Positions 1 through 64,000 of a DNA stretch of 64,000 nt are shown here, piece by piece. Position 1 is the stretch's first letter; every line of letters starts with the position of its first letter. The notes under the pieces are model-generated. The model did no database searches. It was not told where the DNA came from and saw only the letters and a list, made by a program, of their open reading frames with translations. A program made the position numbers and the translations under genes. This DNA is from Roseobacter sp. CCS2 (lineage in GTDB: Bacteria; Pseudomonadota; Alphaproteobacteria; Rhodobacterales; Rhodobacteraceae): positions 62,001-126,000 of the forward strand of contig NZ_AAYB01000006.1 of NCBI RefSeq assembly GCF_000169435.1, in the 5' to 3' direction.

Positions 1-310
1 GCAGCATGATGATCGTACCGTTGAGTTGAGGATTGATCCCTAACCCGCTTTCACGAATAGCTTTTTCAACTTTTCCGACCAGACCTTTGTCCCAGACATT
101 GATCGTGACCATCCGCGGCTCTGGCACGTTGACGGTGCCAACCTGGTTGATGGGCGTCATGGATCCATAGGCATCCACCATCACCGGTTCCAGCATGGAC
201 CCAGATGCGCGGCCGGTTCGCAAAGACGCAAGTTCAACCCGCAGGTTTGCAATAGCGCCTTCCATGCGGCGGGTCAGATCATCGGTATCAAGTTCAAAAT
301 CGTCAGACAT
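1..310 (-). CDS. frr: Ribosome recycling factor (N-terminal part, cut by window edge)
   Basis: Only the first 103 residues lie in the window; the gene runs off the left edge. The product dismantles the post-termination ribosome together with EF-G. The start is the ATG ending at 310. The family's N-terminal pattern is visible: LRTGRAS near residue 30, the segment [11 protein letters not shown] with a following WD, and INPQLNG just before the edge. It lies downstream of pyrH in the same direction after a 165-bp gap, the usual pyrH-frr order. The full-length protein is normally about 185 residues, so a little over half is present. Confidence 0.95.
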
Positions 311-475
311 ATTCTCTTTGCTCTTCCTCACCGCGATGAACCACGGTTTTCCCCGTTTTAGGCCATAGGGTTAACAATGTATAGTCGGGCAAATCTTAAT
401 GAGTCATGCAGATAATATGCAGAAACGCATTGCTGGGCTATAAGCGCCAGTATCGCAGCTGACGTGCCCTGATGT

Positions 476-1201
476 TCAGTCTTTCACGATTGTATACGTG
501 CCCTCACCCGCCAAGATGCCTTGGAAACCACCCGGTTCATCCAGTGAAAAGACGATAATCGGCAGATCATTGTCGCGGGCCAATGCGATGGCGCTGGCAT
601 CCATCACACCCAGATGCTTTTGCAGGACCTCATCATAAGACACCGTGTCATACCGCACGGCATCGGCATGTTTGGCGGGGTCTTTGTCGTAGACACCGTC
701 AACCTTGGTGCCTTTAAAGATCGCTTCGCAGTTCATTTCACTGGCACGCAGCGTGGCGGCGGTATCGGTCGTGAAATACGGGTTGCCGGTGCCTGCTGCA
801 AAGATACAAACCCGCTTTTTCTCAAGGTGACGTACGGCGCGGCGACGGATATAGGGTTCAGCCACTTCGTTCATTGTGATGGCTGAAATAACACGGGTAT
901 GAATACCCAGTTCTTCCAAGGCCGACTGTACGGCCAATGCGTTCATCACCGTGGCCAGCATGCCCATATAATCGGCAGTTGTTCGCTCCATCCCTTGGGC
1001 AGAGCCTTGCAAGCCGCGAAAGATGTTGCCGCCGCCGATCACCATGCAAATCTCAACCCCAAGATCGTGGACCGATTTCACTTCGCGGGCGACACGTTGC
1101 ACTGTCGGCGGGTGCAAACCGAATGAGGTGTCCCCCATCAGCGCCTCCCCCGAGATTTTGAGCATGACACGTTTATATGCTGTTTTCTCAGTCGCGCTCA
1201 T
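476..1201 (-). CDS. pyrH: UMP kinase
   Basis: Phosphorylates UMP to UDP in pyrimidine nucleotide synthesis, as a cytoplasmic hexamer of the amino-acid-kinase fold. At 241 residues it has the family's normal length. Visible motifs are KISGEALMG near residue 15, the phosphate-binding GGGNIFRG near 57, and [12 protein letters not shown] near 137-148, followed by [13 protein letters not shown]. The first ATG of the frame (at 1201) gives the usual short extension before the kinase core. It is transcribed toward frr; tsf and rpsB, usually further upstream, are not next to it here. Confidence 0.97.
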
Positions 1202-1395
1202 GGCCCACCCTTTTGTATATATGAATTACGGCGCAATCTGTCTCAAATTGGTAATAGTTTCAATGCCACAATCGCCACAAACGGTCGGTTCGGCGTTGAC
1301 CAGTACGAATGCCGCGCCCTATGGTCGCCGCAGCAGATTAACGAATTTTTAACCATTGCGCATCGCGCGCCAGATACCAGACCGAAGGAACGACC

Positions 1396-2016
1396 ATGAA
1401 TCGCGTGACAAAGACATCTCTTCTTCTAATTGGCACTATTGGCCTGGCCGGATGTGACGGCGCGTCCGAGGCTTTCGAATTTGACCCAACCTTCAATTCC
1501 TTTGCAGAGATTAATGCAGCCCTTGCACCTGATGTTTCAGCGGCCGCAGAAAAAGACGGCACGTTGACCAGCTTTGCCAACAGCAACATCTCTGACAGCG
1601 ATGACTTTGACACGTTGACCACCGGATCCGTGACCTACAATGGCGCGATCATCGCAGAACAGACCAGTGATGCGGGCACGTTGATTGGGCAACTGCAAAT
1701 CACCGCCGACCTAGACACAAATGCCCTTGATGGCATCGCAGGCAACTTCTTTCACAGCGAAGATGGCGAAGTCGGCGGTCGGATGTTCGGCAGTTCAACG
1801 TTCACACAGGATGTCGGCAGCGACGGCGACCACTTTGAAATGCAGCTATCAGGTAACCTGGAGCAAGGTGGAACCGCGTTTGATGCAACTGTCGATCTGA
1901 CTGGTAATTTCTTTAATGATGGCGATTCCGTTGGTCAGGTTGCCGGTGATGCCGATTTCGAATTCGCCGGAGGTGGGCCAGAGTATGAACAAGGTGCCTT
2001 CCAAGGGTCGCGCTAA
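1396..2016 (+). CDS. Putative lipoprotein with a transferrin-binding-protein-like barrel domain
   Basis: A 206-residue exported protein. The N-terminus is a lipoprotein signal with lipobox LAGC (Cys at about residue 20), so it should be lipid-anchored. The rest is acidic and rich in Gly, Asp and Phe. The C-terminal half (GNFF, GGRMFGSSTF, then a second GNFF) resembles the small beta-barrel repeats at the C-terminus of TbpB-like surface lipoproteins, which many marine alphaproteobacteria carry as short stand-alone proteins. No receptor or TonB gene is adjacent, so an iron role is not supported by context. Function unknown; the lipoprotein call is firm, the barrel assignment moderate. Confidence 0.7.
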   Translation: MNRVTKTSLLLIGTIGLAGCDGASEAFEFDPTFNSFAEINAALAPDVSAAAEKDGTLTSFANSNISDSDDFDTLTTGSVTYNGAIIAEQTSDAGTLIGQLQITADLDTNALDGIAGNFFHSEDGEVGGRMFGSSTFTQDVGSDGDHFEMQLSGNLEQGGTAFDATVDLTGNFFNDGDSVGQVAGDADFEFAGGGPEYEQGAFQGSR

Positions 2017-2046
2017 AACAACAGCGCGCCCACCCAGCCACCGGCG

Positions 2047-2982
2047 ATGACCGGCAATGCGAAACCCCATGCGGCGGCGCACCTGCCGATCACACCTGAC
2101 CGCCCGGTATTAATCGCCGGGCCAACGGCCAGCGGAAAATCGGCACTTGCGCTGCATATCGCACAGACCCAAGGCGGGGTGATTATCAACGCTGATGCGC
2201 TACAGGTCTTTGATGGCTGGCGCATTTTGACCGCCCGCCCTGATGACGCGGATCTGGCCATTGCGCGGCACGCGCTTTACGGGCATGTGCCGTTTGATGC
2301 TGACTACTCTGTCGGGCACTGGCTGCGCGACGTCACGCCCTACCTTGATGGCCAGCGACGGCCAATCATCGTGGGTGGCACCGGCTTGAACTTCAACGCC
2401 CTCACCCAAGGCTTGGCCGATATTCCGCCAACGCCAGACAGCATTCGCGCGTCGGCCAACGCCCTTAGCCTGTCAGAACTCCTTGCCGCTTTGGATGCGG
2501 ACACGGCCAGTCGCATTGACCGGCAAAATCGCATGCGGGTCCAGCGCGCATGGGAGGTGCTGAAAACAACCGGGAAAAGCCTGGCTGCATGGCAGGACGA
2601 CACCCCGCCGCCGTTGCTATCGACCACCGACGCGGCCTGCATCACCCTTGATGCACCCAAAGACTGGCTGAATGACAGGATCGCGCGTCGCTTTGACGTT
2701 ATGCTGGACCACGGCGCGCTGGACGAAGCCCGCGCCATGCTGCCGCACTGGAACCCCAACCATCAGTCTTCAAAAGCAATCGGCGCACCCGAACTGATCG
2801 CCCATCTGCAAGGTGACATGACGCTCGCGGACGCACGCGACGCGGCCATCATCGCCTCGCGCCAATATGCCAAACGCCAGCGCACCTGGTTTCGGGCCCG
2901 GCAGAAGGATTGGCATCATATCCCTGCCGATTGCCCTGACTTATCTGCAACACTGCGATTCGCGGATTTGCCAGAGGCTTGA
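2047..2982 (+). CDS. miaA: tRNA dimethylallyltransferase
   Basis: Transfers a dimethylallyl group to N6 of A37 in tRNAs that read codons starting with U. The 311-residue protein is of normal size. The P-loop GPTASGKS is at about residues 25-32, followed by the substrate-binding pattern [11 protein letters not shown]. The prenyl-pyrophosphate region [13 protein letters not shown] is near residue 105 and the tRNA-contacting [12 protein letters not shown] near 280. DALQVF replaces the more common DSMQVY, a conservative variation. The start ATG at 2047 lies 31 bp after the lipoprotein stop. No hfq is adjacent, unlike in enterobacteria. Confidence 0.95.
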
Positions 2983-3035
2983 TCTCAAACGGGTTTTTGC
3001 ACAGGCTTGCTAAAAATCAACATTGAGGCAAGTTG

Positions 3036-3851
3036 ATGAATATGATGACACCACAAGAACCAGCCCTTGCGCTGGCAACTGTCAGCTATTGCGGACCAGC
3101 CGCGCGATGGCGTACCGAGGCCATGCGCAGCCATGCAACCGGGCGGCTGATCCATATCACCAAAGGTCAAGGTCGGATCACCGTCGCCGGGCTGACCAAT
3201 GGTTATGGGCCCAACAACCTGATCTATATTCCGCCCCACACGATGTTCGGCATCGAGGTCGGACCAACGGTTTTTGGCCAAACACTCACCTTGCCGGATG
3301 TGACCGGCTGGCCCGATACACCGTTTCACTTGCGGCTGCTGGACGTTGATCCACAAAAAGAACTGGTTACACTGATCGAGGCAATCGAACGCGAGCTTCA
3401 ACCCAATGGTGATTTGCGCGCGGCGAATTGTCACTTCGGACTGCTGAGTATCTTCGTTGAACGGCAGTTGGGCAACCGTGATCCAGCCCAAGCCGATGCA
3501 CGGCGTCAGACAGCCGCCGCACGACTGGTCGCAAAGTACACCGGCATGATTGCCAAAGATGTCAGGTCCGATCGCAGCGTTGCCAGCTATGCGACCGCTT
3601 TGGGTGTCACACCAACGCATTTGACGCGCAGCTGTCGCAAGACCTGTGGGCGTTCGGCCCTGTCTTTATTGAACGATCGGGTATATTTTGAGGCGTGCAC
3701 CCTGCTGCGCGACACACAGATCCCTATTCAGGATATCGCCCTTCGTCTTGGCTTTGGTTCACCGGCTTACTTTACGCGTAGTTTTCAAGAAAAGTCGGGT
3801 CAGGCACCACGGGATTTTCGGCGCAAAAGTGCAAGTTTAACGCGGTCGTGA
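3036..3851 (+). CDS. AraC-family transcriptional regulator
   Basis: A 271-residue DNA-binding regulator. An N-terminal cupin-like sensor region (roughly 20-150) contains GRLIHITKGQGRITVAGL and IYIPPHTMFGIE. The C-terminal third has the two helix-turn-helix units of AraC proteins: VASYATALGVTPTHLTRSCRK, then IQDIALRLGFGSPAYFTRSF and the ending FRRKSAS. I chose ATG 3036, which follows a GAGGCA ribosome-binding site; a TTG codon directly before it could extend the ORF by one residue. It stands directly upstream of the peptide-type ABC importer in the same direction, so it probably controls those genes, but no operator was recognised. Confidence 0.88.
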   Translation: MNMMTPQEPALALATVSYCGPAARWRTEAMRSHATGRLIHITKGQGRITVAGLTNGYGPNNLIYIPPHTMFGIEVGPTVFGQTLTLPDVTGWPDTPFHLRLLDVDPQKELVTLIEAIERELQPNGDLRAANCHFGLLSIFVERQLGNRDPAQADARRQTAAARLVAKYTGMIAKDVRSDRSVASYATALGVTPTHLTRSCRKTCGRSALSLLNDRVYFEACTLLRDTQIPIQDIALRLGFGSPAYFTRSFQEKSGQAPRDFRRKSASLTRS

Positions 3852-4087
3852 TACGCCTTGAGTGCTGCGCCGCAGCATCAAAGCGCTTTGAATGTGACAC
3901 GCGCCGATGTCGCTTTTTGGCGATCTTCATGTCGCAATTGTCATACGAATTGTGAAACGTCCGGTTGACCTCTGTCTAAAAATTGTGCCGAATGGCCCGC
4001 GGACAGGGGATGGTCTTGCACGTTAACGAACGATTGGCAGTGTTCACCCCTTTGCAACAACTAGTAATGTGTCACAGGGAGAAACGA

Positions 4088-5746
4088 ATGACGCACTCAC
4101 AAAAACCAATCCATCCGGCAGCGTTGATGTATGCTGAGGAAGCGAAAGCGGGCAAAATTGACCGCCGCGAATTCCTCGCACGCTCAACCGCGCTTGGTGT
4201 GACAGCGACCGTAGCCTATGGGCTGATCGGTGCTGCACAACCAGCACACGCCGCTGGGCACGCACAGCAAGGCGGCACAATCCGCATGCAGATGGAAGTG
4301 CGCGCACTGAAAGATCCACGCACCTATGACTGGACGCAGATTGCGTTCTTTTCGCATGGTTGGCTGGAATATCTTGTTGAATATAACAATGACGGTTCCT
4401 TCACACCCATGCTGCTATCCAGCTGGGACGTGAACGACGACGCGACAGTGTACACATTGAACGTCCGTCCGGGCGTGAAATGGAACAATGGCGACGACTT
4501 TACCGCTGCTGATGTGGCCCGCAATATTGAAGGCTGGTGTGACAAAAACATGGAAGGCAATTCCATGGCTGGCCGTTTCGCGATCCTGATCGACGACGCC
4601 ACCGGCATGGCCGTCGAAGGCGGGATCGAAGTTGTTGACGACCTGACAGTCCGCCTGAACCTGCCGGGTTCCGACATCTCGCTGATTGCGGGTATGGCAG
4701 ATTATCCTGCGGCCATCGTGCCTGCTGACTTTGATGCAGATAATATGACCGGCAATCCTGTTGGCACCGGCCCTTACCTGCCTGAAAGCCTTGAAGTGGG
4801 CGTTAAAGGTGTGCTGGTTCGTAACGAAGGGTTTGAGTGGTGGGGCTATGCCGAAAACCGCGGCGCCTTCCTCGACCGGATCGAATATATCGACTACGGC
4901 ACAGACCCATCCGCTTGGGTGGCTGCTGCGGCGGCTGACGAAGTTGATATGTTCTATGAAACTGTTGGCGACTTTGTTGAAGTTGTGGAAAGCATCGGTT
5001 GGGAACGCTCTGAAATCGCATCGGCGGCCACAATTGCCATCCGTCCAAACCAACAGGCGGAAGTTGATGGTATGCAGCCATACGCCGACAAGCGCGTGCG
5101 CCAGGCCATTGCGATGGCCGTTGATAACGCTGTCTGTCTTGAACTGGGGTATTCCAATCTTGGTTCTGTTGCGCGTAACCAACACGTGGGCCCAATGCAC
5201 CCTGCATGGGCAGATGTGCCGGGCATGCCATACGATCCAGAAGGCGCGCTTGCCCTGCTGACAGAGGCGGGCATGCAAGACTTTGAAATGGAAATCGTGT
5301 CGATTGACGATGACTGGCGCAAGAACACAACTGACGCTGTTGCCGCACAGTTGCGTGATGCGGGCTTTAACGTCAAGCGGACCATCATTCCCGGTTCGAC
5401 CTTCTGGAACGACTGGACGAAGTATCCGTTCTCTTCCACCAACTGGAACCACCGTCCGCTGGACACCCAAATTCTGGGTCTGGCGTATCGGTCTGGCGAA
5501 GCTTGGAACGAAAGCGGCTTTTCAAATGCAGAGTTTGACGCGCTGCTGGCCGAAGCCAACTCAATCGCGGATGCAGATGCACGCCGCGAGGTGATGGCAA
5601 AGCTGCAAGCGATCATGACCGACGAAGGTGTGACGATCCAGCCATACTGGCGTTCGCTTTACCGCCACGCCAAGCCGGGCATCGTCGGCTGGGATATGCA
5701 CATCGCATACTTGCCGCAGATGTATAAGGTCGCGCTCGCCGCCTAA
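4088..5746 (+). CDS. ABC transporter substrate-binding protein, family 5 (peptide/nickel type)
   Basis: Periplasmic binding protein of about 552 residues for an oligopeptide-class importer. The start ATG 4088 follows a clear AGGGAGA ribosome-binding site; the frame is open further upstream but has no such site. A twin-arginine signal with DRREFLARS at about residues 25-33, a hydrophobic stretch and PAHAAG shows Tat export. The mature part has family-5 features: [20 protein letters not shown] near 125, VGTGPY near 225 and [13 protein letters not shown] near 340. It is followed by a terminator-like hairpin and then by the permease and ATPase genes. The ligand cannot be told from sequence. Confidence 0.92.
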
Positions 5747-5760
5747 TCTGACACAACAAA

Positions 5761-5787
5761 GGGCCGCCCCGCTTGGGCGGCCCTTTT
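5761..5787 (+). terminator. Intrinsic terminator/attenuator after the binding-protein gene
   Basis: A perfect 9-bp GC stem (5761-5769 with 5775-5783) around a 5-base loop is followed by TTTT. It sits 14 bp after the binding-protein stop and about 90 bp before the first permease. A partial terminator here would keep binding-protein mRNA more abundant than permease mRNA, a common arrangement in ABC importer operons (inference). Confidence 0.85.
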
Positions 5788-5877
5788 ACTGCCGATGTGG
5801 ACCACCGGAAAACCGGGGCCGCAATGTAAGTTTATAGTCAGGCAATGTCCTGACGCTGCTCACCAACAGGGGCCTTT

Positions 5878-6924
5878 ATGGGACTGTTTATTTTGCGCCG
5901 CCTTGGGGTCATGCTCCTCACGGCACTTTGCCTGACATTTATCGTGTTTTGGCTGACGAACCTTGCACCGAACCTTGAAAAACTTGCCAAAACCCAAGGC
6001 AACGCCCGCATGTCGGACGAAGCTGTGGTCAGCTGGCTGGGAAACCGTGGTTATAGCCAAGCCTTGCCGATCAAATACGGCCAATGGCTCGGTGTTCTAC
6101 CCGGTTATGTGATTGAAGGCACGGATGGCGAGGTCCGCGCACGTTGCGCAGAACCGGGTCAACCGATTGAAGAGGCATCCAGCTTTTGCGGCATTCTGCA
6201 AGGGGATTGGGGCTATTCCACGGTCTTTAAGGACGAGGTTGGCAGCATCATCGCCACCCGATTGGGCCTGACCGGCAAACTGATGTTCTGGGTTATGATG
6301 GTGATGGTCCCCGGCGCATTGATTATCGGCGTGCTGGCCGGCATGCGCGAAGGCTCCCGGACTGACCGCAGCCTGTCCACCGTGTCCATCGTATCCACCG
6401 CGACGCCCGAATACGTATCCGGTGTTGTCTTCATCTCGGTCTTCGCGACCGCGACCTTTGGCATGCAATGGTTCAAAGGCACGGCAACTGGTGCGATGGA
6501 TGATGCAACGTTTGAGAATTTCTTTCTACCCGTCATCACCATCGCCCTTTACGGCATGGGGTATATCGCGCGGATGACGCGCGCCTCAATGACCGAGGTG
6601 ATGACCGCGCAATACATCCGCACAGCCCGCCTGAAAGGTGTCAGCTTTCCCAAGATCGTCATGAAGCACGCCCTGCGCAACGCGCTGATTGCCCCGTTTA
6701 CGGTGATCATGTTGCAGTTCCCGTGGCTGTTGAACGGTGTCGTCATCGTTGAGACCCTGTTCAACTACAAGGGCTTTGGCTGGGTGCTGGTGCAGGCCGC
6801 CGGCAATAACGACATCGAGCTTTTGCTGGGTGTTTCCATCGTTTCCGTCTTCGTGGTCCTTGTGACACAGCTGATATCCGACATCGGCTATGTGTTCCTG
6901 AACCCACGCATTCGCATTTCTTAA
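5878..6924 (+). CDS. ABC transporter permease, DppB-like
   Basis: First membrane subunit of the peptide-type importer, 348 residues. It begins with a membrane helix (LRRLGVMLLTALCLTFIVFWL) and contains the binding-protein-dependent permease domain. The cytoplasmic coupling segment is TAQYIRTARLKGVSFPKIVMKHALRNAL (about 242-269), which matches the EAA region of DppB-type permeases. Between the first helix and the main domain is a large outside loop (about 30-110) with a possible disulfide pair in RARCAEPG and SSFCGILQGDWGYS. It is separated by 15 bp from the second permease and should be co-transcribed with it. Confidence 0.93.
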   Translation: MGLFILRRLGVMLLTALCLTFIVFWLTNLAPNLEKLAKTQGNARMSDEAVVSWLGNRGYSQALPIKYGQWLGVLPGYVIEGTDGEVRARCAEPGQPIEEASSFCGILQGDWGYSTVFKDEVGSIIATRLGLTGKLMFWVMMVMVPGALIIGVLAGMREGSRTDRSLSTVSIVSTATPEYVSGVVFISVFATATFGMQWFKGTATGAMDDATFENFFLPVITIALYGMGYIARMTRASMTEVMTAQYIRTARLKGVSFPKIVMKHALRNALIAPFTVIMLQFPWLLNGVVIVETLFNYKGFGWVLVQAAGNNDIELLLGVSIVSVFVVLVTQLISDIGYVFLNPRIRIS

Positions 6925-6939
6925 AGGGAGGCTGAACCT

Positions 6940-8385
6940 ATGGAAGCTCTCACATGGACAGGCAGCCTCGGCACCATCCTCAATCCTGCGCTTATGGTAC
7001 TGCTGGCCCTGCTGGCCGTCGCAATCGTGGCGCAACTTATTCTGGGGTTCTTCGCCCCGGCGCAAACATTGCAATCAAACCCTGACGGGACGATTGCAGC
7101 AACCACCGGGCCTTTGGGGCTGGCGGAAACAGGTGTGAAATACACCTTCTTTGGCGTGCTGGCGATTGTCATCGCCTATATCGTCGTTCCGCAGGTCATG
7201 CCCTATGGATCAGCCGGGATCGTCGGCGAAATCTCAAAACGGTTCCTGCCGGTCTGGATTTCGCTGATCGCGCTGTTTGCTGTTTCAATCATCTACAAAC
7301 GCAAGCTGGGTCTTTACGGTAAACTGTTTGACAGCACTGTCGGCATGATCGGCTTTGGGCTGGTGATGTTTTGGGTGTTCACCGCATTCTTTGTCGCCGT
7401 TTTCGACATGATCGCGACGCATGATTATCTTACTGTTGTGTCCGGCCTCAAAAACAAAGGCCCCGGCGTGCCGGTTCCCGAAGGCACGGCAGGCTTGATC
7501 CCGCATTATCTGCTGGGTGGCGACAACCTTGCGCGTGATATCTTTAGCCGCGTTGTGCGCGGATCGGTCTTTGTGATTGCGATTGCGCCATTGGCCACGA
7601 TCTTTGCCTTTATGGTGGGCATCACGCTGGGCCTGCCTGCGGGTTTTTATGGCGGTAAGCTGGATACGTTCCTGTCTTTTGTCGCGAACCTGATCCTCGC
7701 CTTTCCGGTCATCCTGCTGTTCTACCTGCTGGTCACGCCAGAGATTGTGGAAACAGGTATCCCGTCCTACATGGCTGCGTTCCTGTTCATCTTTCCGCTG
7801 ATCTTCTTCGGTGTGCTGCTGAACTCACGCTACTATACGCAACCGGCCAAACGCACAGCGATCTTGGTGCCGGTGTTGGGTATTTTGGGCTGGCTCTATC
7901 TGTCGGTCATCAACCAAAGAGGCACGGTCATCGACTTTCTGCCCGCATGGATGGATTTGTTCGATATCTCGATCCTTGTGGTCTTCGTCTCGGTCGTCTT
8001 CGTCAACGCGCCGACCGTCTTTCGTATCGTGCGCGGCCTGACGCTGGATTTGCGCACCCGCGACTATGTTGCCGCCGCCCAAACCCGTGGCGAAGGCGCG
8101 TGGTACATCATGCTGTGGGAAATCCTGCCCAACGCACGCGGCCCGCTGATCGTCGATTTTTGCCTGCGCATTGGCTATACGACCATCTTGCTGGGCACCT
8201 TGGGCTTCTTCGGTCTGGGCCTTTCGTCAGAAAGCCCTGACTGGGGGTCAACCATCAACGAGGGCCGCAAGCTGTTGTTGATTTTCGCACACCCTGCCCT
8301 GCCACCAGCCGCTGCCTTGTTGAGCCTTGTCTTGGGTCTCAACCTGCTGGCCGATGGCCTGCGTGAAGAAAGCTTGAAGGATTAA
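6940..8385 (+). CDS. ABC transporter permease, DppC-like, with long N-terminal membrane extension
   Basis: Second membrane subunit, 481 residues, much longer than the roughly 300 residues of ordinary DppC proteins. The extra length comes from several N-terminal hydrophobic segments (about residues 10-40, 65-90, 105-125 and 130-165) before the transport domain. That domain starts around GGDNLARDIFSRVVRGS and carries the coupling region RDYVAAAQTRGEGAWYIMLWEILPNARGPL (about 370-400), ending with ADGLREESLKD. Such long DppC proteins occur with long-loop DppB partners in alphaproteobacteria. It follows dppB-like by 15 bp, and the ATPase gene begins 4 bp after its stop. Confidence 0.92.
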   Translation: MEALTWTGSLGTILNPALMVLLALLAVAIVAQLILGFFAPAQTLQSNPDGTIAATTGPLGLAETGVKYTFFGVLAIVIAYIVVPQVMPYGSAGIVGEISKRFLPVWISLIALFAVSIIYKRKLGLYGKLFDSTVGMIGFGLVMFWVFTAFFVAVFDMIATHDYLTVVSGLKNKGPGVPVPEGTAGLIPHYLLGGDNLARDIFSRVVRGSVFVIAIAPLATIFAFMVGITLGLPAGFYGGKLDTFLSFVANLILAFPVILLFYLLVTPEIVETGIPSYMAAFLFIFPLIFFGVLLNSRYYTQPAKRTAILVPVLGILGWLYLSVINQRGTVIDFLPAWMDLFDISILVVFVSVVFVNAPTVFRIVRGLTLDLRTRDYVAAAQTRGEGAWYIMLWEILPNARGPLIVDFCLRIGYTTILLGTLGFFGLGLSSESPDWGSTINEGRKLLLIFAHPALPPAAALLSLVLGLNLLADGLREESLKD

Positions 8386-8389
8386 TTCG

Positions 8390-10462
8390 ATGACTGACCA
8401 ACCTATCCTTGAGATCGACAAGCTTTCGATTTCCTTCTTCACCCGGCTACGCGAAATCCCCGCCGTGATGGATTTTTCCGCCAACGTGATGCCGGGCGAG
8501 GCTTTGGGCCTTGTCGGCGAATCCGGGTGCGGTAAATCCACCGTCGCATTGGGGATCATGCAAGACCTTGGCGTCAATGGCCGCATCGTTGGCGGGTCCA
8601 TCAAGTTCAAAGGCCGCGACCTGTGCACAATGACACCGGAGGAGTTGCGCGACATTCGCGGATCAGAAATCGCGATGATCTATCAGGAACCCATGGCGTC
8701 GCTGAACCCCGCGATGCGCATCGGCAAGCAACTGATGGAAGTGCCGATGATCCACGAAGGTGTGGGCGAAAAAGAAGCCTACGCGCGCGCGCTCGAAGTC
8801 GTCACAGACGTGAAGCTGCCCGACCCCGAACGGATGCTGCAAAGCTATCCGCACCAGCTCTCTGGCGGTCAACAACAGCGTATCGTCATCGCAATGGCGC
8901 TGATGTCAAAACCGTCTTTGTTGATCCTTGATGAACCGACAACAGCGCTTGACGTGACGGTCGAAGCCGCCGTCGTAGAACTGGTCAAAGACCTTGGCAA
9001 GAAATACGGCACCTCGATGCTGTTCATCAGCCACAACCTTGGGCTTGTGCTGGAAACCTGCGACCGCATCTGCGTGATGTATTCGGGCGAAGCGGTGGAA
9101 CGGGGCAGCATCGAAGACGTCTTTGATGAAATGCAGCACCCTTACACGCAGGCCTTGTTCCGTTCGATCCCCCTGCCCGGCGCTGACAAAAACGCCCGGC
9201 CCTTGGTGGCCATTCCGGGCAACTTCCCCTTGCCGCATGAACGTCCGCAAGGGTGCAACTTCGGCCCCCGTTGCGACTATTTTGAGGTTGGGCGCTGCGA
9301 CGCGGGCTTTATCCCGATGGAGGCCGTTCCCGGCAATGACCGCCATCAATCACGCTGCCTGAAATTCAAAGAAATCGACTGGCAGGCCCCGATCGACGCC
9401 GGGCCACAAACCGCCAAACCGGCACCCGGTCAGGTCGTTCTAAAAATGGACAACCTGAAAAAATATTACGAGGTGGCGGCGAATGCGCTGTTTGGTGGTG
9501 GCGACAAAAAGGTCGTCAAAGCCAACGAAACCCTTAGCTTTGAGGCGCGGGAAAGTGAGACGCTGGCGATTGTGGGGGAATCCGGTTGCGGGAAATCCAC
9601 CTTCGCCAAGGTCCTGATGGGGTTAGAGACAGCGACCGAAGGTGAAATCCTGCTCGACAACAAATCCATCGGAAATACCGCGATTGAACAGCGCGACACC
9701 AAAACCGTCGCCGATATCCAGATGGTCTTTCAAAACCCCTTTGACACCCTGAACCCATCAATGACTGTGGGTCGCCAAATCATGCGCGCGCTTGAGATTT
9801 TTGGCATCGGCGAAAATGACTATGAACGGCGCGAGCGGATGCTCAACCTGCTTGACCTTGTCAAACTGCCGCGTGCTTTTGCCGACCGAATGCCACGGCA
9901 ACTTTCTGGTGGTCAAAAGCAACGTGTCGGCATTGCGCGTGCCTTTGCGGGCGATGCGCGCATCGTTGTGGCCGATGAACCTGTTTCAGCGCTTGATGTA
10001 TCTGTGCAGGCGGCGGTCACCGATCTGCTGATGGAAATCCAGCGCGAACATAAAACCACGCTGCTGTTCATCAGTCACGACCTGTCCATCGTTCGCTATC
10101 TGTCGGATCGCGTCATGGTTATGTATCTGGGGCATGTGGTTGAATTGGGCAGCACCGATCAGGTGTTCTCACCGCCTTATCATCCCTATACCGAAGCGCT
10201 GCTATCAGCCGTGCCCATCGCCGATACCAGTGTAAAGAAAAAGCACATCGTCCTAGAAGGTGATATCCCATCTGCGATGAACCCACCCAGTGGCTGCCCA
10301 TTCCAGACGCGCTGTAACTGGAAATCAAAAGTGGCTGGCGGGCTTTGTGAAAAAGAGGTCCCACCGGTGCGCGTGCTGTCTGAGGGTCATCAAATCAAAT
10401 GCCACCTTAGCGACGCAGACTTGGCCGATATGGAACCTGTTATTCAAATCGCAGCTGAATAG
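8390..10462 (+). CDS. Fused dual ATPase of the peptide-type ABC importer
   Basis: One 690-residue polypeptide carries both nucleotide-binding domains that are DppD and DppF in other bacteria. Domain 1 has Walker A GESGCGKST near residue 43, signature LSGGQQQR near 158 and Walker B LLILDEPTTALDVT. It ends with the oligopeptide-transporter C-terminal domain containing GCNFGPRC. Domain 2 has GESGCGKST near 397, LSGGQKQR, VVADEPVSALDVS and another cysteine motif GCPFQTRCNW. It is the last gene of the importer operon. The architecture matches GsiA/YejF-type ATPases; the substrate class is not determined by it. Confidence 0.94.
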   Translation: MTDQPILEIDKLSISFFTRLREIPAVMDFSANVMPGEALGLVGESGCGKSTVALGIMQDLGVNGRIVGGSIKFKGRDLCTMTPEELRDIRGSEIAMIYQEPMASLNPAMRIGKQLMEVPMIHEGVGEKEAYARALEVVTDVKLPDPERMLQSYPHQLSGGQQQRIVIAMALMSKPSLLILDEPTTALDVTVEAAVVELVKDLGKKYGTSMLFISHNLGLVLETCDRICVMYSGEAVERGSIEDVFDEMQHPYTQALFRSIPLPGADKNARPLVAIPGNFPLPHERPQGCNFGPRCDYFEVGRCDAGFIPMEAVPGNDRHQSRCLKFKEIDWQAPIDAGPQTAKPAPGQVVLKMDNLKKYYEVAANALFGGGDKKVVKANETLSFEARESETLAIVGESGCGKSTFAKVLMGLETATEGEILLDNKSIGNTAIEQRDTKTVADIQMVFQNPFDTLNPSMTVGRQIMRALEIFGIGENDYERRERMLNLLDLVKLPRAFADRMPRQLSGGQKQRVGIARAFAGDARIVVADEPVSALDVSVQAAVTDLLMEIQREHKTTLLFISHDLSIVRYLSDRVMVMYLGHVVELGSTDQVFSPPYHPYTEALLSAVPIADTSVKKKHIVLEGDIPSAMNPPSGCPFQTRCNWKSKVAGGLCEKEVPPVRVLSEGHQIKCHLSDADLADMEPVIQIAAE

Positions 10463-10518
10463 CGGAACCTTTTGGCGATGAAAGACTTTGTTCCGTAAGC
10501 AACACAGGAACAAAGCTG

Positions 10519-11349
10519 ATGTCAAATAGCCGCTTGGATTGGGCCGTGCCCGTAATGCGTGCCGGTTATGCCGGTCGCGGTGTGACTTACACGACCATCG
10601 CGGCATTGTCGCTGTGGACGATATGGCAAGGCGGATCAGCACAAGGCACGTCAGAGGCGCTGAAAACGATTGAAACAACGCCCTTTGGCAGTCTTTTGCT
10701 TTGCATTATTGGTTTAGGTCTTTTGTTTTACATGCTGTGGCGGCTGCTGGACAGTATTGCCGATCTTGAGGACGAAGGCCGCGACGCAACCGGCCTGATC
10801 GCACGCATTGGCATGGCCGTGACCGGATTGCTTCATGGTGTGATCGGTGCTGCGGCATTGTTTCTTGCCTTCGGATCAAGCAGGCAAGACGGCGGCGAAA
10901 GCCATATCGTGTCCATCACGCAAACGGTGATGTCTGTACCATTTGGGGTTTTTGTTGTTGGACTGGCTGGTCTGGCAACAATAGGTGCCGGGCTATATTA
11001 CTTGCACAAGGCCTGGTCGCAATCCTACCGCGAAAAGCTTGTCGCCAATCATTTTACAACGCATTGGAATGCGGCATTGCGGTTCGGCGTTGCAGCCCAA
11101 GGTGTTGTCGTGACCATCATTGGCATCTTCCTAAGCTATGCGGCGTGGACTGCAGAACCCGCAGAAGCAGGCGGCTTGGGGCAGACCTTTAGCTGGCTAT
11201 CGCAACAAGTCTATGGGCAGATCTTTGTCACACTGCTGTGCGTGGGGCTGTTGAGCTTTGCACTCTTTCTTTTCGTCAACGCAGCTTACCGCGTTGTGCC
11301 ACGACTGGCTGATCCTGGTATCAAGACGGTTGCTCAGAAACTTAGTTAG
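10519..11349 (+). CDS. DUF1206 membrane protein
   Basis: A 276-residue integral membrane protein with about six hydrophobic segments arranged as three two-helix repeats, the layout of DUF1206 proteins. The repeat signature is seen first as MRAGYAGRGVTYTTIAALSLW (about 12-32), then as a glycine-rich helix near 95-115 and as RFGVAAQGVVVTIIGIFLSYAAW near 190-212. The start ATG follows CAGGAACAAAGCTG, an acceptable ribosome-binding site. The cellular role of the family is unknown. Its stop overlaps the convergent lytic transglycosylase gene by 8 bp, and it is separated from the ABC operon by 56 bp. Confidence 0.85.
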   Translation: MSNSRLDWAVPVMRAGYAGRGVTYTTIAALSLWTIWQGGSAQGTSEALKTIETTPFGSLLLCIIGLGLLFYMLWRLLDSIADLEDEGRDATGLIARIGMAVTGLLHGVIGAAALFLAFGSSRQDGGESHIVSITQTVMSVPFGVFVVGLAGLATIGAGLYYLHKAWSQSYREKLVANHFTTHWNAALRFGVAAQGVVVTIIGIFLSYAAWTAEPAEAGGLGQTFSWLSQQVYGQIFVTLLCVGLLSFALFLFVNAAYRVVPRLADPGIKTVAQKLS

Positions 11350-11959
11350 CGCCCCAGATTACCTGCACATAATTTTGCGTCTCGGCAAAAGGCGGCACAC
11401 CGCTGTACCGTGCAACGGCCCCCGGCCCTGCGTTATAGGCAGCCAGTGCCAGCGGCCATGATCCAAATGCCTCGTACTGTGCGCGCAAATACCGTGCACC
11501 ACCTTCAAGGTTCTGCACGGGATCCAGCGGATCAACACCCAAGGCACGTGCTGTCGCGGGCATCAGTTGCGCCAATCCCAACGCCCCTTTGACGGAACGC
11601 GCAGAGGCATTCCAGCCGCTTTCCTGCTCAACCAGTCGCAAAAATAACCCGGCAGGCACACCGTGCTTGGTTGCCGCCGTTTGCGCCAGCCGCATGAATG
11701 GGCCACGGTAGTTGCCGGTATAGGTTGGCGTCATGGTAAAGCCTTCGCCACGTGGCGGCTGCAAACGCACCGAATTTTGATATTGCGCGGCAGCACGCCC
11801 ATCCAGAACCGACGTTTGGCTTTTCAACAGGCCTGACCGCGACATGGTTGAAACCTGTTCGTCCGCCAAGACAGGATGCGTGATAAGCGCGGCTGTCAAA
11901 CTTGCTGTCAGGATCAATCTGGTCACGTCATGCTGCTTTCGCTTGTTATGATCCGTCAT
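11342..11959 (-). CDS. Lytic transglycosylase (SLT domain), exported
   Basis: Cleaves glycan strands of peptidoglycan in the periplasm. I take ATG 11959 (MTDHNKRK), preceded by an AAAAGG-like site, giving 205 residues; a longer frame reaches 12052 but would overlap the ssb promoter region. A signal segment LILTASLTAALITHPVLADE occupies about 17-36. The catalytic SLT domain has the glutamate in RLVEQESGWN (about 125-134), then GALGLAQLMPATA and the end motif LALAAYNAGPGAV. There is no LysM or membrane-bound repeat, so it is a small soluble SLT enzyme. It is divergent from ssb. Confidence 0.9.
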   Translation of the reverse strand: MTDHNKRKQHDVTRLILTASLTAALITHPVLADEQVSTMSRSGLLKSQTSVLDGRAAAQYQNSVRLQPPRGEGFTMTPTYTGNYRGPFMRLAQTAATKHGVPAGLFLRLVEQESGWNASARSVKGALGLAQLMPATARALGVDPLDPVQNLEGGARYLRAQYEAFGSWPLALAAYNAGPGAVARYSGVPPFAETQNYVQVIWGAN

Positions 11960-12076
11960 ACTTAGGCCTTTTCTAACGATCCGCCAAGCCTGCCTCTGGA
12001 AACCTCCCGTTAACCTTGTTACGCCATGTATCGAGAGCCGATTAAACGGCAAAGTAGAATCGTCGGAGGTGCCATT

Positions 12077-12586
12077 ATGGCCGGATCAGTGAACAAAGTT
12101 ATCATTATCGGCAATCTGGGGGCCGACCCCGAAGTGCGGACATTCCAGAACGGTGGCAAGGTGGCCAACCTGCGCATCGCGACCTCTGAGAACTGGAAAG
12201 ACAAGAACACCGGCGAGCGTCGGGAAAAAACCGAATGGCACACTGTCGCGATCTTTCAGGAAGGTCTTGTGCGTATCGCCGAACAATACCTCAAAAAAGG
12301 CTCCAAGGTTTATATCGAAGGCAAACTGCAAACCCGCAAATGGCAGGACCAGTCCGGCCAAGACCGCTATTCCACCGAAGTTGTGCTGAACGGCTATGAT
12401 GGCACGCTGACCATGCTAGACAGCCGCAACGAAGGCGGCGGTGGCGGTGGCGGCAACTATGGCGGCGGCGGTGGTTATGGTGGCGGATCATCGGGCGGTG
12501 GTTACGGCGGCGGCGGCAGCAGCGGCGGTGGTGCGCCATCGGGCGGCGGTGGCGGCGGCGATATGGACGACGAAATCCCGTTCTAA
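12077..12586 (+). CDS. ssb: Single-stranded DNA-binding protein
   Basis: Coats single-stranded DNA in replication, repair and recombination. ATG 12077 is chosen because GGAGGT lies 6 bases before it; the frame is open further upstream without such a site. The 169-residue product has the OB fold ([17 protein letters not shown] at about 5-21, then [16 protein letters not shown]) over the first 110 residues. A long glycine/serine/tyrosine linker follows, and the acidic protein-docking tip DDEIPF ends the protein. The low-complexity DNA at about 12433-12560 is just the codons of this linker. The next gene starts 5 bp after the stop. Confidence 0.97.
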
Positions 12587-12591
12587 GTGCG

Positions 12592-12915
12592 ATGGTCGTT
12601 TCACCCGAAGCGCAAATCCTGATCCTGGTCGGCCTGATACTGGCCGTCACTTATCTGGGCATTTTTCCGACGCTTCGGGAAAAGACGCTGAACAAGTTGA
12701 TGCTGATTGACTTTGGCTTGAATGTGCTCGCGCTGATCGTTGCGGGCGCATGGTTCTGGGGCACAGGCGTACAGTTCACCTTACTTTTTTATGAGACCAA
12801 TTGGGCGATCTTCACAATCGTTTGCTACGCAGTCATCGAAATCCCGTTGTTTCTGCGATTTGCCAAGGCACATGGTATCCGGCTTGATGGCCGCGACGAC
12901 GATGGCCCCGAATGA
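12592..12915 (+). CDS. Small membrane protein of unknown function
   Basis: A 107-residue protein with three predicted membrane helices (about 8-26, 40-58 and 64-84) and a short charged C-terminus (LDGRDDDGPE). I do not recognise a named family. It begins 5 bp after ssb without its own clear ribosome-binding site, so it may be translated by coupling with ssb. Its stop overlaps the start of the acetyltransferase gene as ATGA, so the two probably form one transcriptional unit. The hydrophobic pattern and tight packing support a real gene; function unknown. Confidence 0.7.
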   Translation: MVVSPEAQILILVGLILAVTYLGIFPTLREKTLNKLMLIDFGLNVLALIVAGAWFWGTGVQFTLLFYETNWAIFTIVCYAVIEIPLFLRFAKAHGIRLDGRDDDGPE

Positions 12916-13355
12916 CCGGCCGCGTTGCCATCAAACCGCTGTCGATCACTGACAGCAGCGCAGCTTTGACACTTTACAACGAGCTGACCTTTGGTCCAAA
13001 GTCACAAAACCAAGCTGCATTTGCCAGTGTGATTGCCCATTCCGGAACAACCATCTATGGCGCATTTGATCAAGATGCGTTGGTTGCCATGCTCACCCTG
13101 CATCTGTTGCCGAACGTCACATGGAATGCCCGGTCTTATGCATTGATCGAGAACGTGATCACAACCGCCACCCACCGCAAACGCGGCATAGGCAAGCAGT
13201 TGATGGAACACGCCATCGCACAGGCCTGGGCGGCAAATGCGTTCAAAATCATGCTGATGACGGGCCAAAAACGTGCGGCGACGGGTTTTTACGAATCCGT
13301 TGGTTTCAGCGCGGAGGACAAGACCGCAATGGTAATCAGGCGACCGGACACCTAA
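12912..13355 (+). CDS. GNAT-family N-acetyltransferase
   Basis: A 147-residue acetyl-CoA-dependent acyltransferase. The fold is recognised by the N-terminal IKPLSITDSSAALTLYNEL, the beta-strand ARSYALIENVITTATHRKRGIGKQLM (about 80-105), which includes the acetyl-CoA-binding RKRGIGK, and the C-terminal FYESVGFSAEDKTAMV. The acceptor substrate is not predictable. The start ATG lies inside the stop of the preceding small membrane protein, indicating coupled translation. The 3' end overlaps the convergent aroB gene by 4 bp. Confidence 0.88.
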   Translation: MTGRVAIKPLSITDSSAALTLYNELTFGPKSQNQAAFASVIAHSGTTIYGAFDQDALVAMLTLHLLPNVTWNARSYALIENVITTATHRKRGIGKQLMEHAIAQAWAANAFKIMLMTGQKRAATGFYESVGFSAEDKTAMVIRRPDT

Positions 13356-14461
13356 GCGCGCAAAGCGTCGTCCAGCACAGCCAACACCGCCTCTCTCGGC
13401 ACGTCGGACGTCATAAACGCCTCGCCAATTCCCCGCGCCAGAACGAAACGCAACTTGCCATCAAGCACCTTTTTATCCTGTCCCATCAGGTCAAGCAGGC
13501 CTGCCGCATCTGGCAAATCGCCTTGGATATCCCGAATATCCACCTTCATGCCCATATCCCGCAAATGCGCACGCACGCGGCTTGGGTCCTCTTGGCTGCA
13601 AAGCCCCATACGTGCTGACAGCTCAAACGCCAGCGCACAGCCAATGGCCACACCTTCGCCATGCAACAGCCGGTCGGAATAACCAGTTGCGGCCTCTAGC
13701 GCGTGACAAAATGTATGGCCAAGATTCAAAAGCGCGCGGTCCCCCAGCTCAGTCTCATCGCGCTGCACAATATCTGCTTTCATCTGACACGATCGGGTCA
13801 CGGCACGCACGCGGGCGTTCATATCACCGCCAGCCAAGGCGGGGCCTTCGGCCTCTAACCAGTCAAAGAAAGCGGCATCACCCAAAAGCCCGTATTTCAC
13901 GACCTCACCATAACCCGACAGAAAATCGCGCGGTGTGAGCGTGGCCAAAAGCGCCGTATCGGCCAGCACAAGGCTGGGCTGATGAAACACACCAATCAGG
14001 TTCTTGCCTGATGGCGAATTGATCCCGGTCTTACCCCCAACAGAACTATCAACCTGCGCCAATAACGATGTCGGAATTTGTACAAACCGGACACCGCGGC
14101 GCAAAATCGCAGCGGCAAAGCCTGCCAGATCACCAATCACGCCGCCGCCAAAAGCGACAACAATATCACCGCGTTCAACCTTTTGCGTCAGCAACCATTC
14201 CACCGAACGTTCCAACTGCGCCCAGCATTTTGTGGCCTCGCCCATAGGCAAAGCCAGCGCGTCCGAGGTCAAGCCAGCATCTGAAAACGCGGTTTGCAAC
14301 GGCGCCAAATGCAAAGCCGCCACATTTTCATCTGTCAGAATACAAATATGACGCCGCCCCCCCATGGCCGCGATATGTGTGCCCGCCTGCGCCAAAATAT
14401 CGGGACCAATCAGGATATCATAGGCGCGCCCCGGCAGATCAACATGGACTTTTGCGGTCAT
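13352..14461 (-). CDS. aroB: 3-dehydroquinate synthase
   Basis: Second enzyme of the shikimate pathway, converting DAHP to 3-dehydroquinate with NAD+ and a divalent metal. The 369-residue length is normal. NAD-binding GGGVIGDLAGFAAA is at about 104-117, and SVGGKTGINSPSGKNLIGVFHQP follows near 140-162. Metal ligands are expected in GEVVKYG, LNLGHTFCHALE and LLHGEGVAIG, all present. The ATG at 14461 directly follows the TAG stop of aroK with no spacer, so the two are translationally linked, the common aroK-aroB pairing. Confidence 0.96.
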   Translation of the reverse strand: MTAKVHVDLPGRAYDILIGPDILAQAGTHIAAMGGRRHICILTDENVAALHLAPLQTAFSDAGLTSDALALPMGEATKCWAQLERSVEWLLTQKVERGDIVVAFGGGVIGDLAGFAAAILRRGVRFVQIPTSLLAQVDSSVGGKTGINSPSGKNLIGVFHQPSLVLADTALLATLTPRDFLSGYGEVVKYGLLGDAAFFDWLEAEGPALAGGDMNARVRAVTRSCQMKADIVQRDETELGDRALLNLGHTFCHALEAATGYSDRLLHGEGVAIGCALAFELSARMGLCSQEDPSRVRAHLRDMGMKVDIRDIQGDLPDAAGLLDLMGQDKKVLDGKLRFVLARGIGEAFMTSDVPREAVLAVLDDALRA

Positions 14462-15019
14462 CTATCTGGTCTCCAGAATATCGGGGCGGCTGGCAAGTTT
14501 ATCGCGCACCATATGCATTGTTTGGTCAATGCTGGCGTGGTTTTTGACACCGATCTTAAGCCCGGCAAGGTTATAAACCGGCGTGCGTTCGTTATAAATC
14601 TTCATCAGCGTCGCCTTGGGGTCGTCTGTTTGCAGCAACGGGCGGGTATCTTTGTGCCTGACCCGGTCCCATAAAATCTCAATATCCGCGTCCAGCCAAA
14701 CGGCCACGCCCATTTTTGCGATGGCGTCGCGGTTTGCCTCGGCCAGAAACGCGCCGCCACCGGTTGATACAATGCCCGGTGGCCCAGACAACAACCTGCG
14801 CAGCACTTCCGCCTCGCGTTTGCGAAAGAACTTTTCGCCGTCACGCGCGAAAATCTCGGCAATGGTTGCAGCGGCGGCTTCTTCTATCGCGGCGTCGCTG
14901 TCAAGAAACGGCACATCCAGCGCAGCCGCCAAGGCCCGCCCGATAGCGGTCTTGCCAGATCCCATCATGCCGACCAGCACAACGGTCCGCTTCAGGCGAT
15001 ATGGCTGCCCTTCGGCCAT
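14462..15019 (-). CDS. aroK: Shikimate kinase
   Basis: Phosphorylates shikimate at the 3-hydroxyl using ATP. The 185-residue protein has P-loop GMMGSGKTAIGR (about 17-28), the shikimate-binding FLDSDAAIEE (about 38-47) and glycine motif STGGGAFL (about 84-91). The lid arginine is seen in RHKDTRPLLQ. The ATG at 15019 gives a short leader MAEGQPYRLKR before the core. It is the first gene of the aroK-aroB pair and divergent from the small membrane-protein gene at 15172. Confidence 0.95.
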   Translation of the reverse strand: MAEGQPYRLKRTVVLVGMMGSGKTAIGRALAAALDVPFLDSDAAIEEAAAATIAEIFARDGEKFFRKREAEVLRRLLSGPPGIVSTGGGAFLAEANRDAIAKMGVAVWLDADIEILWDRVRHKDTRPLLQTDDPKATLMKIYNERTPVYNLAGLKIGVKNHASIDQTMHMVRDKLASRPDILETR

Positions 15020-15103
15020 GAAAAACTGCCTTTCTATTCGGCCAACCAGCGCCGAACGCGAAAATTAATGAATGAATGCCGTGATCTTGCACGAAAGGCC
15101 ATA

Positions 15104-15109
15104 TATAAT
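15104..15109 (+). promoter_or_regulatory. Possible -10 box (TATAAT) for the 15172 gene
   Basis: A perfect TATAAT lies 63 bp upstream of the small membrane-protein start, in the aroK divergent spacer. I could not find a good -35 hexamer at 16-18 bp, so this is a weak call. A short hairpin (GTGGG 15121-15125 with CCCAC 15132-15136) follows in what would be the leader. Confidence 0.3.
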
Positions 15110-15171
15110 CCCTTCAACAAGTGGGAAATAACCCACATATTGAGGCTGAGATTTAAGGATTGGGGCAGGCT

Positions 15172-15324
15172 ATGTGGCGGTTCATCAAGGCGCTATTGTT
15201 TTTGATTATACTCGCGGGGATAGGTCTTGTGGCTTATGCCTATGTCGGACCATTATTTTTCCCCGGCGACTTCGCCGCCCCCTCAGAAGAGGTAACGCGC
15301 CCTGTTACGCTGGAAACAAACTAA
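15172..15324 (+). CDS. Small single-helix membrane protein (50 residues)
   Basis: The ORF begins ATG TGG CGG TTC and ends TAA at 15324. The product MWRFIKALLFLIILAGIG... has one N-terminal membrane helix (about residues 6-26) and a short acidic, proline-containing tail. A purine-rich GGGGCAGG lies just before the start. The helix is well formed, and the 3' end overlaps the next gene, whose ribosome-binding site (AGAGG, 15288-15292) lies inside this ORF, so the two are probably coupled. It is too short for standard size cut-offs. Function unknown; the N-terminus could be an uncleaved signal anchor placing the tail in the periplasm. Confidence 0.6.
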   Translation: MWRFIKALLFLIILAGIGLVAYAYVGPLFFPGDFAAPSEEVTRPVTLETN

Positions 15325-16843
15325 GGCACTTGGGGCCGCGCTTTGCTTAACGGGCACATTGGTGTCCGCGCAAAGCGAACCCCAAGGTGAACCACTGTCA
15401 GCGATCGACTGGCTATCGCGCAGCGTGGAAATGGCCCCGCTGTTTGAACCACCATCCGTGGGCAACGCAACGTCGCCGGATGTAACAGTCACACCGCTGG
15501 ATCGCCCTTCCAAAGACCCTATTGGTTTGCTACCGCCCGAAGTCACCGGACTGCCGCGTGACATCTGGTCGGCCAGCGAAGAGGCCGTTCTTGTTGATTT
15601 GGTCCGCGCAGAACGCGTTGATACCCTGCCCGCGCTGCAAGAGTTCCTTAAAGTGCTGATGCTGGCCGAAGCGGATCCGCCGTTGGACGCAGCCGGTGAA
15701 GGGGCGCTATTTCTGGCCCGTGTGGACAAATTGCTGGACTTGGGCGCCTTGGAGCCAGCCCAATCTTTGATCGAACAGGCAGAGCCGGATACTGGCCCGC
15801 TGTTTCGCCGTTGGTTTGACGTGGCCCTGTTGACCGGCACCGAAGACAACGCATGCGAAGCAATGCGCGACACCCCTTCCATCGCCCCCACATTTTCGGC
15901 ACGTATCTTTTGCCTTGCCCGCAACGGTGACTGGCCTGCGGCGGCACTTACCTTAAACACCCACCGGGTGTTGGGCGACATCACCCCGCAGGAAGAGGCG
16001 CTGTTGTCGCGCTTTCTTGATCCTGAACTTTACGAAGGTGAACCTGCCCTGACGCCCCCTGCCCGCGTCAGCCCCCTCACGTTCCGCATGCATGCCGCGA
16101 TTGGTGAACCGCTGATCACGGCAAACCTGCCTTTGGCCTTTTCGCATGCCGACTTGCAATCAACTGCCGCATGGAAATCGCAGCTTGAAGCGACAGAGCG
16201 GTTGGCCCGCCATGGCGCGGTGTCGGAAAACGTTGTGCTGCGCAACTATACTGCGCGCACCCCCGCTGCCTCTGGCGGGATCTGGGACCGGGCCGAGGCG
16301 ATCCAACGGTTTGATGTGGCCATGACGGCGGGTGACGCCGCAGGCGTTGCCCGGACATTGCCAGCCGCCTGGGCAGCAATGCAGCAAGCCCGCGCCGAAA
16401 TTCAGTTTGCCAAACTATATGGGCAAGCCCTGCAAGACCTGCCGCTGTCAGGTGAGGCAGCGGTTATCGCCTTTGAAGTTGGGCTGTTGTCACCTGAATA
16501 TGAGGCCGTTGCGATTGCCGCAGAAGATGCCAACGCAGGTTTCGATCCTTTCCTGATCGGCATTGCGCGTGGCACCCCTCAGAACCTTCCGGCCAATTCG
16601 CAACGCACACAGGCCATTCAAGAGGCATTCGACAGCACACCACCGCCGTCTGAGCTGCAGAATAAGGTCGAAGAAGGTAAACTCGGCGAAGCGTTGCTGC
16701 GCGCGCTGGCACTGTTTGAGGCTGGGTCAGACGGCGATTTGCGATCTGTCACAGACGCGCTCAAACTGTTGCGATCCGTCGGCCTAGAGGATGTGGCGCG
16801 GCGTGCCGCACTTCAACTGATGATCCTGGACCGGGCCACATGA
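15302..16843 (+). CDS. Secreted or periplasmic protein of unknown function, probable CTG start
   Basis: A protein of about 513 residues, mostly helical by composition, with no motif I recognise. The first conventional start in frame is TTG at 15359, but this cuts into a signal peptide: upstream codons encode LLRWKQTKALGAALCLTG, then TLVSAQS, a classic n-region/hydrophobic/AXA-like export signal. The frame is closed by TAA at 15293. AGAGG at 15288-15292 sits 9 bases before CTG 15302, so I place the start there; a sequencing slip or mutation from ATG is also possible. Its ATGA-type junction with xerD (start 16840) makes it the middle gene of a unit with the 50-residue protein and xerD. Confidence 0.72.
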   Translation: MLRWKQTKALGAALCLTGTLVSAQSEPQGEPLSAIDWLSRSVEMAPLFEPPSVGNATSPDVTVTPLDRPSKDPIGLLPPEVTGLPRDIWSASEEAVLVDLVRAERVDTLPALQEFLKVLMLAEADPPLDAAGEGALFLARVDKLLDLGALEPAQSLIEQAEPDTGPLFRRWFDVALLTGTEDNACEAMRDTPSIAPTFSARIFCLARNGDWPAAALTLNTHRVLGDITPQEEALLSRFLDPELYEGEPALTPPARVSPLTFRMHAAIGEPLITANLPLAFSHADLQSTAAWKSQLEATERLARHGAVSENVVLRNYTARTPAASGGIWDRAEAIQRFDVAMTAGDAAGVARTLPAAWAAMQQARAEIQFAKLYGQALQDLPLSGEAAVIAFEVGLLSPEYEAVAIAAEDANAGFDPFLIGIARGTPQNLPANSQRTQAIQEAFDSTPPPSELQNKVEEGKLGEALLRALALFEAGSDGDLRSVTDALKLLRSVGLEDVARRAALQLMILDRAT

Positions 16844-17781
16844 GCCAGACCAATCAAACCATGGCCCGCTGGGTGCAGGTTTTTCTCGAAGCGCAAGCGG
16901 CTGAACTGGACGCCACGACAAACACGCAACTGGCCTATGCGCGCGACTTGCAAGATTTTGCGGGTTGGTTGGGCCCCAAGGGGCTGCATTTCAGCGATGC
17001 TTCGCGCGATCACGTGGAAAGTTATCTGATTGATTGTGAGGCCGAAGGGTTAGCCAAATCCACCCGCGCGCGGCGCTTGTCGGCGATCAAGCAACTGTAT
17101 CGTTTTGCCTTTGAAGAAGGCTGGCGCGATGACAACCCTGCGATCCAGATCAAAGGGCCGGGGCGCGAACAACGGCTGCCTAAAACCTTATCTATAGAAG
17201 AAGTCGACCGTCTTCTGGACGCCGCCCGCAACACCCCAAAAGAGGCATTGCGCAACGCCTGTCTGATGGAATTGCTCTATGCCACAGGCATGCGCGTGAC
17301 CGAATTGGTCAGCCTGCCGGTTTCAGCGGCCAGAGGTGATCCGCGTATGCTTTTGGTGCGCGGCAAAGGTGACAAGGAACGGCTGGTGCCACTTTCACCC
17401 CCTGCCCGCGCAGCGCTCGCAACTTACCTTACCGCCCGCGACAAGGCCGAGGACGCAGGCCGCAAAGACGGCAAGCCTGCCTCTAAGTTCCTCTTCCCTT
17501 CACGCGGCAAATCCGGGCATCTGACACGACACAGGTTTTTTGGGCTGATCAAGGAATTCGCAGTTGCTGGTGGTGTCTCGCCCGCCAAGGTCACGCCGCA
17601 TACCTTGCGCCACGCCTTTGCCACGCATCTGCTGGCTGGCGGTGCCGATCTGCGGTCGATCCAGACGATGCTGGGCCATGCCGATGTGGCGACGACAGAA
17701 ATCTATACGCATGTGCTTGATGAACGCCTGAAAGAGCTTGTGCTGGATCACCATCCCCTTGCAAAAGCAACCAAACCTTGA
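16840..17781 (+). CDS. xerD: Site-specific tyrosine recombinase XerD
   Basis: Resolves chromosome dimers at dif together with XerC. The 313-residue protein has the N-terminal SAM-like core-binding domain (about 8-95) and the catalytic domain. Catalytic residues are seen in order: Arg in ATGMRVTELVSL (about 150), Lys in GKGDKERLVPL (about 175), HTLRHAFATHLL (His and Arg, about 254-265), His in MLGHADVATTEIYTHV, and the nucleophile Tyr in the same segment. LAGGADLRSIQ is typical of XerC/D. XerD rather than XerC is chosen from overall resemblance, with modest certainty. It starts inside the stop of the preceding gene. Confidence 0.9.
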   Translation: MSQTNQTMARWVQVFLEAQAAELDATTNTQLAYARDLQDFAGWLGPKGLHFSDASRDHVESYLIDCEAEGLAKSTRARRLSAIKQLYRFAFEEGWRDDNPAIQIKGPGREQRLPKTLSIEEVDRLLDAARNTPKEALRNACLMELLYATGMRVTELVSLPVSAARGDPRMLLVRGKGDKERLVPLSPPARAALATYLTARDKAEDAGRKDGKPASKFLFPSRGKSGHLTRHRFFGLIKEFAVAGGVSPAKVTPHTLRHAFATHLLAGGADLRSIQTMLGHADVATTEIYTHVLDERLKELVLDHHPLAKATKP

Positions 17782-17833
17782 AGCTGACACTTAGACCCTA
17801 CATAAAACGCATGATTTTGCCTGAAAGCACCTA

Positions 17834-19135
17834 ATGGAAACCGCATCCCTCGACGCCGCATTCTGGGTAACCGCCGGCGCCATCTTAGTTCTCCTTGTCC
17901 TCTCGGCCTTCTTTTCCGGCTCTGAAACGGCGCTCACGGCTGCCTCCCGTGGCAAGTTGCGTTCCGCAGCAGACAAAGGGTCAAAAGGGGCAGATCGTGC
18001 GCTGACGATCACCGAAGACAACGAACGGCTGATTGGTTCGGTCCTGCTGGGCAACAACGTCGTCAATATTCTTGCGACATCACTGGCTACCGCAGTCCTG
18101 ACCAAGCTTTTTGGTCAAAACGGCGTCGCCGCGGCCACGCTGATTATGACCTTGCTGGTTTTGATCTTTGCCGAGGTGCTGCCCAAAACACTTGCCATCA
18201 CTTACCCTGAAACGGTCGCCTCTCGGGTGGCGCGCCCGATCGGGTTGGTTGTGATTTTCTTTTCACCGATTGTTGCGGCGGTGCGTTATCTTGTGCGCGG
18301 TGTTTTGTTCGTGTTCGGCGTCCGCACGGACCCTGACAGCAACATCCTTGCGGTGCGCGAAGAAATCGCCGGCGCGCTGTCGTTGGGCCATTCCGAAGGT
18401 ATCGTTCAGAAAGAAGACCGCGACCGTATCCTGGGCGCGCTTGATCTGAATGAACGCACGGTCGAAGAAATCATGCTGCACCGTTCCGGGATCGAAATGG
18501 TTGATGCCGCCCTGCCCCCGCAGGACATCCTTGCCCAGATTTTGCAAAGCCCATATACACGCTTGCCGCTTTACAGCGATGATCAGGAAAACATCGTCGG
18601 TATGATCCATTCCAAGGATTTGCTGCGCGCGATGCATAAACTGCTTGGTGGTGGGCCGGAAGACGCACAGGGGCTTGCCGCCTTTGACGTCACCAAGGTG
18701 GCCATGCCGCCGTACTTTGTGCCTGAAACAACGACGCTTGATGATCAAATGCGCAACTTCCTGAAGCGTAAAACGCATTTTGCGCTGGTGGTGGATGAAT
18801 ATGGTGCACTGCAAGGTCTGATCACGCTCGAAGACATCCTCGAAGAAATCGTAGGCGAAATTGCCGATGAATTCGACACCCACGAAGAAGAACAGATCGC
18901 CGCGACCGAAGATGGTGCCTATATCGTTGACGGCGTGATGACGATCCGCGACCTGAACCGCGCGCATGACTGGAACCTGCCGGATGATGAAGCCAACACC
19001 GTTGCCGGTCTGGTGATCCACGAGGCGCAGTTGATCCCTATCGAAGGGCAGGTCTTTTCGTTCCATGGCTTCCGATTTGAAGTGATGTCAAAAGACGAAA
19101 ACAGGATCGCGACCTTGAAGATCAGAAAGCTGTAA
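17834..19135 (+). CDS. CNNM/CorC-type membrane protein with CBS pair
   Basis: A 433-residue protein often labelled hemolysin-like. It has an N-terminal DUF21/CNNM membrane domain (about 10-195; start region LSAFFSGSETALTAASRGKLR), then two CBS domains (about 210-335; MLHRSGIEMVDA and LITLEDILEEIVGEIADEFD). A C-terminal transporter-associated CorC_HlyC domain follows (about 350-433). Family members are linked to Mg2+/Co2+ efflux or magnesium homeostasis; the hemolysin name is historical. ATG 17834 is the natural start before the first helix. It lies 52 bp after xerD and may share its transcript. Confidence 0.9.
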   Translation: METASLDAAFWVTAGAILVLLVLSAFFSGSETALTAASRGKLRSAADKGSKGADRALTITEDNERLIGSVLLGNNVVNILATSLATAVLTKLFGQNGVAAATLIMTLLVLIFAEVLPKTLAITYPETVASRVARPIGLVVIFFSPIVAAVRYLVRGVLFVFGVRTDPDSNILAVREEIAGALSLGHSEGIVQKEDRDRILGALDLNERTVEEIMLHRSGIEMVDAALPPQDILAQILQSPYTRLPLYSDDQENIVGMIHSKDLLRAMHKLLGGGPEDAQGLAAFDVTKVAMPPYFVPETTTLDDQMRNFLKRKTHFALVVDEYGALQGLITLEDILEEIVGEIADEFDTHEEEQIAATEDGAYIVDGVMTIRDLNRAHDWNLPDDEANTVAGLVIHEAQLIPIEGQVFSFHGFRFEVMSKDENRIATLKIRKL

Positions 19136-19346
19136 AGCCCGGTCTTGCGATGGATGCTGTTGAGCGGACGGAGATCGCCCGCCTCACACCGAACAGCCTG
19201 TGGTCAACCATCTATCAAAATTTACTCTTATTTTGGCCGCATTCATTCTTCAGACGAGAGACAATAAAGTCATGAAGCAAGCATTGATTTAATATTTCTC
19301 GGTCATGTGATCGACGATGCAAGCGTTTTCGAAAGAGGAAAAGAAA

Positions 19347-20552
19347 TTGTTGGATTGGGTTAATACAAAGCGCATCTTTACCGGCGCGGTGATGGCGACA
19401 CTGGCGCTATCGGTATCTGCGACGGCACAGGACGTCGTGCTTAAAATGGAAAACAATGCTGGCCCCGAATTGACCGGGACACTTCTTGAAGTGACTGAGA
19501 CATCTTTCGTGATTGATTCAACACTGGGACCAATGCGCGTTTCACGTGATGTCTTCACTTGCGTTGGTGCGGTCTGCCCAGCAGAAGGTTCCACACAAAT
19601 AAGCGCTGTTGGACCTATCGTTTGGGACGTTTCATTGTGGGGTAGCCGCCGGGCATTCACCGAACATGTTGAACGTCTGGCCGAATTGGTGGACGAAAAA
19701 ACAAGCGGTGAGTTCACGCTGAATATCTCATATGGCGGTCTGTCACCAAGCCGCGAAAACCTTGACAACATCTCAATCGGCACTTTTGAGATGGCACAGT
19801 TTTGTTCAGGCTATCACCCCGAAAAAACGCCGATGCTGTCAGTGCTCGAATTGCCATTCTTGGGCGTTTCTTCGCTCGAGCAAGAACTGGAACTGTCGCT
19901 GGCCGTCTACGACCATCCCGCAGTGAAAGCGGATTTGGCCCGTTGGAATGCCACCTTGCTGATGCCGTCACCGCAGCCGCAAAACAACATTTTGGGCGTT
20001 GGCCAACCCCCCATGTCGCTTGGCTCTTTTCGTGACATGACCATCCGTTCAACTGGCGGGATCGGTCTGGCGATTGAAGCGCTGGGTGCTCAATCCATTA
20101 CAATACCAGCCCCCCAAGTCAGCGAAGCACTGGCAGATGGCAGCGTTCAGGCTGTGGCGTTCGCACCGCACGCACATATGGCATTCAACACCGTCGAAAG
20201 TGGCGTCTGGTGGACATCCAACCTCAACCCCGGCACATCGAATTGTCCTGTGGTCGTGAACACCGACGCGCTGAACGGTTTATCAACACCCAACCGCGTT
20301 GCGTTGCTGTCGTCTGTGGATGAAGCGCTTGATCACTATATCAATCACTATAACGGTGTGACAATGGCAGCCTGGGGTCCCGCGTTGAAAGAGAACTTCA
20401 TCATGGAACTGGATATCAATGATGAAATTCTTGCTGCAATCGACCAAGCTGTCGCTGCACCTGCCGCGCAAAACTGGATTGCACGTAACCGTGCAGAAGG
20501 GCGTCCGGCACAAGAAATCTATGATCTTGTGACATCAATCATCTCAGAATGA
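19347..20552 (+). CDS. TRAP-type (DctP) substrate-binding protein with extra N-terminal domain
   Basis: A periplasmic protein of about 401 residues. I favour the TTG at 19347, preceded by AGAGGAA and giving a proper signal peptide (LDWVNTKRIFTGAVMATLALSVSATAQ); an ATG at 19317 would add ten charged residues and lacks a ribosome-binding site. After the signal, about residues 28-90 (DVVLKMENNAG through VFTCVGAVCP) resemble the N-terminal domain of rhodobacterial PstS/OmpA-type proteins. From about 100 on it is DctP-like: ISYGGLSPSRENLDNISIGTFEMAQF, LPFLGV, and RSTGGIGLAIEALGAQ. No TRAP membrane genes (DctQ/DctM) are nearby, so it is an orphan. Ligand unknown. Confidence 0.78.
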   Translation: MLDWVNTKRIFTGAVMATLALSVSATAQDVVLKMENNAGPELTGTLLEVTETSFVIDSTLGPMRVSRDVFTCVGAVCPAEGSTQISAVGPIVWDVSLWGSRRAFTEHVERLAELVDEKTSGEFTLNISYGGLSPSRENLDNISIGTFEMAQFCSGYHPEKTPMLSVLELPFLGVSSLEQELELSLAVYDHPAVKADLARWNATLLMPSPQPQNNILGVGQPPMSLGSFRDMTIRSTGGIGLAIEALGAQSITIPAPQVSEALADGSVQAVAFAPHAHMAFNTVESGVWWTSNLNPGTSNCPVVVNTDALNGLSTPNRVALLSSVDEALDHYINHYNGVTMAAWGPALKENFIMELDINDEILAAIDQAVAAPAAQNWIARNRAEGRPAQEIYDLVTSIISE

Positions 20553-20562
20553 TCAATCATCG

Positions 20563-20586
20563 CTTGGCCAGCAAAAGCTGGCCAAG
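20563..20586 (+). terminator. Strong hairpin after the DctP-like gene
   Basis: A perfect 10-bp stem (CTTGGCCAGC, 20563-20572, with 20577-20586) around an AAAA loop, 10 bp after the stop codon. No T-run follows, so it may be an mRNA 3'-end stabiliser or a weak, possibly bidirectional, terminator between this gene and the convergent HerA-like gene. Confidence 0.5.
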
Positions 20587-20633
20587 TCAGACCTGTGTCG
20601 TGGCTAACCATTCACGGGTTAAATCCATTAAAA

Positions 20634-22172
20634 TCAGCGTCCCTTAAAGAAGCTTCCCAGAATACCGCGCACCAGTCTGCGCCCGGTGGTCCCCTTCAAC
20701 TCCTTAACAACAACGGATGCCAGCGCACCGCCAAAACCACCACCCGACGACTTGCGCGCGGTGGTCGTTCTGCGCGAACTACGGCCACCTTCATAACGGC
20801 GTGCGGCCTTAAATTCGCGCTCTTTTTCTTCTAAACGTTCTTCTTCGACCTCGGCCTCTTCTGCTGCTTTCGCCGCGGCCTCCGCCCGTTTCGTCAGCAT
20901 CTCGAACGCGCTGTCGCGATCGAGCGTCTTGTCGTATTTACCTGCCATGTCAGAGGCGGACATGATCGCTTTGCGCGTGGGGCCATCAATGGGTCCCAGC
21001 TGTGATGATGGCGGGCGGATCAACGTCCGCTCAACAACCTGCGGAATGCCTTTACGATCAAGGAACGACGTCACCGCCTCACCGGTGCCGACCTCTTGAA
21101 TGGCGGCGGCTGTGTCAAAGGCCGGGTTGTCACGATAAGTTTCGGCGGCGGTTTTCAACTCTTTACGGTCTTTGGCGGTAAACGCGCGTAACGCGTGCTG
21201 CACACGGTTGCCCAATTGGCCCAGCACATCATCAGGAATGTCGCCGGGATTTTGCGTTACAAAATAAACGCCCACCCCTTTTGATCGGATCAGGCGCGCG
21301 ACCTGTTCGACCTTATCCACCAGCGCCTTTGGCGCATCGTCAAACAGCAGATGTGCCTCATCAAAGAAGAACACCAGCTTGGGTTTATCGGGGTTGCCGA
21401 CCTCGGGCAGTTCTTCAAAAAGCTCTGATAAAAGCCACAGCAGGAAAGTCGCATAAAGACGCGGACTGCCCATCAGTTGATCCGCGGCCAGAATATTAAT
21501 CTCGCCCCGCCCATCGCGGGTGCGCATCATATCGGCAAGGTCCATCGCAGGTTCACCAAACAGCGCTGTGCCACCTTGGTTTTCCAACACAAGCAACTGC
21601 CGCTGGATCGCGCCAATAGAGGATGACGCGACATTGCCGTAACGCAAAGACAATGCCTTGGCATTCTGGCCAACCCAAACCAGCAAGGCTTGCAGATCTT
21701 TAAGGTCCAACAGCGGCAGACCTTCTTCATCCGCCACGCGGAACGCCACGTTCAGCACACCTTCCTGCACATCCGTCAGATCCATCAGGCGTGACAGCAA
21801 AAGTGGGCCCATCTCGGCCACTGTGGCGCGGATCGGGTGACCCTTTTCGCCGAAAAGGTCCCAGAACGTGACCGGAAAGCTGTCGTATTGCAGATCAAGA
21901 CCAATGGTTTCGGCACGCGACATGAACGGTTCATGTAGCTTGAAATCGGGTGATCCGCTGACTGCAAGACCAGAAAGGTCGCCCTTTACGTCGGACAAAA
22001 ACACCGGCACGCCCGCAGCCGAAAATCCTTCGGCCATGATCTGCAAGGTAACGGTCTTACCTGTACCCGTCGCCCCGGCAATCAGCCCATGACGGTTCGC
22101 CTTGTCCAGCAAAAGGTTTTGCGCTGCGCCATAGCCTTCACCACCGCCGCCAATAAAGATATTCTCAGACAT
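20634..22172 (-). CDS. HerA-like DNA helicase/ATPase (DUF853 family)
   Basis: A cytoplasmic ATPase of about 512 residues. ATG 22172 ([10 protein letters not shown]) is chosen because the family begins this way; the open frame reaches 22313 but the extra part looks non-coding. Walker A GATGTGKT is near residue 35, and Walker [15 protein letters not shown] near 275, followed by a sensor-like [31 protein letters not shown] charged helical region ([27 protein letters not shown], about 425-450) and a basic, glycine/serine-rich segment end the protein. Family members are HerA/FtsK-type motors of poorly known role. It stands alone, convergent to the DctP-like gene. Confidence 0.88.
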
Positions 22173-22248
22173 GAAACTGCCATCCCCCACACATATTTTC
22201 CAAGCAAAATACATTGTTAACCAGTTCATGCCACAATAAAGCGCGTCC

Positions 22249-22322
22249 AACCGCAGTCTTTGCCGCGGATGGGCATACGACCTCCCTGTTAGACTTGCCG
22301 TGCCTTCGGGCACGGTTTTTTT
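22249..22322 (+). ncRNA. Candidate small RNA 1
   Basis: An intrinsic terminator on the plus strand ends here, but no plus-strand protein gene precedes it within 1.7 kb. A weak promoter pair (TTGTTA 22214-22219, 17-bp spacer, TAAAGC 22237-22242) would start a transcript of about 74 bases. The transcript contains a CCTCCC stretch (within 22282-22287) that could pair with Shine-Dalgarno sequences. This rests on terminator position and a weak promoter only. Confidence 0.3.
22298..22322 (+). terminator. Intrinsic terminator
   Basis: A 7-bp perfect stem (CCGTGCC, 22298-22304, with 22309-22315) closes on the very stable TTCG tetraloop and is followed by seven T residues (22316-22322). It faces the plus strand and has no upstream protein gene. 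Confidence 0.85.
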
Positions 22323-22368
22323 GCCGGAACGGCGTGGCCTGCATCACCAATTTGTCAAAGGTTTCCGG

Positions 22369-22397
22369 TTGACGCCTTGTTTGGCTTTGCGTAGCTT
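22369..22397 (+). promoter_or_regulatory. Sigma-70-type promoter upstream of the ialB-like gene
   Basis: TTGACG (22369-22374), a 17-bp spacer and TAGCTT (22392-22397). The -35 box matches five of six consensus bases, and the spacing is ideal. Transcription would begin near 22404, just upstream of a short leader ORF and a second terminator. Confidence 0.5.
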
Positions 22398-22403
22398 CCG
22401 TGA

Positions 22404-22471
22404 AAATAGTCGGCCAAGTCCGGCAGGGAGAACATGGAGAAGGGCCACTTGCGGGCCCTTCTTCGTTTTTT
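22404..22471 (+). ncRNA. Candidate small RNA 2 or transcription-attenuator leader of the ialB-like gene
   Basis: Between the promoter at 22369-22397 and the T-run at 22466-22471 lies a compact unit of about 68 bases. It could be a free small RNA, or the terminated leader of the IalB-family gene at 22579, with read-through under some condition. It includes a ribosome-binding site (AGGGAGA) and the start of an 18-codon ORF that runs through the terminator stem. A resemblance to SRP RNA was examined and rejected. Confidence 0.42.
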
Positions 22472-22490
22472 GACCCCCGCAAAAATGTGA
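22434..22490 (+). CDS. Possible 18-residue leader peptide
   Basis: ATG 22434 follows AGGGAGA at a 4-6-base distance and opens an 18-codon frame ending TGA at 22490. The peptide is basic and leucine-rich (MEKGHLRALLRF...). The codons lie directly on the arms of the terminator hairpin 22439-22461, so a translating ribosome would block hairpin formation. There is no run of one amino acid as in classic biosynthetic attenuators. Chance cannot be ruled out. Confidence 0.3.
   Translation: MEKGHLRALLRFLTPAKM
22436..22471 (+). terminator. Intrinsic terminator in the ialB leader
   Basis: An 8-bp perfect stem (GAAGGGCC, 22439-22446, with 22454-22461) is extended by further pairs outward (22436-22438 with 22462-22464). 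It is followed by G and six T residues (22466-22471). It lies 108 bp before the IalB-family start. Confidence 0.82.
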
Positions 22491-22578
22491 GCGAAAGACA
22501 GCGCAAAGGCTGGTTTTTTGCGCTGACACACCCAGCCGCACATGGTAAGCCGCCGGAAAAGCCAAAAGGACAAGACCT

Positions 22579-23181
22579 ATGCGCCGTATCCTCATCACCC
22601 TTTTTATCGTCGCCATGCTCGGCCAACCAACCGTCACGCTCGCTCAGGAAACGACGGAAGACACCGAAGCACCCGCAGCAACGGATGATCTTGCACTGGG
22701 GCAACCCGTCGGCCCGCAGGTGGGTGAACCTTATGTACGTGATGAGTTCGGGGACTGGGCCTTACGCTGCATCAAGGCAGAAGACGGCGTGCCTGACCCC
22801 TGCAATCTTTATCAACTTCTCAGCAACGCTGACGGCGTGGCCGTTGCCGAGTTTAACCTGTTTCCACTACCCGAAGGCCAGCAGCGTGCTGCGGCAGGTG
22901 CCACGATTGTTGTGCCGCTTGAAACCCTGTTGACCCAGCAATTGACCATTGCGGTTGATGGGCAGAATGCGCGCCGGTATCCGTTTACGTTCTGTAATCG
23001 TGCCGGATGCGTTGCCCGGCTTGGGTTCACACAAGAAGAAGTGGACGAATTGAAGCGCGGCAATGCAGCAACCATTCGTTTGGTGCCCGCAGCCGCCCCC
23101 GACGAAGAAGTTGTGCTAAATGTCTCTCTGACAGGGTTCACTGCTGGATTTACGGCGTCAACCGAAGCCGAAGCCGAGTGA
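22579..23181 (+). CDS. Invasion-associated locus B (IalB) family protein
   Basis: An exported protein of 200 residues with signal peptide MRRILITLFIVAMLGQPTVTLAQ. The mature part has the IalB-family core: DEFGDWALRCIKAEDG (about 55-70), CNLYQLL, a hydrophobic strand region VAVAEFNLFPLP, and the second cysteine pair in FTFCNRAGCVARLGF (about 133-147). The conserved cysteines suggest disulfides in the periplasm. The name comes from a Bartonella protein for erythrocyte invasion; in free-living alphaproteobacteria the role is unknown. Upstream lies a promoter followed by a terminator-like hairpin, suggesting leader control. Confidence 0.85.
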   Translation: MRRILITLFIVAMLGQPTVTLAQETTEDTEAPAATDDLALGQPVGPQVGEPYVRDEFGDWALRCIKAEDGVPDPCNLYQLLSNADGVAVAEFNLFPLPEGQQRAAAGATIVVPLETLLTQQLTIAVDGQNARRYPFTFCNRAGCVARLGFTQEEVDELKRGNAATIRLVPAAAPDEEVVLNVSLTGFTAGFTASTEAEAE

Positions 23182-23199
23182 TTGGCGTTGGTGCTGCGC

Positions 23200-24408
23200 T
23201 TAATGTTTGCGCAGCGCCAAGACCGCATTCAAACCACCAAAGGCAAAAGCGTTTGACAACGCCACCTCAATATCCGCATCGCGCGCGATATTGGGAACAA
23301 CATCAAGTGCGCATTCAGGGTCCGGTTCTTCGTATCCGATTGTGGGGGCCACGATGCCGTCTTTCAGCGCCATGATGCAGGCCAACAGCTCAACAGCGCC
23401 CGTCCCGCCGATCAGGTGGCCATGCATGGATTTGGTCGAGGATATCATCAAATTGTCCGCATGCGCACCAAAGACATCCGCCACGGCCGCACATTCGGTC
23501 TTGTCATTCGCGGCGGTGCCGGTGCCATGGGCATTCACATAGCCCACCGCCTCTTTCGGCAGTTTGGCATCGTTGATAGCGCCCGCAATCGCCCGCGCGG
23601 CCCCTTGTTTGGAAGGCATCACGATATCAGATGCGTCGGATGACATCGCGAACCCAACCACTTCGCACAATATCGCAGCCCCCCGCGCTTTGGCATGGGC
23701 GTAGTCTTCAAAGACAAAAACGCCCGCCCCTTCGCCTTGCACCATGCCATTGCGTGTGGCCGAAAACGGGCGGCACGCATCCTTGGACATCACGCGCAAG
23801 CCTTCCCAAGCCTTGATCCCGCCAAAACACAGCATTGCCTCTGATCCGCCGGTGACCATGACCTTTGCCATGCCACAGCGCACCATGTTAAAGGCTTGCC
23901 CCATTGCGTGATTAGACGACGCACAGGCCGTCGCCACAGTAAAGGTTGGCCCGCGCAGGTTCCATTCCATTGACACATGACTGGCGGCGGCATTGTTCAT
24001 CAACTTGGGTACGATAAAAGGATGCACCCGGTTCTTACCGGCCTCATACACAGCGCGGTAGTTGTCATCTTGCGTGTTCAGACCGCCCCCGGACGTGCCA
24101 AGTACGACGCCGGATTTATCCGCCAACTCACCCGTGAACGTCAGCCCGGACTGCCCAACCGCCTCGCGTGCGGCCAGCAAGGTAAACTGCGTGAACCGAT
24201 CGTAAAGCGCGATTTGCTGGCGGTTGAAATGTGTCTTCTCATCATAGTCTTTGACCTGTCCGCCGATCTGAATGGACAAGCGGTCAACATCCGCAATTTC
24301 CAACGGGCCGATCCCACAACGCCCGTCCTGCATGGCAGCAAAGGTCGCAGGCACATCCGCCCCCAGCGGATTGATCGTCCCTGCCCCAGTGATCACGACA
24401 CGGTTCAT
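23200..24408 (-). CDS. Beta-ketoacyl-ACP synthase (FabF-like paralog)
   Basis: A condensing enzyme of 402 residues that extends acyl chains on an acyl carrier protein. The catalytic triad is present: Cys in VATACASSNHAMG (about 159-171), His in NAHGTGTAANDKTE (about 295) and His in KSMHGHLIGGTGAVE (about 328-342). Its ATG follows the stop of the dedicated acyl carrier protein with no spacer. The position after an LpxD-like gene rather than in the fab locus suggests a special acyl chain (for an envelope lipid), not bulk fatty acid synthesis. FabF/FabB subtype is not certain. Confidence 0.9.
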   Translation of the reverse strand: MNRVVITGAGTINPLGADVPATFAAMQDGRCGIGPLEIADVDRLSIQIGGQVKDYDEKTHFNRQQIALYDRFTQFTLLAAREAVGQSGLTFTGELADKSGVVLGTSGGGLNTQDDNYRAVYEAGKNRVHPFIVPKLMNNAAASHVSMEWNLRGPTFTVATACASSNHAMGQAFNMVRCGMAKVMVTGGSEAMLCFGGIKAWEGLRVMSKDACRPFSATRNGMVQGEGAGVFVFEDYAHAKARGAAILCEVVGFAMSSDASDIVMPSKQGAARAIAGAINDAKLPKEAVGYVNAHGTGTAANDKTECAAVADVFGAHADNLMISSTKSMHGHLIGGTGAVELLACIMALKDGIVAPTIGYEEPDPECALDVVPNIARDADIEVALSNAFAFGGLNAVLALRKH

Positions 24409-24669
24409 TTATCCCGCCTGCTCGGCTTTGAGTTTCTCAACCGCCGCAACAATGGCCGCGATGGATGAAATGTCGAAATCGCTGGCTTGCGGGTCATTGG
24501 CATTGAAAGGCACGTTAATGTCGAAAGCCTCTTCAATCGCAAAGATACTTTCGACTAACCCAAGGCTGTCGATCCCGATGTCTTCCAACGTGTTGTCCAT
24601 GGCTATGTCGCCGGGCTCTACCATGGCCTGGTCAGCAATAATCGCGATGACCTGATCTTTGATGCTCAT
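24409..24669 (-). CDS. Acyl carrier protein (specialised)
   Basis: An 86-residue acidic carrier. The phosphopantetheine serine is in GIDSLGLVESIF (about residues 33-44). The sequence differs from housekeeping AcpP, which has DSLDTVE, and from rhizobial AcpXL, which has DSLDFLD, so I give no symbol. It is encoded between the LpxD-like gene (60 bp upstream) and the ketoacyl synthase (directly downstream, no spacer), so it very likely serves those two enzymes. Confidence 0.9.
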   Translation of the reverse strand: MSIKDQVIAIIADQAMVEPGDIAMDNTLEDIGIDSLGLVESIFAIEEAFDINVPFNANDPQASDFDISSIAAIVAAVEKLKAEQAG

Positions 24670-24729
24670 CTCGTGACACTCATGTTGTTTGGCGTGGATG
24701 TAGTCACTCTGGCGGCAATTTGAAACAGA

Positions 24730-25794
24730 CTATTGACGTTTCGCCATCTCACGCAGCATGCGTGGCAGACGGCGCAAGGCTTTGTACCCTTCGATATGCG
24801 TCTGCATCTTGGTCGCAGGATAGCCCATCATGACCCGGCCTTTGGGCACGTTGGACAGCACCACGCTACCGCCACCAAGGACAACATCGTCGCCAACAAT
24901 CAGATTGTCAGCAACGCCAGCCTTGCCGCCGACAACAACACGATCACCGATCACAGTCGACCCGGCCACCCCGGCCTGCGCGCACAGCAAACAGTGTTCC
25001 CCCACGATCACGTTGTGGCCAACCTGCACAAGGCTGTCGATCTTTGTGCCAGCCCCGACACGCGTTGCCCGGATCGTGCCCGCGTCAACGCAGGAATTTG
25101 CCCCCACCTCAACATCATCGCCGATGGTCACGCCGCCCAGTGAATGAATGCGATGCCATGTGGGATCATCAGGGATTTCCATATCACCCTCACCCAGCGT
25201 TTCACGCGCTTTTTCCACGTTGGACGGTTCAGCCGTCACAAAAGAAAACCCATCGCCACCAATTGCTGCGTTGGGCTGCAAGATCACCCGCGCGCCAAGG
25301 CGCACGCCACGGCGCAATCGCACGCCCGCATGTATCTGACAGTCAGTACCAATTGCCACGCCTTCAGCAACACTGACCTGATCCGCAATCCAAGTATTGT
25401 TACCGATGATGGCGTCAGGGCCAACAACGGTAAACGCGCCAATGGTAACGTTCTTGCCGATGCGCGCCGATGGATCCACAGCCGCATGCGGGCTGATCCC
25501 GTCCCGTGGCAAATCCCGGTCCAACATCTGCGTTAGCCCCGCCATCGCCAATCGCGCACGCGGCGCAATGATGGCGGCCTCTAACCCCAAAGCCTGCCAA
25601 TCCGCGCCGGGCCAGACAACAGCGGCACGTGCGTTGCCATCGCCCAAGGCGTCAGCATAAGCGGGGGTCATCGCCAAGGCCAGATCATCGCGCCCTGCTG
25701 TTGCAGGCTCTGCTGCGCCGTTCACCAAAAGATCAACGGCGCCAAAGGCCTTTGCCCCTAGCGCCGCTGCGATGTATTTGATCTGATGTGCCAT
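24730..25794 (-). CDS. LpxD-like UDP-3-O-acylglucosamine N-acyltransferase paralog
   Basis: A 354-residue acyltransferase with an N-terminal LpxD-type nucleotide-binding domain (about 1-100; DDLALAMTPAYADAL) and a left-handed beta-helix made of hexapeptide repeats (about 100-320). The catalytic histidine context SLVQVGHNVIVG (about 255-266) corresponds to the LpxD QxxHN motif. The helical tail ALRRLPRMLREMAKRQ closes the protein. Canonical lpxD usually lies with bamA, fabZ and lpxA; here the partners are an L,D-transpeptidase, an ACP and a ketoacyl synthase, so this is probably a second copy or a related N-acyltransferase with another acceptor. Confidence 0.82.
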   Translation of the reverse strand: MAHQIKYIAAALGAKAFGAVDLLVNGAAEPATAGRDDLALAMTPAYADALGDGNARAAVVWPGADWQALGLEAAIIAPRARLAMAGLTQMLDRDLPRDGISPHAAVDPSARIGKNVTIGAFTVVGPDAIIGNNTWIADQVSVAEGVAIGTDCQIHAGVRLRRGVRLGARVILQPNAAIGGDGFSFVTAEPSNVEKARETLGEGDMEIPDDPTWHRIHSLGGVTIGDDVEVGANSCVDAGTIRATRVGAGTKIDSLVQVGHNVIVGEHCLLCAQAGVAGSTVIGDRVVVGGKAGVADNLIVGDDVVLGGGSVVLSNVPKGRVMMGYPATKMQTHIEGYKALRRLPRMLREMAKRQ

Positions 25795-25826
25795 TACTGC
25801 CCCCGGCGTTTAATCCGAGGTCAGAT

Positions 25827-27437
25827 TTACCCGCGAACGGCGCGAAGAGCCACCCCTTCGCGCGCAAGCGCGTTCCAGATGCGACCGTCACGTCCGTAAA
25901 CATCACGGCGGAATTGGACCTTACCATCGGCAGGCACAATGGCCGTCCGGTAAACAAGATGCACTGGCACCGGTGTCTCTAGATCGACGCGGCGTTCACG
26001 CCCGCTGCGCAAATGGCCCTGAAAGACCTCTTCAGGGTTGCCTACCTGTCTGGCCAGCAAAGCATATGCGAAATCAAATGGATCAGCGAGGCGCACACAG
26101 CCATGGCTATAGGCGCGTGTTTCACGGCCAAACAGACTTTTTGACGGCGTGTCGTGCAGATAGATATTATACCGATTAGGGAACATGAACTTGACCAGAC
26201 CCAGCGCGTTGCCCTGGCTTGGCGGTTCGCGGAAGGAATATGGAAAGTTTGTCGGTGTGTATTGGCTGAAATCCGCAGTGCTGCGATCAACGACACGGCC
26301 ATTGCGATCTGTGATCACCAGATTGCGCACCGCATTCGGGTTGGCTTGCAACTGTGGTAGGAATTCTTTGGTGATAATCGAACGCGGGACATACCAGCTT
26401 GGGTTGATGACCATAAACTCCATCACATCCGAAAACTCGGGCGTGACACGATCACGGTCGCGGGCACCGACGACTGAACGGGTCGAAAATGTCTCAACAC
26501 CATTATCGTAAATCTTGGCGGTAAAATCTGTGATGTTCACCCAGACATGGCGTTCGCCCCGCGGACGGTTGATCCAACGCTCACGTTCCATTGCCACAAT
26601 GATCGACCGCAGGCGGGCTTCTGGCTGAACGTTGATTTCGTCCAAGGTGCCAGCGCCAGCCGTGCCATCAATGGCCAGCCCGTGCGCTTGTTGAAAGCGC
26701 GTGATGGCGCCATAAATCGCGTCATCATAGGTTTGCGTATTGGTGCGCGGCAAATAGCCCATCGCGATCAAACGATTGCGCAACGCAACAACACCGGCAC
26801 CACTGTCGCCCCGTTCATATTTGCGGCCAGGCACGGTTGGCCCCCAGCCGCCCTGCCCGATCAAACGCTCCATCCGCATCTTTTCAGACATCAGGCGGGT
26901 GTATTCCGGCGCGCTTGGCGCCAAGGCACGCATAAACGCTGACGGATTAGACTGCGCAAAGGCGCGCATGGTGCTAAGGCGCGACCGCACAGGCACCTGA
27001 CGATGGATTGCTGAATCAATTCGCGACGGTGTCAGCAGGCCGGTCTGAATATCACGCGCGTAGTCAAGAAACTGGCGTGAAAGTTCGACTTCCAGACGCC
27101 CCTGCTCTTGCACGGTGGTGGCAGCCTGCAACTGTGCAATCAATCCTTCTGCATCATAGCCGTCACTTGGCAAACCGTGATTTCCCGCCTCGCTAAAGGC
27201 TGTCAGCAGCGCATTGCGACGATTGCGGTCGTTACGTGTGCTCCAGATGCCATCAAAGTTGCGTTCGCGGTAAAAGCTTAGCAGATCGGGATCGTTTGAT
27301 GCCGCCTGTGCGACGGCCTGACGAAACTCTGTCACTTGCGCATGTGCTTGCGGCACGCTGAACAACAAAACAAACGCCGCCAAAATTGCGGGTATAAGGC
27401 GCATAAAATGATTTGACCGTACTAAATAAGCAGACAT
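25827..27437 (-). CDS. L,D-transpeptidase (YcbB/LdtD type), exported
   Basis: Forms 3-3 cross-links in peptidoglycan or attaches proteins to it. The start ATG 27437 has AGGGA about nine bases ahead; the product has about 536 residues. A membrane/signal segment MRLIPAILAAFVLLFSVPQAHAQ starts near residue 12. A domain typical of long YcbB proteins follows (about 40-190), then a peptidoglycan-binding repeat (RNRLIAMGYLP ... RFQQAHGLAIDGTAG, about 225-275). The catalytic YkuD domain has HDTPSKSLFGRETRAYSHGCVRLADP (about 400-425), with the nucleophile in SHGCVR. It heads the lpxD-like/ACP/KAS run (32-bp gap) and is divergent from a MepK-like gene. Confidence 0.92.
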   Translation of the reverse strand: MSAYLVRSNHFMRLIPAILAAFVLLFSVPQAHAQVTEFRQAVAQAASNDPDLLSFYRERNFDGIWSTRNDRNRRNALLTAFSEAGNHGLPSDGYDAEGLIAQLQAATTVQEQGRLEVELSRQFLDYARDIQTGLLTPSRIDSAIHRQVPVRSRLSTMRAFAQSNPSAFMRALAPSAPEYTRLMSEKMRMERLIGQGGWGPTVPGRKYERGDSGAGVVALRNRLIAMGYLPRTNTQTYDDAIYGAITRFQQAHGLAIDGTAGAGTLDEINVQPEARLRSIIVAMERERWINRPRGERHVWVNITDFTAKIYDNGVETFSTRSVVGARDRDRVTPEFSDVMEFMVINPSWYVPRSIITKEFLPQLQANPNAVRNLVITDRNGRVVDRSTADFSQYTPTNFPYSFREPPSQGNALGLVKFMFPNRYNIYLHDTPSKSLFGRETRAYSHGCVRLADPFDFAYALLARQVGNPEEVFQGHLRSGRERRVDLETPVPVHLVYRTAIVPADGKVQFRRDVYGRDGRIWNALAREGVALRAVRG

Positions 27438-27778
27438 CACTGGGTTCCCTGAAGCTTGACAGACCATATCGCAGCAATATGGCATTGAAGAGTATGCTTA
27501 TCCTTACCAAAACCGGTGTCTATTGACAAAAACGAGACAGGACATCCCGACGCAAGAGTGTTGCACCGTTGCAGCCCTAAGAAGTGTCATAGAGTCCTGA
27601 TCGCCACATCTGCGCAAAAAATCGCCAATTTCTCACTTGTTAAGGGAATTCCCCTAAACAGGCCTTGGTCAACGATTCGAAATATGTCATATGTTCCCAA
27701 CATCTGGGGAGATGTGGGCACAAAGCCGCTGTAAAGCGGCGGAAATCTAAGTCGAGCGACGGGACAGGCGCGAAACAC
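27438..27778. other. Divergent spacer between L,D-transpeptidase and MepK-like genes
   Basis: This 341-bp gap holds no convincing gene. It includes a perfect palindrome GGGAATTCCC (27644-27653) flanked by TTAA-like bases and a 6-bp hairpin GCCGCT/AGCGGC (27724-27739) with a GTAA loop in the probable leader of the plus-strand gene. Promoters for both divergent genes should lie here; I could not assign them with confidence. Confidence 0.5.
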
Positions 27779-28348
27779 ATGACAGAAAAAAACTCCTCTG
27801 GGTTAACCCGGCGTGGATTGTTGGGCGCGTTTGCCGCAACAGCCGTTGCCGCCACACCAACATATTCAAATGCAGCAGGCTTTCTGCGCGGCGCAGGCGA
27901 TATTCGCCGCATTGCATTGCATTCTGGCCGCACAGGTGAACGTCTGGAAACGATTTACTGGATCGAAGGCGAATATATCGCGGAGGCCGTGCGTGAGATT
28001 AACATGCATATGCGTGATTGGCGTACCGGCGAAGCTGTCCAAATGGATTTGCGCACCATCGACATTATGTCTGCGGCGCTGAACCTGATGGACACGACGG
28101 AGCCTTATTTGCTGTTGTCGGGCTATCGCTCACCACGCACCAACCAGATGCTAAGCTCAAACACCCGCGGCGTTGCACGCAATTCGCTGCACATGCGTGG
28201 GCAGGCAGCTGATTTGCGTTTGACAGGTCGGTCCACGGCACAGATGGCCAATGCGGCCCTTGCATGCCGTGCTGGTGGTGTCGGGCGCTACAACGGTTCA
28301 AACTTTGTCCATATGGATTGCGGCCCGGTCCGCAGTTGGCGCGGCTAA
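27779..28348 (+). CDS. DUF882/M15-type murein endopeptidase (MepK-like), Tat-exported
   Basis: A 189-residue exported protein. ATG 27779 (MTEKNSSG) is chosen because it precedes a twin-arginine signal (LTRRGLLGAF, about 9-18). The mature part is a DUF882/peptidase M15 domain with the zinc pattern His...Asp in NSLHMRGQAADLRL (about 137-150) and HMD in FVHMDCGP near the end, plus SGYRSPRTN. Escherichia coli MepK (YcbK) of this family cuts the 3-3 cross-links made by L,D-transpeptidases, and ycbK neighbours ycbB there. Here too the gene faces a YcbB-like transpeptidase, which supports this role. Confidence 0.87.
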   Translation: MTEKNSSGLTRRGLLGAFAATAVAATPTYSNAAGFLRGAGDIRRIALHSGRTGERLETIYWIEGEYIAEAVREINMHMRDWRTGEAVQMDLRTIDIMSAALNLMDTTEPYLLLSGYRSPRTNQMLSSNTRGVARNSLHMRGQAADLRLTGRSTAQMANAALACRAGGVGRYNGSNFVHMDCGPVRSWRG

Positions 28349-28360
28349 ACCGACCCAGCT

Positions 28361-29299
28361 TCAGTCAAGGATCACAGGTGATTGACCCGTTTGCAGGTTT
28401 GCGCGGGCGGCATCCCTGATCACATCCGACAACCGCTCAAACATACCAGCATTGGCAGCCTTGCGCCAAACCAGCCCGATAGAACGCATCACCGTACTGC
28501 GCCGAAATGGGCGGACAACAACATTGCTGGACCGGCTATCAATCTCTGATCGCGCATAAAGCCGTGGCAACAAAGCCACCCCCATCCCCATGCCAACCAT
28601 CTGCCGGATCGCATCAAGGCTGGTGCCCTCGTAATCGCGCGCCATGATGCCACCATGCTGCTGACAAAGGGCGGCAATCTGGGCATGCATTGCGTAATCA
28701 GGCCCCAATGAAAGGACATTCTGGTCGGCCAGGTCCGCCTCGGTCACCTGCTCTTTGTCTGCCAGCGGGTGGTCATCCGGCATCGCCAACAAAAAAGGTT
28801 CACGAAAAAGGCGTTGTGACGTCAGATCGGCCCCGCTTTCGGGAAATTGCGTCAGGATCACATCCAAACTGCCGGCCAGCAGATCCCCCCGCAGGTCGCG
28901 GGGGGCGACCTCGCGAATATAAAGCCGCAAATCAGGGTATTTCGCATGCAAGCGTTCAACGACGAACGGCATCAGGTAAGGGCCAATCGTGGGTGTTGTT
29001 CCCAGCCTGATCGTGCCCGTCAGCCCGGTTTGCAGTGATGCTGTCAAATCAACGATCCCACGCACCTCATCCATGATACGTGATGCCCGCGCGACAACTT
29101 CGCGCCCTTCTGGCGTCAGCGTCACAGGCCCCCGTCCCCGCTCGACCAAACGGGCCCCCAACAGGTCTTCCAAATTGCCAATCTGCAGGCTTAGCGAAGG
29201 TTGGCTGATCCCCATGGCTTCTGCCGCTTTGCGAAAATGGCGCGCCTCTGACAAGGCCACAATATAACGAAGCTGACGTATGCTTGGCAGATTGATCAT
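28361..29299 (-). CDS. LysR-family regulator, OxyR-like but without the peroxidatic cysteine
   Basis: A 312-residue LysR regulator. The N-terminal winged helix-turn-helix has RQLRYIVALSEARHFRKAAEAMGISQPSLS (about 8-37), followed by the effector domain. Overall order and motifs match OxyR: LGTTPTIGPYLMP, LLAMPDDHPLA, GTSLDAIRQMVGMGMGVALLP. Aligning by eye with E. coli OxyR, the peroxidatic Cys199 position is Ala (in PDYAMHAQIAALC), while the Cys208 position is kept. Sensing by a C199-C208 disulfide is therefore not possible. An OxyR-like half-site lies 12 bp upstream of the start. Confidence 0.85.
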   Translation of the reverse strand: MINLPSIRQLRYIVALSEARHFRKAAEAMGISQPSLSLQIGNLEDLLGARLVERGRGPVTLTPEGREVVARASRIMDEVRGIVDLTASLQTGLTGTIRLGTTPTIGPYLMPFVVERLHAKYPDLRLYIREVAPRDLRGDLLAGSLDVILTQFPESGADLTSQRLFREPFLLAMPDDHPLADKEQVTEADLADQNVLSLGPDYAMHAQIAALCQQHGGIMARDYEGTSLDAIRQMVGMGMGVALLPRLYARSEIDSRSSNVVVRPFRRSTVMRSIGLVWRKAANAGMFERLSDVIRDAARANLQTGQSPVILD

Positions 29300-29310
29300 C
29301 TTTTCCTCGC

Positions 29311-29331
29311 TTGATAGGTTTTTCCTATCAA
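29311..29331. promoter_or_regulatory. OxyR-like operator (perfect palindrome)
   Basis: TTGATAGG and its exact complement CCTATCAA flank five T residues. The core reads ATAG-N7-CTAT (29314-29328), the half-site pattern described for OxyR. It sits 12 bp upstream of the LysR-type gene start, so autoregulation is likely. A second half-site in the right phase was not found. Confidence 0.65.
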
Positions 29332-29459
29332 AAAATCGTGTCTCATTGACTTCCCTATATCAATGAAGGTGCTACATCCAGTCGCAGGTTGGTAAAGAAA
29401 GACACGGCCTTGCAAAGACTTGCGCGTCGCGCATAAACAAAAGCAGGTTGGGGGCAAAA

Positions 29460-29621
29460 ATGCAGCGAACAGAAAACCGTCAAACTGACGCTAATGGTAA
29501 ACCCATACGATTATCTGTAGTGGTACCTGTGGATCAACCCGCGCCAAGATGGCTGATGATATCGCCCAACGCGTTTGTTGCCTGTGCCTTGAAAGACGCT
29601 AACTCACCTCTAAGCGTATAA
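29460..29621 (+). CDS. Possible small ORF upstream of mrpA
   Basis: A 53-codon frame from ATG 29460 to TAA 29621, preceded by a GGGGG stretch about four bases before the start. The predicted peptide has no clear membrane helix or known motif. It ends 23 bp before the mrpA start, so it could be a leader gene, but coding character is weak and chance is quite possible. Confidence 0.25.
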   Translation: MQRTENRQTDANGKPIRLSVVVPVDQPAPRWLMISPNAFVACALKDANSPLSV

Positions 29622-29644
29622 TTATTGCTGACCGGAATATCACT

Positions 29645-31903
29645 TTGGATACTTCAACGCCTACTCGCTGGATGACGCCCGCCGGCCTTATTCCTGTTAT
29701 CATCGCTGGCAGTTTATTCATCTGGTTCGCCCAGATGATCCCGGTGATCGGCGGCGGTGATACGCTGCGCTATGTGTGGGAATGGGTGCCAAGCCTTGGG
29801 GTCAATGTCAGTATCTATATTGACGGGCTTAGCCTGACCTTTGCACTGTTGATCACCGGGATCGGCGCGCTGGTGATGCTATATTCCGCGCGTTATCTGG
29901 CTGGTCACGTCCATCAGGCCCGTTTCTCACTTTATCTAACAAGCTTTATGCTGGCCATGATCGGATTAGTTATATCCGATAACTTATTGGCACTGTTTGT
30001 TTTTTGGGAATTGACGACAATTACGTCCTACCTGCTGATCGGCTTTAGTCATGACACCGTCAAGGCGCGCCGCTCTGCCTTACAGGCTCTTATGATGACA
30101 GGCGTAGGCGGGCTGGCATTGCTGGCAGGCATCATCTTGATCGGCACCACCGCCGGCACGTTCGAGATGTCAGAGATTAACGCGATGGACGGTGTCCTGA
30201 AAGACAGCGTGATGTATCTGCCCATCGTGCTGTTGGTGCTGGCTGGTGCATTTACCAAATCGGCGCAGATGCCATTTCACTTTTGGCTGCCCAATGCCAT
30301 GGCGGCACCTACCCCGGTCAGCGCCTATCTGCATTCCGCCACGATGGTAAAAGCGGGCGTCTATCTGATGGCACGCACGCATCCGTCACTGGCTGGTACT
30401 GATTTCTGGCTTTGGACGCTGACGGTTTTTGGCGCGATTACGATGGTTTTTGCGTCCGTCATGGCCCTGCGCCAAACCGATCTGAAACTGGCCTTAGCCT
30501 ATACAACGCTCATGGCACTTGGCGCGCTGACGCTGCTGTTAGGCAACGAAAGCGGGTATACGATTACGGCCGCCGCGACCTTTCTTGTGGTGCATTCGCT
30601 TTATAAAGCAGCACTATTCCTTGTCGTTGGCATTCTGGATGCGCAGACAGGTACACGTGATGCCAATAGTCTTTTTGGGCTTGCCCGTGCCTTGCCAATC
30701 ACCGCGACGGCTGCGGCGATCGCGGCGTTTTCGATGGCAGGCTTCCCACCCTTCTTGGGCTTCATCGGGAAAGAGCTGAAATATGCTGGCGCCATTGCGG
30801 TCGCATCAGAGCCGATCTTTGTGGCTGGCGCTGTTCTAATATCAAGCGCGCTGATGGTTACCATCGCCGGTATTGTGTCTTTCCGTCCCTTCTGGAGCAA
30901 GTCAGGCACACCCATTCCCAACGTCAAAGAAGCACCTTGGCCGATGCTTGTCGGCCCTGTGGTCCTTGCCATCTTGGGTGCATTTTTTGGGATTTTCCCT
31001 GAAACGCTGGCCACGACTTTGGTCAACCCAACCGTCGCGGCGATCATCGGCAATGCGGAGGATGCAAAAGAGTTGCAGCTTTGGGCGGGCGTGAATTTGC
31101 CGCTGTTCTTAAGTATCGCAACCTTTGTGCTGGGCTTCACGCTCTATTTCTACAAACAGAAACTACGCGAGATCCTGATCGGCATGACCACGCGCGGTCC
31201 AAGCTTTGATAATGGCTGGGACAAACTGATGGCGGGTATCGCCTCTGGTTCAAAGGCGCTGACGCGGATGATCCAGACAGGTGTTCTGTATCATTACATG
31301 GTTGTGACGTTCGGCACCGCACTTGTCGTCCTTGCCGTTACACTATGGTTCCGCAGCACTGGTATCCCGGCCATGGGTGTGCCGCAGGTGGAATTGTGGG
31401 ATTGGCTGGTGTTTGTGCTGGTGCTTTTGGGGGCGATCCTGACCCTTGTGACCAATTCACGCATCACGGCCATCGCGGGTCTTGGTGTGGTTGGCATTGG
31501 CATGGCGATGATCTTTATCCTTTACAGCGCGCCTGACGTGGCGATTACCCAGCTGTTGGTCGAAACGCTTGTGGTTGTTCTTTTCGCGGCCGCGGCGCTG
31601 AAACTGCCGCATCTGACGCCAGAGCCGCTGCGCAAGCGCTGGTTGGACGCCCTGATCGCGATCGGTCTTGGTGTTGTCACAACCGTTATTTTGCTGAAAG
31701 TGACGACCGGCCCGATTGATCGTGAATTGACCACGTTCTTTGAAACTGCCAGCTGGCCCGAGGCATTTGGCCAGAACATCGTCAATGTGATCCTTGTCGA
31801 TTTCCGCGCGCTGGACACCTTTGGCGAAATCGCGGTTGTCCTGATTGCCGCAATCAGCATTTTTGCCCTGCTCAAAGCCAAGCCTGAGGAGGAAGAACAA
31901 TGA
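29645..31903 (+). CDS. mrpA: Mrp Na+/H+ antiporter subunit A
   Basis: Largest subunit of the multisubunit sodium/proton antiporter, 752 residues, many membrane helices. The NuoL-like core has LLALFVFWELTTITSYLLIGF (about 115-135), KSAQMPFHFWLPNAMAAPTPVSAYLHSATMVKAG (about 205-238) with the conserved lysines, and SMAGFPPFLGFIGKE. The C-terminus carries the MbhD-like and MbhE-like segments (YSAPDVAITQLLVETLVVV; ALDTFGEIAVVLIAAISIFALLK). The start is TTG 29645, preceded by GGAATA; ATG 29672 is an alternative. Overlaps mrpB as ATGA. Confidence 0.95.
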   Translation: MDTSTPTRWMTPAGLIPVIIAGSLFIWFAQMIPVIGGGDTLRYVWEWVPSLGVNVSIYIDGLSLTFALLITGIGALVMLYSARYLAGHVHQARFSLYLTSFMLAMIGLVISDNLLALFVFWELTTITSYLLIGFSHDTVKARRSALQALMMTGVGGLALLAGIILIGTTAGTFEMSEINAMDGVLKDSVMYLPIVLLVLAGAFTKSAQMPFHFWLPNAMAAPTPVSAYLHSATMVKAGVYLMARTHPSLAGTDFWLWTLTVFGAITMVFASVMALRQTDLKLALAYTTLMALGALTLLLGNESGYTITAAATFLVVHSLYKAALFLVVGILDAQTGTRDANSLFGLARALPITATAAAIAAFSMAGFPPFLGFIGKELKYAGAIAVASEPIFVAGAVLISSALMVTIAGIVSFRPFWSKSGTPIPNVKEAPWPMLVGPVVLAILGAFFGIFPETLATTLVNPTVAAIIGNAEDAKELQLWAGVNLPLFLSIATFVLGFTLYFYKQKLREILIGMTTRGPSFDNGWDKLMAGIASGSKALTRMIQTGVLYHYMVVTFGTALVVLAVTLWFRSTGIPAMGVPQVELWDWLVFVLVLLGAILTLVTNSRITAIAGLGVVGIGMAMIFILYSAPDVAITQLLVETLVVVLFAAAALKLPHLTPEPLRKRWLDALIAIGLGVVTTVILLKVTTGPIDRELTTFFETASWPEAFGQNIVNVILVDFRALDTFGEIAVVLIAAISIFALLKAKPEEEEQ

Positions 31904-32319
31904 ACTCTGTCATCCTGATCGCGGGCGCACGCCTGCAAGCGGTCCTTTTGTTGGTTTTCTCAGCTTACATGCTGCTGCGCGGGCATAATGCGCCCGGTGG
32001 CGGGTTTATCGGCGGGCTAATCGCCGCGACCGGGTTCGTTGTCTACGCGATTGCCTGCGGCACCGCTGACGCGCGCAAGGCGCTGCGGTTTGACCCCGGC
32101 AGCATTGCCGGTGCGGGGCTTGGCATTGCCTTGTTCGCGGGCCTTATGGCGGCGTTATGGGGTGACGCGCTGTTCACCGGGCAATGGCTGTTTATTGGCG
32201 AGACCGAGGATGACAAGGGTATCCCCCTGTCCACCGTTTTGATTTTTGACATCGGTGTGTATCTGGTGGTTTTGGGCGCAATCCTGTCGATTGCCTTTTC
32301 GCTAGAGGAGGCTGTCTGA
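31900..32319 (+). CDS. mrpB: Mrp Na+/H+ antiporter subunit B
   Basis: A 139-residue membrane subunit with about four helices. It has the MnhB-family segment MLLRGHNAPGGGFIGGLIAATGFVVYAIACG (about 24-54) and LSTVLIFDIGVYLVVLGAILSIAFSLEE near the end. The start overlaps the mrpA stop by four bases and the stop overlaps the mrpC start (TGATG), so translation of A, B and C is coupled. It is a stand-alone B subunit, not fused to A as in some rhizobia. Confidence 0.94.
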   Translation: MNSVILIAGARLQAVLLLVFSAYMLLRGHNAPGGGFIGGLIAATGFVVYAIACGTADARKALRFDPGSIAGAGLGIALFAGLMAALWGDALFTGQWLFIGETEDDKGIPLSTVLIFDIGVYLVVLGAILSIAFSLEEAV

Positions 32320-32675
32320 TGGAACAATTACTTTCTGTTTTGATCGGCATTCTGGTGGCCTCTGCGGTTTATCTGATGCTGGCCCGCAATCTGCTGCGGT
32401 TCCTGTTTGGCCTGATCTTGCTGTCGAATGCCGCCAACCTGACGATCTTTGTCGGTGGACGCCTGACACCGGGCGCCCCGCCATTGGTGCCCGATGGCAT
32501 GGACGCGCCTATCGGTGACGTGGCGAACGCCCTGCCCCAGGCGCTGGTGCTAACTGCGATTGTTATCGGCTTTGGCCTTTTTGCCTTTGCCCTCATCCTT
32601 GCCTTCCGCGCTTACCAAAGCCTTGGCACCCTGAATACCGACGAGATGCGCGTCGCCGAACCTAAAGAAAACTAA
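32319..32675 (+). CDS. mrpC: Mrp Na+/H+ antiporter subunit C
   Basis: A 118-residue NuoK-like subunit with three helices. The NuoK/MnhC pattern is visible in VYLMLARNLLRFLFGLILLSNAANLTIF (about 19-46) and in ALPQALVLTAIVIGFGLFAFALILAFRAYQ (about 72-101). The first ATG is used; it overlaps the preceding stop by one base. Together with A and D it forms the part of the complex related to respiratory complex I. Confidence 0.94.
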   Translation: MEQLLSVLIGILVASAVYLMLARNLLRFLFGLILLSNAANLTIFVGGRLTPGAPPLVPDGMDAPIGDVANALPQALVLTAIVIGFGLFAFALILAFRAYQSLGTLNTDEMRVAEPKEN

Positions 32676-32678
32676 GAC

Positions 32679-34172
32679 ATGAGCTGGTATCTTACCCTTC
32701 CTCTGGTCATTCCCTTTGTGGCGTCGATCATCGCGTATTTGCTGCGGTCCTCGCCGCTGGGCGCATGGGTGTCGATCATTGGATCGGGGCTTGGGCTGAT
32801 TGCGTCCATCGCGCTGATGGCGGTGGTGCTGGACGCAGGTGTAATTGCAGGGCAAATGGGCAATTGGCCTGCACCTTTCGGCATTACCTTGGTGGCTGAC
32901 CTGTTGTCGGCGGTCATGGTGCTGATCACGGCGATCACAGGCTTTGCGGTGGCGATTTACGCCTTGAGCGACATCACCGAACGGCAGGCAAAACTGGGCT
33001 ATCATGCCCTGTTCCAAATCTTGTTGGCAGGGGTGACAGGCGCCTTCCTGACCGGCGATCTGTTCAACCTTTATGTCTGGTTTGAGGTGATGTTGATCGC
33101 CTCTTTCGGCCTGTTGATCCTCAATGGCGGGAAAGAACAAATTGACGGCGGCGTGAAATATGTGGCGCTCAACCTGATCTCAACAATTCTGTTCCTGACC
33201 GGTATCGGCCTGCTTTACGGCATGACCGGCACGCTGAACTTTGCCGATCTGGCCTTGAAGGTCGAAGAGGTCGAAAACCAAGGCTTACTGACGGTTGTGG
33301 CCATGATGTTCATGGTGGCCTTCGGTGTAAAGGCCGCCGTCTTCCCGCTCTTCTTCTGGCTACCCGCCGCTTATCACACGCCCAGTTTTGCGGTTTCAGC
33401 CGTCTTTGCGGGTCTGCTGACAAAGGTTGGCGTCTACGCTTTGATCCGCATGTTCACGATGGTTTTTGACCATGATATCGGGTTCACGCATACGGTACTT
33501 CTCTGGGTCGCCTGTTTTACCATGGTAATCGGCGTCTTGGGTGCCGCGGCACAATCTGATTTTCGCAAAATTCTGTCGTTCCACATCATCAGCCAGATCG
33601 GCTATATGATCCTTGGGCTGGCATTGATGACGCCACTCGCCTTGGTCGGCGCGGTCTTCTATCTGGTGCACCACATCATCGTGAAAGCGAACCTTTTCCT
33701 GATTGCGGGTATCGCAAAGCGACTGACAGGCGGCACGGAAGTTTACCAGATTGGCGGCCTTTACAAATCCGCCCCCTTCCTGGCCATCCTGTTCCTGATC
33801 CCCGCGTTTTCACTGGCAGGTTTCCCGCCACTGTCTGGGTTCTGGGCGAAATACATCATCGTCAAAGCAACGCTGGATGTTGAGATGTGGTTTGTGGCCT
33901 TCATCGCCCTTGCCGTGGGGCTGATGACGATTTATTCGATGACCAAAATCTGGGCCGAGGCGTTCTGGAAACCGCACCCCGATGGGATCGAACCAGATCT
34001 GAAAACGCTGCCCAACAAGCCCGCACAAATCATTCCTGTGGCGGGCCTTGCGATCCTTACGATCATCATCGGTCTGAACCCCGAACCTTTTGTGATCTTC
34101 GCTGAACGCACGACCGCACAACTGCTGGACCCAACCGCCTATATCACCACCGTATTGGGGGAAACGCCATGA
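32679..34172 (+). CDS. mrpD: Mrp Na+/H+ antiporter subunit D
   Basis: A 497-residue NuoN/NuoM-like proton-translocating subunit with about 14 helices. Typical segments are LFNLYVWFEVMLIASFGLLIL (about 128-148), FGVKAAVFPLFFWLPAAYHTPSFAVSAVFAGLLTKVGVYALIR (about 215-258) and SLAGFPPLSGFWAKYIIV (about 375-392). Conserved Glu in WFEV and Lys in VKAAVFP, needed for ion movement in the family, are present. It starts 3 bp after mrpC and overlaps mrpE by ATGA. Confidence 0.95.
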   Translation: MSWYLTLPLVIPFVASIIAYLLRSSPLGAWVSIIGSGLGLIASIALMAVVLDAGVIAGQMGNWPAPFGITLVADLLSAVMVLITAITGFAVAIYALSDITERQAKLGYHALFQILLAGVTGAFLTGDLFNLYVWFEVMLIASFGLLILNGGKEQIDGGVKYVALNLISTILFLTGIGLLYGMTGTLNFADLALKVEEVENQGLLTVVAMMFMVAFGVKAAVFPLFFWLPAAYHTPSFAVSAVFAGLLTKVGVYALIRMFTMVFDHDIGFTHTVLLWVACFTMVIGVLGAAAQSDFRKILSFHIISQIGYMILGLALMTPLALVGAVFYLVHHIIVKANLFLIAGIAKRLTGGTEVYQIGGLYKSAPFLAILFLIPAFSLAGFPPLSGFWAKYIIVKATLDVEMWFVAFIALAVGLMTIYSMTKIWAEAFWKPHPDGIEPDLKTLPNKPAQIIPVAGLAILTIIIGLNPEPFVIFAERTTAQLLDPTAYITTVLGETP

Positions 34173-34648
34173 ACCTGTTTCTTCTTAACCTTCTGCTGGC
34201 TGTGGTCTGGGCCGGGTTCTGGGGCAGCTTTACACTGACACAAATTGCCTTTGGTTTTGTGATTGGGTTTCTAACGCTTTGGGTGGCACAACCACTTTTT
34301 GGCGGGCCTAGTGGATATTACCTGCGCGCTTACCGGATCGTGCGGCTGATCCTGTTCTTCATTTACGATCTTTGCGTGTCCAGTATCCGCGTCGCATATG
34401 ACGTGCTGACGCCGACCGATCACAGCAACCCCGCGATTTTGGAAATGCCGCTGGATGTCAAATCAGATATTGAAATCCTGCTGGTCACCAATCTGATCTC
34501 GCTGACGCCCGGCACGCTAAGCCTTGATGTGACACCCGATCGCAAGACATTGATCGTACACGCAATGTTTGCAGACGATCCGCAAGAGGTGATCGACAGC
34601 CTGAAATCCGGCATGGAACGTATGGTGAAAGAGGTATTCGAAGCATGA
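34169..34648 (+). CDS. mrpE: Mrp Na+/H+ antiporter subunit E
   Basis: A 159-residue subunit with two N-terminal helices (about 5-45), a third near 60-75 and a C-terminal soluble domain. The family pattern LVTNLISLTPGTLSLDVTPDRKTLIVHAM lies at about 104-132. It overlaps mrpD and mrpF by four bases each. MrpE stabilises the complex rather than carrying ions itself (family knowledge). Confidence 0.93.
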   Translation: MNLFLLNLLLAVVWAGFWGSFTLTQIAFGFVIGFLTLWVAQPLFGGPSGYYLRAYRIVRLILFFIYDLCVSSIRVAYDVLTPTDHSNPAILEMPLDVKSDIEILLVTNLISLTPGTLSLDVTPDRKTLIVHAMFADDPQEVIDSLKSGMERMVKEVFEA

Positions 34649-34944
34649 CACCCGCAGAAATCTTGGATTGGTCGATTTACGCGACCTTCGTGATGGTCAT
34701 GCTATCACTCGCTATCGCTTTTATCCGCTTGGCGAAGGGCCCGACCCTTGCTGACCGCGTTGTCGCATTGGACATGATGACGATCCTGATCATCGCAGTA
34801 TGTGGTGTGGTGGCCGTTGCCACCGGGGTCTTTGCCATGCTGGACGTGGCCCTTGTGCTGGCGCTGGTTGGTTTTCTGGCGACCGTGGCGCTGGCCCGCT
34901 ATGCCGAACGTCGCGATGTGCGCCAGAACGGAGACGACGCATGA
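34645..34944 (+). CDS. mrpF: Mrp Na+/H+ antiporter subunit F
   Basis: A 99-residue three-helix subunit. The family segment RLAKGPTLADRVVALDMMTILIIAVCGVVAVATG lies at about 28-61 and is followed by a third helix ALVLALVGFLATVALARYAE. It overlaps mrpE and mrpG by ATGA each, as expected in the compact A-G order. Confidence 0.94.
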   Translation: MTPAEILDWSIYATFVMVMLSLAIAFIRLAKGPTLADRVVALDMMTILIIAVCGVVAVATGVFAMLDVALVLALVGFLATVALARYAERRDVRQNGDDA

Positions 34945-35249
34945 CAGAGATCATCATCTCGATCTTTTTGCTACTGGGTGGTTTCTTTGCATTGATCGCA
35001 GCCATCGGCATATTGCGCCTGCCAGACGTGTTGATGCGGATGCACGCATCCACCAAAGCCGGCGTTCTTGGCAGTAGCCTGATCCTGATCGCGGGTGCGA
35101 TTTTCCTGCAAGAAATGGAAATCACCGCCCGTGTTGTGGCGATCATCGTGTTCTTGATGCTGACATCACCGATTGGTGCACATATGATCGGGCGCGCATC
35201 GGTAAGTGATTTGAAAAAGACACACGATAAACCGGACAATAGCGCCTAA
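34941..35249 (+). CDS. mrpG: Mrp Na+/H+ antiporter subunit G
   Basis: A 102-residue three-helix subunit. ATG 34941 (MTEIIISIF) is chosen over an upstream in-frame start at 34800 because it begins the known domain and overlaps the mrpF stop as in the rest of the operon. The family pattern GFFALIAAIGILRLPDVLMRMHASTKAGVLGS is at about 14-45. It is the last gene of the operon; a hydantoinase-type gene follows after 68 bp with its own ribosome-binding site. Confidence 0.94.
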   Translation: MTEIIISIFLLLGGFFALIAAIGILRLPDVLMRMHASTKAGVLGSSLILIAGAIFLQEMEITARVVAIIVFLMLTSPIGAHMIGRASVSDLKKTHDKPDNSA

Positions 35250-35317
35250 AGCGCTTGCGAAAGCGGTGATCTGGCGGGCAACATAAGGCAACCAACTATT
35301 CCTGCGGAGCCGTCACC

Positions 35318-36737
35318 ATGTCCGATCCATTTGACCTGCTGATCACTGGCGGCCAGATTGTGACACCCACGGGCATCGTCACCGGCGATCTGGGCATCCG
35401 GGGTCAGGTGATTTCCGCAATTGGCCCGCAGCTTGGCGCAGCGACCCAGACCATTGATGCCACCGGCAAATTCGTCATGCCCGGCGGCGTCGACCCCCAC
35501 GCACATATTGAACAAATGTCCGGCATGGGTGTGATGAACGCCGATACATTTGAAAGCGCAACACGCTCTGCCGCGATGGGTGGCACTACAAGCGTCATTT
35601 CGTTTGCAGCACAGGCCAAAGGGGCCAAGCTGTCTGACACGGTGGCAGACTATGCCGCGTTGGCAAAGCGCGGCGCGATGATTGACCATGCGTTTCATAT
35701 GATTGTCAGCGATACCGACGTGCCCAACTTTGCGGATGATCTGGCAAACCTGATCAAAGCAGGCCACCGTTCGATCAAAGTCTTCACCACTTACAACATC
35801 CAACTCTCCGATGCAGAAATCCTGCGCACCATGCAAATCGCACGCGCGCAGGGCGCGTTGGTGTGTGTACACGCCGAAACCGACGCCATCATCGCAGAGG
35901 CAAAAGAAGCCCTGATCACCGCTGGCAAAACCGCACCGCATTATCATGCCGCATCCCATCCGCGCATGGCGGAAATCGAAGCGATTGAGCGCATGTGCCG
36001 CTTTGCCGAATACCTTGGGCAACCGGTGATGATCTTTCATGTCTCCACCACTGAAGGGGCCGCTGCCGTGCGTGCCGCCCGTGCGCGTGGCGCACCGATC
36101 TGGGCCGAAACCTGCCCCCATTATCTATTCATGACCGAAGACATCCTACATCAAGACGGGCTGGAGGGTGCTAAATGGATGTGCTCACCCCCGCAACGAC
36201 AAGCAGCCGATCAAGAGGCCTTGTGGGATGCGCTGAACACAGGTGACCTGCAAGTCGTCTCTTCAGATCATGCGCCCTACCGCTATGATGAAACCGGCAA
36301 ACTTTCGGCCGGGCCTGATGCCGCCTTTCAAGATATCGCCAACGGTTTACCGGGGCTGGAAACACGCCTGCCACTGATGTTCGATGCAATGGTCAGCCAA
36401 GGACGCGGCGGGCCAGAGGCATTCGCCAAACTCACAGCAACCGCGCCTGCCGAAATCTACGGGCTGCAAACAAAGGCCGCCTTGCTGTGGGCATGCATGC
36501 CGATATCACGCTTTGGGATCCCGAAAAATCGTCACCTATGGCGCGAATGATCTGCACGACAACGTCGGCTATAACCCGTGGGTTGGACGCAGGATTACCG
36601 GCTGGCCCACTGATGTCTGGCTGCGCGGCACGCAGATCGTTCAAAACTGTGCGTTCACCGCCAAACCCGGCAGCGGCGCCTGGATTGACCGCCCGACATT
36701 GGCCGCGCAACCCACTGAACCCCAACGCCAAGGATAG
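35318..36737 (+). pseudogene. Dihydropyrimidinase/hydantoinase family amidohydrolase, broken by two 1-base frameshifts
   Basis: The first 385 or so residues read normally and hold all amidohydrolase metal motifs: HAH in GGVDPHAHIE (about 53-62), the carboxylated Lys in RSIKVFTTYNI (about 150), His in CVHAETD (about 182), His in FHVSTTEG (about 238) and Asp in SSDHAPYRYDE (about 313). Near 36472 the frame slips and GMHADITLWDPEK continues in a second frame. Near 36524-36528 it slips again and IVTYGANDLHDNVGYNPW plus the normal C-terminus to 36737 continue in a third. Both breaks fall in A-runs and each is repaired by one extra A, giving a full-length protein of about 473 residues. Sequencing error is as likely as a real pseudogene. 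Confidence 0.85.
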
Positions 36738-36739
36738 AC

Positions 36740-37129
36740 ATGCCCCGCCCCGACACACCAAACACCCTTGCCATCACCTTTCTCTATTACCGCGACCTGC
36801 CCACGGCGATGCGGTTTTATGAAGACGTGCTTGGCCTGCCTCTGGCCATTGATCAGGGCTGGTGCAAAATCTACGAAATCTGCCCCGGCGCGCATGTCGG
36901 CTTGGTTGATGAAACCCGCGGTATGAACAAATGGCAGCCGGTGAAAACGGTGCAGCTATGCATCCGCGTGCCGGATGTGGACGCGTGGTATTCCTACGCA
37001 AAGGAAGAAAACCTCGACGGTCTGTCAGAGCTTTTCATCAATGATGAAATCGGCATCCGCGCCTTTGTGTTCAACGATCCCGAAGGCTATCAGGTTGAAA
37101 TCCAAACAGCGACGCGGGTCGGCGCATGA
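36740..37129 (+). CDS. VOC-superfamily (glyoxalase/dioxygenase fold) protein
   Basis: A 129-residue single-domain protein of the vicinal oxygen chelate fold. The repeat pattern is seen in FLYYRDLPTAMRFYEDVLGLPL (about 14-35) and RAFVFNDPEGYQVEIQT (about 108-124), where the Glu could be a metal ligand. The usual first-strand histidine is missing (ITFLYY), so metal binding is uncertain. It sits 2 bp after the hydantoinase and its stop overlaps the racemase start by ATGA, so it belongs to this catabolic operon. The substrate is unknown. Confidence 0.82.
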   Translation: MPRPDTPNTLAITFLYYRDLPTAMRFYEDVLGLPLAIDQGWCKIYEICPGAHVGLVDETRGMNKWQPVKTVQLCIRVPDVDAWYSYAKEENLDGLSELFINDEIGIRAFVFNDPEGYQVEIQTATRVGA

Positions 37130-37809
37130 GTGGCGACACACTGATTGTTATCAACCCCAACTCCTCGCAGACCGTGACAGATGGGATCAAACTGGCCATC
37201 GACCCTTTGCGCAAATTCGGCACGCCCATCCGCTGTCTGACCCTGAAAGAGGGGCCACCGGGCATCGAAACCCAGCAACAAGGCGACATGACGATTGGCC
37301 CCATGCTGCGCCTTGCCGCCAGCCAAAAGGACGCGGCAGGTTACGTCATCGCATGCTTCGGCGATCCGGGGCTGCACGCACTGCGCGACCAAACGGCCTT
37401 GCCCGTCATCGGTATTCAGGAAGCCGCCGTGATGACCGCCCTCACACTTGGGCAGCGCTTTGGTGTGATTGCGATACGGCCCGCGTCGATCCCCCGCCAT
37501 TTACGCGCCTTTGGCGCTATGGGCGTATTGGACAGGCTCGCCGGTGACCGCGCATTGGGCCTTTCGGTGGCCGACCTCGCTGACGCGGACAAAAGCCTTG
37601 GTGCGATGATTGCCACTGGCAAACGCCTGCGCGACGAAGACGGGGCCAATGTGCTGATTATGGGATGCGCTGGGATGGCGCACTATCGCCGTGCGCTGGA
37701 GATTGAAACCGGACTACCCATTGTCGAACCCTGCCAAGCGGCCGTCGCGATGGCGCTTGGCCAGATTGCCCTGAACCTCAGCCATAAAGGAACCAATGAT
37801 GCTGGATGA
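37126..37809 (+). CDS. Aspartate/glutamate/hydantoin racemase family protein
   Basis: A 227-residue cofactor-independent racemase. Both catalytic cysteines of hydantoin racemases are visible: YVIACFGDPGLHAL (about 75-88) and LIMGCAGMAHYRR (about 177-189). The N-terminal INPNSSQTVTDGI is typical of the family. In hydantoin-using bacteria this enzyme interconverts D- and L-5-substituted hydantoins so that hydantoinase can use both. The adjacency to a hydantoinase-type gene supports such a role; allantoin racemase is an alternative. It overlaps the DHDPS-family gene by 14 bp. Confidence 0.88.
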   Translation: MSGDTLIVINPNSSQTVTDGIKLAIDPLRKFGTPIRCLTLKEGPPGIETQQQGDMTIGPMLRLAASQKDAAGYVIACFGDPGLHALRDQTALPVIGIQEAAVMTALTLGQRFGVIAIRPASIPRHLRAFGAMGVLDRLAGDRALGLSVADLADADKSLGAMIATGKRLRDEDGANVLIMGCAGMAHYRRALEIETGLPIVEPCQAAVAMALGQIALNLSHKGTNDAG

Positions 37810-38716
37810 AACCGCCAAAGGGGTCTTTACCATTGCAGTCACACCCTTCCTGCCCGATGAGTCTTTGGATTGGGACAGCGTCGATCGCATGGTTGATTTC
37901 TACATCGAGAAAGGCGCAACCGGCCTGACGATCCTTGGCATGATGGGTGAAGCTGGCAAATTGACAGCCGACGAATCCATCGCTGTGGTCAAACGTGTCA
38001 CAGCACGCAGCACAGTGCCGATTGTCGTGGGCGTTTCGGCCCCAGGATTTGCGGCGATGAAAACACTCAGCGATGCGGCGATGGACCTTGGTGCGGCAGG
38101 CGTCATGGTCGCGCCCCCCGGCAGCCTGAAAACAGACGATCAGATACTGACCTATTATCACAACACTGCCGAGGTGCTGGGCGATGCCCCTTTCGTGTTG
38201 CAGGACTTTCCACTGGTCACGAATGTGGTGATCCCGACCAAAGTAATCCTGCAAATCGTGGCAGACTGCCCGACCTGTGTGATGCTCAAACATGAAGACT
38301 GGCCCGGTCTGGAAAAGATCAGCACGTTGCGCGCCGCCTCTGACGCTGGGGCCCGGCGCATTTCGATCCTGTGCGGAAACGGTGGACTTTATCTGCTGGA
38401 AGAGATGCTGCGCGGTGCGGACGGGGCGATGACCGGCTTTGCCTACCCCGAAATGATGGCGCAGGTCGTGCGCGCCTACAATGGCAAAGATCTGGATCAC
38501 GCCCGCGACATCTTTGACGCCTATATGCCTATGGTGCGCTATGAGGCACAACCGGGGCTGGGGCTGGCGATCCGCAAATACACGCTGGCGCAACGCGGTG
38601 TCATTGCGCACGACAGCTTGCGCAAACCCGGCGCATCACTGAGTGCGGTAAGCAGATCAGAGGTTGATGCATTAGCACAGCGACAAATGGCGCGACTGAA
38701 AACACTCGGTCTATGA
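37796..38716 (+). CDS. Dihydrodipicolinate synthase-family aldolase/lyase (atypical)
   Basis: A 306-residue class I aldolase-type barrel. ATG 37796 follows AAAGGAACCA; ATG 37799 would also do. The Schiff-base lysine is in [12 protein letters not shown] (about 161-172). The tyrosine of true DapA (YNxP) is replaced: the aligned stretch is VLQDFPL. The TTGE motif is GMMGEAGKL. It is therefore not lysine-biosynthetic DapA but one of the many catabolic members acting on oxo-acids. Its place in the hydantoinase-racemase operon suggests it cleaves a downstream product; the substrate is unknown. Confidence 0.85.
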
Positions 38717-38718
38717 AA

Positions 38719-38795
<77 letters not shown>

Positions 38796-38804
38796 TTAGA
38801 TGTG

Positions 38805-38833
38805 TCTATAGCTGTGCGCCCTGCCCCTCGCAA
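38805..38833 (-). promoter_or_regulatory. Promoter of the tRNA-Arg gene
   Basis: On the minus strand TTGCGA (38833-38828), a 17-bp spacer and TATAGA (38810-38805). The -10 box ends ten bases before the tRNA 5' end. Spacing and position fit a strong stable-RNA promoter. Confidence 0.6.
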
Positions 38834-38848
38834 CGGCAATGACGCATC

Positions 38849-40072
38849 TTAGGCAAAAAGATCATGGCATAGTTCAAGCGCATCAATCAGCACATCAACC
38901 TCGTCGGTGGTGTTATACACGCCAAAAGACGCGCGGCAGGTCGCCCCCACGCCCATGCTTTCCATCAATGGCATTGCGCAATGGGTGCCTGCGCGGACCG
39001 CGACGCCCTTTTTGTCCAACACGGTTGAGATATCATGCGCATGTGCAGCACCATCCAGCGTGAACGAAAAGATCGCGCCCTTTGTGGCCGACTGCCCCTG
39101 CACATTCAGCCAATTTAGCCCATCAAGCCGGTCGCGGGCATAATCGCGCAAACTCTGTTCGTGCAGAGCGATCTGATCCATGCCGATATCCATCATGTAT
39201 TCCAACGCCACACCCAGACCAATCGTCTGCACGATCCCCGGTGTGCCCGCCTCAAACTTCATCGGTGGATCATTCCATGTGACCGCATCGCGTGTCACAT
39301 CGCGGATCATGTCACCACCCCCCATGAACGGACGCATTTCAGCCATACGTTCTTTGGTGACATAAATAGCACCAGAGCCGGATGGCCCATAAAGCTTGTG
39401 TCCCGTAATCGCGTAAAAATCACAGCCGATATCCGCCACATCAACGGGCATATGCACGGCCGATTGGCTGCCATCGACCAAGACAGGCACGCCTTTCGCA
39501 TGGGCGCCTGCCGTAATTGCTTTGACGTCCACTACTGTGCCTAACACGTTGGACATATGAGTCACGCCCACCAGTTTGGTCTTTGGTCCAATCGCATCAA
39601 TCACCTTCTGGGGATCCAGATCGCCATTGGCATCCACATCAACCCATTTGATCACAACGCCCATGCGTTCGCGCAGAAAATGCCACGGAACGATATTGGC
39701 GTGGTGTTCCATAATCGACAGGACGATTTCATCGCCGGCTTGCATACGCGGCATGGCCCAGCCATAGGCCACCATATTGATGCCTTCGGTGGTGCCGGAA
39801 TTGATGATGATGTCATCTTCGGACGGCGCATTCAGAAAGCGCGCGATAATCCCGCGCACGCCTTCATAGCGTTCCGTGGACAGGTTGCTCAGGTAATGCA
39901 AACCGCGGTGCACATTGGCATATTCTTCGCCATAGCCACGCGTGACCGCATCAATCACCACCTGCGGTTTTTGGGCAGAGGCCCCATTGTCAAGGTAGAC
40001 CAGCGGCTTGCCGTTCACCTCGCGCGACAGGATCGGAAAATCACTACGGATTTTTGCAATATCAAGGCTCAT
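38849..40072 (-). CDS. sufS: Cysteine desulfurase SufS
   Basis: Pyridoxal-phosphate enzyme that takes sulfur from cysteine for iron-sulfur cluster assembly. The 407-residue group II desulfurase has the cofactor lysine in [13 protein letters not shown] (about 226-238) and the active cysteine in [15 protein letters not shown] (about 361-375). The start ATG at 40072 overlaps the stop of the YIP1-like gene. It is the last gene of the suf operon; no SufE or SufU follows it in the window, so the sulfur-transfer partner must be elsewhere. Confidence 0.96.
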
Positions 40073-40665
40073 GCGACACCCCCTGCTGGGCCAATGCCCA
40101 AGATAGCCAATGCGATGCCCGCCAAAAGGGCTGTGCCGATCAATGCCAGAAAGACCGCGACAAGCGCCTTTCCAAGATTATTAAAGGCATGCAGCACATT
40201 GATAAAATTCATGAAACACCAGATCAAAGCGCCCAATGACAACAACCCAAAGATCGATGCAATCGCAGGGCTGATCAGAACAAGCACGACCTGAACCGCC
40301 TCAAGTGTCAGGCTGATAGATTGGAACCAGACAATGATGGTAAGCGAGCCATGCAAAGTGCCTGCCCCACCCATGATTTGGCCTGCGTAGAAAATGCCGA
40401 ACACAAACATCACCAGAAAGATGCTGATGATCGCAACAAACCCGAAGGGCGACACGGCAAAAGCTTCTTCCTGAAAGGCCACCGGCGCAGGCGAGATCAT
40501 TTGCAACAGCACCACAAGGATCACGTTGAGCACAGCAACAAGCGCCAAACCCGTCCATAACGCATCCCGTGGAACGTTCATTTCGATGACTTTGCGCGCG
40601 CTGTCAGACGGCTCCATGATGCTGATCCAGACGGCCCGCATCCATGTTTGAAAATCTAGTGTCAT
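40069..40665 (-). CDS. YIP1-family membrane protein 1
   Basis: A 198-residue protein with about five membrane helices and a short cytoplasmic N-terminus (MTLDFQTWMRAVW). It resembles the bacterial YIP1 family, whose role is unknown. It sits between the paralogous 167-residue gene and sufS, overlapping both by four bases, so it is translated as part of the suf operon. The link to iron-sulfur assembly is by location only; such membrane genes recur in rhodobacterial suf operons as far as I recall. Confidence 0.8.
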   Translation of the reverse strand: MTLDFQTWMRAVWISIMEPSDSARKVIEMNVPRDALWTGLALVAVLNVILVVLLQMISPAPVAFQEEAFAVSPFGFVAIISIFLVMFVFGIFYAGQIMGGAGTLHGSLTIIVWFQSISLTLEAVQVVLVLISPAIASIFGLLSLGALIWCFMNFINVLHAFNNLGKALVAVFLALIGTALLAGIALAILGIGPAGGVA

Positions 40666-41165
40666 GCTTTGCTTTCAGCTTCGCGCAAGGTTTGAACCCA
40701 TATGATAAGAAACACAACCGCACCAATCACACCAACAAGTGCGGCCTGACTGCCCGGCCCGATCAACCCACGCACCAGCCCGTAAAACAAGAAAAGCGGC
40801 GACGTCGCCAGCAACGTCCAAAACAATGCAAGACGTGCGCCGAACCAGCTGCCTTTGCCGCCAAAAACCTTTGCAATCAGGTGCGACAGGGCCGCGACGC
40901 CGTACATGAACAGCGGCAGAATAATAACCGCGCTGAAGAACGTATAGGTCATCATCCCCTCAAAGTTCATTTCTGGTGGCCATGGCGATGGCTCGTATCC
41001 ATCGGCCACACGCCGCAGGCGCGGCCATTGCGCCACGAAGATCAGAAAACAACTGACCATAAGGTACATGATCGCACGGTCTTCACGCCGACCCTGCCCC
41101 AGCAAATCGCGCATCACGGCACGCGGCCTGCGCCAGGTCCGTACTATGTCGTTTGTGACAGGCAT
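40662..41165 (-). CDS. YIP1-family membrane protein 2
   Basis: A 167-residue protein with about four membrane helices (roughly 33-50, 75-100, 110-130 and 140-158) and a basic N-terminus (VRTWRRPRAVMRDLLGQGRREDR). The pattern resembles its neighbour at 40069-40665 and the YIP1 family. The start overlaps the sufD stop as TAATG, and the stop overlaps the next start as ATGA, so it is embedded in the suf operon. Function unknown. Confidence 0.78.
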   Translation of the reverse strand: MPVTNDIVRTWRRPRAVMRDLLGQGRREDRAIMYLMVSCFLIFVAQWPRLRRVADGYEPSPWPPEMNFEGMMTYTFFSAVIILPLFMYGVAALSHLIAKVFGGKGSWFGARLALFWTLLATSPLFLFYGLVRGLIGPGSQAALVGVIGAVVFLIIWVQTLREAESKA

Positions 41166-42454
41166 TAGCTGTGCCGTGACAGCCAGCCTTCCAGCCGGTC
41201 CCGCAGTTCTTCTGACAATCCTTCGTCTTCAATCTCGTCCAAAGCCTCGGCCAGGAACGACAAGGTCAGCAAATTGCGGGCGTCGTCATGCGACACACCG
41301 CGAGAGCGCAGATAAAACAAAGCAGTTTCATCAATCGCACCAGAGGTCGAGCCATGTGAACAGGCCACGTCATCGGCGTAGATTTCCAGCTCTGGCTTGG
41401 CAAGAAAGACACTGTCGTCATCCAGCAAAAGCGATTGGCTGATCTGATAGCCATCGGTTTTTTGCGCGCCGGCCTTGACCAAAATCTTACCTTGGAACAC
41501 GCCTGTCGCCCCGTTGCGCAACACCTTTTTGAACACCTGACGGCTTTCGCCGTTCAACGCGTCATGGGTGATGAATACCGTATCGTCGTGATGAAAATCA
41601 GTGCCGTCGCCGACGCAAACGCCAGCCACATGCGCCACCGCATCATCGCCAACAATTTCCAAGACGCATTCATTACGTGTCAGCACACCGTTGAATGTCA
41701 GCGTAAAGGATTTGAACGTTGAATTGGCCGCAATTCTTGCAAAACAATGCGTTACAGCCCGGCGTTCATGATCGCGCCCTTGGGCACGGATATGGTGAAA
41801 GGTGCCGCCTTCGGCCACGTCAACCTCAAGCAGTTTTGAAAAACGCGCCGCAGCCGGGCCCGTTTCCAACAGCGTGACCTCGGCGCCCGCTTCAACCTTG
41901 ACCATGTTGTGCAAAATCGCGTCGGACGACACGTTTTTATGCAGGTAGATAAAGTTGATCGGCTTGGTGGCCTTGCCTGTCACACGGATCACCACGCCAT
42001 CAGTTGCAAGCGCTGTATTCAACGCCGCTAAGGGGCGGTCCACCGGCGTCTGCCCGCGGGATTCCAAAACGCCATAAAGGTCTTTGGCCCAATGAATATC
42101 GGTGGTCATTGCATCCGCAAGGCGGTCAATCTCAACCCCTTCCGCGCTTAGATCGTCCGAAGCTTCGGAATCAAAAACACCGTCGACAAAGACAATTTTC
42201 ACTCGGTCAACGGCATCGAAAAGCGGGCCTTCGTCATTGCGAAAAAGGGCGGCTTCTGGCGCAGCCAGCGTCGTCAAAGACGTTGGATCGGTATATTTCC
42301 AATACTCATCACGCTTTGTCGGCAGGCCCATCTGGCGCACACGCGCCATCGCATCTGCCCGCGCCGCATTACCCCAAGCAGCGCCGTCCTGCGGCACCTC
42401 CACATCGGCCAATCGCGCCTCTGTGGTCTCTATTTTCAGCTTCGCCAACGCCAT
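41165..42454 (-). CDS. sufD: Fe-S cluster assembly protein SufD
   Basis: Scaffold subunit of the SufBC2D complex, 429 residues. The SufB/SufD core is a right-handed beta-helix; diagnostic C-terminal segments are DDVACSHGSTSGAIDETALFYLRSRGV (about 362-388) with the His important for the scaffold, and the closing EGLSEELRDRLEGWLSRH. The N-terminal helical part includes LPTKRDEYWKYTDP (about 44-57), typical of SufD. The ATG overlaps the stop of sufC as TGATG. Confidence 0.95.
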   Translation of the reverse strand: MALAKLKIETTEARLADVEVPQDGAAWGNAARADAMARVRQMGLPTKRDEYWKYTDPTSLTTLAAPEAALFRNDEGPLFDAVDRVKIVFVDGVFDSEASDDLSAEGVEIDRLADAMTTDIHWAKDLYGVLESRGQTPVDRPLAALNTALATDGVVIRVTGKATKPINFIYLHKNVSSDAILHNMVKVEAGAEVTLLETGPAAARFSKLLEVDVAEGGTFHHIRAQGRDHERRAVTHCFARIAANSTFKSFTLTFNGVLTRNECVLEIVGDDAVAHVAGVCVGDGTDFHHDDTVFITHDALNGESRQVFKKVLRNGATGVFQGKILVKAGAQKTDGYQISQSLLLDDDSVFLAKPELEIYADDVACSHGSTSGAIDETALFYLRSRGVSHDDARNLLTLSFLAEALDEIEDEGLSEELRDRLEGWLSRHS

Positions 42455-43209
42455 CAGGCCACCTCTGCCAAAATATCGGCATAGCCATTGTTTTCAACTT
42501 CAAGCGCCAGTTCCGGGCCGCCGGATTTCACGATGCGACCATCGGCCATGATATGCACGACATCAGGCTTAATATGGTCCAGCAGGCGCTGATAGTGTGT
42601 GATCACAAGGAAAGATCGGCCTTCAGAACGCAGGGCATTCACGCCTTCGGACACCAGTTTCATGGCGTCAACGTCCAGCCCGGAGTCCGTTTCATCCAAG
42701 ATGCACATCTTTGGCTCTAGCATGGCCATCTGCAGGATTTCATTGCGCTTTTTCTCACCACCAGAGAAACCCACATTCACGGGGCGTTTCAGCATATCCG
42801 CATCAATTTTAAGGCTCTTTGCTTTGGCGCGAACTTCTTTCAGGAAATCAGCCGCGCTCATCTCATCTTCGCCACGCTCTTTGCGCTGCGCATTCACAGC
42901 CGTCCGCAGGAACGTCATGTTGCCCACGCCGGGGATTTCAACAGGATATTGGAATGCAAGGAAAAGACCCGCTGCCGCGCGCTCTTCGGGTTCCATACCC
43001 AGCAGGTCTTCACCCTCCAAGGCTGCAGAACCGCCCGTCACTTCATAGCCGTCCTTGCCAGACAGCACATAAGACAGCGTCGACTTGCCAGATCCATTCG
43101 GCCCCATGATTGCATGCACCGTACCGGGTTCGATTTTCAGATCGACACCCTTGAGGATCTGCTTGTCTTCTTCTTCCAGTTTGACCTCAAGGCCTTTGAT
43201 GTTCAGCAT
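42454..43209 (-). CDS. sufC: Fe-S assembly ATPase SufC
   Basis: ABC-type ATPase that drives the SufBC2D scaffold. ATG 43209 (MLNIKGLEV) follows AAGGAG six bases ahead; the open frame reaches 43242. The 251-residue protein has Walker A GPNGSGKST (about 36-44), signature FSGGEKKRNEI (about 149-159) and Walker B CILDETDSGLDVDA. It is followed directly by sufD and preceded, across two extra genes, by sufB. Confidence 0.96.
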   Translation of the reverse strand: MLNIKGLEVKLEEEDKQILKGVDLKIEPGTVHAIMGPNGSGKSTLSYVLSGKDGYEVTGGSAALEGEDLLGMEPEERAAAGLFLAFQYPVEIPGVGNMTFLRTAVNAQRKERGEDEMSAADFLKEVRAKAKSLKIDADMLKRPVNVGFSGGEKKRNEILQMAMLEPKMCILDETDSGLDVDAMKLVSEGVNALRSEGRSFLVITHYQRLLDHIKPDVVHIMADGRIVKSGGPELALEVENNGYADILAEVA

Positions 43210-43295
43210 GTCATGCTCCTTATATTTCTGCGGGCGGTACAACCGCGATGTTGTTTCAGGCGTCCGTCAAAAAGATCAGCCACCGGTCTTATTCC

Positions 43296-44192
43296 TTATT
43301 GGCCTGGCGGACCAGCAATGGTGTGCACATGCCGCAACGCCACCAAAAGGCGTTGCTTTGCAGCTTCTGCAATGTCCTCCAGGTCACTGTCCTGCAGGTG
43401 CGAAAATGATTTGGTACTACGTTTGATGAACCCATTTCCTTTGGCCATACGTGCCGCCAGCTTGGTCTTGAACACCTCTTTTTGCAGCACAGGATGAAAG
43501 ACGCTGTCGCGAAGGTCAGGATCATTTTTGATGGCGTGGATCAAGATATTCGGATCGGTTTCAACCGAACCGTTGACAAACCATGCGGGGGCAAGCGGAA
43601 CCAAATCACCAATCGTCAATTCCGGGTCAGCATGCGCATAAGTAAAAGTAAACAGCTCATCATTCGGAACATTGAACGCCCGCAGTTTTTGCTTTGATGT
43701 CTCTTGGCGCAGTGCAAACAACCGATCAAGGGCACGGCCCGAAAACCGCGTCAAGGCAAAGATCGCGCGATGCGGCTCAAGCGGTTTTAGGGCTTGGGTG
43801 AAACGGTGCAAAGGCTGGTTAAACGGCGACGGACTAACGCCAAGTATATCACAATGATCCGCTTCGGCTGCCCTAAACAGCGATGTCGGATCACCGGTAA
43901 ACACGACATCCGGTTCGATCAGCCAATAGTTATCATATTTCGGAAAGGCCTGCCGCAGCGCATAGTAAAAATAATCGCCACACCGCCAACCCCAGTCCGG
44001 CGTAATCCGCAGGCCTTGCGCCTGCACCCAGTCGTCGTTGATGTCGATAATCGGCACATCAAGGTTCAACGCGTCGGTACGGTTGTGGAAAACAACAGCA
44101 ACATCATCGCCAAAGACATGCTTCAGGCGCTCTAGCAGATCAATCTCTGCTTGCGTCCACATATTCGTGCGGATGGCGGCCATCACTTTCAT
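43296..44192 (-). CDS. Protein of unknown function in the suf operon, glycosyltransferase-like
   Basis: A 298-residue soluble protein with a GGAGG ribosome-binding site just before ATG 44192. The N-terminal half has the look of a GT-A fold: MKVMAAIRTNMWTQAEIDLL, then DVAVVFHNRTDA, and NYWLIEPDVVFTGDP (about 88-102), where a DxD-like acidic motif would normally bind a nucleotide sugar. I cannot place it in a named family. It lies between the small membrane protein and sufC, same strand. Whether it works with the suf proteins is unknown. Confidence 0.7.
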   Translation of the reverse strand: MKVMAAIRTNMWTQAEIDLLERLKHVFGDDVAVVFHNRTDALNLDVPIIDINDDWVQAQGLRITPDWGWRCGDYFYYALRQAFPKYDNYWLIEPDVVFTGDPTSLFRAAEADHCDILGVSPSPFNQPLHRFTQALKPLEPHRAIFALTRFSGRALDRLFALRQETSKQKLRAFNVPNDELFTFTYAHADPELTIGDLVPLAPAWFVNGSVETDPNILIHAIKNDPDLRDSVFHPVLQKEVFKTKLAARMAKGNGFIKRSTKSFSHLQDSDLEDIAEAAKQRLLVALRHVHTIAGPPGQ

Positions 44193-44238
44193 GAGGCACC
44201 TCCACCGTCACAAACGGCTGCATCAGTGCTGGATTGCC

Positions 44239-44751
44239 CTAAAGGGTAAGTACGGCCGCACCCCAAACCAGGCTTAATTCTTCGGTCTGCTGCAAAACCT
44301 GCTGCACATGCGCGTCGGTGTAGATATACGCCATCTGCTCTGGCCACCGCCAGATCAGGTTGTGCCCGGCCACCATCATCGCACCGATACCCGCCAACTG
44401 GCCGATCCGATCGAAGATATGACGCTTGCGCAGCAATGTTGACAACAAAAGCATGGCCCAAAATGCCACAAAAAGCTCCAGCGCCAGCATGACGTCGCTG
44501 TCGAGGCTGAGGCCAAAGAACCGGATCCGTACCACCTGCGCGAACATCAGCGCCACGGCGCCGATGACCATAGCGACAATAAATTTGCCCAGATACGAAT
44601 CCTCGTCGTGTTGCACCTTTTTCTTGATCTGGTCGCGCGGCACGCGTTTGGGGATATGCATCCCCAAGTCGGGATCGTAATACGACTTGTTGCGTGGGTT
44701 CTTGATCCGCTTTACCCGCGCGTTGAAGTCGTTGATATCCTGCTTCACCAT
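44239..44751 (-). CDS. Membrane protein of unknown function in the suf operon
   Basis: A protein of about 170 residues with a basic cytoplasmic N-terminus (VKQDINDFNARVKRIKNPRN..., about 1-55) and three helices (about 56-78, 85-103 and 112-130). The start is uncertain: ATG 44751 is preferred because the conserved-looking part begins there; ATG at 44757 or 44772, or TTG 44787, would add 2-12 residues. It sits 46 bp before the glycosyltransferase-like gene and 120 bp after sufB. No domain recognised. Confidence 0.7.
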   Translation of the reverse strand: MVKQDINDFNARVKRIKNPRNKSYYDPDLGMHIPKRVPRDQIKKKVQHDEDSYLGKFIVAMVIGAVALMFAQVVRIRFFGLSLDSDVMLALELFVAFWAMLLLSTLLRKRHIFDRIGQLAGIGAMMVAGHNLIWRWPEQMAYIYTDAHVQQVLQQTEELSLVWGAAVLTL

Positions 44752-44871
44752 GCCCATGCGCCACGATCCCATGAATTGCTTGTTCAATGCTTAATGGCAT
44801 CGAACTAGGGCAAGAAATGGGCCGCGCCGTGACGGTGACGCGACAAATATCGTGGTTAACGTGTGGCATCA

Positions 44872-46395
44872 CTAGCCGACAGAGCCTTCCAGCGAAATCG
44901 CGACCAGCGCCTGCGCTTCCATCGCAAATTCCATCGGCAGCGCTTGCAGCACTTCCTTACAGAACCCGTTCACGACCAAGGCGACGGCCTCTTCCTCGTC
45001 CATCCCGCGCGAGCGGCAATAGAACAGCTGATCGTCATCGACCTTAGATGTTGTCGCCTCATGTTCCACCCGGGACGAATTGTTCTTGACCTCGATGTAA
45101 GGCACCGTGTGCGCCCCGCATTTGTCGCCAATCAGCAGGCTGTCGCATTGGGTATAATTGCGCGACGCCTGCGCCTTGGGGTGCATCGACACCAAACCTC
45201 GATAGGTATTCTGCGCCTTACCCGCGCTGATGCCCTTGGACACAATCCGCGATTTCGTATTCTTGCCCAGATGCACCATCTTTGTGCCGGTATCGGCCTG
45301 CTGCATATTGTTGGCGATCGCGATGGAATAAAACTCGCCTTGGCTGTCGTCGCCGCGCAAAATGCAGCTTGGATACTTCCAAGTCACAGCTGACCCCGTT
45401 TCCACCTGCGTCCACATCACCTTGGACCGGTCACCGCGGCAATCTGCGCGTTTGGTCACAAAGTTATAGATACCGCCATTGCCATCCTCATCACCGGGAT
45501 ACCAGTTCTGGACGGTGGAATATTTCACCTCGGCATCTTCCTCGATGATAATTTCAACCACAGCCGCGTGCAGCTGGGCTGTATCACGCTTGGGCGCAGT
45601 ACAGCCTTCAAGATAGGACACATATGACCCCTTATCGGCGATGATCAGCGTCCGCTCAAACTGGCCGGTGTTTTCGGCATTGATGCGGAAATAGGTGGAC
45701 AACTCCATCGGGCAGCGCACACCCGGCGGAATGTAGACAAAGGACCCATCGGAAAAGACAGCCGAGTTCAACGTGGCATAAAAGTTGTCAGACGGCGGCA
45801 CGACGGTGCCCAGATACTTCTTCACCAGCTCAGGGTGGTTCTCAATCGCCTCGGAGATCGAGCAAAAGATTACACCCGCTTTCTTCAGTTCAGCCTGAAA
45901 GGTCGTGCCCACAGACACACTATCAAACACCGCATCCACAGCGACCTTGCGGCCCTCGGCAGGCGCATCCTCGGCACCTTCAACACCCGCCAAAATCATC
46001 TGCTCTTTCAGTGGGATGCCCAGTTTTTCGTAGGTGGCGAGCAATTTCGGATCGACCTCATCCAAGGACTTCGGCTTTTCTTCCATGCTCTTGGGACGCG
46101 CATAGTAATAGATGTCCTGAAAGTCGATGTCAGGATAATTGACCATCGCCCATGTGGGTTCTTCGATTTTTTCCCAGCGTTCAAAGGCCGATAAACGCCA
46201 TTCGGTCATCCACTCTGGTTCTTTATTCTTGGATGAAATCAGACGCACGATATCGGGGTTCACGCCCTTAGGCGCATACTCCATCTCGATCTCGGTTTCC
46301 CAGCCGTATTTATAATTGCCAGAGAGTTCCTTGACCGCATCCACGGTGTCCTGATCAACGCCTTCTTTGACCTCAACGGTATCCAAAGCTGTCAT
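44872..46395 (-). CDS. sufB: Fe-S cluster assembly protein SufB
   Basis: Main scaffold of the Suf system, 507 residues. ATG 46395 follows AGAGGATGACAAG. SufB hallmarks are visible: [20 protein letters not shown] (about 54-73), [41 protein letters not shown] (about 196-237), [11 protein letters not shown] (about 260) and the C-terminal [22 protein letters not shown]. The cysteine in LEGCTAP is one expected sulfur acceptor. It lies directly after the group I desulfurase (12-bp gap). Confidence 0.97.
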
Positions 46396-46407
46396 CTTGT
46401 CATCCTC

Positions 46408-47439
46408 TCAAGCGGCCCTGCGCCGCGCTCTTTTTTCGCTCCAGGCCTGCACAAATTGCATGACCTCATCTTCCGTCGTCTCGATGCCCAGTGACACGCG
46501 AATTGCGCTTGATGCCACCTCATCGCTCAATTCCAGTGCTTGTAGCACCCGGCTTGTCTTGACCTTGCCGCTGGAACAGGCAGAGCCTGCTGATACGGCA
46601 AAACCCGCCAGATCCATCGCCATCACTTGCGTTTCGCCTTTCCACCCCGGTGAGGCGAAACAACTGGTGTTCGGCAGACGATCCAACCCTTTCCCGACAA
46701 AAATAGTACTCTTTTCGGCGGCCTCAATGGCTGTTTCTAGAATATTTCTAAGTTTGGCAACCCGGTCCCATTTTCCTGCTGCCAAATCAGCCTGTGCAGC
46801 CGCCGCAGCAGCACCCATGCCAGCAATCGCAATCACGTTTTCGGTACCGGACCGGCGGCCCATTTCCTGCCCGCCCCCTTTGATTTGAACTGCAACATCA
46901 GTGCCTTGTGGAAAGATCAACGCGCCAACACCTTTGGGGCCACCAAACTTGTGGGCGGACAGAAAAACCATCCCGATGCCAGACCACGAAAACGCAAAGG
47001 GCACTTTGCCAAAGCCTTGGGTAATGTCGCTGACGGCCAATCCTCGCGGCAATGCCTGAACAATCCCTGTCTCAGAATTCGCCAATTGCACCGCAGACCC
47101 CGCCGGATCATCCACCTGCACCGCGCCATGCACAACCGGTAAACATGGATCAACCCAAGCATGCACCGCTTCATGTTCAATCGGGGCCGCATGCAATCCA
47201 CGGCCCGCCAAAGCCAGCGCCGCCGCCTCGGTCGCTCCAGACGTAAACACCACATCCGCACCGGACGCGCCAACGGCATCGGCAATCTGCGCACGCGCCG
47301 TTTCAACAATCCCCTTCGCCGCACGCCCCTCAGCATGCACAGAAGACGGGTTGCCGACCACATCCATCGCCGCAATCATCGCCGCCCGCGCCTCTGCCCG
47401 CAAAGGCGTGGTCGCATTATGATCCAGATAGGTTCTCAT
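46408..47439 (-). CDS. Cysteine desulfurase, IscS/NifS type
   Basis: A 343-residue PLP enzyme, shorter than E. coli IscS (about 404). N-terminal YLDHNATTPL (about 4-13), histidine motif EHEAVHAW (about 87-94), cofactor lysine in SAHKFGGPKGVGAL (about 169-182) and active cysteine in SAGSACSSGKVKTSRVL (about 281-297) are present. So the operon has two desulfurases, this group I enzyme at the front and SufS at the end. It follows iscR after a 56-bp gap occupied by an intergenic repeat that supplies the region before its start codon. Confidence 0.92.
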   Translation of the reverse strand: MRTYLDHNATTPLRAEARAAMIAAMDVVGNPSSVHAEGRAAKGIVETARAQIADAVGASGADVVFTSGATEAAALALAGRGLHAAPIEHEAVHAWVDPCLPVVHGAVQVDDPAGSAVQLANSETGIVQALPRGLAVSDITQGFGKVPFAFSWSGIGMVFLSAHKFGGPKGVGALIFPQGTDVAVQIKGGGQEMGRRSGTENVIAIAGMGAAAAAAQADLAAGKWDRVAKLRNILETAIEAAEKSTIFVGKGLDRLPNTSCFASPGWKGETQVMAMDLAGFAVSAGSACSSGKVKTSRVLQALELSDEVASSAIRVSLGIETTEDEVMQFVQAWSEKRARRRAA

Positions 47440-47442
47440 ATC

Positions 47443-47495
47443 TTCTCATGTTCAAAAATACCTCGGGGGAGGCCGAAGGCCGGGGGCAGCGCCCC
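47443..47495. repeat. Rhodobacterial G-rich intergenic element, copy 1
   Basis: The sequence TTCTCATGTTC, A-rich AAAATACCT, CGGGGGAGGCC, GAA, GGCC, then a hairpin GGGGC-AGC-GCCCC fills exactly the gap between iscR and the desulfurase. It is closely similar to the element at 61970-62030. In the direction of the flanking genes it reads as a GC hairpin followed by GAGGTATTTTTGAACATGAG just before the next start. The same pattern is widespread between genes in Rhodobacterales. Confidence 0.75.
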
Positions 47496-47960
47496 TTATG
47501 TCACCTCATCAACCACTTCAAACAACGCTGGCACCGCCGGACACGGGGCCAATTCATTGCTCACCACATCGGACAACCGCGCCTGATGCAAAAACACATA
47601 AACATGCGCGCTTAATCCTTCCCACAACCGGTTCGTCATCGACTGCGCACGCGAACCGGAGGCCGCACCGGACGCCCCTGCCCCTTTATGCATGGCTGAT
47701 ACGGTTTCATCCACCGCACCCAAAATCTCAGACACCCGAATATCTGCGGCAGGCCGCGCCAAACGGTATCCACCACCCGGCCCCCGCACAGAATCTACCA
47801 ATCCCGCACGGCGTAGCTTGACGAAAAGCTGCTCAAGATAGGGCAACGAAATATCCTGACGCTTCGAAATCTCGGTCAGATTCACCAGCGCATTGCCGTC
47901 TTGCAGCGCCAGATCAGCCAAAGCGACCATCGCATAGCGGCCTTTGGTGCTTAGTTTCAT
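47496..47960 (-). CDS. iscR: Rrf2-family regulator IscR
   Basis: Transcription factor for iron-sulfur biogenesis genes. ATG 47960 (MKLSTKGRYAMV) has GGGGGA six bases ahead; the open frame reaches 47993. The 154-residue protein has the Rrf2 winged helix: ISKRQDISLPYLEQLFVKLRRAGLVDSVRGPGGGYRLAR (about 30-68). The three cysteines that bind the cluster in E. coli IscR (positions 92, 98 and 104) are absent; only one cysteine remains near the C-terminus (APCPAVP). This matches the known unusual IscR of Rhodobacter sphaeroides. It heads the suf operon. Confidence 0.9.
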   Translation of the reverse strand: MKLSTKGRYAMVALADLALQDGNALVNLTEISKRQDISLPYLEQLFVKLRRAGLVDSVRGPGGGYRLARPAADIRVSEILGAVDETVSAMHKGAGASGAASGSRAQSMTNRLWEGLSAHVYVFLHQARLSDVVSNELAPCPAVPALFEVVDEVT

Positions 47961-48055
47961 CAGCATCCCCCCGAAATACAGGCGTAATTTCATTGACGGC
48001 GCGGTGCTGCATCATTACTCCACCGTGACCACGACAATTAAGGCCATCGCCCTAG

Positions 48056-48073
48056 TTTAGAATCTTTCTAAGG
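48056..48073. promoter_or_regulatory. Irr-type iron box upstream of iscR-suf
   Basis: TTTAGAA-TCT-TTCTAAG is an imperfect inverted repeat close to the TTTAGAA-N3-TTCTAAA pattern bound by Irr in alphaproteobacteria. It lies 96 bp upstream of the iscR start and 60 bp upstream of the divergent hydrolase gene. Iron-responsive control of the suf operon by Irr together with IscR is known in Rhodobacter, so the position makes sense. Confidence 0.65.
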
Positions 48074-48132
48074 TGTCCAAGCATTTTCGTCAAGAATGCG
48101 ACAAGGACCAATAGCAGTAACGGAAAACACGT

Positions 48133-48786
48133 ATGCCCGAAGTCATCTTTCCCGGACCCGAAGGTCGCCTTGAAGGCCGCTATCACCCGCAAAAAGACCG
48201 GGACGCGCCGATTGCGATCGTACTGCACCCGCACCCGCAGTTCGGCGGCACCATGAACAACCGTGTGGTCTATAATCTGCACTACGCATTCTACAACATG
48301 GGTTTCACCGTGCTGCGCTTCAACTTTCGTGGCGTAGGCCGCAGTCAGGGCGAATACGATCAAGGGGTCGGCGAATTGTCTGATGCGGCCTCTGCCCTCG
48401 ATTATCTGCAGTCCATGAATAACAATGCCAAACATTGCTGGGTTGCAGGCTTTTCATTCGGCGCATGGATTGGGATGCAGCTGTTGATGCGCCGGCCAGA
48501 AATTACGGGCTTTATCTCGGTCAGCCCACCGGCCAATATGTACGACTTCAGCTTTCTGGCGCCCTGCCCGTCATCGGGTCTGATCATCAATGGGTCCAAT
48601 GACCGGGTCGCCCCACCTGCCGATACCGTCAGCCTTGTGAACAAATTGCACGAACAAAAGGGTATCACGATTACACATGATGAAATGGAAGGCGCGGGAC
48701 ACTTCTTTGAGGATCCGCATATGGACCCTATGATCGACACTGTGCGCACCTACGTACGCCGCCGCCTGACAGAGAACACGCGCTAA
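48133..48786 (+). CDS. Alpha/beta hydrolase, dienelactone-hydrolase-like
   Basis: A 217-residue cytoplasmic hydrolase. Oxyanion region HPHPQFGGTMNNRVV (about 34-48), conserved NFRGVGRSQG (about 64-73), nucleophile serine in AGFSFGAWIG (about 104-113), acid in NGSNDRVAPP (about 155-164) and catalytic histidine in EGAGHFFEDP (about 185-194) make a complete triad. The substrate is unknown; similar proteins are annotated as CocE/NonD-like or alpha/beta hydrolase. It is divergent from iscR and followed after 2 bp by the 151-residue gene. Confidence 0.88.
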   Translation: MPEVIFPGPEGRLEGRYHPQKDRDAPIAIVLHPHPQFGGTMNNRVVYNLHYAFYNMGFTVLRFNFRGVGRSQGEYDQGVGELSDAASALDYLQSMNNNAKHCWVAGFSFGAWIGMQLLMRRPEITGFISVSPPANMYDFSFLAPCPSSGLIINGSNDRVAPPADTVSLVNKLHEQKGITITHDEMEGAGHFFEDPHMDPMIDTVRTYVRRRLTENTR

Positions 48787-48788
48787 CC

Positions 48789-49244
48789 ATGGCCGATAGC
48801 TACGTCCAAACTGTTGCTGGTGAACTTGCCGATTTGACCTTGGCGGATGCACGCATGTCCGGCGATGATCACATCGTGGACACCATCGGCGAAATTCTGG
48901 GCGCGTCATCACAAACCCTGCAAGAGGCATTTTTGACAGCCGTCCGCGTCCGCCGCGCCGAGGCACGGGCCCGCGAACTGCTGACACAACGATCCGGCAA
49001 ATTCAAAGTCGGGTCCCATATGATCACTGACGGCCACCAAACCTTCGACGCAGAGGCGGTTGACGGCGACGCAATCGAAATGCCAGCCAGCGCGTCTGAA
49101 CCAGCGCAAGCCACGGAACCGCAAACCGAAGAGGACGCCGCGTTCGCCGATGTGCTCAACACACTGGACGAGTTTCTGCAAACCGATGCCCCGGCCGATG
49201 ATGAACCAAAACCCATCTCGCCCCAGAAACCATCCCGCCGCTAG
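48789..49244 (+). CDS. Protein of unknown function, acidic C-terminus
   Basis: A 151-residue soluble protein. The N-terminal half is helical (LADLTLADARMSGDDHIVDTIGEILG, then LQEAFLTAVRVRRAEARARELL). The C-terminal half is acidic and rich in Ala, Pro and Glu, probably disordered, ending PKPISPQKPSRR. I recognise no domain. It starts 2 bp after the hydrolase stop, so the two genes are co-transcribed. Confidence 0.7.
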   Translation: MADSYVQTVAGELADLTLADARMSGDDHIVDTIGEILGASSQTLQEAFLTAVRVRRAEARARELLTQRSGKFKVGSHMITDGHQTFDAEAVDGDAIEMPASASEPAQATEPQTEEDAAFADVLNTLDEFLQTDAPADDEPKPISPQKPSRR

Positions 49245-49386
49245 GCGTGGCACACGCCCACAGCTCTTCAAACGGCTGACCTGATGCACAGCTGTGTCAA
49301 ACGCAGCGGCACCCGCTATTTACACTATACAAACACGGACTACAGGCGTAGGGCGCAGGTCTGACGCCGCCAGAAAGCCTATTGAT

Positions 49387-51465
49387 ATGATCACGACCCT
49401 CGCCGATGCCCTTGCCAAACAAGGCTATACCGACCTGACACCTGTGCAGGAGGCCGTGACGGATGATGCGCTTGTTGGTCAGGATCTTTTAGTATCGGCA
49501 CAAACCGGGTCAGGCAAAACCGTTGGTTTCGGACTGGCGATTGGGCCGACAATCTTGGCCGAGGACGGCACGTTTGGCCCTGCGGGTCGCCCGCATGCGC
49601 TGATCATCGCCCCAACCCGCGAATTGGCCCTACAGGTCAAACGCGAGCTTCAGTGGCTTTATGCAGGTGCAGGTGCTACCCTCGCGTCTTGCGTCGGCGG
49701 CATGGATTTCCGCGATGAACGGCGCAGCCTGGAACGTGGTGCGCATATCGTCGTGGCCACCCCGGGCCGCCTTCGCGACCACATCATGCGCGGCACGATT
49801 GATCTGTCCGATATCAAGGCCGTTGTGCTGGACGAAGCCGACGAGATGCTTGATCTGGGTTTCCGCGAAGACCTCGAATTCATTCTGGGCGAAGCACCAC
49901 CCGAGCGCCGCACCCTGATGTTTTCGGCCACCGTGCCGCCGATGATCGCGACCCTTGCAAAATCCTACCAGCGCGACGCCGTGCGCATCGCGACCGCCAC
50001 CAAGGAAAAGCAGCACAGCGATATTGAATACCGCGCGCTATCTGTCGCCAACCATGACACAGACGCAGCCATCATCAACGTCTTGCGCTATTATGATGCA
50101 CCCAACGCCATCGTTTTTGCCAACACCCGTGCGATGGTCACACGGCTGACGACGCGGTTGTCGAACCGGGGTTTCTCGGTTGTGGCCCTGTCTGGCGAAC
50201 TGACCCAATCCGAACGCTCCAACGCGCTGCAGGCCATGCGCGACGGCCGCGCCAAGGTCTGTGTGGCAACAGATGTCGCGGCACGTGGCATCGACCTGCC
50301 AAACCTAGAATTGGTCATTCACGCCGAATTGCCCACCAACGCAGAAACCCTGCTGCACCGCTCTGGCCGGACTGGCCGCGCAGGGCGCAAGGGGATTTCG
50401 GCGATGATCGTGCCTGCGAAAATGAAACGGCGCGGTGAAAACCTGCTGAAATGGGGCAAGCTGACGGCGACCTGGGCCACACCGCCCACAGCCGAAGAGG
50501 TGCAGGCCCGCGACGAAGAACGCCTACTGACGGATGAGGTATGGTCCGCCGATTTCACCGAAGACGAACAAGCCTTTGCCAAACGCCTGCTGGACCAGCA
50601 CGACGCGGAAAAAATTGCCGCCGCCTACCTGCGCCTTTATGCAGGCAAGCAATCGGCACCTGAATTTATCTCAGAATACAAAGACGGCCCTGCCGCCAAG
50701 GAACGCAAACCGCGCGAGGCAAAATCCTTTGGCCCATCCAAATGGTTCAGCATCGACATCGGACGCGAAGGCAAGGCCGAGGCGCGCTGGCTATTGCCGA
50801 TGATCTGCAAGGCCGGGGGCATTACCAAGAACGAAATTGGCGCGATCCGCATTCAGCCCAATGAAGCCTTCATCGAAATTTCTGCCCCCGCCGTCCCGGG
50901 TTTCCTGAAATCCGTGGGCAGCGACATGAAGTTGGAAAATCAAGGCACGCTCAAAGCGCTGGATGGCGCGCCGCAACTGGGCGAACGCGGCCCGCGCAAA
51001 ACCAAACGCGACTATGATGACAGGCCCAAGCAAGGCGGCAAACCAAAGCGTGACTACGGTGACAAACCCAAACGAAACGCGCCGCGCGATCAGGCCCCGC
51101 CACCGCCATCGCAACAAGATGATGTTGCTGCAATTCAACCGATCCCCGGTGCGGCTGACGACTATAAAGGGCGCAAGCCACGCCACAAGCCAGCCCGCCG
51201 TGATCACGGCGAAGCACTGACCGAAAAGCGCGGCAAGCCACCTTACAAAGGCAAATCCGACGGCAAGAAACCGGGCCCAAAGGGCAAATCCGGTTACAAC
51301 TCTGACACAAAACCCCGTGGGGGCGGTGGCGGAAAGCCAGGCGGCAAACCTGCCGGTAACGCCAAAGATACCTCAAAAAGGTTCGTTCCACCGGGCGGAA
51401 AAGCCAAGCCGCGCAAGGGCTTAGGCAAAGGTGGCAACGCAGCCCCCCGGCGCGGAAAGTCCTAA
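49387..51465 (+). CDS. DEAD-box RNA helicase with DbpA-type RNA-binding domain
   Basis: An RNA helicase of about 692 residues. ATG 49387 (MITTLADALAKQGYTD) starts directly at the Q-motif region; a GTG at 49294 would add 31 residues that resemble nothing. Motifs: SAQTGSGKT (I, about 38-46), PTREL (Ia), TPGR (Ib), DEAD in VLDEADEMLD (II), SAT (III), and HRSGRTGRAGR (VI). An RNA-recognition domain like DbpA/CsdA follows (WFSIDIGREGKAEARWLLPMICK, about 453-475). A long basic Lys/Gly/Pro tail of about 160 residues ends the protein. Probably acts in ribosome assembly or cold adaptation. Confidence 0.92.
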   Translation: MITTLADALAKQGYTDLTPVQEAVTDDALVGQDLLVSAQTGSGKTVGFGLAIGPTILAEDGTFGPAGRPHALIIAPTRELALQVKRELQWLYAGAGATLASCVGGMDFRDERRSLERGAHIVVATPGRLRDHIMRGTIDLSDIKAVVLDEADEMLDLGFREDLEFILGEAPPERRTLMFSATVPPMIATLAKSYQRDAVRIATATKEKQHSDIEYRALSVANHDTDAAIINVLRYYDAPNAIVFANTRAMVTRLTTRLSNRGFSVVALSGELTQSERSNALQAMRDGRAKVCVATDVAARGIDLPNLELVIHAELPTNAETLLHRSGRTGRAGRKGISAMIVPAKMKRRGENLLKWGKLTATWATPPTAEEVQARDEERLLTDEVWSADFTEDEQAFAKRLLDQHDAEKIAAAYLRLYAGKQSAPEFISEYKDGPAAKERKPREAKSFGPSKWFSIDIGREGKAEARWLLPMICKAGGITKNEIGAIRIQPNEAFIEISAPAVPGFLKSVGSDMKLENQGTLKALDGAPQLGERGPRKTKRDYDDRPKQGGKPKRDYGDKPKRNAPRDQAPPPPSQQDDVAAIQPIPGAADDYKGRKPRHKPARRDHGEALTEKRGKPPYKGKSDGKKPGPKGKSGYNSDTKPRGGGGGKPGGKPAGNAKDTSKRFVPPGGKAKPRKGLGKGGNAAPRRGKS

Positions 51466-51584
51466 AACCTGACCCATTGGTCACATTTTTGTCACGTCAC
51501 AAGCATGTTGCGGGCCAACCCTCTCGTCAGATTGCAACTACGTTCAGTAGTGTAAAGTCACGCATAAGCTTAAGGACCAGACAA

Positions 51585-51704
51585 ATGGCCACAGCAAAAC
51601 CCAATACGCCGCCTGCCCCTGCAGCGCCGAAACCCGCGACCCCGGCACCGCAGATGCAAGGCAAACCGCAGACACCCGTTTATACCGATTTCGCGAGTAT
51701 CTAA
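51585..51704 (+). CDS. Small proline/alanine-rich protein (39 residues)
   Basis: ATG 51585 is preceded by TTAAGGACCAGACA, an AAGGA site about eight bases away. The product is low-complexity (KPNTPPAPAAPKPATPAP) and ends VYTDFASI. No signal or membrane helix is seen. The good ribosome-binding site and separate position between helicase and TfoX-like genes support a real gene, but composition bias alone can create such frames in GC-rich DNA. Function unknown. Confidence 0.5.
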   Translation: MATAKPNTPPAPAAPKPATPAPQMQGKPQTPVYTDFASI

Positions 51705-51794
51705 GGTTTACGAGACGTCTTTGGCCGGTGAGGCCGCTGCCGCAGGATCGCCCTCCCCGATCCACCGCTGACCTCACTGGCCTTTTTTCCCAGT

Positions 51795-51809
51795 CCCGAT
51801 ACAATCGGG
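51795..51809 (+). promoter_or_regulatory. Hairpin covering the TfoX-like ribosome-binding site
   Basis: CCCGAT (51795-51800) pairs perfectly with ATCGGG (51804-51809) over a 3-base loop. The second arm includes most of the GGGG Shine-Dalgarno stretch of the gene starting at 51812, so folding would lower translation. Confidence 0.4.
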
Positions 51810-51811
51810 GC

Positions 51812-52141
51812 ATGGCAGCGCTGACATCCATCAAAAATATCGGCCCCGCGTTTGAGGCGTCGTTGAAATCCGCAGGCATCACCACAGCAGAGGAATTGCG
51901 CGCGCTTGGCGCAGATGCGGCCTATACCAAGATGCTTGAAGCTGGATCGAAGCCTCATTTCATCGGCTACTACGTCTTGCATATGGCGCTGCAAGGGCGC
52001 CCATGGAATGACTGCAAGGGCGATGAGAAAAAGGCGCTGCGTATACGTTTTGACAAGATCAAGGCTGGGAGCTTTGATGAAACGCGGTCTGAGTTAGAAC
52101 GGATTTTGAACCAGATCGGGGTGGTTGAAGTTGACCCGTAG
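51812..52141 (+). CDS. TfoX C-terminal-domain-like protein
   Basis: A 109-residue protein built like the helical C-terminal domain of TfoX/Sxy: LTSIKNIGPAFEASLKSAGITTAEELRALGADAAYTKM (about 4-41), a helix-hairpin-helix-like start, and ALQGRPWNDCKGDEKKALR. ATG 51812 begins the domain. The ribosome-binding GGGG lies in a hairpin (CCCGAT/ATCGGG, 51795-51809). The N-terminal TfoX domain is absent, so a competence role is unlikely to be direct. Confidence 0.8.
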   Translation: MAALTSIKNIGPAFEASLKSAGITTAEELRALGADAAYTKMLEAGSKPHFIGYYVLHMALQGRPWNDCKGDEKKALRIRFDKIKAGSFDETRSELERILNQIGVVEVDP

Positions 52142-52288
52142 GGCAGATTGAAACGGCGGCTTTGCGGACTTAGTGAGCTTTCGCTGCGTCTGCGCCAATG
52201 ACCGCTTTTCAAGAAGATGTGGCTGGTCGCATCCCAGTTGAACCCCTAATGTCCGGCTAAACAAATTCAAAACGAGCAGGTAACGGAC

Positions 52289-53209
52289 ATGCTAAGAAGA
52301 ACGGCTATTCGAAAACTCTGTGGATTTTCTTTGTTGCTGGGGCTTGGTGTTTTTCTGACCGCCTGCAACGAGGACGATAGCGGGCCAGTATCCAGTGTCC
52401 CAGCCGTTCCGGTCTCAACAAGCCCATCTCGCGTTGCCATTACCGTTGACGATCTTCCCTACGTTACGTTTGGAGGGGCAAGTCCCGAAGACGGCCTGCG
52501 ATATTCGGAGAGCATTGTATCAGCCCTTGGAGAACACGGGATCGTGGCAACCGGTTTCGTCATAGGGCGGAATATCAATGCAGAAACGCGTCCTGCGCTA
52601 CAAGCGTTTGCCGACGCTGGCCACATGATCGGGAACCATAGCTGGTCCCACCCGGATTATGGTAATCTTACCCCTGATGAATTTCTTGAGGAAACGCGCC
52701 AGACGGATGAGGTCTTGGCAGAGTGGATTGATGGGCCAAAATACTATCGATTTCCCTACCTGCGCCAAGGCGAAACTGCCGCCAAGAGAGAGGCCGCGAT
52801 AGAAATCCTGACCAATCTTGGCTATCAGAATGTGCCAGTCACCATCGACAACGATGAATGGCAGTTTAATGCTGATTATACGGAGGCTATGGCCGATGGC
52901 GACACCGATGCCGCCGCGATCATCGGCCAAAACTACCTTGCCCACATGCAGGAACGCACGTCCCACTTCCAAACACTTGCCGTTGATGAGCTTGGCGGAG
53001 ATGTCGATCATATCCTACTTGTTCATCTCAATCAGATCAACGCGGATCACCTAGGAACGCTCCTTGATTGGTATGAAGCTCAGGGCTGGACGTTCATTAC
53101 GGTTGACGAAGCCTTGGCTCACCCAGTGTTTTCTCGCGCTGAACTCTATGAAGGCCCTCGTGGCCTATCACAGATTGAAAGAATTCTCGGTGGTCAACGA
53201 GAGCAATAA
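52289..53209 (+). CDS. Polysaccharide deacetylase (NodB-type) lipoprotein
   Basis: A 306-residue exported enzyme removing acetyl groups from a polysaccharide. A lipoprotein signal with lipobox LTAC (Cys near residue 29) and a Ser/Pro linker precede the NodB domain. Motif 1 is ITVDDLPY (Asp-Asp, about 51-58), motif 2 NHSWSHPD (His-x3-His, about 117-124), motif 3 YRFPYLRQG (about 153-161); motif 5 may be LVHLNQINADHLG. Codon choice (AGA and AGG-type Arg codons, more A/T at third positions) differs from neighbours, hinting at later acquisition. It stands alone. Confidence 0.88.
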   Translation: MLRRTAIRKLCGFSLLLGLGVFLTACNEDDSGPVSSVPAVPVSTSPSRVAITVDDLPYVTFGGASPEDGLRYSESIVSALGEHGIVATGFVIGRNINAETRPALQAFADAGHMIGNHSWSHPDYGNLTPDEFLEETRQTDEVLAEWIDGPKYYRFPYLRQGETAAKREAAIEILTNLGYQNVPVTIDNDEWQFNADYTEAMADGDTDAAAIIGQNYLAHMQERTSHFQTLAVDELGGDVDHILLVHLNQINADHLGTLLDWYEAQGWTFITVDEALAHPVFSRAELYEGPRGLSQIERILGGQREQ

Positions 53210-53404
53210 ACAACGTGTCGCTTCCCAAAAGCCGTCATTTATCTAAACCGCAGCATCACGCACTTTGAGCTCAAACCAGACATTTGCTGCATTCTTAAAC
53301 GGCCGGGCAAACCTCGGTTATCTCTGCGTTGATATCACCCTACAGGCCTGACATCTTTTTCCCTACTACAGCCCCATCCTCATACCCAAAAGTAAATACC
53401 CTTC

Positions 53405-53429
53405 ACATACACCTTCGAATCGTGTATGT
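53405..53429. promoter_or_regulatory. Inverted repeat before the DUF4112 gene
   Basis: ACATACAC and its exact complement GTGTATGT flank a 9-base centre that contains TTCGAA. It ends seven bases before the DUF4112 start, so it could be an operator or a leader hairpin that blocks ribosome access. No known regulator matches it. Confidence 0.5.
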
Positions 53430-53436
53430 TAATAGC

Positions 53437-53832
53437 ATGAACATAGAACAAAACATTGATTTCGAACTCGCCCGCCTGCGCAAAGTCGCGTGGCGCATGG
53501 ACGCATTATTCTACATCCCGCGGACCAATATTTCGGTGGGTCTGGATAACATTGTCGGTTTGGTCCCTGTTGTGGGTGACGCGTTGACTGCGCTGCCATC
53601 GCTGTGGCTGATCAACGAGGCGCGCAAACTGGGCGCATCGCCCGGCACGTTGGCCTATATGACACTGAACACGGTGCTGGACTTTTTCGTCGGCATGGTG
53701 CCTGTGATTGGTGATATCTTCGACGTCATCTACAACGCAAACATCCGCAATTACCGTGCGTTAGAGCGTAATCTTAACAAAAAAGCCGCCCACGCCAAAT
53801 CGGTGCGGGCAGCTCAAATATCTTACGCATAA
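53437..53832 (+). CDS. DUF4112 membrane protein
   Basis: A 131-residue protein of the DUF4112 family: ARLRKVAWRMDALFYIPRTNISVGLDNIVGLVPVVGDALTA (about 9-50) and a repeat-like second segment FFVGMVPVIGDIFDVIYNANIRNYRALE (about 89-116). Two or three membrane-associated helices with GLVPVVGD/GMVPVIGD motifs are typical. ATG 53437 is chosen; the frame is open back to 53329 but the DUF starts here. There is no obvious ribosome-binding site, and an inverted repeat covers the leader. Function unknown. Confidence 0.85.
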   Translation: MNIEQNIDFELARLRKVAWRMDALFYIPRTNISVGLDNIVGLVPVVGDALTALPSLWLINEARKLGASPGTLAYMTLNTVLDFFVGMVPVIGDIFDVIYNANIRNYRALERNLNKKAAHAKSVRAAQISYA

Positions 53833-53833
53833 A

Positions 53834-53854
53834 CCGGGGCCTGCCCCGGCGTTT
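53834..53854 (+). terminator. Terminator after the DUF4112 gene
   Basis: CCGGGG (53834-53839) pairs with CCCCGG (53844-53849) over a 4-base loop, followed by CGTTTT. It begins directly after the stop codon and just before the convergent ndk stop, so it may serve both genes. Confidence 0.7.
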
Positions 53855-53857
53855 TAC

Positions 53858-54280
53858 TTAACCAACCAGTTCAAGCCCGGAGAAGAAGAACGCGATCTCT
53901 TCTGCCGCTGTTTCTGGCGCGTCGGACCCGTGCACGGAGTTTTCGCCGATGGACAGTGCGAATTCCTTGCGGATTGTGCCCGGTGCGGCGTCGGCTGGGT
54001 TGGTTGCACCCATGACTTCGCGGTTCTTTGCAATCGCGTCTTCGCCTTCGAGAACCTGAACAACGATTGGCTCGGAAATCATGAATTCGCACAGCTCATC
54101 AAAGAACGGACGTTCCGCATGCACACCGTAGAACTGCTGCGCCTGTGCCAATGTCAGCTGGATGCGCTTGGAGGCCACGATGCGCAGACCTGCGTCTTCG
54201 AATTTGGCCGCGATCTGGCCTGTCAGATTACGCTTTGTGGCGTCGGGTTTGATGATGGAAAAAGTACGCTGAATAGCCAT
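53858..54280 (-). CDS. ndk: Nucleoside diphosphate kinase
   Basis: Transfers the gamma-phosphate of ATP to nucleoside diphosphates. ATG 54280 ([14 protein letters not shown]) is preceded by GAGGC; the open frame extends much further but only this 140-residue part is Ndk. ATP-binding [11 protein letters not shown] (about 11-21), [12 protein letters not shown] (about 59-70) and the catalytic histidine region [12 protein letters not shown] (about 113-124, His in the NxxHGSD motif) are intact. It stands alone on the minus strand. Confidence 0.97.
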
Positions 54281-54406
54281 GTGGAGCCTCTTGGTTTTAA
54301 GGGCGGGACGCGTCCCGATGCATTGATGGCTGCGCCCTACCACGCAGATTTCCACATGAAAAGCCGTGATTTGCCGATGATACGCGTCATCGTATAGCCT
54401 GCTTGC

Positions 54407-55717
54407 ATGTGGGCCCTGATCAAACACCCCGTCTTTGGCCGCCTTTTTGCCGCACAGGTCGTGGCATTGCTGGGCACCGGGTTGCTTACCGTGGCGCTTG
54501 GCCTTTTGGCGTTTGATCTGGCGGGTGCGGCGGCGGGCGCTGTCCTTGGCACGGCTTACGCCATCAAGATGCTCGCCTATGTCGGCCTGTCCCCCATTGT
54601 GGGCGCAATGGTTGGGCACCTGCCGCGCAGACCTGTGTTGATTGCAGCAGATATCGTGCGCGCCGCGGTCGCCTTATCCCTGCCTTTCATCACCGACATC
54701 TGGCAGATTTATGTGGCGATCTTCCTGCTGCAAACCGCCTCTGCCACTTTCACGCCAACGTTCCAAGCCACAATCCCCGATGTCTTACCGGATGAGGACG
54801 ATTATTCACGTGCTTTGTCGCTGTCCCGCCTCGCCTATGATTTTGAAAACCTGATCAGCCCGGCGCTGGCGGGTCTTTTGCTTTTGGTGATCAGCTATCA
54901 CTGGCTGTTTGGTGGCACGGTCATCGGTTTCCTTTTCTCAGCACTGCTGATCACAGGCATCACATTCCCCAGCCGCAAACCCGGCAAAGCCCGCCCATTT
55001 CGCAGCCGCCTGACGCGGGGTATTCGCATTTATCTGGCGACACCGCGCTTGCGCGGTCTGCTTGCTCTCACGCTTACCGGGGCCGCCGCAAGCGCGTTCA
55101 TCATCGTGAACACGGTGGTTGTGGTGCGTAGTGGCTTTGGCGGTACTGACGGGGATGTCGCGATCGCGCTCGCCTGTTTTGGCGGTGGCTCCATGCTTGC
55201 CGCCCTTGCCTTGCCCGGTTTGCTCAAACGGCTTAGCGACCGGCCTGTAATGCTTTTTGGTGCGTCCCTGCTGACTGTCCTGATGCTGACCCAAGCGGTT
55301 ATCACCCCGGGCTGGTCCACCTTCCTGATCCTTTGGGCGCTGACCGGCATCGGCTATTCCGCAACGCTGACCCCCCAAGGGCGCCTTCTGCGCCGGTCCG
55401 CCCATGCCGACGACAGACCGGCCGCCTTTACCGCGCAATTTGCCTTGTCACATGCCTGCTGGCTGATCACCTACCCGCTGGCGGGGCAAGCGATGACCGC
55501 ATGGGGCATGGGTCCGACGTTTGGCATTCTTGGCATCTTGGGTGCCATCGGCGTGGCGCTCGCCCTCAAGCTCTGGCCGGAAGGCGACCCTGTCGTGATC
55601 CCGCACACCCACAAGGACCTGCCGCCTGATCATCCTCATCTAAAGGAAACTGGCCGCAACCATGCCCATGCCTTTGTAATTGATGATGAACATCATGCTT
55701 GGCCCACCAACGGCTAG
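54407..55717 (+). CDS. MFS transporter with histidine-rich C-terminal tail
   Basis: A 436-residue major facilitator with about 12 membrane helices; helix 1 is [23 protein letters not shown], and the helix 2-3 loop has [17 protein letters not shown] (about 65-81). After the last helix (about 375-395) the protein ends with a tail containing [20 protein letters not shown] and DEHHAWP, ten histidines in about 40 residues. This suggests metal binding, perhaps nickel, zinc or copper, by analogy with His-rich tails of other transporters. Substrate unknown. It overlaps the convergent EamA gene by 4 bp. Confidence 0.87.
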
Positions 55718-56607
55718 TGCGCGCGCCTGTCACGGTCGGGCAAGAACTCCAAAACACCGGCGACAAGCACAAGAGACCCGCCAATCAACTCGGTCACCGA
55801 AAAAAGCTCGCCTGCGATCACGGCTGCCGAAAGCACGCTGACCAGCACCTCTGACATCAATAAAATGCCCAGCCTTGCTGGCTCCAGCTTGGTCGTGGCC
55901 CACAGCAGGCCAACAATCGACACTGCCCACCACACCACACCGGTGATGATCACCCAAAGCACCATAGTACCGGGTCTGGCCAGCCCAGCCACATCGGGCA
56001 GTGGTGCAAGTGCCGGGGCCAAAATCAGCCCACCTAGCAACGCCCCAACGGCAAACAGAAACGTGCTTTCCGCCGGGCCTGCCGTGGCTTTGACCTTGAT
56101 CCCGATGGACGCAACCGCCCATGCAAACCCGCTTGCCAGACCCAGCCATTCCCCCAATCCGCGCGGGAACGGCACCTCACCATCCGCGCCCAGCATCAAT
56201 ATCAACCCGATCAGGCCTGCCAACAAGGCCGCAACCCGTGCCCGCGTGATCGGCCAACCGCACAGATAGCGGCCAATTATCGTGCTCCAGATTGGTGTGA
56301 GGTAGAACAAGATGACAATGATCGCGACACGACCATAAAGCAGACCCAGCGAATAAAACATCAGCGAACAGCCACCCAGGATCAGCGAAGCAATTGCCAT
56401 GGGATGCGACGCAAAAAGCGCATGCCGCCCGCGCCACCCCCATGGCAGCAGCACAACAACCGCAACCAATATGATCGCAATCGTCCCCCAAGGTCCTGTC
56501 AGCCCCAGCGCCGCGATCTGGCGCAGCGGCAGCCAATAAATCCCCCACAAAACGCCAAACCAGACAACGATCAGACTGGCCCAAAATATGCTGCGTGCGT
56601 TGTCCAT
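55714..56607 (-). CDS. EamA/DMT-family transporter
   Basis: A 297-residue inner-membrane exporter with ten helices in two EamA repeats: the first about 10-145 (MFYSLGLLYGRVAIIVILFYLTPIWSTIIGRYL at its core), the second about 155-290 (VWWAVSIVGLLWATTKLEPARLGILLMSEVLVSVLSAAVIAGE). The C-terminal [10 protein letters not shown] is cytoplasmic. Members move amino acids or metabolites; the substrate cannot be assigned. ATG 56607 precedes the first helix. It is convergent to the MFS gene and divergent from the ABC-F gene. Confidence 0.9.
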   Translation of the reverse strand: MDNARSIFWASLIVVWFGVLWGIYWLPLRQIAALGLTGPWGTIAIILVAVVVLLPWGWRGRHALFASHPMAIASLILGGCSLMFYSLGLLYGRVAIIVILFYLTPIWSTIIGRYLCGWPITRARVAALLAGLIGLILMLGADGEVPFPRGLGEWLGLASGFAWAVASIGIKVKATAGPAESTFLFAVGALLGGLILAPALAPLPDVAGLARPGTMVLWVIITGVVWWAVSIVGLLWATTKLEPARLGILLMSEVLVSVLSAAVIAGELFSVTELIGGSLVLVAGVLEFLPDRDRRAH

Positions 56608-56712
56608 GCAGGGTGCTTAGCAACCCCATTGTACAAGCGCCATCCACCCATCACGCACCTTGGATGAAAACCGGTGATTGACCCCGCCCAAACGATCAAG
56701 CATAGCCGCCCC

Positions 56713-58566
56713 ATGCTCAAGATTTCAGATATCACATACTCCGTTGAAGGCCGCACGCTGGTTGAACACGCGACAGTCACAATTCCCACCGGCCACAAGG
56801 TCGGGCTTGTAGGGCGCAATGGGTCTGGCAAGACCACGCTTTTCCGGATCATCCGGGGCGAAATGGTGCTGGACACGGGCACTGTGAATATCCCCAAAGG
56901 CTGGAAAATTGGCGGCGTCAGCCAAGAGGTGCCGGGCAATGAAGTTTCGTTGATCAATACGGTGCTGCGTGCCGACACCGAACGCGAAGCCTTGTTGGCC
57001 GAGGCCGAAACCGCCACAGACCCCGCCCGCATTGCAGAGGTGCAAACGCGGCTGGCCGATATCGAAGCATGGTCGGCAGAGGCCCGCGCCGCCACCATCC
57101 TGCGCGGCCTTGGCTTTACCCATGAAGAACAACAAATGCCCTGCTCTGCCTTTTCGGGCGGCTGGCGGATGCGCGTGGCCCTCGCCGCAGTCTTGTTCTC
57201 TGAGCCCGACCTGCTGCTACTGGACGAACCGACCAACTACCTCGACCTTGAAGGTGCGCTTTGGCTTGAGGCGTATCTGGTCAAATACCCCCACACCGTA
57301 CTGATCGTCAGCCATGATCGCGAACTGCTGAACCGGTCCGTCGGCGGCATTCTGCATCTCGAAGACAAAGGGCTGATCTACTACACGGGCCCTTACGACA
57401 CCTTCGCCAAACAACGCGCGGCCAACCGCGCGGTGCAAGCGGCGGCAGCCAAGAAACAAACCGCGCAGCGCGAGCACCTGCAAGCCTTCGTGTACCGCTT
57501 CAAAGCCAAGGCATCAAAAGCCAAACAAGCGCAATCGCGCGTCAAAATGCTGGAAAAGATGGAAACCATCCGCGCGCCCGAAGATGCCGCGCGCACCGTT
57601 TTCACCTTCCCCGAACCCGAAGAACTGTCGCCGCCCATCATTGCCACCGAAGGCGCAGCGGTGGGCTATGGCAACAACATCGTTCTGCATGACCTGAACT
57701 TGCGGATCGACCAGGATGACCGGATCGCGCTGCTGGGCCGCAACGGCGAAGGCAAGTCAACGCTGTCGAAAATGCTGTCTGACAGGTTGCCCATCGCGCG
57801 CGGCAAGATGACGACATCTAATAAACTGCGCATCGGCTTTTTCGCGCAGCATCAGGTGGATGAATTGCGGATCGACGAAACCCCGCTTGATCACCTGTTC
57901 CGCGAACGCCCGAACGAAGGGCAAGCCAAACTGCGCGCGCGCCTTGCCGGTTTCGGGCTGGGCGCAGACCAGGCCGATACGGAAGTCGGGCGTCTTTCAG
58001 GCGGGCAAAAAGCCCGCCTATCGCTGCTGCTGGCCACCCTGCCCGCCCCGCACCTGCTGATCCTTGACGAACCCACAAACCACCTTGATATCGAAAGCCG
58101 CGAAGCGCTGGTCGAAGCGCTGACCGCCTATTCCGGCGCCGTTATCCTTGTCAGCCACGACATGCACCTGCTGTCGATGGTGGCCGACCGGCTATGGCTG
58201 GTCAAAGACGGGCATGTGAACCCCTATGACGAAGACCTGCAAGCGTACCGCAAGATGCTACTGACCCCGGAAAAGCCACGCGAGAAAGACAAGCCAACCC
58301 CGGTCAAAACCGCAAAACCATCCCGCGAAGCGCTGATGGCCTTGCGATCAGACGTGCGCAAAAACGAAGAGCGGGTTAAAAAGATCAACGACATGCGCGA
58401 TAAACTCGCCAAAAAGCTGGCCGATCCGGTTCTTTACGAGGATGGCAAAGCAGGCGAACTTGCGACATGGAACAAGAAATACGCCGAAGTTATGGATGGT
58501 CTGGAACGGGCCGAAACCATGTGGATGGCAGCACTTGAAAAGCTTGAAAAAGCCCAAAATAGCTAA
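56713..58566 (+). CDS. ABC-F family ATPase (translation factor type)
   Basis: A cytoplasmic protein of 617 residues with two ABC domains and no membrane part, so it acts on ribosomes rather than in transport. ATG 56713 (MLKISDITYSVEGR) begins the first domain. Domain 1: Walker A GRNGSGKTT (about 35-43), signature FSGGWRMR, Walker B LLLDEPTNYLD. A linker rich in Lys/Ala (KKQTAQREHLQAFVYRFKAKASKAKQAQSR, about 243-272) is the P-site tRNA-interaction motif. Domain 2: GRNGEGKST, LSGGQKARL, LILDEPTNHLD. A C-terminal coiled coil (about 545-615) resembles Uup-type members. Confidence 0.93.
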   Translation: MLKISDITYSVEGRTLVEHATVTIPTGHKVGLVGRNGSGKTTLFRIIRGEMVLDTGTVNIPKGWKIGGVSQEVPGNEVSLINTVLRADTEREALLAEAETATDPARIAEVQTRLADIEAWSAEARAATILRGLGFTHEEQQMPCSAFSGGWRMRVALAAVLFSEPDLLLLDEPTNYLDLEGALWLEAYLVKYPHTVLIVSHDRELLNRSVGGILHLEDKGLIYYTGPYDTFAKQRAANRAVQAAAAKKQTAQREHLQAFVYRFKAKASKAKQAQSRVKMLEKMETIRAPEDAARTVFTFPEPEELSPPIIATEGAAVGYGNNIVLHDLNLRIDQDDRIALLGRNGEGKSTLSKMLSDRLPIARGKMTTSNKLRIGFFAQHQVDELRIDETPLDHLFRERPNEGQAKLRARLAGFGLGADQADTEVGRLSGGQKARLSLLLATLPAPHLLILDEPTNHLDIESREALVEALTAYSGAVILVSHDMHLLSMVADRLWLVKDGHVNPYDEDLQAYRKMLLTPEKPREKDKPTPVKTAKPSREALMALRSDVRKNEERVKKINDMRDKLAKKLADPVLYEDGKAGELATWNKKYAEVMDGLERAETMWMAALEKLEKAQNS

Positions 58567-58653
58567 TCCTCCGTTTTCTTCGCCCCTTCAAACTTTTGCC
58601 ACAGGCTTCACAACGCTTGCGTCCCAGCGCCAGCATCTGTCAGACAGAACACC

Positions 58654-59283
58654 ATGACCGAACTCCCTGCTCTTATCGCAGCCTTCACAACGCTGTTCAT
58701 CATTATCGACCCGCCGGGTCTGGCGCCTGTCTTCATCGCGCTGACCCAAGGCATGGACGCCGCGCAAAGACGCGCGATTGCGATCCGCGCCTTCCTTGTG
58801 GCCAGCAGCCTGATGATGGTCTTCCTGTTTCTGGGCGAAGCGGTGCTGGGCTTCATCGGTATCTCAATGGATGCGTTCCGGATCGCAGGTGGCATCCTCC
58901 TATTCCTCACAGCCCTTGATATGCTGTTCCAACGCCGCCAGGCCCGACGCGAAGACAACGCCGCCGAAGGGCAAGCCGAACACGAAGATGATCCTTCGGT
59001 CTTTCCCCTTGCCCTGCCACTGATCGTGGGACCCGGGGCGATCACCACAGTGATCTTGCTGGCAGGCGAAGCACAGGGGGCCGCAGATATGGCCGCCATC
59101 GCCGGGATCATCATTGGGGTGTTGTTGATCGTGCTGATCGCCTTTCTTGTTGCCCCCGCAATTGAACGGGCTTTGGGCAAGACCGGGCTGAACATCGTAA
59201 CCCGCGTCTTGGGCATGTTGCTGGCCGCCCTTGCTGTGCAATTCGTGCTTGATGGCCTCAGGGGTTTTGGGATCGGCGGTTAA
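58654..59283 (+). CDS. MarC-family membrane protein
   Basis: A 209-residue protein with six helices in the MarC/UPF0056 pattern: FTTLFIIIDPPGLAPVFIALTQGM (about 11-34), FRIAGGILLFLTALDMLF (about 75-92) and PLALPLIVGPGAITTVILLAG (about 116-136). A charged, acidic loop of about 20 residues (RREDNAAEGQAEHEDD) lies in the middle. Despite the name, no role in multiple antibiotic resistance is established. It starts 87 bp after the ABC-F gene and is followed by the protease gene after 16 bp. Confidence 0.9.
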   Translation: MTELPALIAAFTTLFIIIDPPGLAPVFIALTQGMDAAQRRAIAIRAFLVASSLMMVFLFLGEAVLGFIGISMDAFRIAGGILLFLTALDMLFQRRQARREDNAAEGQAEHEDDPSVFPLALPLIVGPGAITTVILLAGEAQGAADMAAIAGIIIGVLLIVLIAFLVAPAIERALGKTGLNIVTRVLGMLLAALAVQFVLDGLRGFGIGG

Positions 59284-59299
59284 TGCCTATATCAATGTC

Positions 59300-59878
59300 A
59301 TGAGCACAGACCAAATCATGCAATTGACCTATCTGGTCCTTCTGGGTGCGGCCATTGGCGGCAGCGCCATCGTGGCGGGCCGCAGCAATATGGGCAAAAT
59401 GGCGCAACAAGCCGCCATATGGGCGCTGATCTTTATCGGCGTGATCGGGGCCTACGGGCTGTGGGAAGACATCAGCGGTGACGTCAACCCACGCCAGGCA
59501 ATCATCGACGACAGCACCGTCGCGGTGCCACGCGGCAACGACGGGCATTATCACCTGACACTGGACATTGACGGCACCCCTGTTGCGTTCGTGGTCGATA
59601 CAGGTGCCAGCCAAGTTGTTCTGTCACAGCAAGATGCCAGACGGATCGGCATTGACCTTGCCGCGCTCAACTACTCTAGCAGCGCAAATACCGCCAATGG
59701 CGTTGTGCGCACCGCCCCCGTCATGCTGGACGAAGTTGTTTTGGGCGGCATCACCGACCGTAATATTCCGGCGGTGGTCAACGGCGGCGCGATGGATGCA
59801 TCATTGCTGGGCATGACCTATCTGGGGCTGTATGACCGGATCGAAATCTCAAATGGCGAATTGGTGTTAAACAGATGA
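59300..59878 (+). CDS. Membrane-anchored clan AA aspartic protease (TIGR02281 type)
   Basis: A 192-residue protein. ATG 59300 (MSTDQIMQL) is chosen; the upstream frame belongs to MarC coding DNA. Two N-terminal helices (about 9-26 and 37-55) anchor a periplasmic retropepsin-like domain. Its catalytic motif is FVVDTGASQVVLS (about 97-109), and the second conserved stretch is ASLLGMTYLGLYDRIEISNGELVLNR at the end. Only one Asp-Thr-Gly is present, so the active enzyme would be a dimer, as in retroviral proteases. It overlaps the small lipoprotein gene by ATGA. Confidence 0.88.
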   Translation: MSTDQIMQLTYLVLLGAAIGGSAIVAGRSNMGKMAQQAAIWALIFIGVIGAYGLWEDISGDVNPRQAIIDDSTVAVPRGNDGHYHLTLDIDGTPVAFVVDTGASQVVLSQQDARRIGIDLAALNYSSSANTANGVVRTAPVMLDEVVLGGITDRNIPAVVNGGAMDASLLGMTYLGLYDRIEISNGELVLNR

Positions 59879-59997
59879 TCCGCGCGATTGCACTGCTTTT
59901 GGGCCTTGCGGCCTGCACCCCGCAACCCACAGAACTGCCCGAAGATTTTGACCCCAGCTTTGCGTTTTTTCTGCCCCACAACATGTCAGGCGATTAA
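59875..59997 (+). CDS. Small lipoprotein (40 residues)
   Basis: ATG 59875 overlaps the protease stop as ATGA, and the frame ends TAA 59997. The product has a short signal, MIRAIALLLGLAAC, with lipobox LAAC (Cys at 14). The 26-residue mature part is acidic and proline-rich (PQPTELPEDFDPSF) and ends FLPHNMSGD. The coupling with the membrane protease gene suggests a partner or small surface lipoprotein. It is below usual size cut-offs. The last 12 bases overlap the convergent hydrolase gene. Confidence 0.65.
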   Translation: MIRAIALLLGLAACTPQPTELPEDFDPSFAFFLPHNMSGD

Positions 59998-60843
59998 GTC
60001 TGACCAAATCGCCTTATTGCGCGCCGCGAAAGGCGCGATATGGCCAACCTCAGTCAAACCATATGCGGCTGGATCAACAACCAACTGTGATCGTGTCGCA
60101 CCCTGATGATAATCCATCAAACGCCACACGGCATGCGGCGGCACCAACACGTCGTCCTTGATCGCAACGACCTTCAATGGTGCCTTTAACCCGGTACCAT
60201 CCGGCAGCGGCAATGTCCGGCCCATCTCTGCTGCAAAAAAGCTGCGCGATGTACACCAACGCCGCCACTGCCAGAACACACCCGCCGGGATGTCTGTCCC
60301 AAGCCGCAAACGTTTGCCCGGCATGTAACCCGCAATAGCCGTCGCAGGTGGCCCAACCAAAAACCAATAGGCCGCAGCAGTAAACCGATACGGAAACGGA
60401 TGATCAGTAATATGCACGGGGCCCGAGGCCACGGTGATGACGCGGTCAATACGATCAAGATCCTTTTGAAACTGCATCAGCAAGCCACCCAGCGAATGTC
60501 CAATGACCCAAAGCGGTGTTTGGGGAAACATCTCTGCCAGATGGTCACGGGCGGCCTGTTGATCATGCAACCCCCAATCAACCATTGTCGCGTCTGACGC
60601 CTTCATACTGCGCCGGGCCGATGTGCCGAAGTCGCGATAGTCGAAGGTCATACAAACGATATTCTGCGTCTTGGCCAACCACCGGGCGAAATCCGCGTAA
60701 TAGCGTTGCGGCACACCGGTCGCCCCATTGAGAACCGCAACAGCGCGCGGGGGCTCTGCCGTTAGAAAGACACGCGCCGACAACCTGCGGCCACCGGAAT
60801 AGAACCACTGCTCTTTGCACTCTATTTCAACATGCATATTCAT
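59986..60843 (-). CDS. Alpha/beta hydrolase under TetR-type control
   Basis: A 285-residue serine hydrolase. ATG 60843 follows AGGGAGAG. Nucleophile elbow GHSLGG (about 114-119), an acidic residue in IKDDVLVPP (about 232-240) and a histidine in TEVGHIAPF (about 265-273) make a triad. TFDYRDFGTSARR (about 65-77) is also typical. The family includes many esterase-like enzymes; the substrate is unknown. It is transcribed divergently from a TetR-type regulator, and two identical-arm operators lie in the 85-bp gap, so it is very probably the regulated gene. Confidence 0.87.
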   Translation of the reverse strand: MNMHVEIECKEQWFYSGGRRLSARVFLTAEPPRAVAVLNGATGVPQRYYADFARWLAKTQNIVCMTFDYRDFGTSARRSMKASDATMVDWGLHDQQAARDHLAEMFPQTPLWVIGHSLGGLLMQFQKDLDRIDRVITVASGPVHITDHPFPYRFTAAAYWFLVGPPATAIAGYMPGKRLRLGTDIPAGVFWQWRRWCTSRSFFAAEMGRTLPLPDGTGLKAPLKVVAIKDDVLVPPHAVWRLMDYHQGATRSQLVVDPAAYGLTEVGHIAPFAARNKAIWSDLIA

Positions 60844-60862
60844 CTGCGCTCTCCCTATAGGA

Positions 60863-60880
60863 ATAGACCGGTCGGTCTAT
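60863..60880. promoter_or_regulatory. TetR-type operator 1
   Basis: ATAGACC, four bases, then GGTCTAT: perfect 7-bp arms. Centre 28 bp upstream of the hydrolase start. The arms are the same as in operator 2, 29 bp away centre to centre. The shape agrees with the sites of LmrA/QdoR-type TetR regulators of Bacillus, as far as I recall. Confidence 0.85.
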
Positions 60881-60891
60881 ATTTAGAAGGG

Positions 60892-60909
60892 ATAGACCAA
60901 ACGGTCTAT
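60892..60909. promoter_or_regulatory. TetR-type operator 2
   Basis: ATAGACC, AAAC, GGTCTAT, with the same arms as operator 1. It ends 19 bp before the regulator's ATG, so binding would block both the regulator's own transcription and, together with operator 1, the hydrolase promoter. Confidence 0.85.
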
Positions 60910-60928
60910 TCATGCAATACCACGTTTT

Positions 60929-61471
60929 ATGACAGACACGCGCAGCAGATTGGTGATTGAAGCAGGGTATCTGTTCCAGCAAAAAGGCTATCACGGCGTT
61001 GGCCTGTCGCAGATACTGGAACGGGCTGGCGTGCCAAAAGGATCGCTCTATCACTACTTTCCAAACGGCAAAGCCGACCTGGCACTTGCTGCCGCTGACG
61101 TCGCCGCGACCGAGGTTTTACGGATTATAGACGCCTCTTTTGAAACGGCAAAGGATTACCAGGAAGGTGTGACAACCTTCTGCTACAAACTGGCCAAGTA
61201 TTTCGACATTCACGAAGGCAAGATCGGATGCCCGGTCTCTGCCACCTTGCTGGGCGGGCCCGACGACGCGGCGTTTCGCGATGCGCTCAAGGGCATATTC
61301 GAAAAATGGATGGCCCGGATCACGGCCCACGCTGTGCGTCTGGGCCAACCCGCACCAGACGCGGCACTGAACGCGCAACGCCTGTTTTTGTCATTGGAAG
61401 GATCATGGACACTTGCACGGGCGCAGCGCAACGCTGATGTGATCCGTAACTTGCCCAGCTTGGTCTGTTAA
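60929..61471 (+). CDS. TetR-family regulator (LmrA/YxaF-like)
   Basis: A 180-residue repressor. The N-terminal helix-turn-helix is LVIEAGYLFQQKGYHGVGLSQILERAGVPKGSLYHYFPNGK (about 8-48), with the KGSLYHYFPNGK form found in the LmrA/YxaF/YcdC subgroup. The C-terminal helical domain has CPVSATLLGG and LFLSLEGSWTLARAQRN. ATG 60929 lies 19 bp after operator 2. It is divergent from the hydrolase gene, whose expression it most likely represses until an unknown small molecule binds. Confidence 0.9.
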   Translation: MTDTRSRLVIEAGYLFQQKGYHGVGLSQILERAGVPKGSLYHYFPNGKADLALAAADVAATEVLRIIDASFETAKDYQEGVTTFCYKLAKYFDIHEGKIGCPVSATLLGGPDDAAFRDALKGIFEKWMARITAHAVRLGQPAPDAALNAQRLFLSLEGSWTLARAQRNADVIRNLPSLVC

Positions 61472-61473
61472 GG

Positions 61474-61932
61474 TCAGGACCCTTTTTCCGCTTTCTTTGT
61501 CCAGCGCCCGCCATCCTGCGCCCAGTATTGCGCAGCGCATCCCGCATCGGTCAGCGTCTTCCATTGCCCGCGCGCGTGTTCCAACGCAGCATCGTCATGC
61601 CCGGCAAACAAGATACAGGCCCGCTCTAAGGCGTTCACTTCATCGGCTGTGACATCCGCACCCGCCACGCTCATTACACAGCCAAACCCATCGCTTGGCA
61701 CATCACCCAGCAAAATAGGCTGATCGGCATCATGCGGCCCACCAGCCATGCCATGCGGCTGAAACCCATCTTCGGGGCCTTGCCACAACACATCATCCAG
61801 CAGTCTCAACAGGGCCTCATCGCGCCCGCGCACCAGAACACGCCAGCCCGCACCGCGTGCCTTGCCAATCAGCATTGGCAAGGTCGCCTCCAACGGGCTA
61901 TCGGTCAGATGATAGAAAAACACAGCGCCCAT
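61474..61932 (-). CDS. holC: DNA polymerase III chi subunit
   Basis: Links the clamp-loader complex to SSB. ATG 61932 (MGAVFFYHL) is chosen because the family starts this way; the frame is open to 61968. The 152-residue protein shows AVFFYHLTDSPLEATLPMLIGKARGAGWRVLV (about 3-34), WQGPEDGFQPHGM (about 50-62) and QPILL, all typical of HolC. It lies downstream of pepA in the same direction, the common pepA-holC order. An intergenic repeat fills most of the gap. Confidence 0.92.
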   Translation of the reverse strand: MGAVFFYHLTDSPLEATLPMLIGKARGAGWRVLVRGRDEALLRLLDDVLWQGPEDGFQPHGMAGGPHDADQPILLGDVPSDGFGCVMSVAGADVTADEVNALERACILFAGHDDAALEHARGQWKTLTDAGCAAQYWAQDGGRWTKKAEKGS

Positions 61933-61969
61933 CAAACGCCACCCCGTCTGATCGTCGCCAACACCCAAC

Positions 61970-62030
61970 TTCTCATGTTCGAAAATACCTTCGGGGGGCC
62001 CGGCACGGGCGGGGGCAGACAGCCCCCTCT
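61970..62030. repeat. Rhodobacterial G-rich intergenic element, copy 2
   Basis: TTCTCATGTTC, AAAATACCT, TCGGGGGGCCCGGC, then hairpin GGGGGC (62011-62016)-AGACA-GCCCCC (62022-62027). It shares the same block order with 47443-47495, and here too it lies between two minus-strand genes (pepA upstream, holC downstream). Confidence 0.75.
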
Positions 62031-62052
62031 GCCCTGTCCACAGGCACCCACA

Positions 62053-63519
62053 TCACTGTTCATACTGATCCGCAATCAACCGGTTCAACGCCATCACACC
62101 CCAACCCGTGGCCCCCGCAGGTGCAAGCCCGGTTTCTTTTTTCACGCTGGCCGTGCCCGCAATATCCAAATGCGCCCACGGCACATCCTCTTTCACAAAG
62201 CGCTGCAAAAACTGCGCCGCCGTGATCGACCCGGCCATACGCCCACCGACGTTTTTCATATCCGCAATCCGCGATTTCAGCAGATCATCATAAGCCGGGG
62301 CCATGGGCATCCGCCACGCGCCCTCGCCTTCGGCTTTGGCTGCTTTCAGGAATGCATCGCTCAACTCATCCGAGTTTGAAAACAGCCCCGCATTCTCGTG
62401 CCCCAGCGCCACCAAGATCGCCCCCGTCAACGTCGCCAGATTGATCATACCCACAGGCTTGAACCGCTCTTGCGCGTACCACAGCACATCCGCCAGCACC
62501 AAACGCCCTTCGGCGTCGGTATTGATAATCTCAACCGTGTCGCCTTTCATGGACTTGACCACATCTCCGGGGCGGGTCGCGTTGCCAGACGGCATATTCT
62601 CAACCAAGCCGACGAGCCCCACGACATTGGCCTTGGCCTTGCGCAGCGCCAAGGTGCGCATCACGCCGGCCACAACGCCCGCACCGCCCATATCCATTGT
62701 CATGTCTTCCATGCCTGCGGGTGGTTTTAGGCTGATGCCCCCGGTATCAAAAACGACACCTTTACCAACCAAGGCAAACGGCGCTTCCTTCCCGCCACCA
62801 TTCCAAGACATCACAACCACTTTGGACGGGCTGACAGAACCTTGTCCGACGCTCAAAAGCGTGCGCATGCCAAGCTTGGCCAGTTCATCCTCTTCCAGGA
62901 TTTCAACGTCCAATCCAAGCTCTTGCATCGCGGCAAGCCGGGCTGCAAAATCATCTGTTGTCAGGATATTGGCAGGTTCATTGGTCAAATCACGGGTAAA
63001 GAACACACCTTCCGCAATCGCAGCCATCGGTGCGGCTGATTTGGCCACCTCTTCAGGCTTTGACACCATGAAAGTCACGCCGCCTGCAGGCGTGCTGTCC
63101 GCGGTTTTATGCGCGTCAAATTTATACCCACGCAGCGCCAGCCCAAGGGCAATTTCATCCGCACGCGCAATGGTGCCCGCCATGACCAGCAAATCCTTGC
63201 CGCCTTGTGACTTGGCCAGTTGCGCGCCTGCTTTGCGCGCCTCTTGGCTGCTGGGGCGACGCCCCAGCTTGACCACACAAACAGCCGCCGCATCCATTCC
63301 AGCGGGATAGCCCAGCGATGATACATCCCCTGCCGACATTTTTTCAAACGCCGCACTGTCCAAAAACCGGGCCAGCGCCTTGCGCGTCAGCGTGTTCACC
63401 TTGCGCGCGCCAGCATCCAGTTTTCCGTCGGCATCAACAAAGACAACCACCTTGCCGGGGGCATCGGCCACCGCATCTAAATCAACCTCTTTGAACTGGA
63501 TTTCGGCAGGTGTGGTCAT
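62053..63519 (-). CDS. pepA: Leucyl aminopeptidase (M17)
   Basis: A 488-residue two-metal aminopeptidase releasing N-terminal residues from peptides. ATG 63519 follows AGGAG with five bases between; the open frame begins at 63624. The catalytic C-terminal half has GKGVVFDTGGISLKP (about 252-266), MDMGGAGVVAGVM (about 276-288) and the M17 signature NTDAEGRLVLADVLWYA (about 334-350). It is divergent from lptF and upstream of holC, as in many proteobacteria. Confidence 0.96.
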   Translation of the reverse strand: MTTPAEIQFKEVDLDAVADAPGKVVVFVDADGKLDAGARKVNTLTRKALARFLDSAAFEKMSAGDVSSLGYPAGMDAAAVCVVKLGRRPSSQEARKAGAQLAKSQGGKDLLVMAGTIARADEIALGLALRGYKFDAHKTADSTPAGGVTFMVSKPEEVAKSAAPMAAIAEGVFFTRDLTNEPANILTTDDFAARLAAMQELGLDVEILEEDELAKLGMRTLLSVGQGSVSPSKVVVMSWNGGGKEAPFALVGKGVVFDTGGISLKPPAGMEDMTMDMGGAGVVAGVMRTLALRKAKANVVGLVGLVENMPSGNATRPGDVVKSMKGDTVEIINTDAEGRLVLADVLWYAQERFKPVGMINLATLTGAILVALGHENAGLFSNSDELSDAFLKAAKAEGEGAWRMPMAPAYDDLLKSRIADMKNVGGRMAGSITAAQFLQRFVKEDVPWAHLDIAGTASVKKETGLAPAGATGWGVMALNRLIADQYEQ

Positions 63520-63662
63520 GGTCGCTCCTATCGGCATGAGTGTCTGTCGCACAATAGGTAGCCCGCACCCGCCCTCTTGACCAGATAGCTGTTGGGTCCC
63601 CCGCCGGGTTAGGCTAGTTTGCACGCAAAGAAACGTACAGGCACCACAAAGGACACCCCCAA

Positions 63663-64000
63663 TTGGCGCGATTTGACAGATATATGTTGTCGCAACTGAT
63701 GGTGCTTTTCGGCTTTTTCAGTCTGGTGCTGATCCTGATATACTGGATCAACCGGGCCGTGGTGCTGTTTGACCAGTTGATCGCGGATGGGCAATCGGCA
63801 GGTGTGTTCCTTGAATTTACAGCCCTTTCCCTGCCGTCTGTCATGCGGCTGGCCTTGCCGCTGGCAGCCTTTGCCGCCGCTGTCTATGTTACCAACCGCA
63901 TGTCAACTGAATCGGAACTGACCGTCGTGCAGGCGACGGGTTATTCGCCGTTCCGCTTGGCACGGCCGGTTTTGTATTTTGGGATCATTGTTGCGCTGAT
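63663..64000 (+). CDS. lptF: Lipopolysaccharide export permease LptF (N-terminal part, cut by window edge)
   Basis: The first 112 residues of the YjgP/YjgQ-family membrane subunit that, with LptG and LptB, extracts lipopolysaccharide from the inner membrane. The start TTG 63663 is chosen because it gives the family beginning (L/M)ARFDRYMLSQL; ATG 63684 would lose that. Helix 1 is QLMVLFGFFSLVLILIYWI, helix 2 SVMRLALPLAAFAAAVYVTNRM, and SELTVVQATGYSPFRLARP is the conserved coupling-helix region. It is divergent from pepA, the usual arrangement. lptG should follow outside the window. Confidence 0.94.
   Translation, partial: MARFDRYMLSQLMVLFGFFSLVLILIYWINRAVVLFDQLIADGQSAGVFLEFTALSLPSVMRLALPLAAFAAAVYVTNRMSTESELTVVQATGYSPFRLARPVLYFGIIVAL

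Follow-up and report, generated by a model that had tools for sequence, protein, structure and literature searches.

A candidate sponge RNA beside a SorX/SorY-like small RNA between herA and ialB in Roseobacter sp. CCS2 and its family

Does the gap between herA and ialB in Roseobacter sp. CCS2 hold a switch for the downstream gene, or small RNA genes of its own? The gap (22173-22578 of the window, the 64,000-nucleotide stretch of DNA analysed here) contains two terminators, a TTGACG promoter and a CCTCCC stretch, which the original prediction had read as one or two small RNAs or as an attenuator of ialB. Judged by sequence comparison, the gap appears to carry two predicted small RNA genes, here called sRNA1 and sRNA2, rather than an attenuator (Table 1).

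Two conserved units between herA and ialB

The two plus-strand terminators lie where the original prediction had placed them, the first as a hairpin at 22297-22316 with a T run to 22322, the second as a hairpin at 22434-22466 with a T run to 22471. The number of terminators alone is weak evidence (5 terminator-like sites per 1.8 kb versus 2.3, s.d. 1.5, in shuffles), and the observation stands above chance because it is conserved. When 198 genomes of the family were searched with the DNA, 55 had matches, most of which fell in two separate blocks at about 22280-22322, the 3′ part of sRNA1, and about 22408-22468. Within the genus (23 of 29 relatives compared, one of them without an sRNA2 match, leaving n = 22), mean identity to the window was 0.92 for the sRNA1 core, 0.92 for the sRNA1 terminator and 0.94 for the sRNA2 5′ arm; it was 0.39 for the spacer between the two RNAs, 0.50 for the 5′ part of sRNA1, 0.59 for the sRNA2 terminator, 0.70 for the sRNA2 promoter, 0.65 for the start of ialB and 0.83 for the start of herA. 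Covariance searches of both segments, as had been proposed, found sRNA2 in 173 of 197 family genomes and the sRNA1 model in 187 of 197. The pattern that had been named as counter-evidence, an unconserved region beside conserved neighbours, is thus not what these counts and the identities of 0.92-0.94 in the blocks describe; they are consistent with two conserved small RNAs. The proposed promoter, TTGACG (22369-22374) and TAGCTT (22392-22397) separated by 17 nt, is present in the sequence, and across homologous loci it is conserved as the pattern TTGA[CA]-N16-18-TANNNT; a sigma-70 promoter scan listed none in the region.

The 138 homologous loci behind many of our counts were drawn from 248 by requiring the sRNA2 pattern, sufficient flank and an sRNA1 pattern lying 70-300 nt upstream, with duplicates removed, and they exclude loci without a nearby sRNA1 or with variant cores (for example L002 and L015). 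Because they were selected on both patterns, their number is no measure of how frequent the pair is, to which the family, best-30 and order counts given in this text come nearer. The pattern scan that contributed 75 of the 138 returned at least 120 loci, with titles for 80 of them, including unrelated bacteria such as Streptomyces, none of them among the 138.

A transcription attenuation or leader-peptide switch of ialB is very improbable. Although ialB follows on the same strand in most loci, a promoter-like element of its own stands after the sRNA2 terminator in 117 of 136 loci; this count refers to a looser pattern, a stricter and badly specified one (1/136, shuffled 0.02) being left unused, and within the genus the element has an identity of 0.65, no better than the 0.63 of the preceding stretch. 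The RBS-like AGGGAG and the 18-codon ORF (MEKGHLRALLRFLTPAKM) covering the hairpin are present in the window as described, and 15 of the 22 relatives within the genus share the column of the ATG, but the ORF does not stand as a conserved feature: its ATG occurs in only 23 of the 138 loci, the frames of the relatives, 13 to 55 codons long, have no stop in common, and what likeness the leader peptides have reflects the overlapping hairpin. The fold predicted from an alignment of 28 sequences consists of the 5′ hairpin and the terminator only. The combination that defines an attenuator, a terminator in the leader of the regulated mRNA together with a conserved leader peptide, was not found here.

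Table 1. Features of the herA-ialB region (positions in the window)
Feature	Position	Strand	Evidence or remark
HerA-like ATPase gene (PF05872 HerA_C), divergent neighbour	20634..22172	-	upstream in 117/138 homologous loci
sRNA1, SorX/SorY/MmgR (alphaR8)-like	22249..22322	+	5′ end inferred from SorX model alignment; model R2, 67.6 bits
sRNA1 core CCTCCCTGTTAGACTTGCCG, anti-Shine-Dalgarno stretch and predicted pairing partner of sRNA2	22281..22300	+	alignment, genome pattern search, predicted duplex
sRNA1 intrinsic terminator	22297..22322	+	4/8 predicted pairs kept with two-sided changes, 26 sequences
sRNA2 promoter TTGACG-N17-TAGCTT	22369..22397	+	131/138 loci versus shuffled mean 0.68
sRNA2, candidate sponge RNA, ~68 nt	22404..22471	+	transcription start inferred from promoter spacing; covariance model R1
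sRNA2 5′ hairpin GUCGG-CCAAGU-CCGGC	22409..22424	+	100% of cells paired; one pair U-A, U-G or C-G; 3/5 pairs invariant
sRNA2 stretch antisense to sRNA1, SorX and SorY cores	22409..22430	+	22 bases; ends in SD-like AGGGAG (22425-22430)
sRNA2 intrinsic terminator	22434..22471	+	7/7 helix pairs with two-sided changes; 95.8% of cells paired
18-codon ORF of the original prediction	22434..22490	+	judged incidental; ATG in 23/138 loci, window included
ialB promoter-like element CTGACA-N17-TAAGCC	22523..22551	+	3′ of sRNA2 terminator; pattern in 117/136 loci versus shuffled mean 5.8
ialB (PF06776), downstream neighbour	22579..23181	+	present in 130/138 homologous loci, same strand

Other features were seen alongside these. 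A minus-strand open frame (22165-22704, 179 aa, TTG start) runs antisense across the whole sRNA region and is probably a chance frame. Between herA and sRNA1 lies the motif ATACAnnnTTAACCnTTnnnTGCCA (22206-22234), with TTAAC in 111 of 138 loci versus 12.9 in shuffles; its minus-strand reading resembles a herA promoter (GTGGCA-N17-TATTTT), and it may also drive or regulate sRNA1. At 6501-6679 on the minus strand the window has a full-length Rfam match to Cis52_sRNA (RF02647; 107.1 bits, cut-off 56), described as a Ruegeria sRNA.

sRNA1, its siblings and the distribution of sRNA2

The CCTCCC at 22281-22286, which had been proposed to pair with Shine-Dalgarno (SD) sequences, begins the sRNA1 core, and this ability is consistent with the resemblance of sRNA1 to SorX, SorY and MmgR. 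The layout of sRNA1 is a CCUCCC core followed by the terminator; the alphaR8-type 10-mer UUUCCUCCCU appears most commonly as CUUCCUCCCU in the sRNA1 of relatives and as CGACCUCCCU in the window, and the core is unpaired in the consensus fold, though not in the single-sequence fold. sRNA1 aligns over its full length with the SorX model (RF02784; 33.9 bits, E 1.6e-6, below the gathering score of 46.6) and also stays below the cut-offs of SorY (RF02651; 24.3 bits, gathering cut-off 111) and MmgR/suhB (RF00519; 18.1 bits, cut-off 41); 7 of 11 scanned loci of relatives pass the SorX cut-off.

The sRNA1 model often matches three places in a family genome. The genome of the window has three full-length matches, namely sRNA1 between herA and ialB, a copy 3′ of an OmpR-type regulator gene (the SorX place) and a copy between LysR and purL genes identified by sight of their translations (the SorY place); a fourth match is partial (E 0.098) and covers a terminator only. 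In genome G051, SorX lies at 2,598,226 and SorY at 1,632,645, the latter again between LysR and purL. These positions fit the R. sphaeroides 2.4.1 ends of 2,598,224 and 1,632,642 found in the consulted part of PMC6238624, and G051 is therefore taken to be that strain. Next to sRNA2, G051 has a third sibling that has diverged somewhat (1,426,674-1,426,755, minus strand), in a place additional to those of SorX and SorY, so that sRNA1 is neither of them. The sRNA2 of G051 occupies about 1,426,530-1,426,600, likewise on the minus strand. Identity with SorX was also rejected on the score, the herA-ialB locus and the occupation of the SorX place by another copy in the window genome, and identity with SorY on the score, the locus and the LysR-purL position of SorY in G051. 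The idea that the additional sRNA1-like copies represent UpsM at mraZ was not borne out, as those with flanks read stood at OmpR-type, LysR-purL or herA-ialB loci (flanks judged by sight of translations, three of the genes being checked separately). sRNA1 thus resembles SorX, SorY and MmgR in having a CCUCCCUG core and then a terminator, and differs from them in its herA-ialB locus, in reaching the gathering cut-off of none of the three models and in its third place in R. sphaeroides. The best explanation of these likenesses is that sRNA1 is a putative third sibling of SorX and SorY, unlinked to them.

Model R1 for sRNA2, built from 28 sequences, matches family genomes mostly in single copy (157/173 good quality). 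A search of the order gave 274 of 292 genomes and 109 of 112 genera but adds no range, since hits and misses alike, among the genomes listed, belong to the family of the window. Fourteen of the 18 misses fall in a single genus, g24, in which six further genomes give weak matches (E 9e-4 to 2.5e-6); this genus has probably lost sRNA2 or diverged strongly in it. Thirteen of 289 genomes in a sample of the class were matched, five within the family (E ≤ 4.5e-13) and eight outside it with E values of 1.6e-5 to 1e-3, which we regard as chance; the best of these weak matches (L120) has, in the printed stretch, a terminator hairpin without a matching 5′ arm. In 101 aligned matches, fitted to the R1 structure and including one weak second match in L097, 97.6% of cells were paired and 8 of 12 pairs had two-sided changes, values reached by 0 to 12 of 500 shuffles and by no slid control; the 28-sequence fold has the same two helices. 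sRNA1 stands just upstream in 27 of the best 30 sRNA2 hits, which resemble the source sequences of R1 itself.

Rfam 15, searched up to E 5, gave only chance-level matches on sRNA2, to Streptomyces-metK (E 0.62, 3′ end only) and a microRNA family (E 1.5). In the literature as covered by titles and abstracts there was no recognisable report of sRNA2, and it may be an unnamed entry in some sRNA list. The Paracoccus transcripts 'intergenic 134' and 'intergenic 60', as they appear in the consulted part of PMC5107571, could be sRNA1 or sRNA2. By its sequence, sRNA2 constitutes a new candidate RNA family.

In the locus of G051 (L267, G051:C4:1424500-1428500; taken as R. sphaeroides 2.4.1), a catalase gene replaces herA upstream of sRNA1-sRNA2-ialB; it lies on the same strand as both sRNAs, and read-through is conceivable. 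Identity of sRNA2 with UdsE (RSs2778) had been suspected via katE = RSP_2779 and was set aside: RSs numbers rise with chromosome position among the sRNAs that were placed (RSs0827, RSs1543, RSs1624 and RSs2461, the last of which we take to be SorX), so that RSs2778 would be expected near 2.9 Mb, not at 1.43 Mb. Identity with StsR was rejected, as the StsR probe (sequence from an excerpt of PMC11354728) maps at 858,073 in G051 and has no match with two or fewer mismatches in the window genome.

Predicted antisense pairing of sRNA2 with sRNA1, SorX and SorY

The original prediction had overlooked that the two RNAs are antisense to each other, sRNA2 reading GUCGGCCAAGUCCGGCAGGGAG from 22409 and sRNA1 reading CUCCCUGUUAGACUU-GCCG. 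When the 3.5-Mb window genome was searched with the sibling-core consensus CTCCCTGTTRGACTTGSCC at two or fewer mismatches, only four places matched: the SorX-place copy (0 mismatches), sRNA1 and the SorY-place copy (1 each) and the strand opposite sRNA2 (2); two further sites had three mismatches, and a reversed control gave 0. Since CTCCCTGTTRGACTTGSCC derives from the siblings, finding them again proves nothing, and only the lack of other sites is informative. As is characteristic of an RNA sponge, sRNA2 is thus complementary, over an extended stretch, to the seeds of other sRNAs encoded in its genome. As a side observation, the sRNA1 model weakly matches the strand opposite sRNA2 in L057 (1480-1558, minus strand; E 7.5e-4), which is expected from the antisense relation.

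The predicted sRNA1-sRNA2 duplex has a mean energy of -37.2 kcal/mol over the 138 loci, versus -18.8 for shuffled sRNA1, and pairing SorX or SorY with sRNA2 from their own genome gives -33.2 to -43.8 kcal/mol in 29 pairs, versus -18.2 when shuffled (30 pairs were tried, one being dropped as the sRNA2 pattern was absent). In the window genome the duplexes with sRNA2 reach -30.7 kcal/mol for sRNA1, weaker than the family mean, -37.1 for the SorX place and -40.6 for the SorY place, and full-length co-folding gains 11.8, 17.4 and 19.7 kcal/mol, respectively, over separate folds. Duplex energy is unspecific as such, since 94 of 15,990 windows in the 64 kb lie at -29 or lower (five of them being the opposite strand of sRNA2 itself), and only the SorX and SorY values fall below every non-self window (best -34.8).

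The right half (13 nt) of the sRNA2 arm has two variable bases, which are purines in 138 of 138 loci and face a U in sRNA1 at 136 and 137 loci; this count sets aside three single-locus changes, one of the two bases lies outside the hairpin, and 63 of the 138 loci come from searches that left these positions free, the other 75 from a pattern fixing purines at two positions. sRNA1 and sRNA2 of the same locus are predicted to bind more strongly than swapped partners, to a degree that none of 2000 permutations, which ignore relatedness, reached. For loop-length coevolution, with a raw table of 13, 7, 4 and 113, the tree yielded only 4 independent comparisons, of which 2 went in the same direction, 0 in the opposite one and 2 showed no change; with relatedness considered, these 4 are too few to show sRNA1-sRNA2 coevolution beyond the purine-U pattern. 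Native SorX/SorY-sRNA2 pairs had no such advantage over swapped ones: 1640 of 5000 permutations reached the observed value, the SorX/SorY core hardly varying. In 111 of 138 loci sRNA1 interrupts the duplex at a single position, with A-C in 100 of them, and sRNA1 may therefore not be the main target of sRNA2.

We propose that sRNA2 is a dedicated sponge of the anti-SD sRNAs sRNA1, SorX and SorY, comparable to CrfA acting on SisA-D, and give this reading a probability of about 0.65. A near-perfect antisense pair is kept side by side across the family, including Rhodobacter and Ruegeria, and sRNA2 therefore probably soaks up sRNA1. Two independent small RNAs would be made from the one gap. sRNA1 would cover the SD regions of mRNAs with its CCUCCCUGUURGACUU core, and sRNA2, a transcript of about 68 nt from its own promoter, would present near its 5′ end the 22-base antisense stretch, formed by the small hairpin and the SD-like AGGGAG. 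By pairing with sRNA1, SorX and SorY, probably with Hfq, sRNA2 would block or destabilise these siblings and free their target mRNAs. The sequence data bear out conservation, structure, synteny, a conserved promoter and complementarity to all three siblings within one genome. We infer that sRNA2 is expressed, that it depends on Hfq and that the effect runs in this direction, with the siblings inactivated by sRNA2; for the direction, sequence is no guide.

The complementarity could instead be a functionless relic of an inverted duplication that left two unrelated sRNAs, which we consider improbable. Adjacent genes with antisense arms could derive from an inverted copy, and the 4 independent comparisons are too few to show coevolution, but the predicted pairing of the arms is strong in 138 loci although the intervening spacer keeps an identity of only 0.39 in the genus, and in all 29 same-genome pairs the arm of sRNA2 also fits an unlinked sibling, SorX or SorY. 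A real pairing with a reversed or mutual effect, in which SorX, SorY and sRNA1 limit sRNA2, itself an ordinary regulator of its own mRNA targets, is unlikely, if less so than a relic. Within the genus, the antisense stretch is better conserved than any other part of sRNA2 (0.94), and as this stretch resembles the SD sequence and not its complement, it would be ill suited to the ribosome sites of mRNAs; the distance between the sRNA1 and sRNA2 cores (median 132 nt) would suit mutual titration, and according to the consulted part of PMC12559287 SisA lowers CrfA too in Caulobacter.

Significance and comparison with known systems

A sponge of SorX and SorY would concern studied stress regulators of R. 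sphaeroides, for neither of which an antagonist is named in the literature as far as it was covered. According to excerpts of PMC9438474 and PMC6238624, SorX and SorY act on potA and takP, and sRNA2 should therefore, if our reading holds, lift the repression of transport genes of this kind; how that repression ends would be explained by a conserved sponge. sRNA2 is a mostly single-copy gene and represents a candidate sRNA family without an Rfam 15 match beyond chance level. We suggest more tentatively, at somewhat less than even odds, that nearly every member of the family has one sponge gene fixed beside a target, silencing the whole SorX/SorY/sRNA1 group, that this arrangement may have arisen independently of CrfA, and that several alphaR8 siblings with one SD-mimic sponge are a recurrent theme in Alphaproteobacteria.

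Among known systems, StsR of R. sphaeroides, an 'sRNA targeting sRNA', pairs with the sRNA UpsM (PMC8307010, in the part consulted); sRNA2 would likewise act by pairing with another sRNA, and StsR differs in being a separate gene, to judge from the position of its probe in G051. QrrX of Vibrio, as told in the consulted part of PMC12559287, is a sponge of the Qrr sibling sRNAs and, likened by description, shares with sRNA2 the arrangement of one sponge against several siblings, in different bacteria. The closer description is that of CrfA in Caulobacter crescentus, which responds to carbon starvation and sponges the alphaR8 sRNAs SisA-D, a G/A-rich stem-loop pairing with the UUUCCUCCCU core and inactivating them with Hfq (PMC12559287, same part); a full-text count of that paper gave 0 for both 'SorX' and 'Rhodobacterales'. 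CrfA pairs via its second stem-loop, whereas the arm of sRNA2 is near the 5′ end and its gene adjoins one presumed target, and in the class sample of 289 genomes model R1 of sRNA2 matches nothing strongly beyond the family. Likened by description to the excerpted account of CrfA, sRNA2 is also one sRNA whose G/A-rich stretch is antisense to an anti-SD core common to several unlinked alphaR8 siblings, and a conserved sponge, if confirmed, would suggest that the CrfA-SisA arrangement of Caulobacter represents a general principle.
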